Shown: one piece after another, positions 1 to 64,000 of the stretch | Layout: each line of letters begins with the position of its first letter | How positions within the stretch are numbered: position 1 is the stretch's first letter | NCBI GenBank assembly: GCA_015956445.1 | Contig: WIUZ02000006.1 | Span: 1,550,001-1,614,000, forward strand | Length of the DNA stretch: 64,000 nucleotides | Origin: Thelephora terrestris | Taxonomy: Eukaryota; Basidiomycota; Agaricomycetes; Thelephorales; Thelephoraceae | Reading direction: 5' to 3' | Program-made: the position numbers and the translations under genes | The notes under the pieces: model-generated | The model's database searches: none | Seen by the model: the letters and a program-made list of their open reading frames with translations, nothing else | Told to the model about the DNA's origin: nothing

Positions 1-1238
1 ACACTGGTCCTGATGGCATTTATGCTTCCTGCCACAAGAAATTCATTGATCATCCTGACTCGCTTGCTCGTATTAACTTCAGTTCAGACTTCCTCGCCCA
101 AACCAATGTATGGCCTGTCGACCACTACGCCACTCGCTTCTATCGACCTTTGGACATTGACCAGGACCTCGCCATGACACTCTTTGGTGAAGTCTTGGAT
201 GAGTCCAATGGAACTGGCCTTGGTGTGAAAGGCGGCTCAAAGCGCACCAATGTAAGCCCTTCTTTTGATCTCAACTTTGCCTTGCTGATGTATTACGTAG
301 CCCAAGTTCATGGATCCCATCAAGATCAAAGACATCCTCACGCTAGGAGTCCCAACTGATGCAGACAAGCCGCTTGTTGACCTCTTCAATGACCAGATTG
401 TTACCCTTCGACAGGTTGTTGAAGAGCTCCCTGTATCCCCTGGTAGTGAGGCATGTAAAATTCCTTGCTCAGGGTTATATCCTCACTTACAACTTCACTT
501 AGGACTATAAGAAACGGGTGCAGTGGACCAAACACAGGATGGGCGCCATTGACCCTTCAATCATTTCTGTCAACTTGCCATACAAGTATATGGTATGTCA
601 CTCCGGAGTTATTTACTCTTGATCGACCTCACCTTTGCTTACAGCAACTGCCTAAGCCAGCTGCATCCGCAAAGTTGCAAAAGTGCATGTCGGACAAGGA
701 CATTGGTGACTCGAAGCCAGGTTTGTATTGAACTGTCTTCTGTGCACTTAGTTTGTAAGCTCATCCTTACACAGACCAGATTTTGTTGACATCCACCTAT
801 GAACCTGACAGGATGGGCGATTTTGACCAGAGTCTCAAACTCCAGGGTGCTCAATTGACCCAGCAGCCGATCTACGATCAAGACTCAGAGCTCGTTCCAC
901 CGTGTAAAGCTCCATTCGTGTTTAGGAAAGGCGCCTTGATCGCGGTCGAAGCTCAACTTTCGGTCTTTCATTTCGTCAACGATCCCAAAGACCCTAATCA
1001 TGTAGGTTCTTTTCTTTGTACCTCCTGCGCCCTCAGCTAAAATTTGTTCCAGCTCTTTCAACTTTTGGCCTCCAGGGTGAAGATATTGGCGCCATCTCCC
1101 TTGGCATATCAGGAGCTAAAACCCTTCCACCCCCTTCCTCAAAGGAAAGTCCTCCCATCCCGCAGCTCCATGTTTGACACAATGATGCTCAAAACCAGTG
1201 GAAAAGCCACAGGTTTGAACATGGACCTCAACACCTAA
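1..1238 (+). CDS. 3' end of a multi-exon protein of unknown function
   Basis: Six exons chain in one frame: 3-251, 301-432, 503-592, 645-720, 775-1001 and 1053-1238. All introns are GT-AG and about 50-70 bp, and the frame ends in TAA at 1236-1238. The visible part codes about 319 residues and begins outside the window. It reads as soluble and mixed alpha/beta, with no signal peptide or membrane segment. Short landmarks are VWPVDHYATRFYRPLDID near the visible start, KIKDILTLGVPTDADKP in exon 2 and AQLSVFHFVNDPKDPNH at the end of exon 5. I do not recognise the family. The consistent phases across five introns argue for a real host gene rather than a relic. The last exon is the least certain, because a second frame is also partly open there. 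Confidence 0.6.
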
Positions 1239-1763
1239 TCCTGGGCAACTCAAGAAAGCCAACATGGCACAATTTTGCTGCCTATCTTTCTTCGGTCAAG
1301 TTGTTGTACTGATATACAAGTGCCTTCTCCCTATGTGATTATTCCTGTAGCTACATCTATGTACTGGTCTTGTTGAATCATCAAACCTCAGTCACAAATT
1401 GCTCCTCGGTTCTGCCACCTGTTTGTATTATTTAGTGCAGTATCGTAAATAAATAAAATAAGAGGAGAACACGAACAAAGAAACCCAATTTGATCGACTG
1501 GCCGATCCAAATGGCCGCACTTGGGTGTGATGGTGTAATCACTTTTACGCCATCCATCAAAATCCCTGTCAGGCGTTCAAACTTTTCATGCAATGCTGCT
1601 TACTAAGGGTAGAGTCACCACGCCTCTTTGCTCGATGAGAATTGAGCATTTGATGGGTTGCCACAAAAAATTTGCCTGCATCTTTGTAAGGTCATTTATA
1701 AACTAGAATCACTCGTAGCTATGTCAATGTGTTGGTATCAATATCTTATTTTGAATCACTATT
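1239..1763. other. AT-rich intergenic stretch, nothing recognised
   Basis: It follows the stop of the first gene and includes a run resembling a polyadenylation region (aataaataaaataag near 1448). I see no gene, RNA or repeat unit in it. Confidence 0.5.
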
Positions 1764-2490
1764 CTACCGTCCTGGGTGTTGCCGCTTGCCGGCCCTAGTC
1801 CTTGTTTCCTTTCCTACTGCATTGCAGAGTTGTTCAAAAGATATCCTCCGCATCTGGTTTGCACGGTGGTCTTCCAGCCAACATTGTTCAAACACCCTCC
1901 CCAGATTTTTGGCGGATCTGAGGTGTGCTGCCTCCTCCGGTTTCTCCAGTCCAGTTCCCTCAATGTTTAGCCACATTGACATCAATGTTAACATCCAGCC
2001 GGAGCTTGGCTGGACTGGTGCGGGGCTCACATAAGGCCCTTGGCCGTTCAAATAACTGTAACAAAAATTCACATACCTCATGGGAAACCATCTCAAAGGG
2101 GTAGAAATTGACTGTCTTGTCAGCCCAGATGCATGAAATGTGTTTTATCCCTGGTAAAAATTTCAACCTGTGTTCGTAGGTAATGGTATCTATTGATCTC
2201 CATCATTGGAAGAATTTTTTCCAACAGTATATTAGACCTGGACTCAACATCACACATGTTTTGGGCCCATGGCCACAGCAGAAGGTCTGTCAGTGTTCAG
2301 AACTAATAGGTGTGATTCACTGGCATGAATGAGCAGAACCATCCCTTGTGATATACATCTAAATTTGGGTACAGCAAAATAGAGTAACTTGTCTACTACT
2401 AAGTACACACAAGCTGAGTACTAGCCACAAAGAAATACATCAATGCCACAAAACACCTGAACGGGGTGAAACATCATGGAGAAATGGAAG
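1764..2490 (-). pseudogene. Decayed copy of the small secreted-like protein gene (block copy 1)
   Basis: Read on the minus strand, this matches the gene at 23046-23336 in pieces. The leader survives in shifted frames (MFHPVQ near 2475). DTITYEH near 2180 matches DTVTYER of the better copy. FEQLCNAVGKE near 1820 matches FERLCDAVGNE. Roughly 190 extra bases lie between the leader and the second piece, and the reading frame is not continuous. It sits just downstream of NLR copy 1, in the same order and orientation as in block copy 2. The region is CpG-poor, in line with the neighbouring decayed NLR. Confidence 0.45.
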
Positions 2491-2532
2491 CAGATGCATG
2501 TAGTGGGGGAAGAGAAACCTCTGCACACTGGA

Positions 2533-5500
2533 TCACTTTAAAAACTGCAGGATGACAGCCTCTGAAAGCTCTCGCTGTGTCAATCCAAGAAACTGACCAC
2601 TCCATACCCTGTCGCTATGAGATGCCCTCCAACAATGTGGTAACCATACAAGTCGCTTCTTGGTGGGGCTCAATACCCATCCATCTTGTGTGACTTCATA
2701 ACCACACTGCGAATTCCAAGGGCGTGGCTGCTGTATGCCCATATCCTCACTTAGGGGCTTTAACTTGGTGGTGCCGGACTCATGGTCCTCAATGACCCCC
2801 CATCCCATAACAGGGTACTCATCATATTTTTTCCAGCACCAGACCTCGTTTTCACCCAGGTTGACACACGGTTGCCTCAAATCAAATCCTATTTTGACAT
2901 CTGCAACCCGCCTCCCAGTCAAAATATCATTGATTTGTAGATAACAAATATCCACTGAATCAAGATCAATGACCACAGCAATGCGGCTGAGATCAGGGGA
3001 TATTGATGTCACCAATTCATATAAGGGGGGACGTGGATCTGGGAGATCGAGTGTTGTAGTATGAGTGCTGTCATTTATGCTCGCCCGGGCACCAATGCAG
3101 TTACCTGCTGGTAAATTCCAAATGATAACCCTCCCCTCATCGGCGACAGCAACAGCACTGCTGGTCACCCTCAGCTGCTGAATCTTCACACTTGTATCAA
3201 TAGTCAAACACAGGTCACCAGACTGGAGGTCACGAATTGTGACCATGGTTCCTGATTCTTGTGCAGATGCTAATAATACATTGTTGGGGGAAAATGCCAG
3301 AATGAAGTCATGATCATGTTCGTTCACTGGAACAGTGGGGAGGGTGAGATATTGATCTGTGGTGTGCCATACATGAATTCTTTCATAGCCAGTAGCAAGG
3401 ATTGATTCTCCGTTTGGGGAGAAAATGGGTTCCACTTGCGCAGAGGGGAGTCTGAGCCTTTGATGAAGAACATAGGTTGTTATGGACCTCTTCCAAACAC
3501 AAACTTCTAGATCAGAGACGGATGAAAAGAAGCGACCATCAGAGGAGAACGACATCATGAAAACCGGGTAGGTTGGAATGAGGCTGTGTTCCAGAAGGAA
3601 CCGGTGACCCGCTGTCTATTCGCGCGACCTTCAAATCTAGTGCTAGTCCCCAGTCCCTACCTCCCTACCCCGCTAGCTACTGACTATACGAGCCAACGAC
3701 CCCTCGATCGGTCACGGGAGGGTCACGCCCACTTGACGTCCTGATCATCGAGCCGTTCCCGCGATCCCTTCGACACGCGTCATCGCACGCTGTTTCTGCC
3801 TCCGTGGCCGTCCTCCCCAAACGGCACGTGATGTTGTGATCGGCCAATGTCTCCCGATCCCTTATCTCGTCGAGATGACGTGTCCCCTCCCTCGGTCCGG
3901 TTCCCTTCAGTCTAGACACGTGTCGACTCGTTCCCTCTTGCTCGCCAATCATCTTCGACTGCTCCCGCTCTCCCGCCCGGTTACGATCTTTTGATCTCGA
4001 ACCCGTAGACTTCCCCTTTTGGTCCTGTTTCTCACAATCGCTCCATCCTCTCGGTAAGACCTGTCCCAGCCTCGTTCCGGCCTCCCGATGAACCGTTCGT
4101 CTCCCTACCCTGCGTCGGACTCTAGTTTATCCCCTTCTATCTACCTGTTCTTATTCTCCCACCGTTTCTCCATTTGTTCGCTACTTTTCCCATCTCTTTC
4201 GCGTAGATCGCACTGTCTTTACCTATAAATACCCTGTACTAGCTAGTTGAACAAACAAGAAACCCCCGGGCCTCTTCACACCTATTCTCCCTTCTGCCTG
4301 AACGACCTGATCATCGAAAACCTCCAGCTCCTCGCTCTGACATCGAGTCCACTAGCCTCATAGTTCCAATAGCCCCCTAGCCTACTAGCCCATCGTCCAC
4401 TAGCCCCCTAGCCCATCGTCATCGTCTAGCAGGAGTTTGCTAGTACGGAGTTTTCCCTTCTCATCCCGACAATGTCGCGACCTACCGTGGTTCCCTCTCC
4501 TCTGTCTAGCTTCTCTCCCCTTCCCGACCTCTGCACAACCGGCGACCCCTCACCCTGCTTCTGCTATTCTGGTCGTGTCCCGACTCCACCCGGATAGCAG
4601 CAGTTCACCGGGAGTCTAGAACATCCCAGACTGAAAGTGTATCTTCAACAGCAATGGCAAGTTTGGAGTGAGCAGGAAGGAACTGAAACGTACTCTGCTC
4701 TGTGACAGGGATCTTGTCTGGCAGAGCAAAGGATTCAGTTATTGCTGGTGTGTGTACCGAGGTAAATTCAGCTTCCCATATGTCAATGGACCCTGGTTTT
4801 ACAGTGGCAAAACGAAGATGTTCGCCATGAGTCCAGATTGGGGGTATAATGTGTCCTTCTGGAGCATAATAAGGGCATGTATGGGTCTGAGAGACAAGGT
4901 TGTAGGTGGCGATGGAAATTAGGCTGGGGTTGAGTTGTGAGCTACCTGAAACTGCAAGTATCTTTCCATCCACAGAACATGCAGATGAGAAGAAGTACCC
5001 AAAGTTCACATCAGAAGAGGAGACAGTACCAACTGGACCACCTGTCTGAATGTCCCAGCTAATGAGCCCATTGTAGGAACATTGGGTTAAAGTGTGACCG
5101 TCTGGGGAGAAACTAAGCTTGGATAGACCACAACCATGAGGGAACCCAAAGGTGTTACGTCGCTCAAGAGTTGCCGCATCAAGAATTTCTATTGCACAGT
5201 TTTTGGCGACAGTGATGAACCTGTTGCAAGGTGACCACACCACTGACTCATAAAATTCATCAATATGCATGGTTGCAGGAATTGGGTCCCATGAATTTGG
5301 TAACCCCTGCACAACCCTTGTCGAGGGACAGGCATGTTGGTTGTACAGCTCACGTACAATTGATGTTTGGGGGGATAGGGGGAGTGCTGAGATATAGATG
5401 TGTGGTGCTGATGTGCTGATGACGCCAAAGAACATGAGTATGAGGTGGAGATAATCTCTGGCAAGGTTTAGAGTTCGTGGCACCTGGATCCAGCCTGATC

Positions 5501-7390
5501 AGCTTTTGGGGAACAACAAACAATGAGATACAACATACATCTGACCACTTTTCTGTCCTTTTCATTGCATCAACTGCTTCACTTGTGGCACCAAGGACGC
5601 TGAGTACTTCCAGCCAACACAGAAACTTTTCCTCCAGAAATTTGGTCAAGACAGGTGTGATTTTGAGTTTCTGGGCCAGTCTCATGTCTTTGAGGTGCTT
5701 GTGCCATGATCTACAGGCGTATTCCAATGCTTTGTCAATGTGTTTTTCTGCTGTCTGCTTCAGGTCCTTGACCTCTGTGTTGATGACCCCATCCGGAAGC
5801 TTGCACAGGTTCTGCTCCAGCTTTTTGTTCATCAGCTCAAGACAGCTGATCAGGAGTGCCGTGTGTTGATCATCAGGAGGTTGGAGGCAAAACCTCAGAT
5901 CCGCACACCGGGTTGGATCAATGATGTAGTCAGGAAAGGACTTGTGGAAGGGTTGAACAGGATGGTCAACATTCTCCTGGAGGATGAGGAGCGAGTGCAT
6001 CGATGACAGGAGGGTTGATATGTATGTGATATCAAAGCCTAGGATTGCAGCGATGGTGGATGGAGAAAGAGGATTCGCGACAAGTATCACAGCACCAAGA
6101 ACCAACCGGACCTTGGGATCGTTCTCTGGGTCGTCGTCACCAAAAGCCTCGCGGAGAATTGTAGTGTAGAGTGAGTCAAGCGTAGCGCCCGCTCCAAGTT
6201 TAGTCTTCCCCTCGGACCTGCTCTCCTGTGACCGTATGAGCCTGTCCACTTGTTCCCTGGGGCTCATGTTCTTGAGGCCAATGAACCTAACTGTGGCCAT
6301 CGCATAGATGAACAGCCCTGCGGCGCGTGTACACAGCAGGTCCAGCTGTTCTTCAGTCGGCCAGTTGTCCAATCCGTATCGATGGCTCTTGATCTCTGCG
6401 CATTTGTGTTTATAGAACAGCCGTATGTCATTATTGACTCGATCCGGCTTGACATCGTGAAGGACAAACACGTCCGTGACCTTGGCCAACAGCGGGAGAC
6501 GGAACCCGTTTCAAATTCGTGGCTCTGGGCGACCGGTGACAAAGAACTTGACTCTCGGGATCTGATCCACAAATTGGCCAAGGACAGAAAGGATTGCAGA
6601 AGCGGGTTCGTCATCTTTGCATTCGTCCAACGCGTCGATCACAATCACGGTTGAGATCGCGGATTCTACGAGGGGCTGGACAATCAGCTTGTCCATCTGG
6701 CCGTACAAAGACTCGTGGGCGACCTCTGGATCCGACCGTACCAGCGTGACGAAGATCGACCGGAATTTGGTATATGTCCGCGCAAGTTGGACAGCCAGGG
6801 TGGGGAAGATGAAACGGAGGTCGCTCCGGTCTTCAAAATCTCTGGAGCAGAAGAAGGAGGCACCGAGTCGTCCCTCTGCGAAAGACCTCTCCGCAATTGT
6901 TTGAGCAATGGTGCTCTTCCCCGTTCCAGCGAGACCGTTCAGCCAGTAAACAGGGGCTTTGTAAAAGTCGCATGCCCAGAGCTCGATCTCGTCCAGGACG
7001 GTACCGCGGGTCCCCTTGAGACATCGGTTGCGGTTGCCATGGCGGTACTCTGCCTCTCTAGCGCAACGAAAATCGTTGAGGGTAGCCGCTTCGGCTGCAG
7101 AAGGAAGCGCGTCAGGAATCCGTCACTGAGATGAGGGAGCGAAAGGTTTTCTGACCCGAGTCCTGCAGAGAAAGTTATTTCTTTGGCTCAGGCGAAATTG
7201 GCAAGACCCACCATCGATTTAAACCCTTGGTAGACGATCCCGTTTTGTCGTGCCATCTGTTCTCCTTGTCAATATCTAAAAGAACTCCCCGCCGTGAACA
7301 AACCTGATAAGGGAAAATTGCATCTTGTAGATCTTCAAGAAGCTTGAACACATCTTCATCGCCTTGGAAATTATCGTTGAGTCTCTGCAA
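2533..7390 (-). pseudogene. NACHT-WD40 NLR pseudogene, copy 1: NACHT and WD40 portion
   Basis: This is a paralogue of the NLR at 23381-28200. The NACHT exon opens at about 7094. It has a P-loop GLAGTGKST (about 6940-6915), a Walker B-like VIVIDALDEC (about 6640) and then GRPEPRI, immediately followed by an in-frame TGA at 6511-6513. Copy 2 has CGA at that codon, so a single C-to-T change at a CpG explains the stop. The frame stays open after it. The WD40 portion (5483-4608 and 3604-2533) contains repeats such as LSFSPDGHTLTQ and is cut by a solo LTR. Upstream of 7390 the gene is split by a 10.55-kb DNA transposon, and its 5' exons resume at 17941. An intact protein cannot be made. The 3' part is CpG-poor: many CG dinucleotides of copy 2 are CA or TG here. 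Confidence 0.9.
3605..4607. mobile_element. Solo LTR of an LTR retrotransposon inserted in NLR copy 1
   Basis: This segment of about 1.0 kb is absent from the paralogous NLR at 23-28 kb. It starts TGACCC and ends GTTCA. The target duplication is CCGG (ACCGG if the ambiguous A is counted), at 3601-3604 and 4608-4611. It contains a TATA-like motif (cctataaata, near 4221) and C/T-rich, cccga-rich sequence similar in style to the LTR at 61 kb. No internal coding region remains, so it is a fossil left by LTR recombination. It is probably Ty3/Gypsy-type judging by its style and size, but that is inference. It inserted after the block duplication. Confidence 0.85.
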
Positions 7391-7402
7391 CATCAGCAAA
7401 CT
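7391..7402. repeat. Left terminal inverted repeat of the Plavaka-type element
   Basis: CATCAGCAAACT is the exact reverse complement of 17929-17940. Similarity continues loosely inward (both sides show CCGGA within about 30 bases). Confidence 0.85.
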
Positions 7403-7520
7403 AGGCCGGAACAGATATGGACAGGTATGGCAACGGATGGCCATATATGTGACCATCCGTCCTTCCGAGATCGGTCAGGTCATAGCTGGCCAGAAGGGGG
7501 CAGACGCGCGAATTCCGAGT

Positions 7521-7584
7521 GAGATCTGCCCCTTTCTATCCGGGCAGATCTCGAGCACATGCAACGCCATCAGGGCAGATCTCG
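7521..7584. repeat. Subterminal repeat cluster (GGGCAGATCTCG type)
   Basis: GGGCAGATCTCG occurs at 7542-7553 and 7573-7584, and an inverted version (GAGATCTGCCC) at 7521-7531. Related CCAGAT/ATCTGG words recur at the right end (about 17880-17925). Such subterminal repeats are typical transposase-binding arrays in CACTA-related elements; the binding role here is inferred. Confidence 0.6.
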
Positions 7585-8070
7585 TCTGCCACCGGTGAGG
7601 ATAATTTTCCAAATATTCTATATTCCCAATAGGTTTTCGTTGTTTAAACCAATTTAATAATTAATAATCCCTTAATTGAACCAATATATAATCCTTATTT
7701 GCGGTCCGAACGATTATTTGAAATGTCATTTATTTTTTGTCGGTCGGGGAAAAATAATACAAAATACGTGCGATAGAAGCTACGCGAGAAGAGTCGTATC
7801 AAACGTAACAAATGGCAGCAAAAACTGAGAGAGAGTGAAGGGAGCAAGAAGGGCAAGAAGTGGGGAGTGGCAATGCGATGGAGGAAGGAAAATGGGGTTC
7901 AGGCAGAAAGGGGGGAGAGAGCGGGGAGATCATCGTTTAATGGGGTCGACGTTGGAGAAGACTGGAGCTGCGGAGTAGCCTATGATGATAGATTAGCGGT
8001 GTCGTGACATGGGGGCGAAAGAGCCAAGCGCACCGACAAACTTTTCGGGCTCGAGCTAGGATTGGCCTGA
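7585..8070. other. Non-coding left interior of the Plavaka-type element
   Basis: AT-rich from about 7600 to 7760, then purine-rich (gagaga and gggag runs, about 7820-7930). I see no coding potential. Confidence 0.5.
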
Positions 8071-9436
8071 CACTGGGGGCAGGGGTTGGTTTACTGAGTC
8101 AGTAAACTGTGAGTAAATTACAAGTAAATGGAAAAAGAACCTAGCGAAATACTTGCCTGGCAAGCACAAAGCAAATTCACAATTTACTGAGCCAATTTAC
8201 CTGCAATTTACTGGGTTCAGTATGCGCTCAGTATGTTTACAGTTTACTGGGTCATGTGACTACAGTTTCCCCATTAGGTAAACCTCGGAAAAATTCACAA
8301 TTTACTAAATAAATTTACCTGCAATTTACTGAGCCACTTGCCCAATCAGTATGTTTTTAATTTGCTGAGTGGTTTGATTGCGGTTTACTGGACTCAGTAA
8401 ACTGGAAAAAAACCAATCTGGTTTACTGACGACGTCCCTGATTGGTCAATTCTAAAAATAACCGAAAATTTACCTGGACGTGTCATTGTCAGTAAACTGC
8501 AAGTTTTCTTTCAGTAAATTGAAAATACACGTCAGGTAAACTGGGAAAACATGTAACAATTTGATCGTGGTTTACTGGACTCAGTAAATCAGAAAAAAAC
8601 CTGACCGGTTTACTGACGATGTACCTGATTGGCTAATTTGAAAAAAACTCGAAAATTTACCAGGACGTGACTTTATCAGTAAACTGCAAGTTTTCTTTCA
8701 GTAAATCGCAAGTACACGTAAAGTAAACCAGAAAACACGTGAAAACTGTAAGTAAATCCAAAGTTTACGTGTTTTCTGGTTTACTTTACGTGTACTTGCG
8801 ATTTACTGAAAGAAAACTTGCAGTTTACTGATAAAGTCACGTCCTGGTAAATTTTCGAGTTTTTTTCAAATTAGCCAATCAGGTACATCGTCAGTAAACT
8901 GGTCAGGTTTTTTTCTGATTTACTGAGTCCAGTAAACCACGATCAAATTGTTACATGTTTTCCCAGTTTACCTGACGTGTATTTTCAATTTACTGAAAGA
9001 AAACTTGCAGTTTACTGACAATGACACGTCCAGGTAAATTTTCAGTTATTTTTAGAATTGACCAATCAGGGACGTCGTCAGTAAACCAGATTGGTTTTTT
9101 TCCAGTTTACTGAGTCCAGTAAACCGTGATCAAACCACTCAGCAAATTAAAAACATACTGATTGGGCAAGTGGCTCAGTAAATTGCAGGTAAATTTATTC
9201 AGTAAATTGTGAATTTTTCCGAGGTTTACCTAATGGGGAAACTGTGGTCACATGACCCAGTAAACTGTAAACATACTGAGCGCATACTGAACCCAGTAAA
9301 TTGCAGGTAAATTGGCTCAGTAAATTGTGAATTTGCTTTGTGCTTGCCAGGCAAGTATTTCGCTAGGTTCTTTTTCCATTTACTTGTAATTTACTCACAG
9401 TTTACTGACTCAGTAAACCAACCTCTGCCCCCAGTG
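8071..9436. mobile_element. 1366-bp palindromic non-autonomous CACTA-type element, copy A
   Basis: It begins CACTGGGGGC and ends with the inverse, with TGA on both sides (8068-8070 and 9437-9439). CACTG ends plus a 3-bp duplication are the mark of the CACTA superfamily. The whole element is one inverted repeat: two arms of about 675 bp meet around 8750, leaving a loop of about a dozen bases. The arms differ at only a handful of positions. The words CAGTAAA and TTTACTG recur throughout. There is no open frame of note. It lies in the left interior of the Plavaka-type element. A second copy of the same length is at 62592-63957. Confidence 0.92.
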
Positions 9437-9950
9437 TGAGTGACCTCGAACCGATTGTGGGCCCGGTGCTGTCCTTTGATCGCTTGATGAGCCCGCCTAG
9501 AAGACAGCTGTCAACGAACATGGGCGCTATGGGAGGAAGGGATCATTAGCCACTAGAATTTGATGGAGGAACGATGTGGGGACGTACACAATAGATCTTG
9601 ACCTGGAGGCAACGGACTCGCCGGGGTTCGTTGAGCTGTCGAATAGTCGGATAAGTAAGTGTCACAGCAAAGATTCGAATGTAGGTGCCGTACATTATCG
9701 TGAGGTCAGAGAAGGATATGTAGTATCTTTCAAAGAGAGGCATTGTGGAGTGGAGGGAATCGGATGGGGATGTTGTCGAAAGCAGGCACGAAGTTGGGGC
9801 TCGAAAATATAGGAGTCCATGCAGGAGCGACGTCATCGTTTCTCACGGATATAGAACCGCCTGGACGCCGGCTGTCAGATCCATCGCCCTAAATTTTATG
9901 CTTGTTATTATCTCTTTGAGCCGCCCCCATTTCTATCTAGGAGTTAATTC
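9437..9950. other. Interior spacer of the Plavaka-type element
   Basis: It lies between the palindrome and the small minus-strand gene. Short overlapping frames exist on both strands but none shows a recognisable protein. I see nothing else in it. Confidence 0.45.
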
Positions 9951-10334
9951 TCACTTTTCGAGCACACTTGGCCGCGTTTGCCATTCTGTTGACACGTCTG
10001 TACATATATTTACAATAACTACATTTCCGAGAAGTTTTTGACACCCTACTGAAAGATACTGAGCACCGTCGGGCGTGTGGAAAGGCAAAAAGAAGCATAC
10101 CGATCTCCAATGTTGATCCTGCTGATACATTCTCGTAACCATCCGGTTCAACGTTCGGTACATGACTTGATGGAGTTCTTCATCGGTTAGATTTTCGAAC
10201 CCGGTTTGTTCCTCTCGAATTTGGGACCTCCGCATTGCCATCTCGCGGAATATCAAGACGGCGATGTCCCGGAGGTCTTCCGGGAGGATGGGAGCAGTAA
10301 CGCGTTTCTCGAAGTCACTTCGTGAGAAAGGCAT
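9951..10334 (-). CDS. Small protein gene within the Plavaka-type element (127 aa or spliced variant)
   Basis: It starts with ATG at 10334 and reads MPFSRSDFEKRVTAPIL, then a charged, helix-prone stretch (REMAMRRSQIREEQ, DEELHQVMYRTLNRM). The frame is open to TGA at 9951. A plausible GT-AG intron follows QDQHWRS (about 10100-10059), which would shorten it. No family is recognised. It is on the same strand as the DUF6698 gene, about 350 bp downstream of it, and could be an accessory of the element. It is the least secure of the element's genes because the ORF is short and its 3' half looks unlike protein. Confidence 0.4.
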   Translation of the reverse strand: MPFSRSDFEKRVTAPILPEDLRDIAVLIFREMAMRRSQIREEQTGFENLTDEELHQVMYRTLNRMVTRMYQQDQHWRSVCFFLPFHTPDGAQYLSVGCQKLLGNVVIVNICTDVSTEWQTRPSVLEK

Positions 10335-10686
10335 GTTTTCAGTGGTCGCGTTGAAGTCGCGTGTAGGTTTTGGTTGCGGTGAAGATATTGAGGGATCCCC
10401 TTAGATCAGGAAAACTTATGACCAGTACCCGAGTCTCCACTCGTGATCTAGGCAGAGGGGTGTTGATATATTATTATATTATTGCCAGCCCATCGGGAAC
10501 CCCGTTTCAAGTGTTTCCATTTTGGGTGACTTCCCGCTTTGATGGGGCCTATGCCAAACACAAACAAATAACTTCGCTCCTGAGGCCTGAGGCCCAAAAT
10601 TCAATTCCGGATTTCCGTTCGATGTTAGTGGTACATGAAGTCAACATGAAGTAAAAAATAAGCTTGAGGAGAAGAACGAAAAGCTG
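10335..10686. other. Spacer between the two minus-strand element genes
   Basis: Includes an AT-only run (atattattatattatt near 10465). No gene seen. Confidence 0.4.
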
Positions 10687-12158
10687 TTAGTTCCCCGCCG
10701 CCGCCTGCATCCTCTGCTCTCGTTCGTAATCACCGCGTTCGCGTGTGGAGGGTCCTCCTGCATCCCGAGCTGTTTCGGGAATGTCCTCGTCTGTGCCGTC
10801 AGACGCGCCGAAGACCTGCTCGTTCCACCAATTAAGAGTTTCGGAATGCCAAGGGTCGTCTGGGTACGCAAACTGTTCACGAAGTAGCATGTATAGGCGG
10901 GCAAACTTGATACCCTTCCATTCTTCCTTCCATTCTCGACAGCAGCACAGCGCAACATACACCTAAGGAACCGGCACCATTAGATTAGAGTGGCGTAGCA
11001 TTCAATAGACTGAGACGTACCTGGATTGCTGTGTAACAGATTGTTGATGGGATCACTTTCTCCATTCCATGTATTCTTGCATTTCCCCGCTTCAAGGATG
11101 CCTTCGCGCCGGTCGCGGCGGAAGGCGCAATGAAGATGAGCTTGTAGACCTATAGCCGACCATTAGACAGTACCATCCAGCGCACAAACAATGCAAGCTT
11201 ACCTTGAGCAAGAGCTGGCCGCGGAAGAGTCCCTTCACGAGTGAGCCGTCCATGACTTCTTCATCGTAGAGAAAAGCCGGGAGTTTCGGATCCCCCTTGG
11301 TGTCGACCAACGAGAGCTTGCCGTCGCGAAGCTTTGCTCTGGCACTGAAGGACGCGATGGGCTAATCAGACTCAAATAAACGCATTGACTTACGTCTCTG
11401 GGTCCGTGTCAAACTCAGCGAGGTGGTCGGCGGGGCACAGCAACCTTGCGGTGGTGAGGTTTTGCCAGCCACGCCAGGCTTTGGAGGTACCCGGGTTGAC
11501 AATATTCACCGGACGGATCCCGGTTTGGTCGAGAGGGAGTGGGAGAAGTGTGACGATGGTCTGCTTGATCGACTTCGTGTCTGATTGTCGACCCTGAGAT
11601 GCGGTTGACTGGGCCTGGGTTTGTGTGAGGGGTGTTAGCTGTGCCAAATCCAAACGGCGAGAAGGGCGTCAAACACGTACTCGAATGATAACCTTTCGAA
11701 GAAATTTTGTGGGAACATCAGACTCCAGGCGGTTCTTCAGGAAAGGGAGGTGACTGGTTATGGAATCGAAGTCTTCCGCGTAGATCTTTCGTTGAATTGG
11801 TGTGCTGTAGGAAGCTGTTGTAAGAACCGTGTGATCGCAGATGTTGACGTCGGCGCACTTACAGATCTTTCGCGTGGTCTCGAGTTTGGGAATCCTCGTG
11901 CTGACGAGCGACTCCTGCAGCCGTAGAAGAGCCGGTAGCTCCAATGGCCAGAATAACGTAGAAGTCTACGAACGGATTTGTGACCCGACGAAGCCATCTT
12001 GCCCCATCTTTGATTTCTTGGTTCTCTTTGCGGGTAAGGGTGGGTTCGCTGTGGGGTGCGATTTGAGCACTGTGTGCTCTAGGCTCAGCAGCTACAATGC
12101 AAACATACCTTTGGGGTTCGTTCTCAGCGGGTAGAGTCGGTCCTGTCGCTGCGGCCAT
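10687..12158 (-). CDS. DUF6698-family protein carried by the Plavaka-type element
   Basis: ATG at 12158 (MAAATGPTLPAENEP), stop TAA at 10687-10689, with about six introns. Spliced pieces in order are: KDGARWLRRVTNPFVDFYV; DSITSHLPFLKNRLE; KQTIVTLLPLPLDQTG followed by WQNLTTARLLCPADHLAEFD; LPAFLYDEEVMDGSLVKGLF; NARIHGMEKVIPSTICYTA; and DDPWHSETLNWWNEQVFG. This order (a conserved ARLLCP, then a FL-(Y/W)-(D/N)-E-E box with GLFxG, then RIHG, then a C-terminal TLxWWNxxVF) is that of DUF6698, a family expanded in agaricomycete genomes and often found near transposases. Length is about 390 residues and function is unknown. It is divergent from the transposase with a 190-330 bp shared spacer, consistent with a two-gene transposition module. 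I see no disruption. Confidence 0.82.
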
Positions 12159-12345
12159 GGCTGTATACGGGAGGGGTTGAACGGATGGTCGCACCCCTAA
12201 ATTACTCCTGAAATAGGGTCTTTAATCAGGTCAGCCTGCTCGAAATTCAAAAATGGTATAGATCGGTCATAAACCGTAACACAGCCGTGTGTTCGATGAA
12301 GCCGCCTCTACCGTGGCCCGCAAACTTCTGACACTTACTGCTCTA

Positions 12346-15300
12346 ATGTCTCACGTCTGTTATGAGGGAAGTTGCGCCTCTGGCCCACAACGCCTATTTT
12401 CGTCGAGCTGAGGACTCCATCAACATCAGAAAAAAATTCACAAGGACATTCCAGAACAAGAAACGTCGCTTGGGGCCTCGAGGTCGTTGAAGCGTAAGCG
12501 CGATGAAGAAGAAGAGGAACTTCGGAGGTGCCAAGATGTTGAAGCCCGGCGATTGGCGTTAGAAGCGCTGGAAGCTATGAACCATGAGCCAGAGTTACCA
12601 CCAGTAAGTCTGATGCTATTTCACTTACAAAATCTGGGCTCAACCAACGACTTGAACATCCAGGTCCCACTGCTGGATCGAGCTGTTGACACAGGACTTC
12701 AGCGAAGAGCGAGAGCTCGGCGGCTCCCTGCACGCTTCCGCGACCCTTTACCTGTATCATCGCCACCAATCCCACGTACCACAGAACCGAGGAGAGAGAT
12801 TGTGCAACCGGGTTCTCCAGGACTTGATGATTCTGGACTCGGACGTGGCACTGCTATCGATGGCATCAATCGCGACTCGGCTGAGCGCACCATCACGAAC
12901 ACCAACTCCTTCGGGGTGTTCCGAGAATTCCTCACTGTCTCCTCCCACAACCCACGCGATCCTGACATCTTCGCCGACGCCCATCCACCCCTGCCTGCTC
13001 CCCAATCCGTCGGATCCAACTTGATGGTCATACCTCCAGATCCAGGGGGTAACGACCCATCCGTCAATTCTGCCAACACATCCGAAGATCTTCTCCTCGC
13101 CTGGATGACTCGAAGCCTTGGAAACACCCCTGCGGGGGTTAACGATCTCGTCCACAACGTCATCAAGCACCCAAAGTTCAATCCCTCAATGCTTGAGAAC
13201 TTCAACGCTGTCACCGCGATTCGACGATTTGGGAAAAGATGGATATCAAACCCGGGAGCAGCTCTCAAGGTGGGCGATGGCTGGAAGGAGGCTTCGGTCA
13301 GCATACGGGTGCCGTGTACAGGGGTGAAGCAGCAGGAAGGCAATGCGCCCGAGTTCGTTGTCGAGGGAATCCTATATCGGGACATTGTCGAGGTGATCAC
13401 TGCCGAGCTTGAGGACCCCGAGGCGTTCAACGACATCCACGTTGCCCCACACAAGGAATGGTGGAGGCCAGGTCCGGGCGAGGATCCTGTCCGGGTTTAT
13501 TCAGAGGTTTACAACTCGAACACAATGCTCGAGACCGACGCAGAGATGCGACGCAACCTCGACTCGGCGCGCGGACCAGACAACGACTTGGAAACCTTCA
13601 TTGTCTCAGCACTTCTCTATTCCGATTCTACCCATCTAGCCTCGTTCGGGAACGCTGCGCTGTGGCCAATCTACCTTTTTCTCGGAAATGTCTCCAAGTA
13701 CGTCCGTTCGAAGCCGACCTCTTTTGCTGCTCACCATATCGCGTATATTCCCACGGTACGCTGTTGTTTGATGCCACCGAGCGCGCCTGAGTCACCGATC
13801 TCATTACTCTTGACAGCTCCCTGACACCATCAAGGAATTCTACAAGAAGCACTACGGCAAAGAACCGAACTCGGATATGCTCACCTTTCTTGGGCGTGAG
13901 CTAACACACGCGGTGCTGCGACTGGTTCTTGGAGGGTCATGTGCAGACGCCCACAAGAAGCCCCGTCGCGTTCGATGTGGGGATGACATTTTACGACGTT
14001 GGTTGCTTCAGATCCTTCTCCACTCGGCCGATTATAAAGAAAAGTGAGTCTTTGTGTTCCGTAGAGTTATCCCCTTGCTAACGATCATTCAGGTCTATCT
14101 TAGCAACGATCAAGAGCCTTGGACTGTTCCTATGCCCCCGCTGTCTGATCTTAAAGGACGGTGTTCCCCGAATTGGCATGGTCTCTGACCAGGCCGTCCG
14201 ACGTCTCCTTCGGGACTACGCGAATGATGCTGCGGGTCGTGTAGAACATGCTCGCAGGCTCGTCTTTGACCTTGGGAGGAGCGTCGGTGGAGACCTGGAT
14301 ATCTTAAAGAGGGGGTCGTTGCTTTTAACGAGGGTAAGATACATTTTCGACCTATTCTGCCACGGCTTTCGCTCACACTTCTCAGAATGCCTACCACACT
14401 GAACTCGGTCTGAACCCGGCCAAGATTATGCCAGTTGACGTTCTCCACGACTTTGAACTTGGCGTTGGGAAGGGTGTGATCACACACAATGTCCGAATAC
14501 TCCACTCTGTTGGTGAGGCAGCAGTCAACAAATTTGACGCACGGTAATCACTAGTGTACTCAAGATATAGCCATTCGCTGATCAACATCTTTCCCACAGG
14601 TTCCGTCAAGTTCCAACCTTTGGTCGTGACACGATCCGAAGGTTTGGGGGAAGTGTCTCTGCTATGAAAAAGCTCGCGGGCCGAGACTTCGAGGATATTA
14701 TCCAGGTGAGTATTGTTCCGTCGTTCTCACTGGATTAAGTCCTAATACATATATCTCCCTCTCCAGTGTTGGATCCCAGTTCTCGAAGGCATCCTGCCCG
14801 ACCGGGAACACAATAACATCTTGCTCGACCTCGCCTTTGATTTGACCACCTGGCATGCCTATGCAAAACTCCGCCTTCACACCACAGACACGATTGCGTC
14901 CCTTCGATCACAAACGAAAGAACTTGGCCGTCTCCTCCGTCTCTATGCCAACAAATTGTGCCCAAAGTATGCTACCAAACTGTTACCAGGGGAGGCCGCT
15001 GCCGCATATCGTCGCAAGGCCGCGAACACCAAAACAGCCACTCCCACCTCTCGACAAGCTGGCAAGAAACCATCAAAGGCAGTCATCCCCAAAGGCTCGG
15101 GTTTCAACTTGAAGACATACAAGATCCACACCCTCGGGGACTACGCCGATCACATCGAACAATTTGGTCCAACCGACTGTTTCACCACAGGCCACGTATG
15201 TCCATCCCTTTTATTGCAAGTCTCGCCACTGACCTGCACAACTGACAGGGTGAGCTCGAGCACCGCCGCGTCAAACGGTTCTACAAGCGAACCAACAAGG

Positions 15301-16585
15301 CTCGGTTCGAGCGTCAAATCGCGAAGCATGAACGGATGGAACGTCACTACCGCAAATACGTCAACACACTGAGGGCCAAAACTGGTGGTCGCACAACATC
15401 AAGACAGCGTCTGCCCAGGGACGACGCCAATGCCGCGTTGCCACGGCAACATTACACGATGGCGGAGAAGGATCGCCACCACGTTGACCTCTACGGTCTG
15501 GCGAACCTGCAGGTCGGTGACCCCGCATTGAAGGTACACATATCGATTTCCCCTGATCACTTTTCCAAACTAACGCCCTCCCAGGACTTCGTTCCAAAAC
15601 TCAAAGACCACCTTCTCGCCCGTGTCCTTGGCAAGCAATATGACTCCGACCCACCATCGTTCACGGAGAACGACCGCAACGAGCTCTACATCGCCGAGGA
15701 TCGGCTTGAACAGCGGTGCACTATGAGCATCTATCACACGACGTACGACCTCCGCCGCCGCAAGGACAAGGTGAACATGAGGGGCCGGTCAAATGTCATG
15801 ACCCTCTCACAAGCTGACGACCACCCATATGCCTACGCGCAGGTCCTCGGTATGTTTCGCATCGACGTCCTCCATGGGCCGACCATGTCGGACGAGGTCA
15901 GGATGGACGTTCTTTGGGTCCGTTGGTTCAGACTCGACAACACTTACCGAGCCGGGTGGAATGCAAAACGGCTGTACCGGGTCAAGTTCGTCCCACCCCT
16001 CGAGGACGGCGCTTTCGGCTTTCTCGACCCGGACGACATTGTCCGTGGGTCCCACCTCATTCCCGGCTTCACTCTCGGTCTTCGACAAACAGGCTCGCCG
16101 GCTGCTCCAGTGAGTGCTTGGGACCCCAAGAAGGGATCCGATTGGGATGCCTACTTCGTCAATCAGTAAGTCCCTCCATTACATATCATACAGGACTACA
16201 TATACTGAACGTCTATGGTAGGTTCGTCGACCGTGACATGTTCATGAGGTATAGAGGAGGAGGTATCGGGCACAAGTACATGCGGGAGGTTGAGGTCAAG
16301 CACGAGAACATGTCGCGCGAACGCGTCCACGGGAAGCAGCACGTCCACCAGCCCGCCCCCCCTCAAGATGAAGACGACGACGAAGACGCCCTCGGCGCAC
16401 GCGACAACAGCAACGACGACGACGGCGATGGATCAGAGCATTCTGAGTCGGACGACGCAGACCACAAAGACTCCGGCCCCTCTGATGAAGGGAGCTCGGG
16501 CAGCGACAGGGGTGGCGACGAGTCTGACGAGATTGCGTCCGGGTCTGATGGAGACTACGACTCATATGGCTTGGCGGAACCTTGA
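12346..16585 (+). CDS. Plavaka-family transposase
   Basis: About ten exons, about 1,200 residues. The N-terminus (ATG at 12346) reads like a Cys/His finger (CYEGSC, then HQHQKKIH), but an in-frame TGA lies at 12409-12411 between them. A CGA-to-TGA change or an unseen intron would explain it. After that, KRKRDEEEE is an acidic/basic segment. The catalytic region includes LYSDSTHLASFG, WPIYLFLGNVSKYVRSKP and HHIAYIP, then VDVLHDFELGVGKGV, matching the family's DDE-type core order. The C-terminus has WDAYFVNQRFVDRDMFMRY, then an acidic D/E/S-rich tail ending at 16583-16585. It would cut and join DNA at the 12-bp ends described. Apart from the TGA I see no break. Confidence 0.88.
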
Positions 16586-16741
16586 GGATTCAAACACACT
16601 ACGATATTCAGCTCCTGAGAACAGTCTTTTTTTGTACTAGTTATCGGCCGTCGGTACAAATATATATTTCTTCTTGTCTCGCATCGAATCGAAATAAGGC
16701 CAGTGAATTGAAATAAGGGTCAAAAACTGGCCAGACCTTTT

Positions 16742-16767
16742 TTAACTCGTCCCGAGGGACGAGTTAA
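16742..16767. terminator. Perfect 12-bp inverted repeat downstream of the transposase
   Basis: TTAACTCGTCCC and GGGACGAGTTAA are separated by GA, 157 bp after the transposase stop. It could form a 3'-end hairpin or be an internal repeat of the transposon; its function is not shown. Confidence 0.4.
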
Positions 16768-16780
16768 GCATGCCACCGCC

Positions 16781-16978
16781 TCATGGATCCGCCGCTCAGA
16801 GACACAATCAATAAATACGTTTTTCGTCTCAAAATATCATTTACATAAAAAACATACAAAAAAACATACAAAAAAACATATCTTCTCATGGATCCGCCCC
16901 TCAGAGACACACAATGAATAAATCCGTTTTTCGTTTCGAAATATCATTTACATGAAAAAAACATACAAAAAACATATC
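16781..16978. repeat. Tandem duplication of an about 100-bp unit
   Basis: Unit 1 (16781-16885) and unit 2 (16886-16978) both start TCATGGATCCGCC and share CAGAGACACA, ATATCATTTACAT and ACATACAAAAAA blocks. They differ by a few substitutions and an A-run expansion. They lie between convergent element genes. Confidence 0.8.
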
Positions 16979-17005
16979 GGCTAGCTGAAACTTTACCCGG
17001 TTCGT

Positions 17006-17601
17006 TCATGCATGCATGGCCGCTGCTTGAGCGAGGAACAAGAAGACGTCTGCCTCGCTCTCTTCTTCGGTTGCCTGGCGGTGGTCTTTTTTGTTGAGGC
17101 GGTCTCCGGCGACGTCGAAGAACGGCATGCCGATAGCTTTGATGAGCGCCTCGTACGCTTGCCTAGGAACGTGCCGAGTCAGTCTGGGCGAACGTTACAT
17201 AAATAAAAAACTTACAGGTACTGATCGCTTAAGTAATAACTCAGCTCGAGCTGAGTGAAGGTGTTGATCATCATCGCGTATTCCGGATCGGCGTCTGCCA
17301 CATTTTCTTTGATGGCGGCTTCCGCCGCCGCGTTGAGCGTGTCGAGGCGTTCTCGGCAATGTTCCGAGATCAAGGTCCGGACTCTCGGCGTGCAAACCCT
17401 GGAGACCGCGTCAAAATAGGCGTTCCTGACGGGAAGCGCTGTCAGGTATGACATTCAATTGAGTAATTGATGGCAGACTCACTGGTGTTTGCGTTGAAGC
17501 CTCGCTTGCTCCAGGTATTTTTCCTCCAGTTGGGGGGGCATCCACTGGAAGGGGGAATCGCGGGTAGGGTGCAAGTGAATGGTGAAGGGGAGTCCCGACA
17601 T
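17006..17601 (-). CDS. Small helical protein gene within the Plavaka-type element (about 160 aa)
   Basis: Three exons chain in frame. ATG is at 17601 (MSGLPFTIHLHPTRDSP). Exon 1 ends at 17483 before GTGAGT. Exon 2 starts at NAYFDAVSRVCTP after a pyrimidine-rich acceptor and runs to LSYYLSDQYL. Exon 3 (QAYEALIKAIGMPFFDVAG) ends FLAQAAAMHA, TGA at 17006-17008. The predicted protein is mostly helical, with no signal peptide. I know no family for it. It is convergent with the transposase near the right end, so it is probably an accessory or passenger of the element. Intact splice phases suggest it is or recently was functional. Confidence 0.55.
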
Positions 17602-17928
17602 TTTTGTAGGGGAAATGGGAAGGTGGTCGCACTCAGGCTTGTGTTGGTATCTCATGTTTTATTAATTATATATGTGTGACTACACGTGACTACTACTGTA
17701 CAGTTGAGGCCCGACCGTCATCGACTGTGAAGGTCTGCAGGGTGTGTGCCAGATATGGCCACGTCTCACGTGATCTCGACTGTCAGACCCTCCGGTCACA
17801 CTTGGGTCACACCAAGGGTCGAACGCGGTCCCTCGTCGGATCAAGACCTGCGAGGCGCGCGCAGCATCTTGGTTCGTCAGGCCTGATCTGGCCCGGCATT
17901 CGCCGTCTGGCCAGATCCGGCTGGGACA
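17602..17928. other. Right subterminal region of the Plavaka-type element
   Basis: GC-rich sequence with recurring CCAGAT, GATCTGGCC and GGTC words, resembling the left subterminal repeats. No gene seen. Confidence 0.45.
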
Positions 17929-17940
17929 AGTTTGCTGATG
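17929..17940. repeat. Right terminal inverted repeat of the Plavaka-type element
   Basis: AGTTTGCTGATG is the exact inverse of 7391-7402 and is followed by the AA target duplication. Confidence 0.85.
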
Positions 17941-18918
17941 AACTCAAGTTCCCCGCAGAACAACCGTAGTTGCCCTTCGATACGTTTGAGATCACTAAAA
18001 GGGTGTCAGCACCGGGCGCGAAGCGAAGGTGGGTGACATCATACTCGATGACTCGATCTCGGCGCCTCTGCTCTGCCACGTCACCTGGGGGAGTCGCAAA
18101 AAGTCTATCCAGTGAGTTTACCCGTGAGAGGAGCCTGTCAGCCATGTTCTTGATGGTTGCGTACTGTTACGGTGTGGTCAGCCAAAGCAAGACTTCAAGC
18201 AGGGAGTCGTGGGCTAACTTCGCGATCCGCGTAGATATCAGAGACGGTTCTAAGGAGAGACCCGAGAGGGCCGAACCCAATCATGCCCTCATTTGCGATA
18301 TTTGTGTGGCTTATCGTAGCGTTGAGCGCTGTGTCCTTGTGGTCTTGCTCTGGAACCGATAGGTACTTAGGGCATACGAATAGCCACCACGATATTAGCG
18401 CGTACCCTCCGATGCCACATCTGGTCCAGCTTCCTGTATTGTGTGTATTTTGTGACCGATGTCTCCTGCTGAAAGCAAAGACACCAAGATCTACGTGAAC
18501 GTTTGCCGATATGACGAGGATTGGTGGTACTCACTCATAAGACGGCCCCCTTGTTCGATATCGGCGATCGCTACAACGGTTGAAGATCCTGCTATAGGAG
18601 GGTTCGGGGCTTCACTTTCCCTTTTGACAGATTCGATCCGTGAAGGCTCGGGGTTGTTCTCGTCTAGTGGAACCGGGTCGATCAGCTCTCGGATGCATAG
18701 CAAGGCAACACCGCTCACCTTTGGGGTCGACATCCAGTACTGCTCGGAAGTCGAGCGGAACGACGGCGATGTTGGTTGGGATTCCCAACAAAAGGTGCTT
18801 TGCAGGGTATCCGAGCGATTTCTTGGGCTTTTTGTTGAAGATTGCTTTTTTCATGTTGATGGTGAGACGCAGACGATGGTGATCTGATCTGATCTCGGAC
18901 TCAGGGGACAACCCAGAC
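17941..18918 (-). pseudogene. NLR pseudogene copy 1: separated 5' exons
   Basis: This is the remaining front part of the gene split at 7390. The first exon has ATG at about 18918 (MSGLSPESEIRSD) and continues to LGYPAKHLLLGIPTNIAV and DVDPKG before a GTGAGC donor. Next come LIDPVPLDENNPEPSRIE and the helical-region exons (GFGPLGSLLRTVSDIYADR, then AERLLSRVNSLDRLFA and PPGDVAEQRRR). These match 27230-28200 exon by exon. They cannot join to the NACHT exon because of the transposon. This copy preserves an ATG where copy 2 has GTG, so it helps define the ancestral start. Confidence 0.85.
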
Positions 18919-19090
18919 ATCGCGATATCGTTGACTCAGACGCAGGAAATCAAGGCAGATACACGTTCGAAATATTTGATCATGGAGAGACTCCGGTGCT
19001 AGAAAAAGGTCCACGTTTGCATAGTCTAAGACACTTGAACGCACACAGCTCGGCCGCCCTCACTTTCCTGGATCCGTTCTACCACTCTTG

Positions 19091-20651
19091 ATGCGGATTG
19101 TGTCCTGGAATATTTCCAGTGGACGCATACTGGGCTTTGTAGAAACGCAGTAACACAGGCTGGGAACTAGAACGACTCGGACATAAGAACTCTCCCTCAG
19201 TATCACCCGTAAGGCCGTCACATCCGCAACGGTGTAGATGGAACACTCACAAGTCCGGAGAAGCGATTTTAGCGCCATCTGGGGGGTTAACATGTTCTCA
19301 GGGTCAGAGACACCGATATGCGTCGAAATTTCTAACTCATTCTTCCGTCTTGCAGTCCTCGAGGTGCGCTATGGGCCGAAGTTTCACACACCCGGATAAT
19401 TGCCGTCTTTTTCCATCGTTCCCTGCTGGGAAAGGCAATGCATGACGCGATCCGGGCATCCTGGCCTGACTAGTAAAGGCGATGTATACCTTTTCGTCTC
19501 CCTGTTTTGGGAGAAACGCGAGACATTGAACACTTCTCTAGGTTGGAACGAGAACATTGAAGCTAGGGTGAAGAACTACGGGACTCGTGTGTGTTGACAC
19601 CTCCGTTCCATCGTCGTCGTCTTTTCAAGGCGACATAGTACGGCCCTCAATCCGAAAGGGTTTCGATCACTGTGACTGTCCCATCTACGTCGGCCTCTAC
19701 GAGGAACTCAGCTTGCATGACCACAGATTCAATATCCATGGACGAGGTTTCGGGAGCGATCCACCCACATAACCTCTCCGGATTGCGACACAGTATTGGG
19801 ACGAAATTTCTGGGAAACTAACGACACTCTCGGGCCTCTTCAAGAAAGGGGTGCGGTCCCCTGCAATCCAAATCTCCGATGCTATGATAGCCAAGACCTC
19901 ATCAACCCCCACGCCTCACTCGGATCAGGAGAGAATGGAACGTCCTCCTCCCTCCTCCGGAAGTCGACCCCAAACAGACTCGATCACTGGAACGGAAGGA
20001 TCCACCTTCGTACAGTCGTCTTCCGTGATGAGATCGACAAAGCAACATAACATTGGAACAAAATCTGGCCAGACCAAGCTCTCGTCCTTTCGATCAACGC
20101 CGTCGAGTCGATCGGAGACCCACCAAGGCGGACAACGACCCTTCGCTGACGCCAACCCAGTAAGCCCTCGCCCCCTCCCATTCGAATGATCCCGAGCAGC
20201 CGGAGAGCGATCCCCAGCTGGGCTCTTCCCCTGGTTCCTCTTCTCAAATAACCCAAGCCTCCCTCTCAAATCGCAGCGGATCCTCCTCACAATCAAAGTC
20301 AACCGGGTCCGCCGCGAAATCCAGGTCAACGATCAAGGCTCCCCTCGTCGCCCTCTGCACGGTTCACGGGGAACCAACTTAAAAGCTAACCGTAGCCAAG
20401 CCCGAACAAGGGAAAGAAGTTCCACGTGCGATTCGTAGTCCTCTGCCGTTCTATCCCCGAGTAATTCGAATGCTGACGAATGTCTCTCGGAAGACCTGTG
20501 GCCACAGGCCGCCATAGAGGCAAGGCAGAAATGCTCAGAGAAGTGAATCCGCAGTCCAAGTGAAATTTCTTGAGATGGGCGCGATGTCAGGAAGGAGTTG
20601 ACGAACGCCCTCACTTCGCGATCCCAGTCCAGGTCCCAGCCCAAAGGGTAG
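19091..20651 (+). pseudogene. APN2 pseudogene (block copy 1)
   Basis: A degraded paralogue of the APN2 gene at 28365-30573. It keeps the start (ATGCGGATTG), parts of the first exons, the C-terminal Ser-rich region and a remnant of the Zf-GRF end. A deletion of 494 bp relative to the intact copy removes the middle of the endonuclease fold: GGCAA at about 19434-19438 runs straight into TGCATGAC, and the intact copy has CAA at both breakpoints. Further frameshifts and stops occur downstream. No functional enzyme can be made. Confidence 0.88.
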
Positions 20652-20730
20652 CGGTCACCCACTAGTGATCCTTGTTGCTCACACAGCTTAGCTCCAGCCG
20701 ATTTGTAGGTATTTAGGTTTTGGATACTTT

Positions 20731-21950
20731 TAAATGAGTGGTTTTAGTGGGTTCGAGGTGATAATAATAAACCAAAAGCAACAAGCATCCACCCCGGGTG
20801 CGTGGCTGGAAGGGGTGGACCCACGTTCAAAGGAAAAGGCCGTCTCCAGTGCTCCTCCTGGAAAATACTCCTCTAATCCTCTCCCGCCGGCGAACCCTTC
20901 AAACGAAGAAGACGCAGCATGGTGGTGAGGAAGCACGCCAAACGAACCATCCCCGTGTTCGGCCAAAATACTCTCCTTCGGCCTCTTCCACTGCTTGAGC
21001 CTCAACGAACTCATCACAACGCTCACGCTCGAAGACGCCATCACCGCACCGGTCATCATCGGATGAAGACTCAAATTGAGCGGAAGGAAGAATCCCATGG
21101 CGAACGGGATACCGAGAATCTTATATACGCACGCCCAGATGACTCGGAGGGTTCGTTTTATCGCGGAGAAGATGTTGGGCGACAGGTGGAGGGCTGCGAC
21201 GACGCCATGTAGATCTAAACGCGTCAAGACGATTTCTGCAGCCTCGACAGCGGTGGTATTCCCGATGAAAGTGTACTACCGACGGAGGCAGCTACGAGGA
21301 TGGAGAATCGTTGATTCCTTCTCCAACCTGGGCAGAGTAACGTCAGTTCGCCAAAACAGGAACAGGCAGAACGAAGACAAAACGAACCATCGCGACGCTA
21401 TCCTCTCGTCTAATCATGTCAGAGATCACTGGGGCTTTACCTTTGGGACTCATGTTCGCCCAGGCATTTGCAATTTCAATCCCAACCCTCTTCGCGACGG
21501 CCAGAGGTTGACCTGGGAGTAAAACCATCGGCGCTGGCAGTTGCCAACGCCCCCAGCTCGAGAACGGCGGCGTTTGAAGGGACCCAGAATAGCTCTGCAA
21601 CTTTCAATTTTCCCTCCGTTATGGCCCCTCTCTTGTCCAAGTCGATCGTCCTGATGCCGCTACTTTCTTCCGAAGCCCTTCCACCCTTGATCAAGCTGCC
21701 GTTCTATGCCCAAACTCTTGTGCCAGCCATCACGGCGGTCCGAGCGTTCTGTCCGAGGGCGCAAGGACAAGCAACGACGATGACGGAAACGCAAAGTCGA
21801 AGACAGACAGCGAATTTTGGAGAGCCGGGGTGGCGGAATATATCAGGAAGGGAATAATCGTCCGCGATGTGGCCCACAGACATCCAAACGAGGAAGGTGA
21901 CGGCGGAGAGAGATAGAACGGTTGGATCGAAAACTCCAGCAAGTTGTCAT
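20731..21950 (-). pseudogene. P1B-type copper-transporting ATPase pseudogene (3' half)
   Basis: On the minus strand the pieces appear in the order of the family. First is a membrane segment with the metal-site motif VVACPCALG (about 21775-21750). Then comes LIKGGRASEES and the phosphorylation motif, changed from the family's DKTGT to DKRGA (about 21640). WANMSPKGKAPVIS follows (about 21455). The hinge is read as GEGINDSP instead of GDGINDSP (about 21330). Last are the final two membrane helices (DLHGVVAALHLS, ILGIPFAMGFFLP). Frames shift several times and the N-terminal half, including any heavy-metal-binding domains, is absent. Related to CCC2/ATP7-type pumps. It is convergent with the APN2 pseudogene. 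Confidence 0.85.
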
Positions 21951-22095
21951 TGAGCTTCGGTGATCAGTGTTGTTGTCAGCGCCTAACTAGGGCGGAATGG
22001 GCTGGGAATTGTTTACCAAATCTGGAAAAGATGACCTTGCGCGATTTAAATTTCATCGACTTGAGAACTAAATATCAAACGAAAGCAAAACAGAA

Positions 22096-22598
22096 ATGGG
22101 ACGACTGAGGAGATCAAGAACCCACAAGGCTCAACGCGACACGCACAGAGCATCCAGGACGAGGGCTCGCACAAAGGATCTCGACCAAATCCAGTTAATC
22201 GACATGGATCCAAAAGTACGCGATCGTCTCTAGCTCCTGCGCGGGGGACATGCTCGAATTGACAGCGGTTCATAGAACAGGGCCAAATTGGAAGCCCAGC
22301 CTCTGGACTTGGAGAAGCCCGGTCTAGCACAACACTACTGCGTTGAATGCGCCAAGTGCGCACATACTACCACTTCTTGTCCCCTGGGAAAACGCTCATG
22401 TGCGACTTTGACAGGTACTTCGAGACTGACAATGCCCTCAGCTCGCATCGGAGAACCAAAGTTCACAAGCGTCGACTGAAGCAGCTGCAAGAGCCTGCGT
22501 ACACAATCGAGGAATCGGAGAGGGCCGCCGGCCTTGGTCGAGACTTGAGACGGCCGAATGTACCCCTGCACGATCCAATGGCAACCTCGCCCGAGTAG
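22096..22598 (+). CDS. BUD20: Bud20/ZNF593-type C2H2 zinc-finger ribosome assembly factor
   Basis: Three exons, 22096-22215, 22276-22355 and 22415-22598, give a 127-residue protein with correct phases and GT-AG introns. The N-terminus is very basic (MGRLRRSRTHKAQRDTH), then DLDQIQLIDMDPK. The single C2H2 finger is split by intron 2: GLAQHYCVECAK, then YFETDNALSSHRRTKVHKRR, then LKQLQEPAYT. Order, length and the finger match yeast Bud20 and human ZNF593. Bud20 is a shuttling factor for pre-60S ribosomal subunit export. The gene appears intact and sits exactly between the two duplicated blocks. It has no second copy in the window. Confidence 0.92.
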
Positions 22599-23045
22599 AC
22601 TGGTATGCTTTGGACTTATAGATTTCAGACCCTATGTCTGACTCCCTTTCAGTCTGTCGTATTGGTATTACCGAGCTGGATCTTATGTCCTGCCTGCCTT
22701 CGAAAGTGCACTTCGCCGAGAGATGTCCTGGTAGCAGTGCCACTCGCCAATTTCCGTGACCCGCCTACCGTATCCGCGACGACGTACACCTCGACCACCC
22801 CGCGTTTGTACTGTATTTCATGCCTGATTCGCTGTCGTCAATCGCACATGGTACATTCGAACGTGTTGGGCCACCTCGCTCCAAATGCAAATTACTGCGC
22901 GACCGGAACATGAGATACCCATTTTTCGCACAAATCTACCCCGCCCCGAGCCCTGAGCTACCCATTTTCGATGAATTTGTGTATTTCTCCCAGACAGGGT
23001 GAGCAAGAAATGCACACAGGAAGACAATGCACCGATACACACCCA
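22599..23045. other. Intergenic region between convergent genes
   Basis: Short frames only. No gene or repeat recognised between BUD20 and the small secreted-like gene. Confidence 0.45.
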
Positions 23046-23336
23046 TCAATACATACCGTTCAACTTGTTGTGGTACCACAAATTGCAAACGTTCTCGTTT
23101 CCCACTGCGTCGCAGAGTCGTTCAAAGGACCACGTTTGATCGTGCACTGCGGTCTTCCAGCCAGCATAGTGCAAGTAGCCTTCACAGATCTTCGGCGAAT
23201 CCGAGGCAGTTACTGTAGTATCCCCCAGTACAAAGATCAACCCGCGTTCATAGGTAACAGTATCTGTCACGGAAGACTTAAGTTGTCTACTAGTACACAC
23301 AGGCTGAGTAGCAGTAGAGGTTGCAAACAAATACAT
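23046..23336 (-). CDS. Small secreted-like cysteine-containing protein next to NLR copy 2
   Basis: An open frame ends in TGA at 23046-23048, with a GTATGT donor-like site just before it, so a last exon could be missing. The protein begins with a hydrophobic leader (FFVALMYLFATSTATQ) and has four cysteines (QPVCTSR, KICEGYL, RLCDAVG, NVCNLWYHN). The start is uncertain. Copy 1 suggests an ancestral ATG about 36 bases upstream (MFHPVQ), but copy 2 has no ATG there, so the internal Met at 23336 is used here. The upstream region overlaps the NLR stop region closely. No family recognised. Its pairing with an NLR in both block copies may only reflect the duplication. Confidence 0.45.
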   Translation of the reverse strand: MYLFATSTATQPVCTSRQLKSSVTDTVTYERGLIFVLGDTTVTASDSPKICEGYLHYAGWKTAVHDQTWSFERLCDAVGNENVCNLWYHNKLNGMY

Positions 23337-23380
23337 CAAGGCCACGAAAAATTGAACGGGGTGAGAAGTTGAGCACTGGG

Positions 23381-26300
23381 TCACTCCAAAAACTCCAGGA
23401 TGACAGCTTCCGGAAGCCCATTGTGTTTCAGCCCAAGAAATCGCCCACTCCATATCCTGTCCCTATGAGATGACCTCCAATGATGCGGTAGCCATAAAAG
23501 TCGCTTCTTGGTGGGGCTCAATACCCATCCATCTTGCGTGACTTCATAACCACACTGCGAACCCCAAGGGGGTGGCTGCTGTGGGCGCATATCCGCACTT
23601 AGGGGCTTCAACGTGGTGGTGCCGGACTCGCGGTCTTCAGTGACTTCCCAACCATTCGCATAAGTTCCAAAGTTACACCAGACCTCGTGTTCACCCAGGT
23701 CGACATGCGAGTACGCGTGAGGGAATGGTTCGAGGCCTGCAAGCAACCTCCCGGTTGACGTGTCATGAATTTGTAGACGATTAGACATTTGCGGGTCATG
23801 AGCATACATGAGCACGACGATGCGGCTGAGATCAGCGGATATCGATTCTTCACGTGAACCGTATAGATGTGGACCTGGGAGATCGAGCGTCGCAATATGA
23901 GCACTGTCCTTGACGCTCGCCCTGGCGCCGACGCAGTTCTCCTCTGGTATGTTCCAAATGATAACTCTCCCCTCGCCGGCGACAGCAACGGCACTCCTTG
24001 TCACCCTCAGGTACATAATCTTCATACTCGCATCAATAGTCAACCGCGTGTCACCAGACTGGAGGTCGCGAATTGTGACTGTGGTTCCCAAGAGGCGCAC
24101 AGATGCTGATAATGCATTTTTTGGGGAGAATCCCAGAATGAAGGAGCTATGACTTTCGTAAACTGGAACATTGGGGGGAGAGAGAATTTGATCTCTGGTG
24201 CGCCACACACGAATTGACCGGTGGCCAGCAGCAACGATTGACTCTCCGTTGGGGGAGAAAAGGGGTTCCGCGCCCGCAGAGGGGAACGTGAGCTTTTGAT
24301 GAAGACCATAGCTTGGGAGGGACCTCTTCCAAACGTAAATTTCTCGACCGACGGTGGATGAAAAGAGGCGACCGTCGGAGGAGAACGACATCTTGAAATC
24401 CTCTGAGGTTGGAATGGGGCCGTGTTTCAGAAGGAACCGGGAATCTCTAACATCCCAGACTGAAACTGTATCTTGGACAGCGAAGGCGAGTTGGGAGAGG
24501 GCGGGAAGGAACAAAAAGTGACTCTGTTCTATATCAGCAATCTCGTCTGGTGTAGCATAAGATTCAGTAATCGCTGGCGTGTGTACCGAGGTGAACTCGG
24601 CTTCCCATATTTCGATAGACCCTGGTTTTACAGTGGCAAAACGAAGACATCCGCCGTGAGTCCAAATCGGAGGTATAATGCGTCCTTCTGGAACATGATA
24701 GGAGCGTGTGTGGGTCCAGGAGAGAAGGTCATAGGTGACGATGGTGAAAGTGAGGGTGGAATCGCGGTATGAACTACCTGAGACTGCGAGTATCTTTCCA
24801 TCCATAGAATACGCAGATGAGAGGAAGTCATCGATGTCCACATCGGAAGAGAAGACAGCACCAACTGGACCACCCGTCTGAACGTCCCAGCTGTTGAGCC
24901 CCTCTTCATAGAATTGGGTTAAGGTGTGACCGTCCGGGGAGAAACTGAGGGAGCGATTTCGAGGTGGATGGGACTCGAAGGTGTTAAGTCGCTCAAGAGT
25001 TGCGACATCAAGAATTTCTGTCACTTCAGATTTGGCGACAGCGATGAACCTATTGCACTGTGACCATGCGACTGACCCCAGAATATGCTCGTGATACATG
25101 GTCGCAGGAATCAGATCCCAAGAGGTCGGTAACCCTTGCACAACCCTTGTTAAGGGACAGGCATGTTGCTCGTACAGCTCGCGTACAATTGACGTTTGGG
25201 GGGATAGGGGAAGCGCTGAGGTATAAATGTGTGGCGCTGACGTGCTGATGACGCCGAAGAACGTGAGTACGAAACGAAAATAATCTCTGGTAAGGTCGAG
25301 AGTTCGTGGCAGCTGGACCCCGCGCGATAAGCTTTCTTAAAACAACAAACGATGAGATACAACATACATCTGACCATTTTTCTATCCTTTCCATTGCATC
25401 AACTGCTTCCCTTGTGGCACCGAGGACACTGAGTACTTCTAGCCAACACAGAAACTTTTCCTCCAGGAATTGGTGCAAGATAGGCGTGATTTTGAGTTTC
25501 TGGGCCGGTCTTGTGTCGTTGAGGTGCTTGTGCCATGATCTACAGGCGTATTCCAACGCTTTGTCGATATGTTGTTCTGCCCTCCAATTGAGGTCCTTGA
25601 CCTCTGTGTTGATGACCCCATCCGGAAGCTTGCACATGTTCCGCTCCAGCCTTTGGTTCATCAGCTCGAGGCAGCCAATCAGGAGTTCCGTGTGTTGATC
25701 AGGAGGGTGGACACAAAACCTCGAATCCGTGCACCGGGTTGGATCGACGATGTAGTCAGGAAAGGACTTGTGGAAGGGCTGGACAGGATGATCGAAGTTC
25801 TCCTGGAGAATGAGGAGCGAATGCACTGATGACAACAGGGGATATACGTCTGCGACATCATCAAAGCCCAGGATTGCAGCGATGGCGGATGGAGAAAGAG
25901 GGTTTGCGGCGAGTATCACAGCACCAAGAACCGACCGGACCTTGGGATCATTCTCTGGGTCGTCGTCACCGAAAGCCTCGCGAAGAATTGTCGTGTAGAG
26001 TGAATCGAGTGTGGCGCCCGCTCCGAGTTTGGTCTTCCCCTCGGACCCGCTCTCCTGCGATCGTATGAGCCGATCCAGTTGTTTTCTGGGGTTCATGTTC
26101 TTGAGGTCAATGAACCTAACCGTGGCAATTGCATAGATGAACAGCCCTGCCGCACGTTCACACAACAGGTCCAGCTGTTCCTCGGTCGGCCAGTCGTCCA
26201 ATCCGCATTGACGGCTCTTGACTTCTGAGCAGTTGTGTTTATAGAACAGCCGTATGTCGCTATTGACTCGACCCGGCTCGACATCGTGGAGGACAAAAAC

Positions 26301-28200
26301 ATCCGTGACCTTGGCCAAAAGTGGGAGACGGAACCCATTTCGAATTCGTGGCTCGGGACGACCTGTGACAAAGAACTTGACTTTCGGGATTTGATCCACA
26401 AATTGGCCAAGGACGGAAAGGATTGCAGAAGCGGGTTCGTCATCTTTGCATTCGTCCAACGCGTCGATCACGATCACCGTTGAGATCTCGGATTCTACAA
26501 GGGGCTGGACAATCAACCTGTTCATCTGGCCGTACAGAGACTCGTGGGCAACCTCTGGGTCCGACCGTACCAGCGTGACGAGGATCGACCGGAATTCGGT
26601 ATGCGTCCGCGCAAGTTGGACGGCCAGGGTGGGGAAGATGAAACGGAGGTCGCTCCGGTCTTCAAAATCTCTGGAGCAGAAGAAGGAAGCACCGAGTCGT
26701 CCCTCTACGAACAACCTCTCCGCGATCGTCTGAGCAATGGTGCTCTTCCCCGTTCCAGCGAGACCGTTCAGCCAGTAAACAGGGGCTTTGTAAGAGTCGC
26801 ATGCCCAGAGCTCGATCTCGTCCAGAATGGTACCGCGGGTCCCCTTGAGACAACGGTTGCGGTTGCCATGGCGGTACTCGGCCTGTCTCGCGCAACGAAA
26901 ATCGTTGAGGGTAACCGCTTCGGCTGCAGAAGGAAGTGCATCAGGGACCCGTCACTGGGAACGATGGAGAGGAAGGCTCTCTAACCCGGGTCCTGCAGAG
27001 AGGTGTCATTTCCTTAAACCAGGCGTAGTTGGGAAAACCTACCATTGATTTCAACACTCGATCTACGGTCCCTGTTTGTCGTGCCATCTGTTATTCCTGT
27101 TAATATCGAAAAGAACGCCCCGTCGTGAACAGACCTGATAGAGGAAAATTACGTCTTGTAGATCTTCGAGGAGCGTAAACAGATCTCCATCACCTTGGAC
27201 ATTATCGGTGAGTCGCTCCAACTCCAGTCCCACGCAGAACAACCGTAGTTGCCCTTCGATACCCTTGAGCTCACTAGAAGGGTGTGTCAGCACTGGGCGC
27301 GAAGGGGGAGGGTCATACCATACTCTATGACTCTATTTCTGCGCCTCTGCTCCGCCACGTCACCTGGGGGAGTCGCAAAAAGTCTATCCAGTGAGGTTAC
27401 ACGTGAGAGGAGCCTCTCAGCCATGTTCTTGATGGTTGCGTACTGTTACTGTGTGGTCAGTCAAAGCAAGACTTCAAGCAGGGAGTCGTGGGCTGACCTT
27501 GCGATCCGCGCAGATATCAGAGATGGTTCTAAGGAGAGATTTGAGCGGACCAAACCCCATTACGCCCTCATTTGCGATATCTGTGTAGCTTATAGAAGCA
27601 TCGAGCGCTGTGCAGCCTTGCTCTGGAACGGATAGGTGCTTAGGAAATACGAGTAGCACAACGATATCAGCGCGTACCCTCCGATGCTATCTCTGGTTCA
27701 GCTTCCCGTATTATATGACCGACGTTTCCTGCTGAAGGGCAAAGACACAGAGATCTAGGTGTTGAACGTCTGCCGATATGACGAGGATTGGTGGCACTCA
27801 CTCATGAGACGGCTCCCTTGTTCGACATCGGAAATCGCTACAACGGTCGAGGATCCTGGTATGGAGGGTTTGGGGACTTCCCTTTCCCTTGTGACGAATT
27901 CGATCCGTGAAGGCTCGGGGTTGTTCTCGTCTAGTGGAACCGGGTCGATCAGTTCGGATTCATAGTAAGGCAACTCCGCTCACCTTTGGGGTCGATATCC
28001 AGTGCTGCTCGGAAGTCGAGCGGACCGACGGCGATGTTAGTTGGGATTCCCAACAAAAGATGCTTCGCAGGATATCCGAGCGATTTCTTGGGCTTTATGT
28101 TGGGTATTAGTTTCTTCATGTTGATGGTGAGACGCAGACGATGTCGATCCGATCTGATTTCGAGTTCAAGGGGAATGGCCACCCGGAAACCTGAAAACAC
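23381..28200 (-). CDS. NACHT-WD40 NLR (NWD-type), copy 2
   Basis: Likely an intracellular receptor whose NACHT ATPase oligomerises on ligand binding by the WD40 propeller. 5' exons (27949-28200) hold LGYPAKHLLLGIPTNIAV. Others hold GFGPLKSLLRTISDICADR, AERLLSRVTSLDRLFA and LLEDLQDVIFLYQ, a helical linker region. The NACHT exon (26923-25366) has GLAGTGKST, VIVIDALDEC and GRPEPRIRNGFRLPLL, then a winged-helix-like region with PFHKSFPDYI. The WD40 exon is 25312-23381 and holds degenerate repeats (SFSPDGHTL, FSPNGESI, NGWEVTEDRE near the end). All large exons are open. The start is unresolved: position 28200 is GTG where copy 1 has ATG. It is divergent from APN2. Confidence 0.88.
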
Positions 28201-28364
28201 GAGATCTTTGACTCAAACGCAGGAATTCAAGGCAAATACAAGTTCGAAATATCTGAACACGGAGAGACTCCGGTGCTAGAAAAAGGACCACGTTTGCATA
28301 GTCCAAGACTCCCTCGGCGCGCGCGGCTCAGCCGCCCTCACTTTCCTCCGTTCTACCACTTCTG
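28201..28364. promoter_or_regulatory. Shared divergent promoter region of NLR copy 2 and APN2
   Basis: Only about 165 bp separates the NLR 5' end from the APN2 ATG. The same arrangement is kept in block copy 1 (18919-19090), including agactccggtgctagaaaaa and ggaccacgtttgcatag words. No TATA box stands out. A shared promoter is inferred from spacing. Confidence 0.5.
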
Positions 28365-30573
28365 ATGCGGATCGTATCCTGGAATATTGTCAGTGAACGC
28401 ATACTGGGCTTTGTAGAAACGGAATAACCCAAGCCAGTAACTAGAACGGCATAAGAACTCTCCCTCAGTATCACCCGTAAGGCCGTCACATCAGTTGCCA
28501 GGGTCTTTCTAAGCAAACGGTATAGATGGAACACTCACAAGTCTGGAGAAGCGATCCTTGACGCAATTGGGGGGGACATAACATGTTTCCAAGGTCAGAT
28601 ATACTGATATATGCGTCATTAAAAGTCGAACTCTAACTCGTTCTTCCGTCTCGCAGAAATGAAATCCTCGAGGTCCGCTATTGGCCGGAGTTTCGCACTC
28701 CCGGATAATTATTATACGTTTCTATCGTTCCCCTCAGGGAAAGGCAAGGGTGGATATAGCGGCGTGTCTGTGTACACCAGATTAACGCCTCGCAAGGCTG
28801 AAGAAGGATTGTCTGGGCTCCTCCAACCAAAACCACCCCTGGATTCGAACGAACGGATATCCAGCGTATACCCTCAGCCACACGAGATTGAATTCATGGC
28901 CGAAGAAGAAGGGAAGGTCCCGCCCACTCTTGACGCGCTGGACGCGGAAGGCCGTGGGCTGGTCGTGGACTTCGGCATGTTCGTCTTGATCAACGTCTAC
29001 TGCCCGAATCTGGCCTCTGAAGAACGAATGCCGTTCAAAATGAACTATCATTACCTCCTACAGGAGAGGGTGCGGCAACTGATAGAGGTAGATCATCGAG
29101 AGGTTATTGTTGTCGGGGATATCAATGTCACCGCGACTCCTGATGACCACTGCGACGGCCATCTACCGAGTAATGAGGCGACATTCTGGGATGCGCCACA
29201 CAGGAAGTGGTTTCGTGATTGGTTGTACCCCCAGGGTCCAATGCATGACGTGATCCGGGCATCCTGGCCTGACAGAAAGGCGATGTATACCTGTTTGTCT
29301 CCCTGTTCGGGGAAAATCAAGAGTCACTGAACACCTTTCTAGGTTGGAACCAGAAGATTGGAGCTAGAGCGACAAATTACGGGACCCGTGTGCGTGGGGG
29401 CCTCCACTCCGTTGCCGTCGAACTTTTACGAAGCTCAAATTTTGCTCTTTTTTCTTTAGATTGATTATATCCTAGTCACCAAAGGTATTCTCCCATGGGT
29501 AAAACACGGCGACATCCAGCCTTCAATAAAGGGTTCCGATCACTGTCCCATCTACATCGACCTCCACGAGGAACTCAACTTGGATGGCCACAGATTCAAT
29601 CTCCGTGAACGAATTTTCGGGAGCGATCCGCCCATACAACCTCCCCGGATTGCGACACAGTATTGGGACGAATTTTCTGGAAAGCAAACGACACTCTCGA
29701 ACTTCTTCAAGAAAGGGGTGCAGCCTCCTCCAACCCAAACCTCCGATGCTACGATGGCCAAGACCTCATCAACCCCCACGCCCGACTCGGATCCGGAGAT
29801 AGTGGAACTTCCTCCTCCTTCCTCGCAAGTGACGAGGACATCTTCCCCTCCGCCGGAAGTCGAACCCAAACAGGCTCGATCGCTGAAACGGAAGGAATCT
29901 CCTTCGTACTCAGCGCCTCAAGTATCCAGGTCCTCATCTTCTGTGACGAGGTCGACAAAGAAACATAAAGCTGGGACAAAATCTGGTCAGACCAAGCTCT
30001 CGTCCTTTTTTGCAACGCCGTCGAGTCAATCAGAGACGAGATCAAAACCGCGACCGTTGGGCGAGGCCGCCGAGGCGGACCACGACCCTTCGCTGACGCC
30101 AACCCAGCAATCCCTCGCCCCCTCACAGTCAGAAGATCCTGAGCAACCGGAGACAACCCAAGCCTCCCTCTCCAATCGCAGCGGATCCTCACAATCAAAG
30201 TCAACCGGGTCCGCCGCGGCATCGTGGTCAACAATCATGGCTCCCCTCGTCGCCCCGCTCTGCACTGTTCATGGGGAACCAACCAAAGAGCTAACCGTAG
30301 CCAAGCCCGGCCCGAACAAGGGAAAGAAATTTTACGTTTGTTCGAGGTTCGTAGTCCTATGTCGTCCTATTTCCGAGGAATGCAGATGCTGAAGAATGTC
30401 TCGGATGCAGGCCAGTGGGTACAGGCTACGACAGAGGCAAGGCAGAAAGGCTCAGAGAAGAAGTGAACCCGCAGTACAAGTGCAACTTCTTCAAATGGGC
30501 GAGCGATGTCAGGAAGGAATCCATGAAAGCCTCCGCTTCGCGATCCCAGTCAAGGTCCCAGCCCAAAGGGTAG
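28365..30573 (+). CDS. APN2: Class II AP endonuclease Apn2 (exonuclease III family) with Zf-GRF
   Basis: Base-excision repair enzyme that cleaves DNA at abasic sites and trims 3' ends. Small exons give MRIVSWNI, then NGIRTLPQYHP, then WNTHKSGEAILDAIGGDITCFQE with the metal-binding Glu. The large exon (about 28655-29290) has GGYSGVSVYTR, FVLINVYCPN and VVGDINVTA. Later come TNYGTR, IDYILVTKGILPW and the catalytic SDHCPIYIDLH. Two PCNA-binding-like motifs follow (QTTLSNFF near 29690 and QTKLSSFF near 29990), separated by a Ser/Pro-rich linker. The C-terminal Zf-GRF has PLCTVHGEPTKE, KKFYVCSR and CNFFKWASD. Stop at 30571-30573. The frame is intact throughout. It is the functional partner of the pseudogene at 19 kb. 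Confidence 0.92.
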
Positions 30574-30639
30574 TGGTCACACTAGGAATTCTTGTTACTT
30601 GTACAGCTTAGCTTCAGTCGTTTTGTAGACATTCATGTT

Positions 30640-30775
30640 TTGGATACTTCTTGGCGGTATTCGTAGGTCCGACGTAATGATAATAGAATAACAGCCAGCA
30701 TACACCCCAGGTGCGTGGCCGAAAGGGGTGGACCCACCGTTCAAACAAAAAGGTGATTCGTTTTGGAAGGGTTTG
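30640..30775 (-). pseudogene. Stub of the Cu-ATPase 3' end (block copy 2)
   Basis: Matches 20740-20835 (shared words caccccgggtgcgtggc/caccccaggtgcgtggc and ggggtggaccca). It encodes only the degraded tail (GGSTPFGHAPG) of the pump seen in block copy 1. The rest of the ATPase is absent, so the duplication breakpoint or a deletion lies at about 30775. Confidence 0.65.
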
Positions 30776-30883
30776 AGAGAATGATATGGGTGGGTCAGAG
30801 AATGTATGAAAAGCTAGACAAGAACACGAAAGCACGATAGCGCGACTGGGGCAAAAGGGATGAGCTCGAGGGAGAGGGTAAAG

Positions 30884-33316
30884 CTACGAAGGTGCCTTGG
30901 TGATCTTCTTTGCCGTTCCGATATTCGTATTATTCACCTGACGAAGCAGATCAGAACATCTGGATGGAAGGTCGATGGGGACAAGGAAAAGGTACCTTGG
31001 TGGCAAATCTCAAGGAACACAACGACTCGTTCATGTGAACGGACAAAGGCGACAGGTTCAGCACCATCAGGGTTTTCGAGTTTCCGCTCAGCGAATGTTG
31101 CAAGAGATACGTCAGCTGGAACGTTCTTTTCGTTAGCAAGGCCAGTCCGGCGGTACTAACGATGAAGAGTCACCTTAGAGTTCCTGTAAGGGATATGCTT
31201 GTCACTCTTTCCCTCTCCCTTCTCACCCAACGCAGCAATAATAACATCCCCAAGAGCACTCAAACTCTTGTTGATATTTTGAGTTTCTTTCAGCCTGTCC
31301 TTGTCGTTCCCAGCCCCGCTCTTCTCGAGTCGTTCGGAACCAGCGAGGTCGACAAGGTTGAGCGTACCTTCGCAGGTATTACCGCTCGCGGAGTTCCTTC
31401 CCGATAACCGGAGAGTAAAGACTGAATGTGAACGAGATGAACGCTCGCTGGAAGGAAAATAATTAGTTTGATTCAAACTGGGAAGTCACGACATACTTCA
31501 TGAGCGTAGCGGCAACTGTGCGCCTGGACTTGGCGAGAGAGAGTAATGACTGTACTTGAGTGGCCGAGTGCAGGGGAACAACGTTGACATCCGTGACTCT
31601 CGTCGATACCTTGTCATGTTTAATCTCGTGTTTCTTCCTGTCCAACTCCCCAGTTCCGAGAAGATCGTTGATGGTCTCGTTGTACTGCAGGATCTCAGTT
31701 AGCAACAACTCCTCGAAAACGAGGTTCAGACTCACAATCTCCAAGAATTGACCTTCCATCTTATACTCCCACCCTTTCTTCCTCATCACCTCCGTAACCT
31801 GGAACACTTGTTCCACCGCACGAGGGATCATCCCTTTGGTCGATTCCGAAAGTCCGCCCTCCATCGTGAAAGATTTCCCGGACCCTGTCTGACCATACGC
31901 AAAAATGCAGACATTATACCCGTCGATACAACTCTGAGCGAGCTGCGAGATATCCTCAAAGACATCCGATTGGGTCGATTGCGGTTCAAAGACCTATGAT
32001 TACCCCCGTAAGCAAAACCGATTCCAGGACATGGAGCGGGTGCTTACCCTGTCGAAGGTGAACTGCCATGTCTCCTTGCGTTCTTGGCCTGTCGCGCTCT
32101 CGCTGGTCGAGCTCAAGACGATCTCCTTGTGATCGAGTCGGTCAGGATACTCGATCATAGCCGTAACCTCCGAAGCGTCCCTTGGTAGCTCTCCAGGTTC
32201 TCCAGTCAGTTCAGAAGGCAACGCCGGTCGTACTCGACAGAACACCCGTATGTTCCCCTTGAGCTCTTGGACCATATTATGCAATCGCCTCCGGGACATC
32301 TCCGCGTCGTGCAAATCCTCTTCCAGTCGTTGGACCTTTCGTTCTGCGTCTTCCAATTTGAGGCGGCACTCGGCAGCTGTAGAGGAATTGGAGTCGGAGG
32401 AGGCTTGGACGGCATTGAGTTGTGCCTGCAAGGCGTTGATCTGTGCCTTCATGGCGACGTGAGTGGTCGATTGTTCGGATATCGTGGCCTTGAGGATCGA
32501 GGAGTTGGTCCTCTCGCGTGAAAGATCTTGAGCGGACAGTCGAAGGTCCTCCTCCAATTCCTGCACCTTCCTATCTCTCTTCCGTATATCAGCTTCGAGG
32601 TCCGCAATCTCCCTCGCGTGTTTCTTCTTGATCAAATCGACTTCGTCCTGGAAGTTCATCAGTTCCCTCTTCTGCGAGACCTCCTGGCTCCTGGCAGCCG
32701 CCAGTTCCCTCGAGAACACAAAGTGGTTAGCCTGGAGCTCTGAGAGTTTCACTCGTTCGGATTCCATGTCGGCCGCGAGCCGAGCGGCGTCGGCAGCTCG
32801 AGCAGACTCGATCAAAGCCACTTGGTTCTGCAGCTCTTGGAGACGGTCCTCATCGTCGGGAGGTGGCGCTTTCGTCCGGCTATACGTCGAAGACACAGAC
32901 CTAACGGTAACGTTCCTGCTAGGAATAGGCGGCCGTGTAGTAGAAGTGCCAAGGCGAGAGGAAACAGCGCTCGATTTTGGTGGTGCACTCGTTGCTCGGG
33001 TGATAATCCGCTGAGGGCCAGTGGTTGTCGTGGTAGGTGGTTTCGAGATTGTGGAGGTGGGTTTTATGGATTGCAAGTTGAGATTGGTCGCAGTTTTCGA
33101 TGGACGGAGCGGGAGTTGTGAAATTGCGGTCGATTCTTGGATGGCAGGGAGTTTCCTGGGTCGATCCTGCTCATCGTCGCCCTGGTTGATAGCCTTTCGC
33201 TTCATACCGGTCATACCGGGGAAAGACGAAGAGGGTACAGAAGTCGTAAAAGAGAAGATGGTCGAGCCCACGCTCTCGTTTTCGCGGTCAGTGTGCAGCC
33301 TAGGCAAGCGGGACAT
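30884..33316 (-). CDS. KAR3: Kinesin-14 (Kar3/Ncd-type) minus-end motor
   Basis: ATG chosen at 33316 ([13 protein letters not shown]), because upstream in-frame Met codons would leave almost no promoter. Stop TAG at 30884-30886. About 740 residues: a basic Ser/Thr/Pro-rich head, a long coiled coil (about residues 150-340, [15 protein letters not shown] to [14 protein letters not shown]), then the kinesin-14 neck and motor start [11 protein letters not shown]. The motor has GQTGSGKS (P-loop), NERSSRSHS (switch I), DLAGSERL (switch II) and a C-terminal SLRFATKV, then [13 protein letters not shown]-terminal motor after a coiled coil defines kinesin-14, which acts in spindle assembly and nuclear fusion. 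Introns are GT-AG and the frame is intact. Confidence 0.93.
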
Positions 33317-33431
33317 TTTGACGTTCGCGTGTTTCGGAAAGAAGAACCACAACCCTCGGTTGAACCCGAACCGCGTTCTCACCATTGTCATGTGACCTTT
33401 GTGATCCTCTCACGTGCCTCCACTCACCACG
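33317..33431. promoter_or_regulatory. Divergent promoter between kinesin and COX23
   Basis: 115 bp between the two start codons. It contains a CACGTG box (near 33411) beside the COX23 start. The regulatory role is inferred from position. Confidence 0.4.
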
Positions 33432-33831
33432 ATGTCTGGGGCCGCAGCATCAGAACCCGAGCCATACCGGGAAAAGTTTAAGGTATGCTACGTCCCAACA
33501 CAATCGTATGCGAGCTGAGTACGCGTTTGCAGGCCAGGGAAGTGTACACGAAAGTTGCAGAGTAAGCTCGCACCTTCCGAGATCCACTACTTGGGGAATA
33601 ACGATCGTTGTAGTCCCTGCGAGGCCGCAGCCAAGGCTTCGATGGATTGCTTAGACAAGAACGATTACAAGCGGTCACAATGTCTCCACCTCTTTGAAGC
33701 TTACAGGGAATGTAAGAAGACATGGGCGAGTACACTGCTCCTGCGCTGCCGAGTCCCCCTGACCCATTCCGTCGCAGATTTCCCAGAGGAGGGCTGACCG
33801 AAGAGCTGGCAAAGACGCATCCCTAACGTAA
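33432..33831 (+). CDS. COX23: Cox23-like twin CX9C mitochondrial protein
   Basis: Three exons, 33432-33482, 33561-33725 and 33778-33831, encode 89 residues. The CHCH fold is visible: CEAAAKASMDC (CX9C), then CLHLFEAYREC (CX9C), followed by KKTW and a basic tail (ISQRRADRRAGKDASLT). Cox23 works in the mitochondrial intermembrane space in cytochrome c oxidase assembly and is imported through the Mia40 disulfide relay. Intron 2 has a GC donor (TGG then GCGAGT) with an AG acceptor. Reading through instead gives an unrelated tail, so the GC-AG intron is preferred. The first intron's acceptor is TTGCAG at 33555-33560; the nearer acceptor at about 33532 would lead to an early stop. Confidence 0.9.
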
Positions 33832-33916
33832 CGAACCTTTTCACCAAGCAAAGGTAACATTGTAACACTACGAACGTTCCGTGCGCATTTGAATGACCAA
33901 AAAATACCCCCCGGGA

Positions 33917-36215
33917 TCAACGGCCCTCCTTCCACTTGCGATATGATCCAGGCCCGAAGCCCCTATCACCCAGTGCCCTGTCAACAACCTTCATCATTTC
34001 TACGACCTTTTCCTCCTCCCACGCCTTTCCCACAATTTGGACGCCGACAGGAAGCCCAGCCATGGCCTTAGCGTCATATATGGCGGCTCCATTGTAGAGT
34101 CGCGCCTCAACTTGGCTTGAGCCTTGTCCCTTTCCCTCCCCACGCACCGTCCACTCTTCGGTCAGGGCGTCAAGCTCTGGGTCGACTCGAGTGACGGGAA
34201 TATGTCCCACAGGACTGTCCACGATGTTATACAGAACCGTGGAGGTTACGATCATCGACAGGAATCGACATGCACTTGAATACACCTCAACGTCCCGAAG
34301 TACTGAACATAGCGTGTCGACTTACCCATGGGGGATAGCGGGTACAGGCTGAGTAGCCGAGATGATACCATCGAATCCGTAAGCCTCCCAAACCTACAAT
34401 GGTTGTTAGCGGAATGAGTGGGACAGAATTGCCATGAAATAAGGGAATAACCTTTTCGTAGAATTCTTTGATATACTCATCTTTGTGTGCTTCCCACTCC
34501 TTGTACTCGCGCACATCTTTGAAACGTGAACTCGCTACTAGTTTAGCCAACAGATCATCCCCCAGGACGTTCTTGATGATCCACACAGCAGGCCATCTCA
34601 CCCAACCTACTCAAATGGTGAAAAACTCGTCTGTGGACATTCAAGCGATACGCACCCCAGACGCGCGGACCCAACAAAGTCAAAAACATGGCAGGTTCCT
34701 GAAGGATGTTCGTTATTACTCGGACGAGTCTGTGGATGAACGGTGCCTACTTTGGGGTCGGAGCCGATTTCCTCCCTGCAAGCTTGGTATCCATCCGCAG
34801 ATGTCAGAGCGGCGAATATTTCCGTACACCTCGCAGCTTTTTCACACTTTCAATCAGACCAGACAGATGGGAATTGGAAACACATACGTGATGGAACAGC
34901 AAACTCGACACATTCGTGCCCTTCTCCCCTTAATGCTTCAACAGTCTCCAGAACCGCCCTCTTGCAGGCGGGAGATGCTTTGACCAACCCATCCATCAGG
35001 TAATACCCGAACTTGAGTTTCTTCGGCAACTGTACGTCCCGGTAGGGTATCGGTGCGGGGAAGTAGGACTCATCGCCCCCTCGCCGCCCAAAAACCGCCC
35101 TCGCCGCAACCTCGAGATCCTCGACCCCTCGACCTAAAGGCCCAAAAACTACCGGGACATTCTTGAATCCAGGATCGATGGCTAAGAATCAGAGAGGTGT
35201 GAGCCTGATGGAAGTCCAGTGAAGGAGACACGCGATCACGCACTTGAGTTGTTCGAAGTAGTTATACGACCGTGACCCGGTTTCAACGAGTAAACTCCGC
35301 AGTAGTGAGCAGGGATCCTAAGACTGCCGCCGATGTCGCTGCCCCACCCAAGAGCGGCACCATCCATGGCAAGGATCGCGGCTTCACCGCCGGAAGAACC
35401 GCCCGGTGTATGGTTTGGACTGTATGGGTTTGTGGAGACTCCCCATACCGGATTCGCACACTCGAACGAGAGAAGGGTTTGGGGGACGTTGGTTTTGACG
35501 AAAGGTATACCACCTGCCTCTCGTATAAGCGTGACGAGCTGGGGGTGATAGAGACAGCGATGTCAGAATGGAATATCGTCCTGGGTGTGAAACGACGTAC
35601 GTCCGAGTCGCGTGTGGAGGGTTCATTGCACCGCCGGGTAGAGCCGTTTGTTGTGTCATACCCTTTCACGTCGTCTAACCCATGATCAAGTTGAGAACCG
35701 TTGGAAGAATGAGCGTTACGCACAATTATCCTTCAAGCTCATAGGAATCCCATGTAACGGACCCTTCAGCTTCCCCGTGTTCGCAAAGTAATCATCAAGC
35801 TCTTTGGCACATTCCAATGCATCCGCGAACAAGACTACGGAAAAGGAGTTGGTAGGAACCACACGATCAGCACGACAACTCCTTTACCTTCAGTTATACA
35901 GTGAGTCTCCTTGTGAGCGATTATTGCAGACTTGATGAAAGCTTCGAGAATCCGAGTCGAGGTAAATTCACCGTTCTGGATGGATTTCACGATCTCCAAA
36001 CCTGAAATCGTCGAGTTGGACGGGTTAGACTGACCAGCGGCCCAAAATTAGACGGGCGGCTTACCGCTTTTGCTAACAATAGCGACATCTTCGGCGGTGA
36101 ATGGGCCCTCTCCTTGGACGGCTGCGACCCCAGCATCAATCGCGCGATCTCTCTGCGCTTGCTTTGCAGAGACGATAGCATGGAAAGAGGCAGACGGTCC
36201 AAAGGGCCAAACCAT
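33917..36215 (-). CDS. Amidase-signature family hydrolase
   Basis: ATG at 36215 ([19 protein letters not shown]), stop at 33917. Roughly eight exons, about 550 residues. The Ser-cisSer-Lys hydrolase core is visible: [15 protein letters not shown] (Lys), [12 protein letters not shown] (cis-Ser loop), [22 protein letters not shown] (nucleophile Ser), then [25 protein letters not shown] and, at the end, [14 protein letters not shown] and [19 protein letters not shown]. It hydrolyses an amide bond; the substrate (acetamide, fatty-acid amides or other) cannot be told from sequence. No signal peptide is seen, so it is probably cytosolic. It appears intact. Confidence 0.88.
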
Positions 36216-37189
36216 GGTCAAAGTAGGGAACTAAGCGAGAGCGGTTCCTCCACACGACACCGTGTGGTCTTCTTATTGCTGATGGGTCTTGACAGGCCTT
36301 GACATGATACTTCTGACGGGGCAAAGTCGAGTTGTTGACAGCAGACGCGTGGACACGTTTTTGGGGGTCTCATGACATGACATCGTTACATGTGGGGAGA
36401 CTGGCAACCCTCTGCCTTTTGATTCTGTGTGGGATGAGTATTCCCACGCATTCAGTTCTGTCCTCATTTTTCGAACCAATTCGCCCTGGACTATAGCACG
36501 CGGTTAAAAGGCACGCAGCTTGGGCGGAACCGTAAAGCTTGATTTTGGGAAACAGAAATTGAAGTTTTTCCTCGACCCCGTGGTGATCGAATTAAGTGAG
36601 GCAACCTACTTGGTGTGGGTGCACGCCACGGTTCTCCCTTGAACGCAACTGCTGTAGCTCGGATATGTACTATATGGGACCGCGGGGAAGAGAGCGCGTC
36701 CCTTGAGCCCGAAATGAGATGCACCAGTGTCGCTAAACACAGTGTCGTGTGACGCCCGACCACCTGGATTCCGAGGAAGTGACCTGGCGCCCGTAACCCT
36801 GTTGCATGCGTCTGCTAAATTTTCTCAATATAAGGTGACGTTGATTATGTGAACGTGGTGGGAAAGCCTATTATTATACTCGACTCATATCAAGCCTCGA
36901 GGGGCTTGCTCCAGAAGCCCAGTGGCATAACTTATAATTACTCGAGCAGACCGCAGATTGTCACGCTGGGCTTGTGCGCAGCTTTCCATCATCTCTCACT
37001 GAAAACGAACATCTCTCGCACAAGCGCGCGGCCAAGACGGGTTGCTGGTGCCCACACTGCACCCACTTCCTGATGACAGAAGAACAACGTGCGTGTATTC
37101 ATGAATAAGTATGAGGTACCCAGTCCTACCCAGTCTGGGGTTAGTGCGGGAGATCAGCTAGGACGCGCAGCGTTCCCTCTTTTCCAACC
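36216..37189. other. Intergenic region upstream of the amidase
   Basis: Contains a TATA-like tcaatataagg near 36826. No gene, RNA or repeat recognised. Confidence 0.4.
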
Positions 37190-38110
37190 GCCGGGACCGG
37201 GTCCCGCTCGTCCAACGCAGAGTCTACAACTTTCATCAAATCGACGAGCCTCTCATGTTCTCGCCCTTTGCCAAGCAGCTAGATCACCGCATCACATTTA
37301 CCGACAGCCCCTAAATCATGTGAGCATCGTATCTCCTTCTTCCTTTTGGATAATGAAGTAAGGCGACGGGTCCAGCTCTGGGTCGAAGCCGGTCACAGGT
37401 ACACACAGGGCAGCCGAAATGACCACGAAAGAGGTTTGTTGCCCGGAGACCTACTCGATGCCGTTGATGAATCCGTACGAGATCAACGCGGTGGGGAACC
37501 TGGACCTTATCGGCTTTCTTGTGAACTAAGGGAGCTGACACTAGTTTGGGACATCTGATAGCATGAATGCTGTGGGCGTCCCCGTCCTACCTCAACTAGC
37601 GGATGTGAGATGGGGAGACCCGAGAACCTCTGCCGTCTTGAGTTTGCGACCCCAGGTATCGTTCTCGACTTCCCAACTGATGAAATCACATGCTCCCTTT
37701 TCTGCGGGAGCCTTCCAGTTCGATGCGTGAGCCAGGCCGGGAGCTACTCTCACTAGGATTTACCCAACCACAGAAGGAGTCCCAAAAATGAGAAATTCCA
37801 CGCTCAGATGCTGAGAAGGGATCAGCAAGGGTCGAGCAGAACAACTGCTTCGCACACTATTGGGTCTGGACCTGAGTTGTTTTGAAAAAGTCCATGTTTG
37901 TGAATGGTGGCGCGAGAGCTGTCGACACCTCCTCGGCTATGGTGAGCGGCAGGCACTCTGAAACGCATGAAAGATGAATGACTAACTCACAGGAAGGGAA
38001 TTCGAACTCCACGCATTCACGTCCTTGCACCCTTGGCCCCCTGACTGTCTCATCCAAAGCCAGTAGCAAGCAGGGGGTTGATCCGACCTTTTCCACCATC
38101 GGACTAATTG
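37190..38110 (-). pseudogene. Amidase-family pseudogene
   Basis: Minus-strand fragments line up with the intact neighbouring amidase: LDETVRGPRVQGRECVEFEFPS (about 38065-38000, like [14 protein letters not shown]), VPVTGFDPELDPSP (about 37405-37363, like [11 protein letters not shown]) and HERLVDLMKVVDSALDERDPVP (about 37260-37195, like [17 protein letters not shown]). Frames differ between fragments, stops intervene and the catalytic loops are not found. It is likely a decayed tandem duplicate. Confidence 0.65.
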
Positions 38111-39960
38111 ATTGACTTTTAATTTCCACCTAAGCTTGGCATCATATCGGACGCACGGTGAACAATAGTCAGCAAAGTTCTTGAACACAGCGCGGGAGGC
38201 GACCCGCTTACCTATCGTAATAAATGCGCGTCCCCCCGCTACAAGCAGCGCGTTCCTGATGAAAACGCGCCTGCATCAACCTGAGCAGGTTTCCAGAGGT
38301 TCCCTCGGCTGTCGCGTAAACATTATTGATGGATCGTAGCATGAAACGTCGACCAAAATATAGGTTCAATCGAAATGTGCGGGTTTCGAAGGTGGCGCGC
38401 ATACTCACCGGAATCCATGAAACTGATTGGGAAACCATATGATGGGCCTTTGGGCTAATTTGTCGCCTCAGGGTAACCATCGAGGGGTGATTCCAGTTGT
38501 TTTCAGAAGGTGTGAAAGAAACACTAGGGTACTTACGATGATACGGTAGGGCTAGGATAATTCCGGAGCCAATATACACCGGTGCCATACTTTCGACCTA
38601 GGAGGGCGTAAATATACCCTCTTCTTAAACATTGGGGGGGTACGCGTGTCGGTCCTCTTTGCGTGGTCCTTGGTTGTGAGAGCAGCGGTCTCTCCGATCA
38701 CTTCTTCCCCATTGTTATGCCTCGCGTCAGCGGCGACCTGGAATATTGTAGCCGAAGAGACGGAAACAGACCTGCTACATGTGATGTTGGAATAACGGCT
38801 ATGAATGGAAGGAACTGGGATAGTTTTCAGATCCGAGGAATGCGCACCAGAGCTGCTGGTGATGGGCAGGGACGGCGACCACCGTTGTGACATTCTCACG
38901 GGTAGGAATGATAGCGGCGTGATGGATCACTGGGTCGCGGTCACTTAGCATCAACGCTGTGCAACGGGCATCACCCTCCTCAAACCCATTTTGTCGACCA
39001 CGCCAAGGCCCCTGGCGTATTGGAGGCTAAACCACCCACTCTTCTCATCCGGGACTCTCCACGAACCAATCTGACAAGACCCCCACTCTCGGTTTCCATG
39101 CCGGAAAGCTCGGGAGGACGGTTGGGTCTCACCTCGTTTGATCCCTCAAACCGAACAGACGAGCGAACCAATTTCCAAAGCCCACCATCTTCAAATTGGC
39201 CAACAAGCTATTTAGGGAAATAGAGTTCGATGATTGACGTTACATCTTTTTCGAGTGTTTGCAATGTATCGCGGTGCATTCTTCTCGGTCAAGGGTTTTT
39301 TTTACTGCTAGGTATGTTTGATAAGTGCGTCCACCTTTGAAATTTCGACGCTCACTTCATATTTACATTTGTTCAATGTCAGGGTGGAGGCTGTACACGT
39401 GCCCCTTATCATGCATCCGGTTCCCGATTCGTTGAGCCCAGCGAGGCTGACCCTCCATCAGCCGGAACGGGCATCGCATCACCGAGGTTCATGCGAATAC
39501 CGGGAACTCTCACGAGATCCCTGGTGGCAACGACCTCTACCTCTATCCAAGGGACCTTAGCTGGGGGCGAGATACCAAGGCTAGTTGTGTGCCTTTGACC
39601 CAGGCGGAAGGAGGTGTCCTGTTGTGGTCCCCGTTGTAAGTGCTGTTTTTGCCCGGGTGATGATTTGGATGGAACGATTCAGCGGAGCTTTCCCGTTAAT
39701 TCTCAGACGTGTTTGGGCCAATTAGGGGGTCTTCAAAAGACACAAGCGCTTCTATCTGTCCGGAAAATTCAATGTCACATATCTTCATGTCGGGCCGCTG
39801 TTATAGCTCGCGACCTCGCGCGATCAAACCTCGAATCTTCAGACACAGCCCGTCCGATGATGCTCCGTGGCAGGCCGTCCAAATTCCAATTCGAATTTTG
39901 CTTGTATAAAGGCTACACCACCACCGTCAGATACACCACTTTGATCCCCCCCACCGGGTT
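38111..39960. other. Gene-poor stretch, nothing firmly recognised
   Basis: Short frames on both strands show no family motif. The left part (to about 38590) could hold further remnants of the amidase pseudogene, but I could not align them. Confidence 0.4.
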
Positions 39961-42585
39961 ATGGCCGATACCGAAGAACTCCCGGGGTACACGGTGATAG
40001 ACCCGGAGTCGAACCTCGTGCTGGGTCCACCTCCACCCCACGACGATACAGATTTTACGATCGGCAGCCAGAGAGTCTCCCATCCGCTGGTATCCATCGA
40101 GAATCTAAAATCCCACCTGCGATTGCTGGGAATGTTCGCGCTCATGAAACAAAAAGTTGAGGACCCTGATTCAGACCCACAGGTCATGGAGAGGATTCCT
40201 CCCCTAGCCAAGGCGCTCCCTCCGGAGTGGAGATGGGTGTGGTTCCTCGAACTAGCGGTTGAGAGGTACGTCCCAGTTGTTAAACAGCCTGCCAGTGGGT
40301 CATGATTTAGGGCAGGTTTGAACGTTGGGCTGCCAGTCTGAACGTCTCTGGGGGCTTGTTCGTACTCCCTCCAATTGACGTATGGATGATCTGGCATGCG
40401 TACATGCTTAATCCCATGTAGGTCATTTTCATCTGGTTCGTTGGATGCGTTGTGATATTAACCGTTCTGGAGATGGTATGCAGAAGACTGCGAGAGATTG
40501 CCGCTTCTGCGGGCTCTGCGAAATCTCAAGGACCACCCTATCGACCTTATGGTCCGTCCGAATACGTTTGCTCACGAATTTTCGCGCCACTGACACTGTA
40601 TCAGGAGAGCATTGGAGATGATCCCTTCGACTTCCGGCCTCCCCCAGAGCAAGAAGAGTTTTGGGATGCTCAAATAAGGCTTCCTTACAACCCTTTCGTT
40701 TCTTGTCGCGTGCACACCCACGTTGAAATCAGCTGTCCCCGGTGTGAGGGGCCGGTCAGTGTTCGTAAGTCCTCTTGATTCGCGGAAGTCTGCCTCCGCT
40801 CACAGAAGCTTTGTTAGCCTTCTTGAACGCTGGGAAGTCCGGTTTCGCACAGACAGACTTCAATGTTGTGTGTGGAGATTGCTCCTCTTTAGCCACGCGG
40901 GAGAAGCTTGGCGTTGCTAAGTTCACAAGAGACGCTGTCTTGGATCCGGATGATCCCGCCCACATCAGTGCTTACGGGAAAGCGGTTTATCTTCCGTGAG
41001 CGAATCCGTTAGGAGAAAGTGATCACCCCAAAACTCACATTCCATCCAGTGGGACACTCCTTATGACATCAGGTCAGATTAACACGGTCGTGGCAAAGGA
41101 AACAAAGGTCAAGTTGAAGCGGGTTGATGCCTTTCGGAACGATCAGGATGGACGCCCGGGCGAACAGTTCCCCTACCCTGATACTGAAGCATGGAGGAAT
41201 GCCATGGGAGAGAAACTAAAATACGAGGCCTCTGAATTAAGGAGAGCGTTGGAAGGCTGTTTGACCGCCTCTCGGTATGGTTACTCATTCAGACCGCGAC
41301 CGTAATCTCACCGCATCTGCTCAAAAAGGGCTCGAAGGATTGCTGGCGCTTATGTTGACGGGAGACCGTTCTCGGTGCAACTCGTGGCCGCAGTATGTTC
41401 TCTCCCTTTGAATCTCGTTGCGCTGGCAACTCATTTACAAATTAAGGCGATGAGGCAAGCGAGGTTCACCGAGAAAATGCGCCAGCTTGGGTGGTTAAAT
41501 CCGGGATTTTTTGACAGTACAGAGGATGTTGAAACACTAAAAAAGTGTGTCACGAGGTATTATGGGTGGGTTTGGTTGAGGTCGTCTCCGTTCTGTCCGT
41601 CTCTAACATGGCACTTTCAAAGGTTTTTGACCTTGATCCAGGATATTGGCTCATTTTCGGTCCCAACACTTGATATCGACCTCGTCTGGCAGTACGTTTC
41701 CTTCAGTATATCCATCCCATTCCTTGTTGATGCAAATTCTCGTCAGCACACACCAACTTTCGCCGAAGGCGTACAAAAAGGATTGCACTCTGTATGTTGG
41801 AAAATTCGTCAACCAGTGAGTGACCTTGTCTCTTCTCAAGAACGAGTACGCTAACCGCGAGAAATTCTAGCGATGATGAAGTCGAGGCGAGTTTCTTGTC
41901 AGACGGGTTTGAGCTGACGTGTCGCGCGTGGGAGGTGAGTTTCTGTGTGCTGCAGGAGGCGCCCGTGGCAGATCGCTGAGTGTCTTCAGTCTCGGTTTGG
42001 GATGGATTATTCGCGTTGTGGGTGTTCCTTGCCAGTAAGCATGTCATTGAAAGAGGCGGTTCAACTTCGTCGCTCATCCGAGTAACACAGGGAACCACCC
42101 TCGGCCAGAGACTCAGGAGGCTGCGTAAGAAAGTCCTTTCACATCGGCCACGCGCGCACCCTCCAATGGACCCCGAGGACTGTTACTCAGCCAGTCACCC
42201 GAGCGATCACAATTCGGTCTCCATGAATGCCCGAGTCCGCAAACAACGGCGCGAAGCGTGGAAACCTCGATGGCAACGTAGAAGGAATCGGGATGGACAA
42301 AAGATTAAAAACTCAAAGGGCCAAATGCAGAACGGGGACCTCGAGGAGAGGCATCCGAGAGGTCAAGATCAAGATGCCGCGCCGGTTGTGGCTCCGTTGC
42401 CGCTAATGTACGGGTATGGATACCCGTACGAGTCTTCGGAGTCTCATGGAATGTGTCTTGGGGTGAGTTTTTGTTTACAGGTGAACTTGGGGGTATTTGG
42501 CTCGATGGGTTGACCTTGATGATTTCAGGACATGGCTGGGTGTAGTGGATGCGAGGGTTCATCGAGTTGCTCATCAATGGCCTGA
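39961..42585 (+). CDS. GRDP-like (DUF1399, glycine-rich-domain type) protein
   Basis: About ten exons. ATG at 39961 (MADTEELPGYTVIDPES). The two-part domain of the family is seen. The first half has IENLKSHLRLLGMFALM, LPPEWRWVWFLELAVER and PPIDVWMIWHAYMLNP, then WYAEDCERLPLLRALRNL. The second half has WLNPGFFDSTEDVE, LIQDIGSFSVPTLDIDLVWHTHQLSP, VNHDDEVEASFLSDGF and GMDYSRCGCSLP. The end is Cys/Ser/Gly-rich (AGCSGCEGSSSCSS), TGA at 42583-42585. A CX2C pair (SCPRCEG) lies between the halves. Function in fungi is unknown; plant members are glycine-rich-domain proteins. Length is roughly 650-700 residues. Introns are GT-AG with consistent phase. Confidence 0.85.
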
Positions 42586-43528
42586 ACTGCGGTGGAGTGG
42601 CGGCCGTGGTTGAGTGGTGGGGGAGGTGCGGTGATAGACGGAGCGGCGGCTCGCAGCGCAGTCTTGCAAGGTCCGCTTCATGGGGTCTCGAGACACCACC
42701 GAGGGCGGGGGCAATATCCGGTCGGCTTTTCCTACCCCGGCGCGCAAGCTCACGCGTACATACGGAGGGCTTTGCGGACACTTCGCGTTGCCTGTGCGGC
42801 TTGATCCATACGGCGTCGATTCATCACCAAGTCACTGTTCAACCAAATGGATAGGTTGCTGGTGCTTTCTCTGAGCGTAGTATATATATGTAGGTTCATC
42901 CGTCTTCTGTATCTCTATGGGGAATGTCACTCTGGAGGAGTCTACGTCTGGTGTATATGTAACGTCCCTCGTAATCATTCTAATAATTGCAGATTCTACT
43001 TCCGAAAGGGCTCCTGGCAGCGGCGTGGGTTCGAACAAGTAGCGGCTTGGTCTTACTTCACATTACACAACCGAAAACTTGTTGTCCACGTCTACGATCT
43101 ACGCATGAGTCATCGATCCTCCGGTGGTGAGCGTTGTCCCAAAACCTACTGACTTGAATCACCCGCCGCCTTCAATAAAATTCAACAATAACAGGCTACG
43201 TGGCACTCAAATCTTTTAAACTGGCGCGGAAACACGGTAGGTCGGACCACTTGAGGGGCGGTCGCCTTTTTTTCTGTTTGTCTGCGCGCTGTTCTTTCCC
43301 CGGTAAGTTGAGAGTTTATAGCTTGGAGCTATGGATCCGTTGTGGATTTCGCGTTAGGAATGAAGGTTTGTGCTGGGAATCGGTGTTCTATATCATGTTC
43401 TCTCACATCTGATTTCCAGATCATGCACCGCATAGGTTCTGATATGATGATGATTCCGAAGAGGGGGTTAAAGGCGGTTAAGCCCTTTGTTCTTTGTACC
43501 TGGTTTCCACGTTTCCGTCGTAACGCAG
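42586..43528. other. Intergenic region before NLR copy 3
   Basis: GC-rich to about 42830, then AT-rich. It may contain an unrecognised 5' exon of the NLR. No other feature seen. Confidence 0.4.
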
Positions 43529-46500
43529 ATGAAGCGTTTCTTCAGAAAAAAGCGCAAAACCCCACCTGACTCTCCTCAGCAACCCATCTCCGCAGGAGAG
43601 CCTACAAATGTCGCTGCCAGGCCACCCGGTTTTCAGGCGGCGCAAGATGTGATTCCCGAAGGTTGGCAGACGCGTTACTGTTGAGATCGACGGGTGCTTA
43701 CTTATCATGGCAACAGACGACAGGAGGAGGGCACTGGGTCCGCGGATCATATATCAGGATGCAGTACCGGAGGTTTGTGGTACGAGACGTAGGGGCGAAC
43801 CCCCGAGTGAGTGTTTCTGATCCCTGTGATTAGGACTGATGTTTATGTGGATCTTTGCTCTCTAGACGAGGGGACCGGTAATACTGGAGCGAGGGAAAGC
43901 GAGCTGGTAGTGGAATTAAATGGTACGTGTTTATACCACTGTGGCTATTGTGGTTCCCTTCTAAACAGATACCAGTTACGAAAGGAGCCCATATGGGCAC
44001 CTCGCTTGGGGGTACCGCTTTCCACGTTGATGGGACAACGCACGCAGCACAAAGATTCGGTCCTCTCAAATCCATCTTAGGGGCCATTCACGAAGTTTAC
44101 GCCAATGACGAGGTTCGCTCACGACATCTTGCTCGAGTTCTACTTTGACGAACCCGTTCTCAGGGAACCGTCGCCATTGGAAACAGAATCGAGGGCCTTC
44201 TCTCACGCGTGATTGCATTGGAAAGAAGTTTCGATTCGCGTCCGAGTGACGTGCCAGAGCGGAGGCGCAGGGATGAACTACGATGGTACATTTTTTATTA
44301 TCTTCATCTTGAACACCGCACTGAGTTCCTTACAGCGAATTCGAACGCGTCGAGGAGCAACTGCGGTCTCTGGCTGAGATGCCTGGGACGCACACTGAAG
44401 AGATTTCCGGGCTCCTCGAAGATTTACGAGAAATAATCTTCGATTACCAGGTTGGCTCATGGCGAGAGGACATTTCCCGGTTTTAACATGGGCAACAGAT
44501 GCCAGAACAACAAAAGGTCCACAACCAACGCCGCAAAGATATAGTGAGAGTTCTACGGTCACTTTTTCGCCTGTGAAAAACTCCATAACCTCTTTGTAGA
44601 GCCCAGGTCAGAACATCAATCGTTCTCGATGGCGCATGCCTGAAATGAACCCCTGACAGCTGAAGCGGCGGTTATCAACAATTTCCGCAGTGCACAGGGT
44701 GCCGAGTATCGACATGGCAACCGTGGGGGTTGTCTCAAGGGAACACGTGGCGCCGTTCTAGACGAGATTGAACTCTGGGCGAAGGACTTCAGCAAGTCGC
44801 CCGTCTACTGGTTGAATGGGTTGGCTGGGACGGGCAAGACCACCATTGCACAGACAATCGCAGAGAGGTTGTTTGCAGACGGACGACTCGGTGCCTCGTT
44901 CTTCTGCTCGCGGGACTTTGAGGATCGGAGAGACCTCCAACTGATCTTCCCCACCCTCGCCGTCCAACTTGCTCGCAACTACACTGGGTTTCGATCAGTC
45001 TTCGTTCCACTAGTCCAATCAGATCCGGGAATCGCCCACGAATCCCTCTACAATCAGATGAGGCAATTGATCATAGAGCCACTCCAGGGGTCATCCATCT
45101 CGACCGTGATCGTCATTGACGCTTTGGACGAATGTAAAGACGAGGAAACCTCTTCAGCGATCCTGTCCGTCCTTGGGCGACTCATATCCGAAGTGCCAGA
45201 GGTCAAGATCTTTCTGACGGGGAGGCCGGAGTCGCGTGTCCACACCGGATTTCGTCTCCCTTTGTTAAAGAAAGCCACGGACGTCTTCGTCCTCCACGAT
45301 GCCGAACCGAGCGTCATCGCCCATGACGTCCGTATGTTCCTCAAACATAGTTTCCTGGAAATGGCAGGCTCTCGAATTGATTTGGATGGATGGCCCAGGG
45401 ACGAAGAGATCGAGGGCCTTTGCGAACGGGCAGCGGGTTTGTTCGCCTATGCCGTGGCAACAGTCAAATTCGTCGGCAAGCGGACCTCTAACCCCAGAAA
45501 ACGACTTGATCTTCTCCTCCGGTCGCCCGAGAGCAGTGAACATGAAGCAAAGACAAGGTTCAAGGCAACTACAACCCTTGATTTACTCTACACATCAGTG
45601 CTTGAAGAAGCTTTTGACCTTGAGGACGGCCCGGAAAACGACCCTAATATTCGGTTAGTGCTCGGTGCCATGATCCTCGCAGCGAACCCTCTTTCTCCAT
45701 CCACAATTGCCACCCTCTTGGGCTTTGATACTGGGGATGTGTCCCCCATCTTGTCATCAGCTCAATCACTCCTCATCCTCAGGGATGATATCACTTCCCC
45801 TGTTCGTCCCTTTCATAAGTCCTTCCCCGACTTCATTATGGACCCGAATAGATGCACGAACCAGAGGTTCTACATTTCTCCTCCCGATTACCACCGGAAG
45901 ATCCTGATCCTCTGCTTTGATTTGATGGACCGGCGGCTGGAGAAGAACATGTGCAAGCTCCCGGATGGCGCTGCGAACTCGGATATTGGCGACTTGGAAC
46001 TGAGGAATAGGATCGAACGGTACATTGATCCAGCCTTACGATACGCGTGCAAGTCATGGCATACGCACCTCGCTGATGGACGCACGAAATCGGATCACAC
46101 ACTCGAAGTTACGTCTGCCCTGCGCCGGTTCCTGGAGAAGAACTTTTTATTTTGGTTGGAAGTACTCAGCGTCCTTGGCGTCGTCAAGAACGCGGTGGAT
46201 GCTTTACAAGCCGCAGCGGGCTGCTTGGAGGTACGTCAGATTCAATGCCCAATGTCCTGCTGAATTCCTTACGACCTCGCTCAGGAGTCACCTACGCTCG
46301 ACCTTGCCAACGACTGTTGTCGTTTCGTAATCGGATACTCCGAGATCATAAGTACATCCGCTCCACACATATATCATTCGGCGCTGGTATCGACCCCAAA
46401 AACATCAGTGGTACGGAAGCTATACGACTCATATGCCGAACCTCTCATGCGGGTCGTTCACGGGATACCGGCGCCATGGGAACCACGCCACGCAGGTACA

Positions 46501-48246
46501 AGACGCCACCCTAACACAGAGCTAGCCGTATGGTCGCCATGCAACAAGTTCATCGCGATTAGTCCCTACGACACCACGAAAGTGCATGTATTAGACTCGG
46601 CGATTCTTCAGCAACTGCAAAGCCTCAAATTCCCATGGGAAACATCTACACATTCTCATGCGCTCATCTTCTCCCCAAATAGTCGAATCTTGACATGTTC
46701 CGGTGGCGCAGTTCAAGGGGCATTTATCGTTAGTTGGGACCTCCAGACAGGTGGCGTCCTCAGCGCTATCACGCGGCAAGGATCAGGAGAACAAAGCGAA
46801 TCCCGTATCACGTATTCGACGGACGGAAAGACGATTGGAGTCCTTCATCGTTTTAACCTCGACACCTTCATTTCCATCTACAATGTTGTCTCTGGTATAC
46901 ACATGCACGATGTCTATCGTGGTGCGTCCAAAGGCCAGAATTCATTAGCCGATCCACCCCTGCACGATATCTGGACCCACGGAGAATTCCTTCGGTTTGC
47001 AACCGCCGAACGGACAACCATCACCTTCTGGGAAGTCGACTTTACAGCAGGAGGAACATCAACGAAGGTCGAAACTCTCCCCGTTCCGGATATTTTTTTC
47101 GACGATTGTACATCGCTTATCGGAGGTGTGCCAAAATTCGTTGCGGACGCTAAATTCCTCCCTGCCTTGTGCCGATTCGCCTTCGTCCATTTTAAGTCCG
47201 CGCACGGAGTCCTTGTATGGGATGCTCGGGACTCCAAGTCCCTGCTGCACCACACCGATGTCGGCTCCGCTCGGCGGACTTCCTTTTCCCCGGACGGTCG
47301 TTTCTTCGCATGCTCAAATGGGGACCGAGGAATTCATCTCTGGAAGGAGACTTCCACCGGCTACGTCCTTCATGAAGACCTCATACCCAGCGATGGAGGC
47401 TCAAGTCCACTTCTCTCCCCGAATGGTAGATCAATCATCGTATTTGGCCGCTCCACGATCCAGCTATGGCACATAACTCACTCCAGCATCTCGACCCAGG
47501 CTCCTCAGCGCAAAGAGGATTTTGTCCTGGATTTTCTTCCCGACGAATCGCTGGCAGTTGTCGCGCGGCAGAGGGACACGGTGGTGACGGTCCTCGACCT
47601 CAAGTCTGGTGTCCCGCGGTTAACCATCAACACGTCCATGGAAGTTTATGGCCTTAGGGTGGTTGGAAACATTGTTGCTGTGATAGGTGATGGAACAGTC
47701 ATTACTTGGAACCTCATTGGAGGAAACAAAGTTAGAATGGACGTCGAAGACAGGGTTCAGACGATCGACTTCAGCGCGCAGGGGGGTGGCAGCGTGACTG
47801 CCGCCTCAATATCCTTCGACTTTCGTCATGTGGCCTTTCTAAGACAGCAGGGGGCGGGGTTGCTGGGTCGACAGCTATGCGTTTACAGTGCATCCGGGCG
47901 GCGTTGTGCTGATACTTTCGAGTGCGACACGCTGTGGTTCCCTCCAAGTGGGCAGAATATCTGGTGTGCCGCTAGGAACAAAGCACAGTCATACACGACC
48001 ACCTGTTTAGAGCCTACAATACCCGCAGCTGGTGTCGAGTACTTACCACCGGGATGCCCCTGGGTACCCACCCGTGGCTACCAAGTTACGAACGACGGGT
48101 GGATAATCAGTGGGAGTGGGAAGCGACTGTTGATGTTACCTCCTTCTTGGCAGTCGGAAGCGACGCGACGCGTGTGGAACGGCAAGTATCTCGGATTGGT
48201 GCATGGTGTACTACCTGGACCTGTCATTCTTGAATTAGAACCGTAG
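43529..48246 (+). CDS. NACHT-WD40 NLR (NWD-type), copy 3
   Basis: The start is uncertain. ATG at 43529 opens a basic 51-residue frame (MKRFFRKKRKTPPDSP) that could be the first exon. The secure part begins at about 43970 with AQRFGPLKSILGAIHEVYANDE, then GNRIEGLLSRVIALERSFDSRP and PPSDVPERRRRD-like sequence, the same helical region as copies 1, 2 and 4. The NACHT exon (44660-46230) has GLAGTGKTT, VIVIDALDEC, FLTGRPESRV and PFHKSFPDFI. The WD40 exon (46285-48246) opens ESPTLDLANDC and holds repeats such as LIFSPNSRILTC, TSFSPDGRFFAC and a terminal GYQVTNDGWIISGSGKRLL. CpG content is high throughout. Both large exons are open; predicted length is about 1,350 residues. Confidence 0.85.
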
Positions 48247-48539
48247 CTTGTACCTTTTCAATTTTTTTGGATCCTGTGAACGACAAGTAGCATTTGCGGA
48301 GAATTAGCATCACGATACACGAAGCATCAAGGGTGTGTGACTTATAGGCCAAACATCAAACCCGGGTGTTCGATTGGTTGGGAGTCAGTGCCAGACTCAG
48401 TAAATCACCCCAATCCACTCCTGGGGTTTCTAGAATCTAAGTGTTAATCTGCACGATCCAGCAATACCAAAATAAATCCAAGGTAAAACTCGCGGGTTTT
48501 ACGTGTCGCGTCCAACGTTCGTGGTGGCGGCCCGTATGC

Positions 48540-48947
48540 CTAGCACAAGCGATGATGAATTCCTGAAACCCATGGCCAGTCCACATCGTCGCCCCAGAAT
48601 TTGACAAATATAGGCGGACCCAGATATTCGCCAGGTCTCTTGAGATTCTGTCCTCTGCGTGAATTCCGTGCAATTATTGTAAGCCCTTGAGTGGCGAGGG
48701 TCGATCCGGGGGGTTTTTTTTGAAGAGTCCTCCGACTTGCTGGACGAGTCGGGAAATGTTGAGTCGATCGACGCTTCTTCGAGAAAGGGAACCACGCAAT
48801 GAAGGCAATCATATCCTTTGGTGTCTTCAAGGGTGTCTTGAATCGGGTCAGGGTACCGTCAGTTGGGAGAAGTAACGAGCGAGCCACCCGACTAAATCCC
48901 GTAGAACAACATGGTGACGAAAACGTAAGCTTGAAGCTCTCTGGCAT
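48540..48947 (-). CDS. Small hypothetical ORF between NLR copies 3 and 4
   Basis: A continuous 135-residue frame with ATG (MPESFKLTFSSPCC) and a C-terminal EYLGPPIFVKFWGDDVDWPW patch that looks more protein-like than the rest. A second frame overlaps over most of its length. No family known. It could be a spliced small gene or chance. Confidence 0.25.
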   Translation of the reverse strand: MPESFKLTFSSPCCSTGFSRVARSLLLPTDGTLTRFKTPLKTPKDMIAFIAWFPFSKKRRSTQHFPTRPASRRTLQKKPPGSTLATQGLTIIARNSRRGQNLKRPGEYLGPPIFVKFWGDDVDWPWVSGIHHRLC

Positions 48948-49208
48948 TCTTTAACGCTACTCAATGCTCTTAGATTTCCTCTACATATGTGGCGTGGCTT
49001 CAGCGAAGTGCCCAGAATTGTTGATATGCACAGGGCTAGGAAACAAGTGGCTGGTTGGGAGTCACCAAGTTACCACCCTCACGCTCAAATCTTCGAATAA
49101 TTTGAATCGTACTTGCCACTCTCGCTCGTGCGGCGCTTCGATTGGTGGCCACTCGCGAGGCATTCAGTTTAGCGCTGTATACACTTCACTTTAACCGTCT
49201 TCACCCGA

Positions 49209-52200
49209 ATGTCGCTCAAAAAATACAAAAAACTTCGCCAGCCTTCCCGAGAGCCAGCCTCTCTAGGGATCCCTACCCAAATCGCCCTGGGAGCTCTCGG
49301 CATCAACGTGGACCTGGACCTGGGAACCGGAGCTGAAGGTGCGTTCCATTCCGTGAAATCGAAAGGCTGATTGGGGTTGATCTGAACGCATCGCCAGGCG
49401 GAAGCGATGGGAAGGGTTCTAAGATCGTCTTTCAAGCCAGAGATGTGGGTCAACGACTCCATGCGTCTGGTGCTTCAACTCAGACTCCTGAGCACAAAGG
49501 CGATGTTACACGTGGGTGCATTCTACCGGGGCTGATGATGGCGACGATGTTTATGATCCTGATAGCAGTACATGAACAAGAGCGTGAAAGAGAAGTCCCC
49601 TCGAATGCCCCGAATGAACAGCGAGACCCCATCGCTCCCGATCTTCCTGCTGCGGAGAGTGGCCCGCGGGGTAGGGATCCGGAGGGCGAGGACATAGGTA
49701 TGATCGCAAAGTACTAATCACCAGAGTCGCCTGATTAACCCGCTTCAGGAGGCGATCTTATCGGCGAAGATGCGCACGACCCTATCCAGTCGGGGAGGTC
49801 CAAGAGTGAGTGTTGCGCCCTGGTACCGTGGGGTTGTGTTGACATCCACTAGCCGTGGAGAGAGGCTGGAAGGACAGGGCAATTGGGGGTACCGCACTCG
49901 TATTCGATGTCGCCATGGGCATTTCCGAAGCGTTTTCTCCCCTCAAAGCCGCCTTGCAAACCGTCTCCGTCGTTTATGGCCAATACAAGGCTCGTACTCA
50001 CACTTTGTCGGAGAATTCCTTCTGACGGGCCCATCTTCAGGAAACTGCCGCAGTCAAGGAAAAAATCGATGTCCTTCACTCACGCATTGGGGTGCTGGAG
50101 GAGGTTTTCGGGAAGCCCACTCGCGACGAGGCTGAAAAAAACCGCCGAAAAGAATTGTTAACGTGTGTAATTTGTCCCCACTCGGTTCAGATACTTATAG
50201 ATTCCTAGTAAGCTCACAGCTACCGAGGAAACATTGCAGTCGCTGACCCAGAAGTCTGCGCTTCTCCGTTTCACCGATCATGTTCAAGACAATGAAGATG
50301 TTTCCGGGCTCCTTGAAGATCTACGCGAGGCTATCAACGACTACCAGGTTCGTTCGCAATCTTAAAACCCCTTTCGACACTGACGGGTCAAGCAGATGGT
50401 GCAACAAATGGCGATCTACGAGCAAGGATGCAAACTGATTGTGAGTGTCTCCCCTTCCGTCTCTGAACCAAAAAAGTAACACTCCTCGACAGGATGCAGG
50501 TTGGAATATCTTCTACCTTGATGACTGGTTTCTCAATGACTCTGACAGCTGATATGGCCGTCCTCAACAATCTCCGCTGCACACAAGGGGCCGAGTTTCG
50601 ACACGGCGACCGCAAAGGTTGTCTGAAGGGAACTCGCGGAGCCATTCTGGACGAGATCGAAATATGGACACGGGACTTCAACAGGCTGCCTGTCTATTGG
50701 TTGAACGGAGTGGCTGGGTCAGGAAAGAGCACCATCGCACAGACAATCGCAGAGAGGATGTTCGCAGATGGTCGGCTTGGCGCCTCCTTCTTCTGCTCAC
50801 GGGACTTTGAAGACCGGAGTAACCTGCAGTTGATATTCCCCACCCTTGCTGTCCAGCTTGCCCGAAGATACACCGAGTTTCGATCAGCCTTCATCCCGCT
50901 GGTACAATCCGATCCAGGCGTTGCCCACGAGTCCTTATATAACCAGATGGACAAGTTAATCGTGCGGCCTCTCCAGGAATCTGGTATCTCCGCAGTCATT
51001 GTAATTGATGCTCTGGATGAATGTCAGGACGAGGAGCCTGCATCAGCAATTCTGTCCGTCCTCGGGCGATTTTTATCCGAGGTGCCAGAGGTCAAATTTT
51101 TCCTTACCGGTCGTCCCGAGCTACGCATTCGGGAAGGCTTCCGTCTCCCCCTGTTGGTATCAGCAACAGACATTTTCGTTCTCCATGAGGTCAAATCAGA
51201 TCAAGTGGATAATGACATACATCTGTTCTTCAAAAATAGCCTCATGGAACTTGCTCGCCGTCGACAACTGGGATCGGATGACTGGCCTACCAAAGCGCAC
51301 TTGGACCTCCTCTGTAAACGAGCAGCAGGCTTATTTGTCTATGCTGTAGCAACAATCAAGTTTATTGATCACAAGAGTAACCCTCCCAAGGAACAATTGG
51401 ATCGCATTCTCCAGCTACCAGAGAGCTCTCTCTACGAAGGGAGGACAAGGGTCATGAAATCCACAACCACAGATTCACTCTATACAGGAATTCTCCAAGA
51501 GGCCTTCTGTGATGAAGCTCCAGAGGATGACTACAAGGTCCGAGCTATCCTTGGAGCCTTGGTCCTTGCCAAAAACCCACTTTCACCATCTACAATTGCA
51601 ACACTATTGGATCTCACTACTGAGGGTGTATTTCAACGATTCTCATTGATTCAATCACTCCTTACCCTCAAGGAAATCAATGACCCTGTCAAACCCTTCC
51701 ACAAATCCTTTCCTGATTTCATCATTGATCCACATCGGTGCACCAATCCAAGGTTTTGTGTTTACCCTCCTGAACAGCACACAGAGCTTTTGATTGGTTG
51801 TCTTGAGCTGATGAATCAAAGACTCAAGAAGAACATGTGCAAACTCCCGGAGGCTGTCATGAACTCTGAGATAGATGACTTGGAGGAGAGGAAGGAGAAA
51901 TATCTTGACTGTGCTTTGCAGTATGCATGCAGGTCATGGCACAAGCATCTTGTCAATGAACACACAGCCCACAGATCCAAGATTACTTCTCTTCTCCACC
52001 ACTTCCTAGAAAAGAAGTTCTTATTCTGGCTGGAGGTACTCAGTGTCCTTGGTACTGTGAAGAGTGCAATTGATGCATTGGGTGTTACTGTGAAGTGGTT
52101 AGAGGTGAGCTGAGATTTTATGCTTGATAGATGCTCTCAATTTGCTGACTTTGATCAGGAATCACCAACTCTCAGCCTTGCTAATGACTGCTTTCATTTT

Positions 52201-54072
52201 GTCACCAGACTCTTTGAGGTCATTAGCATGTCTGCTCCACACATCTATCATACTGCCCTTCTTTTATCCCCTAAAGAATCCACTGTTTGGATGCTCTACA
52301 GAGGACAAGCATCCCCACTGGTAAAGGTTGTTAGGGGAAGACCAACTTCATGGGATCCGAGGGTGATAGGTGTCAGGGTCCCAGGTGAAATCTGCACTGT
52401 TGCATGGTCACCCTGCAGCCAGTTCATTGCTTTTGCCTGGGAGGAGTGCCCTGATATATTGATTGTGGACTCAGTGACCCTTAAGCAACTCTATACCATG
52501 CACTCCTCAGAAGAGATGATCAGCTGGGAAAGCATTGTATTCTCTCCAGATAGTTGCTTGTTATCAGGCTACTCCTTCTTGGATGATTGGATCATCAGTT
52601 GGGACCTTCAAACAGGTGGTCAAATCAGCATCATCAGCACAAGTGAAACTGGAAGGTGTAGCTCAATGGCATATTCTGGATGTGGAACCATGCTTGGGGG
52701 AATATTTGATGAGATTACCATCATAATCTACAACATTCTCTCTGGCACATGTATATCCTCCCATTCAGTCCAACAACCTATTGTTGAGACTCTCTGGACT
52801 CAGAGTGAATACCTTCAATTTGCCACAGTGGAGTCAGAATCTATTGTCATATGGCAGGTCAGGTTTGCCTCAGATGACACACCAACAAAGATCAACTCTC
52901 TATCCACTCCAAAAAATCTCTCAACAAAGCTTGTGCTGCATCCTACTCTCTTCAGGATTGCCTTTATCCTTGAAGGGAGAATTTTGGTCTGGGATGCTCA
53001 GGAGCATGATTTTCTCCTAGATTCTATGGATGTTGAAAACCCAATAACGATGTCCTTCTCTGCTGATGGTAGCCTCTTCATGTGTGGAACTGGGGGTCCA
53101 GAGTTTTATCTTTGGAAGGAGTCCCCCAAGGGCTATAACTTTCATCAAAAAGGTGCATCCAGTGCTGTATTTGCCACACCAGTCATATCTCCAGATGGAG
53201 GGTCAGTTATCTCATCTGGTGGTTCAATACTCCAACTATGGCATATGGAAAACTTCCCAACCTCCCTCCCCATTGTTATCACACCACGCTCCCTGCACAC
53301 AAGGGGTGATAAGTTCCTACTAGACTTTTCCCCTGATGAATCAGCAGTGGCAGTTGCAGAGCAATTAGGCAAAACAGTGACTGTTCTTTCTCTCAAATCT
53401 GGAAATCCACAGCTGGTCATCAACACAGAGATGGAGATTTGTGGGATGAAGATGACAGGGGATAAGCTCATTGTTGTTGGTAATGGGAAGATTCTCACTT
53501 GGGACCTGCTTGCAGAGAGTTATGACCTCAATAGAGGAAACATTTGCAATGATCCTCAGACGACTACCTTTACACATCATTCAGTGGTCACTGAGTTTTT
53601 ACATGCATCCATATCACCTGACCTCAACTATGTTGCCATTGGGGATCCTCATAAAAAATCAGAGGGCCTGTGTATTTATGATACACACACTGGAGATAAA
53701 CTTGCAACTGCCAAATCAGGTCTGTCTATAAACAGTTTTGCTCAAGGTGGAGATGAGATTTGGTGTGGCTGGCATAATGGAGCAGGGGAGCGCTGGATGA
53801 TTATTAGGGAGGATGGGTCTAATGCCATCAAGATGAAGCAGCTGAGTCAGCGTGAAGATCCACAAAGTGGTTTTTTCTGGCACTCCCCTTCTGGCTACCA
53901 AATCTCTGATGATGGATGGATACTCAGCTCCAGTGGAAAAAGGCTGTTCTGGTTACCCCATTATTGGCGACCAGAAAAAAAGTTACAAAAGTGTTGGAGT
54001 AAGAAGTTTCTTGCAGTATGGAACCTGGATTTGTTTGAGCCCATTATCTTGGAGTTGAAGCTAGAGGCCTGA
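49209..54072 (+). CDS. NACHT-WD40 NLR (NWD-type), copy 4
   Basis: ATG at 49209 (MSLKKYKKLRQPSREP) leads to SLGIPTQIALGALGINVDLD before a GTGCGT donor, matching the first exon of copies 1 and 2. Helical-region exons follow: MGISEAFSPLKAALQTVSVVYGQYK, VKEKIDVLHSRIGVLEEVF and VSGLLEDLREAINDYQ. The NACHT exon (50549-52104) has GVAGSGKST, VIVIDALDECQ, FLTGRPELRI and PFHKSFPDFI. The WD40 exon (52159-54072) opens ESPTLSLANDC, with repeats such as IVFSPDSCLL, MSFSADGSLF and a terminal GYQISDDGWILSSSGKRLF. About 1,400 residues, all large exons open. From about 51.3 kb to the stop CpG is nearly absent, unlike the 5' half and unlike copy 3. Confidence 0.87.
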
Positions 54073-54525
54073 CTGTCACTATTTCTTTTCCCTTCTGTGT
54101 ATATTACTTTTCTGCCATGTACAATATTGTGTATGAACTTATGATTAGTAGCAATGCATTCTCCCAAGTACTACTATCACTAAGAAGTGTTCTAAGAGTA
54201 GACACTATATATGGTATGGAATAGGCCAAAGCTCTGAAGTTAAGTTATGTCAAATCACTCAGGTTACTGTGACCTGACAGTCCACACCAAATAACTGAGT
54301 CATTAATGTTTTAACCGTCACTCGCACAACACTGGTTTACAACACATATGTTTGAAACTTACAAAAGATCCAGTGACATATGGCAAATTCTCATACCGAA
54401 GAAGTAGTTAAGGTAAAATTCTGTACTGAATTGGGACTCGGATGATTTTTGTGAACACCACCTGTGTTCTCCCAATCATTCCCTGCCAGTCCGCCCTATC
54501 CCTTGTCCTTGTGTCACCTTTCTTA
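54073..54525. other. Convergent intergenic region
   Basis: AT-rich 3' flank of NLR copy 4 facing the 3' end of the P450. CpG-poor to about 54300. No gene seen. Confidence 0.45.
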
Positions 54526-56777
54526 CTACCCCGCGATGAGTGAAAGGGCGTGCGCGGATCGTGGTTTGATGTCAGACCTAAACGGCAGTGGTTGACTAGA
54601 ACGGCTTCAGAACAAAGGCCCATTTCATCAGAAAGGATCCCGCCTACGAGGCACTCACGTAATTATCGCAGAGGTGTATTTACCATCCGGAACGATCGGG
54701 TTCCCATTTTCATCCAAGCACTTTGAGATATCGAACACTGCAAGGGTGCGAGCGATCGTCAAAAACATGACTCGTAAAGCAAAGTGTCTTCCAGGACAGA
54801 TCCTAATAATATTCGAGTACCGTGAGCGGGTGTAGGATCGAGCGTTTGTCGTGAATGAATGAAATACCTTCTACCCCAACCGAACAGCTGAAGCTCGGGG
54901 TCCTTCACGTTGGGGTCAATTTGGCCGTCTTTTAAGAATCGGCCGGGATTGAAGGTGTGGGCGTCAGGATAATCTGACTCGTTGCGGAACATCGCCCTTC
55001 TCGATGTTCAACCAGCGGCCAAAAGAGCTTACGAAGCGGGTAACGTACCATACATTGTCCATGACCGTGGTGCCGGCGGGGAGGAGTTGGCCCTTGTACA
55101 CATCATCCTCCATCACACGATGCGCGGAAGCTGAAACTTCTTCAGCCCGACTAGCGTACAATAAACTTCACAGGAGGACTGTACTGAGGGGAGTCGGAGG
55201 TCCCCATCGCAAGACCTCCTTCACAAAGGCAGTGATGTAGGGCAGCTGAGGCTTGTCGAAGAGGTCTGGCAAACGATCCCCACCGACGACTTCGTCCAAC
55301 TCCTTTTGAGCCATACGAACCATCTCGGGATGTAGTGTCGCCGCCAGGAAGAACGACTTGAGGGAGGATCCCGTCTTCAAGGCAAAAACGGTCAGTAGAG
55401 AACGTGAAATAGACACGGTCACACTCACGGTCTCTTCACCACCTTGACATACCACAAAGCTCGTTGAACACCGGTTTTCCATGCTCCGCATAATGACAAC
55501 GCTCACCGAGATATATTGTCCCGGCCACACCACGGATCGCCTCTTCATCCACTCCGTCTTCACTGAGCTCTGGTAGTTCCTCGAGGCACTCCGCCGCGAA
55601 CGAAGAAGTGGTAATGGCATCCGCCTGGGGTTCGTTTTAGTAAAACTCTCACAAGATAGGTGCGGTTCGCAAACCTGAAACGATTCTTTGACGTGTTGGA
55701 AAGGAAGGTTAGTGGATTTATCGAGATTCTCCTTCGCCTCCCTCGCGAACTTCTGGAAACCAGCCCCAGGGAACCACTCCGGGACGTATTTCACTACGAA
55801 GAAATAACCGTCCTTGTTAGATTCGCCGGGAAGGGTCATGACCGGGACACGTACGGAGGGGGAGAACATCGACGAGAAAGGCGCCAGGCGCCAGGGCGAT
55901 GTCGAAAGCACTCATCGCATCCTCAGAAGAAGAGAAAAACTCGTCGTTCTCAGACTCCACATTCAACCCGTAAGCAACCGACAACGCTAGCGACCCGGTA
56001 AGGCTTCCCGACGAAAGATGCCGCAGTGAGCACATGACGATCCAAGGGTTGAATGAGGACGACCGTACAAATGCACATGATTCAAAAAGCGCTCTGGGTT
56101 TTCGGAAAGCCGATGAAGGAAAACATTTACTGCTTTGCATATCTTGTCATCGTATTTGTCTGCGACTGTAATGTTGAAAAACCGGTGGAACAGTTTGCGG
56201 TGGATACGCCAGGTGTTTCCGTAGTGCATCATAGACAAGGACCAGGAGCACCCCATCCTGAAATTAATCAGCGTCTATCGCTGTGGTGGTGGAAGGTATA
56301 AGATACATACAGTTCTGTCACCATAGGAAGTCGGGGCTGGGAGAGTCCAGATAAACGCAAAAGTCGAGAAGAGGGTAATAGACCTCCTGCGTACCCTATC
56401 GGCATATATAATTGAGCGCTTTTCCGCCAGATCCGCAGCTACGTCACTGTTGCTCAACACGACGAGGTGCGAACCCATCATATCCAAATGCAAGATATCC
56501 GTCTCTGCAATCCGCTCGTGTCACTCAGATGCCCCCGAAGCACAACCGCATCTCCTGAAAGTACTGGTCACTCACTGTGCTCCTGAGCCATCTTCGCGAG
56601 CCCCTCCCAAATCGGATCTCCCGGGAAGCCAAGCACGTTTCCTATAATCGGGTACCCTTTCGGACCGGGAGGGTATGGGAGACGCCTCAAAGTCCACTTT
56701 TTCCTTGCCAGAGCAAGAGCAATAACAGCTACGACCACAGCCAAAACTGTGCCAACATACTTCTCCGACGTAGACAT
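54526..56777 (-). CDS. Cytochrome P450 monooxygenase
   Basis: ATG at 56777 ([18 protein letters not shown]), with an N-terminal membrane anchor (about residues 8-23) followed by the Pro-rich hinge [16 protein letters not shown]. Later exons give [17 protein letters not shown] (C-helix), an I-helix region split by introns (AGTIYLGGEETTGSS), [18 protein letters not shown], the K-helix ExxR ([10 protein letters not shown]), [11 protein letters not shown] and the heme-binding FGWGRR, then ICPGRHFA with the Cys ligand. The last exon is [19 protein letters not shown] at 54526-54528. About 510 residues and about ten introns. The ER-bound enzyme needs a P450 reductase. The style is that of basidiomycete multi-copy CYP families; the substrate is unknown. 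It appears intact. Confidence 0.88.
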
Positions 56778-56898
56778 GGTGGGTAAGAGCAGGAGGTGGG
56801 ACAACAGCGCACTCGGGGACTTGCAACCCTCAAAGCCGGGATAAGACCCCAGAAGAACCCCGTATGTAGTAGCAGAGACCAAACAACTAACTACAAGA

Positions 56899-57240
56899 TG
56901 ACTAAAACCGGAGGAGAAGCGTCATGGGTGACGATGACCGAGGTACGTCCCTCGTCGCGTCCTCTCCCTCGAAAAAAAACGAAACCCATTTTGGCCGGCA
57001 TGCATTTTACCGTTCTATCGAAAACCATTATTTTTCAGGGGCATATTGGAAGAAAATATCTGTTGCAAGCATTGCTACAAACCAGTGAGCGAACACTTCT
57101 GCAGAAAGTGTGCCGACCGTTCTATTCCTGTGTTTGATCGCCAGATCGAGGACCCCAGACGGCCCTGGGGACAGTCGGGTTTCACGCCCAGTGAAAAGTT
57201 TCGGAAGTTGATGGCAACTCCGGGCGACGTTTTCGATTGA
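56899..57240 (+). CDS. Small putative zinc-ribbon protein
   Basis: The supported part is the second exon (about 57040-57240): ENICCKHCYKPVSEHFCRKC, then DRSIPVFDRQIEDPRRPWG, ending TPGDVFD and TGA. Two CXXC pairs (CKHC, CRKC) suggest one zinc site. An ATG at 56899 followed by a GTACGT donor could be the first exon, but its phase does not join cleanly to this frame, so the 5' end is unresolved. It starts about 120 bp from the P450 start, divergently. No family recognised. Confidence 0.35.
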
Positions 57241-57643
57241 ATTGGGTTCGACTCGCCCTCGGTCACCACGAGTCGTGAAACTGGACATTTCCAGTATTGG
57301 GGGAAACTGGCGGAAACTAGATCAAATTTGTCGTAGTTTACATTAATTAAATGACTTCTCCCGAGCTTCTGACAGCGACTGCCGGCAACCCCAGGCGATT
57401 CTGACCTACTGTGGGCGAGGCACGTTGCTTGTAATTAAAATATTAAATACTAAATCAGGCGATTCGCGGGGGTTGGTAGCGGTTCAAGGCAATTGATATC
57501 AATTCATGGCGACGCGTGGAAAATACAAATCTAGTTATTACACAGTGCGATATCGAATTCCTTCCCGTTCGCTATTACCGCTTTCGGATTCCCGCGTGAT
57601 CAGTTTTTCTGGGAGAATGAAAGTGAGTAGACGTCCCGACGGC
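57241..57643. other. AT-rich intergenic stretch
   Basis: Contains aattaaaatattaaatactaaat near 57435. No gene seen. It may include the end of the transposon whose genes lie to the right. Confidence 0.4.
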
Positions 57644-59691
57644 CTAGTGATGTAAGCGACGTACCGAAAGGAGGGTTTTCGCGAATTCCTGCGTGCCAGA
57701 TGCGTCAGCTGGGCAGTTTGTACAACTCTGTAGATTACTTACTTGTTTCTGTTCCTTCGAGAGGCGGCCCCAGGCTGTATTGAATGCATTGAGGCCCCCT
57801 TCGTTTTCCTTGGACCACGCTTCGAAGCATTTTTGTCTGTGCATAATGTAATCAGTGTAGATAATCCGCAATATACAATTAAACTTACTTTTGGCTCGTT
57901 CGCTTCTTCTTCGGGGCAGGCTTCCCGGACGAAGAGAGCGTGACGCTGCTCTCTTGGGGCGTGGTCTCGGCATCCGACTGATCCGGATCACCAGCGGCGC
58001 CAGGGGGGGGTGGAGTTGATGGGATTGGGACGACGTGGGACGGGAGGATGTTGTTGGCGGGCGACATGCTGTAATGCGCGATCCCCGGGACGTCGTCCGC
58101 TGGAAGGGATTTCCCCACTTGTAGAGATGGTGGGGAAATGCGGGGAGAAGAGGGGGGAGAAGGGGTGGGAGGGATGCTAACCATCGCAGAGTTCGCGATG
58201 GGGATCTATTCAATATATTAGTTGTATCGCACCGCCGGAACGACCCTCGAAACAACATACCTTTGATGTGCCTGCAACAGGAGGGCTGGAGGGAAGAGAA
58301 GGGGTGGCAGGGACGATAACCCTCCCGGGGTCCGTCGCAGAGGTCTGTTTCTTTGTTAGCAACAGGAGGTCGTTCAGACGACCCAGGAAACACGCACCAT
58401 GGGTACCGCGTTCTGGAAAACAGTGGGGGTGGGGACCCTGAAGCCGGCGCTAGACAAAAAGTTAGTATCGCGATCAGGTGGTCGCGACCGCCAACGAGAT
58501 AAATACAATAAGTTTTTGGTCTTCTAAGTATGCATTGTTAGTTCGTGAGTATGATGAATATGATAAGTATACTTACCCCGGGTACCTTTGCAACAATTTT
58601 CTTCAGCGTCGGCTTGGGACGGCTGTTCTTGGGCGCCGGGACTGGTGCCGGGACTGGCGTGGGCAGCTTGTCGACCCCATTCCCTTTGTCGACGCCCTTC
58701 CCTTTGTCAATCTTGATCTTCTTAATTGATGGGTCCGAAGTGTCACTGTCATCAGTGTGATCTCGCTTATTACCAATATTGATTTTTTTATCTTCGTCTG
58801 AAGTGGGGGAGCTCCGGGGACTTGCGTGGTTCGACGACCACGAGCTCCAGACGTTCGTCCACAGCTGAGATACCTTCCAGTGGCCGTCGCAGAGGCGCAG
58901 CCAGGGGTACTTGCCCTCCAGCGTGATGCGGAAGGCTTCGGCCAGCTCGAAGCCGATCTGTTCCCGCGGGCCGAGTTTGTCCCGAGTATCCGGATCCTGA
59001 CTCTTGTCGAGAAAAAAACCTCGGACGTCCTTGTAAACGGCGTCGCGTACCCCTTCTGGCACAGTGTTGCCGAATTCGTCCTCTAAGAAGGCGGTTGAGA
59101 CGGACGTCGTGAGATTGCCGGCATCGCGGCTATACTTGAGCTCAGTCCAGGCTTTTTTCGTCCAATAAGGGATCTTGTGGGCCCAATCATCCTTGCTTGG
59201 GTTCAGGGGAATGTGGGAAACGGAGCTGGGAGCCGCGTAACCGGGCGTGATCCGATTGACCATCGCCTCGATGTTGGTCGTCGTAGCGTCAAGTTTTTTG
59301 CCGAGATTATCGACAAGATAATTGTAGGAGGCCCTGTACTATAGTTAGCGTATGTAATCAAATCGAGATATACGTACGTCAGAGTGAATACATTTCCTTG
59401 CGAACGCGCAAGGTCGGTTTCAAGTCGGGTAACCCTTTGGCGAAGCTGATGGCACTCATTACGCATTTCATCAAACTCGTGATCACGATTGTATGGCATC
59501 GCGGGAAGATGGGGAGCGAAAGTAGTCGGATTAGGGAAGCGAGGGGGACCGAGTAAGCCAGATCTAGACGTCCCAGCTCCAGAAAAATCAGCACGAGGGC
59601 TAGACGTCACCCAGATAGCAGGATCCGAGTGATCCGAAGACCCAGAGGTAATCAGGATAGGCGAGGAGGCGTTCGAGTGCAGAGCAGACAT
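57644..59691 (-). CDS. Transposon companion ORF of unknown function
   Basis: ATG at 59691 (MSALHSNASSPILITS), stop at 57644. Exon 1 ends with a coiled coil (FDEMRNECHQLRQRVTRLE). The main exon has KDDWAHKIPYWTKKAWTELK, FLEDEFGNTVPEGVRDAVYK, FELAEAFRITLEGKYPWLRLCDGHWK and an acidic, Lys-rich tail. Further exons are Pro/Ser-rich, then RQKCFEAWSKENEGG with an end KTLLSVRRLHH. Proteins of this layout (a W-rich central block with LC-x-WK) recur in agaricomycete genomes beside CACTA/TNP2-type transposases, as here. Function unknown. Introns are consistent and I see no break, so it may still be expressed. Confidence 0.6.
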
Positions 59692-59837
59692 TTTTCGACG
59701 AGATAATGGGAGAGAGAGAGAGATGAAAAAAGCGATTTTTTTTGGGGATTTGGGGAACTGTACAGTATTCTTTCAGGGTCGGATCGGGCAATTCTTCGTC
59801 TACTTGAGGCGTGAAAAATGCGAATAAATTCATTATT

Positions 59838-61020
59838 TTAATTGTCCTCATCGTCGTCTACAGAACCGTCCGAGTCCGAGTCGTCTACAGGACCGTCCGA
59901 GTCCGAGTCGTCTACAGGATCGCCTACCTCGATTACATCCAACCCAATCTTTTCAATTACAAAATGTTGATTAGTATGATTACCGACACTAAACGGAAAA
60001 GGGACCATAGCGACAACGGAAAGGATCGCTTTGGCGTCGATAACTTGAAGGGCCTCGCTTTGATACCGGCAGACAAGAAGCGTCGAGTGGCTGTGCTGAA
60101 GGAGGTGCTCGTCGGGTGTCGAATAGACTGATACGAGGGCGAGCGCTCTTGATGTGGGTCCAAACGTCTTGATGAAATAGAAGCAAACTTTGGCAAACTG
60201 AATGATGCCTTCGTGTAAGATCTGTGGGACATAGTGAGAACGCTCAAAAGGGGACATAAAATTAACATACCTTGACATTGCGGTCAGTCCGTGCCATATT
60301 CGTACACCGCTCGACCTCTTTCAGACGAGATCTAGCGATTTGTTCCGTCGGAAGCCGGAGTCTTGCCCATCGATACAGGGATTCTTGGCCGTCGTCTGCA
60401 GGAGTGCCCTCACCGGTGAAAAAGATGTTGAGGGCTGTCTGCTCTGCATCCGAAAGTCGATAGAGTTGAGTATCCTTGGGGCCCAGTAACCGATACCCAT
60501 CACCGAGTTCCTTGGATCCACGGGGCTCCTTCTCGGTTAGTTTGAATTCGGGCCAAATTGCCATCATGGCGTTGACATAAGCGAGGCGCCTGGATTGTGC
60601 GGCAAGATTCCGGAAGATGTTTGATGGTTGCCTGAGAAGCGAGCCGAGGTAGCCGACTACGCGTTCCATGGTCCATTGGGACGAGAGGCAGAGAGGGCCC
60701 AAGCGAGACATCTCCTTGGCAAGGTGGGTGAGCAAATGTACGCATTGGCGTACGAAGTGTAGGCGGTCCGGGTTCCTCTGACAGTAAATCAGTTCAAATT
60801 CCGTCGTCCACTGGAGAAGAAGGGTGTGCGTGTCAAGCAATTGCTGCCGAGAAAGGGTCCGTTGAAATATCAGTCGGATCGCGCGAACGAGTTTGCAGAA
60901 GTGGGAGTAGTACGGTTCCGGGAGGACGTTGTAGAATACTCCGGGTCCCTGGCTGTAGATATAGTACAAAAATTCGATAGCCTTATACCCGCTTGAGATT
61001 TTTTTTTGAGGATTTCGAGG
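59838..61020 (-). pseudogene. C-terminal part of a CACTA/TNP2-type transposase
   Basis: Open from about 61020 (SSGYKAIEFLYYIYSQGPGVF) through YYSHFCKLVRAIRLIFQ, VHLLTHLAKEMSRLGPLCLSSQWTMERVVGYLGSLLRQPS and SRRLAYVNAMMAIWPEF. An intron follows TDRNVKV, and the last exon (about 60225-59838) has ILHEGIIQF, LVSVYSTPDEHLL and VIDAKAILSVVAMVPF, then an Asp/Ser repeat tail. This is the C-terminal region usual in TNP2-like transposases (DUF4218-like HL-x-E and GYLG blocks). The N-terminal catalytic half is missing: LTR-retroelement sequence begins at about 61028, so the gene is truncated there. Confidence 0.7.
59853..59934. repeat. 27-bp tandem repeat coding DDSDSDG units
   Basis: About three units of gtctacagnaccgtccgag type encode PVDDSDSDG on the minus strand, at the acidic end of the transposase tail. 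Confidence 0.75.
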
Positions 61021-61027
61021 CACCCGG

Positions 61028-62074
61028 TGTCGTGACCGTATTTCGGACACTATCCGGAATCGCGACCTTCTCTCGACTATCGACAACCGCTGCGCGAGGT
61101 CTGGATGACCTCCCTCAGCATTCTCGACTGTCCCGACGAGGATTTGCCTGTCCCTTCACTTCGCCACACGTCCCTCTCTCCCTATTCTCCCTCGCGACTT
61201 CCCGACGTTTTCCCTTTCGACCTGCGACTTAGACCTGCGACCTGCGACCTGCGCCCTTCGACCTTAGACCTGCGACCCGCGTTCTCTAGTAGATAGTTTC
61301 TCTCAGACTCTTATTCCTTCACACCTCGTCCCGATTACGTCCCGACCAGTCCCGATCCTCCATCACGGCTCTTACCTTTAGCTTTCCTTTCCCTATCTCC
61401 GTTTCCTGCGTCCCGATCACGTCTCGATCGATCGCTTCGCTCTCGACTCTAGGCCTCCCTCTGGTTCGTTTTCCAACCACATTCTTTTCCCTCGCTGTTC
61501 CCTTCGATCCCTTGCCTTCCCTATGTCATAGACGCGTCATTAGGTCTTTTGACATCACTTTGGTTCGTTTCCTTTGGTCCCTTCGTTCTCAGAGCCCCCA
61601 GTATTGTATATAAAGGCCCCTGTATTCGATAGACTCCAGCAATCATTCAGCAGCGTTCCCTCTCTCTCTCTTCCTCTCTCTCTCTCTCTCTTCTGAGGCC
61701 TAGCAGCGTTGCTACGGTCCTCCCTTCGGTTCCCTCGTCGTCTCGCCCTCGTTCTCGTCGTCTCGCCCTCATTCTCGTCGTCTCGCCCTCGTTCTCGTTG
61801 TCCCTCTGGTCTCTCGTGTCCCGCTGGTGTCCCGATTTCTGACTCTGTTGTCCCGACGTATCCCGACGTTTCCCTTTGTCTGTTATTGGTAGTTTCGTTC
61901 TCTGGCTTTCTCGTCGTCCTCTGCCTCGTTCTCCCGTTCTCTTCCCGACTTTCTCTCTCACCTTTCATTCGCTTCCCGCAGATTCCCTAGAGGCTCGCGC
62001 CTCTGAACCGAGGACCCGACCTTCTAACTGCCATCTCTGCCCTCTCGGACTCCGAAGGCTTTGTGGCTAGTTCA
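61028..62074 (+). repeat. 5' long terminal repeat
   Basis: Starts TGTCGTGACC (or TGACCG five bases further in) and ends CTAGTTCA before the primer-binding-like site. It contains a TATA-like tgtatataaagg at about 61606, CT-microsatellite at about 61657-61692 and three 20-bp repeats (tcgtcgtctcgccctcgttc type) at about 61735-61797. Length and style resemble the solo LTR at 3605-4607, but the sequences are not obviously the same family. Confidence 0.7.
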
Positions 62075-62109
62075 TCTGGAACCCACGCCGGGACCGGTTT
62101 TTCCGCTCC

Positions 62110-62591
62110 TTTGACTCATTAAGTCTTCCATCATTCCCTCTACTCGCGCAGAGAAGCGTCTCTCTGACCTTCGGGATTATCTGTCTGAGACAGTCCCACC
62201 CTTCCCACCCACTTTTAGTGATCCTTTCGTTGAAGGTTTCTCTCCCCCTTATCCCGCTGTTCCCGATAATTCTTTGGACGTTCCCGACGATTTTGATCTT
62301 TTAGATTCCAGTTCCCTTACTTCCCTGATAGATTCATCGCGATCCCCGTTTCATATTCCCTCTTCCACGGTCTCTTCTCTTTCGTCCATAGCTTCACTTT
62401 CTCCCAGCCCTCCACCCACACAGCAGACCATGGCAGCACCTCCCTTCTACATGCCTCTCTCGCACACTCGCGACGCTCCCAAGTTCCGAGAGGATGAGCG
62501 AGGCTTCAAGGCCTTCTTCAAGAATGTCTCGGAGCTCGCGAAGCGTGCGGGACTCACAGACGCTGATGCTATTGAGTGGGCGATCTCCTAT
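62110..62591 (+). other. Gag-like coding remnant of the LTR retrotransposon
   Basis: A reading frame with Ser/Pro-rich start and the gag-type block YMPLSHTRDAPKFREDERG. It ends where the palindromic element inserts. Treated as part of the fossil element. Confidence 0.6.
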
Positions 62592-63957
62592 CACTGGGGG
62601 CAGGGGTTGGTTTACTGAGTCAGTAAACTGTGAGTAAATCACAAGGAAATGGAAAAAGAACCTAGCGAGATACTTGCCTGGCAAGCGCAAAGCAAATACA
62701 CAATTTACTGAGCCAATTTACCTGCAATTTACTGGGTTCAGTATGTGCTCAGTATGTTTACAGTTTACTGAGTCATGTGACCACAGTTTTCCCATTAGGC
62801 AAACCTTGGAAAAATTCACAATTTACTGAATAAATTTACCTGCAATTTACTGAGCCACTTGCCCAATCAGTATGTTTTTAATTTGCTGAGTGGTTTGATC
62901 ACGGTTTACTGGACCCAGTAAACTGGAAAAAAACCAAACTGGTTTACTGACAACGTCCCTGATTGGTCAATTCTAAAAATAACCGAAAATTTACCTGGAC
63001 GTGTCATTGTCAGTAAACTGCAAGTTTTCTTTCAGTAAATTGGAAATACACGTCAGGTAAACTGGGAAAACACGTAATGATTTGATCGTGGTTTACTGGA
63101 CTCAGTAAATCAGAAAAAAACCTAACCAGTTTACCAACAATGTACCTGATTGGCTAATTTGAAAAAAACTCGAAAATTTACCAGGACGTGTCTTTATCAG
63201 TAAACTGCAAGTTTTCTTTCAGTAAATCGCAAGTACACGTAAAGTAAACCAGAAAACACGTGTAAACTGTAAGTAAATCCAAAGTTTACGTGTTTTCTGG
63301 TTTACTTTACGTGTACTTGCGATTTACTGAAAGAAAACTTGCAGTTTACTGATAAAGACACGTCCTGGTAAATTTTCGAGTTTTTTTCAAATTAGCCAAT
63401 CAGGTACATTGTTGGTAAACTGGTTAGGTTTTTTTCTGATTTACTGAGTCCAGTAAACCACGATCAAATCATTACGTGTTTTCCCAGTTTACCTGACGTG
63501 TATTTCCAATTTACTGAAAGAAAACTTGCAGTTTACTGACAATGACACGTCCAGGTAAATTTTCGGTTATTTTTAGAATTGACCAATCAGGGACGTTGTC
63601 AGTAAACCAGTTTGGTTTTTTTCCAGTTTACTGGGTCCAGTAAACCGTGATCAAACCACTCAGCAAATTAAAAACATACTGATTGGGCAAGTGGCTCAGT
63701 AAATTGCAGGTAAATTTATTCAGTAAATTGTGAATTTTTCCAAGGTTTGCCTAATGGGAAAACTGTGGTCACATGACTCAGTAAACTGTAAACATACTGA
63801 GCACATACTGAACCCAGTAAATTGCAGGTAAATTGGCTCAGTAAATTGTGTATTTGCTTTGCGCTTGCCAGGCAAGTATCTCGCTAGGTTCTTTTTCCAT
63901 TTCCTTGTGATTTACTCACAGTTTACTGACTCAGTAAACCAACCCCTGCCCCCAGTG
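62592..63957. mobile_element. 1366-bp palindromic non-autonomous CACTA-type element, copy B
   Basis: Same family and same length as 8071-9436. It starts CACTGGGGGC and ends with its inverse, flanked by TAT on both sides (62589-62591 and 63958-63960). The two arms of about 675 bp meet near 63275 around a short loop (gtaagtaaatcc). No coding potential. It is inserted in the gag-like region of the LTR retroelement. Differences from copy A are mirrored in both arms. Confidence 0.92.
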
Positions 63958-64000
63958 TATGGTGGCGACGAGAGCGAAAACTGGGAGAATGTCGCTTGCA

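Follow-up and report, generated by a model that had tools for sequence, protein, structure and literature searches.

Arm-to-arm homogenisation within a dispersed family of near-perfect palindromes with CACTA-like ends

Palindrome gene conversion has been studied best at a small number of very large loci. On the human Y chromosome, conversion keeps the arms of palindrome P6 alike, with inversions being rarer (PMC3723533), and for the Foldback transposon Tetris of Drosophila virilis homogenisation, through unequal crossing over or gene conversion, is put forward by its authors as possible (PMC4079207). The introduction to a study of yeast template switching treats the homogenisation of long inverted repeats as already well studied (PMC8604942), and the principle of arm homogenisation is therefore known; palindrome gene conversion is itself known too, and the new part of the present work is a dispersed family with a readable position profile. 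Among open-access titles and abstract openings, which cover the literature partially, we found none that describes arm variants mirrored in this way for a palindromic MITE of CACTA-like type.

The window analysed here (the whole 64,000-nucleotide stretch of Thelephora terrestris DNA) holds two copies of such an element, with positions 8071-9436 comprising copy A alone and copy B lying at 62592-63957. Both have the termini CACTG..CAGTG, and each consists of two inverted arms (about 673-677 nt) around a 20-nt asymmetric spacer; every arm of A carries two 176-nt sub-repeats, and the interior of A has no open reading frame of 60 amino acids or more. The features are as follows.

8068..8070, unstranded: left 3-bp target site duplication of A, TGA
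8071..9436, unstranded: palindromic element, copy A (1366 bp; arms 99% complementary)
8071..8743, + strand: left arm of A
8373..8548, + strand: tandem sub-repeat 1, left arm of A (spacing 187; 83% to sub-repeat 2)
8560..8735, + strand: tandem sub-repeat 2, left arm of A
8744..8763, unstranded: central asymmetric spacer of A, 20 nt
8764..9436, - strand: right arm of A
8772..8947, - strand: tandem sub-repeat, right arm of A (mirror of 8560-8735)
8959..9134, - strand: tandem sub-repeat, right arm of A (mirror of 8373-8548)
9437..9439, unstranded: right 3-bp target site duplication of A, TGA
62589..62591, unstranded: left target site duplication of B, TAT
62592..63957, unstranded: palindromic element, copy B (1366 bp; 0 arm mismatches in 666 aligned columns)
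63265..63284, unstranded: central spacer of B, oriented like that of A
63958..63960, unstranded: right target site duplication of B, TAT

Elsewhere in the window, a 2.8-kb repeat (85% identity) occupies 4607-7391 and 24436-27222, and an open reading frame at 4605-5483 weakly resembles beta-propeller models, below curated cut-offs.

Across the genome (40.6 Mb in 60 contigs), the terminal pattern has 87 forward and 85 reverse matches at up to two mismatches, and none when read backwards; with at least 87 arm matches in addition, the element belongs to a dispersed family of near-perfect palindromes with roughly 85 copies. At the central position, a similar spacer is found in 54 of 56 copies, the exceptions being L084 and L086, where the spacer search hit the wrong place and the centre was misassigned. 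A 3-bp target site duplication flanks 47 of the 54 terminus pairs at fetched loci, and is missing in L011, L020, L023, L073, L075, L082 and L086. The duplication is also present in L036 and L037, which are the same insertion as L027 and stand outside the 54-pair count; this one insertion, flanks included, occurs on three contigs, pointing to redundant or duplicated contig ends. We also observed a palindrome close to A inserted within an arm of another copy, with the target duplication ATT (L009 and L010; G000:C3:157876-160609).

Short repeated subterminal motifs are typical of CACTA/EnSpm elements, and 65 of the 71 TTTACTG or CAGTAAA motifs in the window fall inside A and B. The element is a MITE in its length (1366 bp), lack of coding capacity, copy number (about 85) and inverted termini, and a Foldback element in having long inverted repeats that hold internal tandem repeats. 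Its ends and its duplication match those of the fungal EnSpm/CACTA elements in the parts of PMC12730594 compared, and the family, as judged from its sequence, fits a non-coding, almost fully palindromic CACTA/EnSpm-like MITE.

The genome has 73 Transposase_21 and 132 Plavaka matches, one of the latter lying in the window at 12487-13824 (PF18759, E = 1.8e-17), 3 kb from copy A. Taken with a remark on Agaricomycotina in PMC12730594, these Plavaka matches would fit an agaricomycete-like host. Looking for a CACTA partner, we found no CACTGGGGGC end at one mismatch or fewer in 18 of 20 Transposase_21 loci taken with 1.5-kb flanks; of the two others, L049 adjoins copy L020, and L060 contains a copy of a second palindromic family (described below). 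No autonomous partner of the element emerged from these loci. Three copies (L077, L080 and L081) carry inserts, and the genome profile matches include no Transposase_21 match at the places of these. Open reading frames were catalogued in the L077 and L081 inserts, and all three inserts were compared with the fetched loci. That of L077 is 88% similar to a 1.47-kb stretch adjoining the Transposase_21 match of L067 and may belong to a different transposon. More broadly, L077:900-3960 resembles the flanks of palindromes L015, L018, L030 and L035 as well as the L067 stretch beside the Transposase_21 match, as though a single type of repeat had received many of the insertions. In L085, 49 bp of the terminus are kept and are followed by other sequence with open reading frames that look retrotransposon-like by eye.

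The sequence-only reading had held that the arms of A and of B match each other at sites where the two copies differ, and this is borne out: acatgtaacaa and cgaaata occur in each arm of A, and B likewise has acacgtaatga and cgagata in each of its own. In a four-way alignment (arm positions 8071-8740), 22 sites agree within a copy and differ between the copies, set against seven positions at which the arms of A disagree and no such position in B, such that arm-arm mismatches are far from being as frequent as copy-copy differences. The single copies L019, L020, L035_1922, L038 and L075, with 28-37 arm mismatches, come near to such parity.

For the family as a whole, the arms of a copy are more alike than those of different copies. 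The two arms of one copy differ by a median of 7.5/kb (mean 15.2), as compared with 54/kb between copies, in 50 of the 56 two-ended copies (L077, L080, L081, L082, L084 and L086 having been left out of this and later counts). With L037 also dropped, as the same insertion as L036, 49 copies contain 460 arm-arm mismatches in total, where 1000 shuffles of arm partners averaged 1603 and went no lower than 1424. Individual copies range widely, from 0 to 28-39 mismatches, the mismatch-free ones being B, L012, L013, L016, L022 and L073, together with L017 if a one-arm deletion is set aside. In a tree, the two arms of a copy are sisters in only 28 of 50 copies, and the remaining 22 are mostly chimeric, decayed or provided with a very close sister copy. 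Within-copy likeness and mirrored new mutations, the marks of arm-to-arm gene conversion, are thus both present, albeit not in every copy, given the chimeras.

In these chimeras (L035_1922, L075 and L038), the two arms are nearest to different copies. A history of this kind may bear on A itself, whose seven unmatched sites (among them arm positions 191, 237, 309, 310, 393 and 537) had been read as later mutations, a view that holds for at most one of them. At six of the seven, both states are found in other copies, so that older or imported variants are more likely; the TG of A at 309-310, for instance, is common to both arms of L044 and L046, and position 237 (window 8307) is the sole unmatched site private to A.

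A finer record is kept by private substitutions, meaning those private among the fetched copies as distinct from the whole genome. Over all 49 copies, 76 of these are mirrored in the opposite arm and 87 are confined to a single arm; without L011 and L023, the counts are 75 and 54. If the latter set is divided by zone (with boundaries chosen after the positions had been seen), mirrored:single counts are 8:27 at arm positions 1-130, 64:19 at 131-630 and 3:8 at 631-675. Removal of 12 chimeric, decayed or one-arm-deleted copies leaves 37, and it is on this removal that the clean 59:5 at 131-630 depends, compared with 7:18 at 1-130 (Fisher 3e-9). At higher resolution, the outer part of these 37 copies has 0:4 at 1-20, 2:8 at 21-60, 3:3 at 61-100 and 2:3 at 101-130, and the inner part 22:2 at 131-300, 14:2 at 301-470, 23:1 at 471-630 and, beside the spacer, 3:7 at 631-675 (p = 1.6e-4 for the comparison of the last two). 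From the 59:5 over 500 sites and 37 copies, we roughly estimate that, at a given site, conversion would outrun mutation by a factor of several thousand. Chance and CpG hypermutation can both be rejected as sources of the mirrored sites: independent uniform hits would yield 0.2 mirrored private substitutions, or about 2 if all sites were 10x hotter, as against 75 observed, of which 3 are at CpG and 26 are transversions. No GC bias was detected in AT-to-GC versus GC-to-AT changes (37:25 mirrored, 24:26 single; Fisher p = 0.25).

The association between arms, F, follows a similar course, being -0.03 over the outermost 20 bp, then 0.81-0.85 at 141-400, 0.64-0.70 at 401-480, 0.89 at 541-600 and 0.65 at 641-675; the dip at 401-480 is probably due in part to one-arm deletions in L025 and L079, which misalign the tandem sub-repeats. 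At arm position 12, the pairing of G and A between arms is almost random (24 GG, 21 mixed and 5 AA; n = 50), and the pooled median position of mismatches (211, from copies with 1-18) is 99, versus 312 for polymorphic sites. Tract models fitted on a coarse grid to the zone counts of the 37 non-chimeric copies gave log-likelihoods of -44.3 for tracts confined within the arm, -47.6 for centre-out, -60.1 for clipped and -60.7 for even coverage.

Indels are mirrored as well. We found 13 mirrored pairs of at least 9 bp in nine copies, with sizes of 11-142 bp, examples being a 70-bp deletion in L068, one of 24 bp in L070 and a 22-bp insertion in L071, and L073 has three mirrored deletions, of which two occupy corresponding places in the two sub-repeats. 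A 36-bp deletion at position 137 is present in both arms of L072, L078 and L082 and in one arm of L017 and L080, so that both stages can be seen. Single-arm indels make up 19 rows, several of which are unreliable (those of L084 and L086, with their wrong centre, and those near the inserts of L077, L080 and L081). In both arms of L073, a 38-bp deletion lies at positions 311 and 499, the equivalent places of the two sub-repeats, from which copying may also act between sub-repeats.

Comparison of sister and near pairs (20, picked by hand) adds an order of events. All nine arm mismatches of L030 and L031 are held in common and in the same phase, at loci whose flanks have one 11-base match only (E = 0.15), and L019 and L020 have 28 in common with two single-arm differences; since sister copies at unrelated sites retain the same arm mismatches, transposition alone is not what makes the arms match, and as the arm-matching step it is rejected for these two pairs. 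The flanks are likewise unrelated for L012/L016, where all five differing sites are mirrored, for L032/L033, which have 10 common arm mismatches at 12-96, five mirrored inner differences and one single-arm difference (at 95), and for L040/L041, which have six common mismatches at 25-83, eight mirrored inner differences and five single-arm ones, all in the outer 26 bp. In the last two pairs, it would seem that the inner arm has been evened out again after the split, with the outer part left alone. The common mismatches of L040 and L041 stand in opposite phase relative to the spacer, which suggests that the middle has been inverted; at least one exchange thus appears to have flipped it, this being the one strong case, with others resting on one or two sites. 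Single-arm differences are the more numerous between A and its nearest relative L009 (4 mirrored, 9 single), in L014/L018 (5 and 16) and in two pairs with the chimera L035_1922 (4 versus 35, and 3 versus 29).

Synthesising these findings, we propose a model in which the MITE would spread by means of a transposase supplied in trans, and the inverted arms of one copy, presumably once integrated, would repeatedly copy each other, most likely by gene conversion with tracts lying inside the arm and with at least one inversion, to which we give a probability of about two in three. A substitution or indel arising in one arm would then be either erased or copied into the other. The tracts seem to need flanking homology on both sides, and we propose that it is for this reason that the outermost 20 bp behave independently and that homogenisation trails in the outer 130 bp and in the 45 bp next to the spacer. 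Exchange between different copies would import foreign arm segments and produce chimeras, which conversion may then even out. Of the possibilities raised by the sequence-only reading, arm-to-arm homogenisation is well supported by the mirrored private substitutions, the mirrored indels and the mirrored inner differences of sisters, and hairpin repair starting at the centre is mildly disfavoured, as homogenisation drops beside the spacer.

The next candidate is template switching during replication, in which the nascent strand, after copying an arm and the centre, would fold back, copy a stretch of its own first arm and rejoin the chromosome before the outer end, likewise evening out the arms of an integrated copy. 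A long fold-back switch of this sort predicts nearly the same position profile as conversion: arm mismatches concentrate toward the outer ends, as they should, the 45 bp next to the spacer, where homogenisation is weak, could have served as primer, and in yeast such switching is reported to even out short inverted-repeat arms and to invert spacers. However, the arms in the passages compared measure 7-16 bp (PMC8604942), where hundreds of bases per copying event would be needed here, and centre-out tracts fit slightly worse than confined ones, so we hold it to be doubtful, if the most plausible of the rivals. The same two-edge profile would also result from an artefact of assembly or polishing, were reads unanchored in flank or spacer shared between the arms and the inner differences collapsed. 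This is unlikely, since sparse inner mismatches recur identically at unrelated loci (9 sites in L030/L031, 28 in L019/L020), A keeps its inner mismatches as far in as position 537, indels of 11-142 bp are mirrored, and the 99 fetched loci (266,835 bases) contain no N; moreover, the flanks of L027 and L036 differ by eight gap columns and no substitutions in 824 aligned columns, a pattern that would fit assembly from long reads.

Rebuilding of whole palindromes from one arm, for example in transposition or in repair after excision, had been the other route offered by the sequence-only reading, and the several copies free of arm mismatch (B among them) are what it would leave behind. It is disfavoured, and we consider it very improbable, because sister copies carry arm mismatches through transposition (L030 and L031 already look so), the outer 20 bp have no association between arms and the edges are poorly homogenised, even coverage fits worst of the tract models, and the central spacer is conserved, not remade. 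Least credible of all is that outer arm segments have been overwritten by other copies, with the inner agreement being largely inherited; chimeric copies do exist, yet the inner differences of L032/L033 and L040/L041 are mirrored while the common outer mismatches stayed in place, and the fetched copies include no donor for the private states. Repeated arm-to-arm copying, most likely by gene conversion, is hence the reading that we carry forward.

A second palindromic family (L060:2432-3349 and L088-L099; 918-953 bp, with at least 84 matching pieces in the genome) has other sub-repeats, CACTGGGGGCAAGGGG ends and a non-palindromic centre of roughly 130 bp, with CACTG ends and 3-bp duplications in all 13 copies examined. 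Its arms have 76 mismatches in 12 copies, where 2000 shuffles averaged 328 and went no lower than 167 (L060 left out for its different length). Private changes here are mostly in one arm (12 mirrored, 26 single), and the outer 20 bp keep their arm agreement (F = 0.94). Homogenisation looks slower in this family on these counts, perhaps because its arms are shorter and its centre is non-palindromic.

One genome thus offers dozens of copies of a 1.4-kb palindrome at unrelated places, each with natural markers, and the family could allow the position profile, the inversion rate and the length dependence of arm copying to be measured apart from transposition. It also cautions against dating insertions by how far the two ends of such an element have diverged, which is a poor clock. 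We speculate, very tentatively, that full palindromy might be a self-correcting design, through which a non-autonomous element keeps matched arms for the transposase because each arm templates the other, the family then evolving as a population made up of two-armed units, with conversion running far ahead of mutation; we think this improbable.

Set beside known systems, in so far as the passages compared describe them, the element resembles fungal CACTA/EnSpm transposons in its CAC..GTG termini and 3-bp target duplications and differs in being non-coding and almost wholly palindrome (PMC12730594). With yeast template switching it has in common the evening out of inverted-repeat arms and the inversion of spacers, although the events described there concern the very short arms noted above (PMC8604942). 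P6 combines arm conversion within one palindrome with occasional inversion, as proposed here, but is one large locus compared between people, where conversion is GC-biased and its tracts average about 2 kb (PMC3723533), whereas our arms measure about 670 bp and belong to many transposon copies at dispersed sites, with GC bias not detected. In Tetris, the end repeats group within two of three complete elements, the grouping being of tandem repeats of the ends, and the passages compared give no count of mirrored variants (PMC4079207). Finally, the Foldback-like Galileo of Drosophila has very long, internally repetitive inverted ends and chimeras for which exchange between copies has been invoked, but it belongs to the P superfamily, makes 7-bp duplications and has two ends reported to change length independently; its chimeras are without matching duplications (PMC3573991, PMC2775673), whereas the chimeras L035_1922 and L038 have them.
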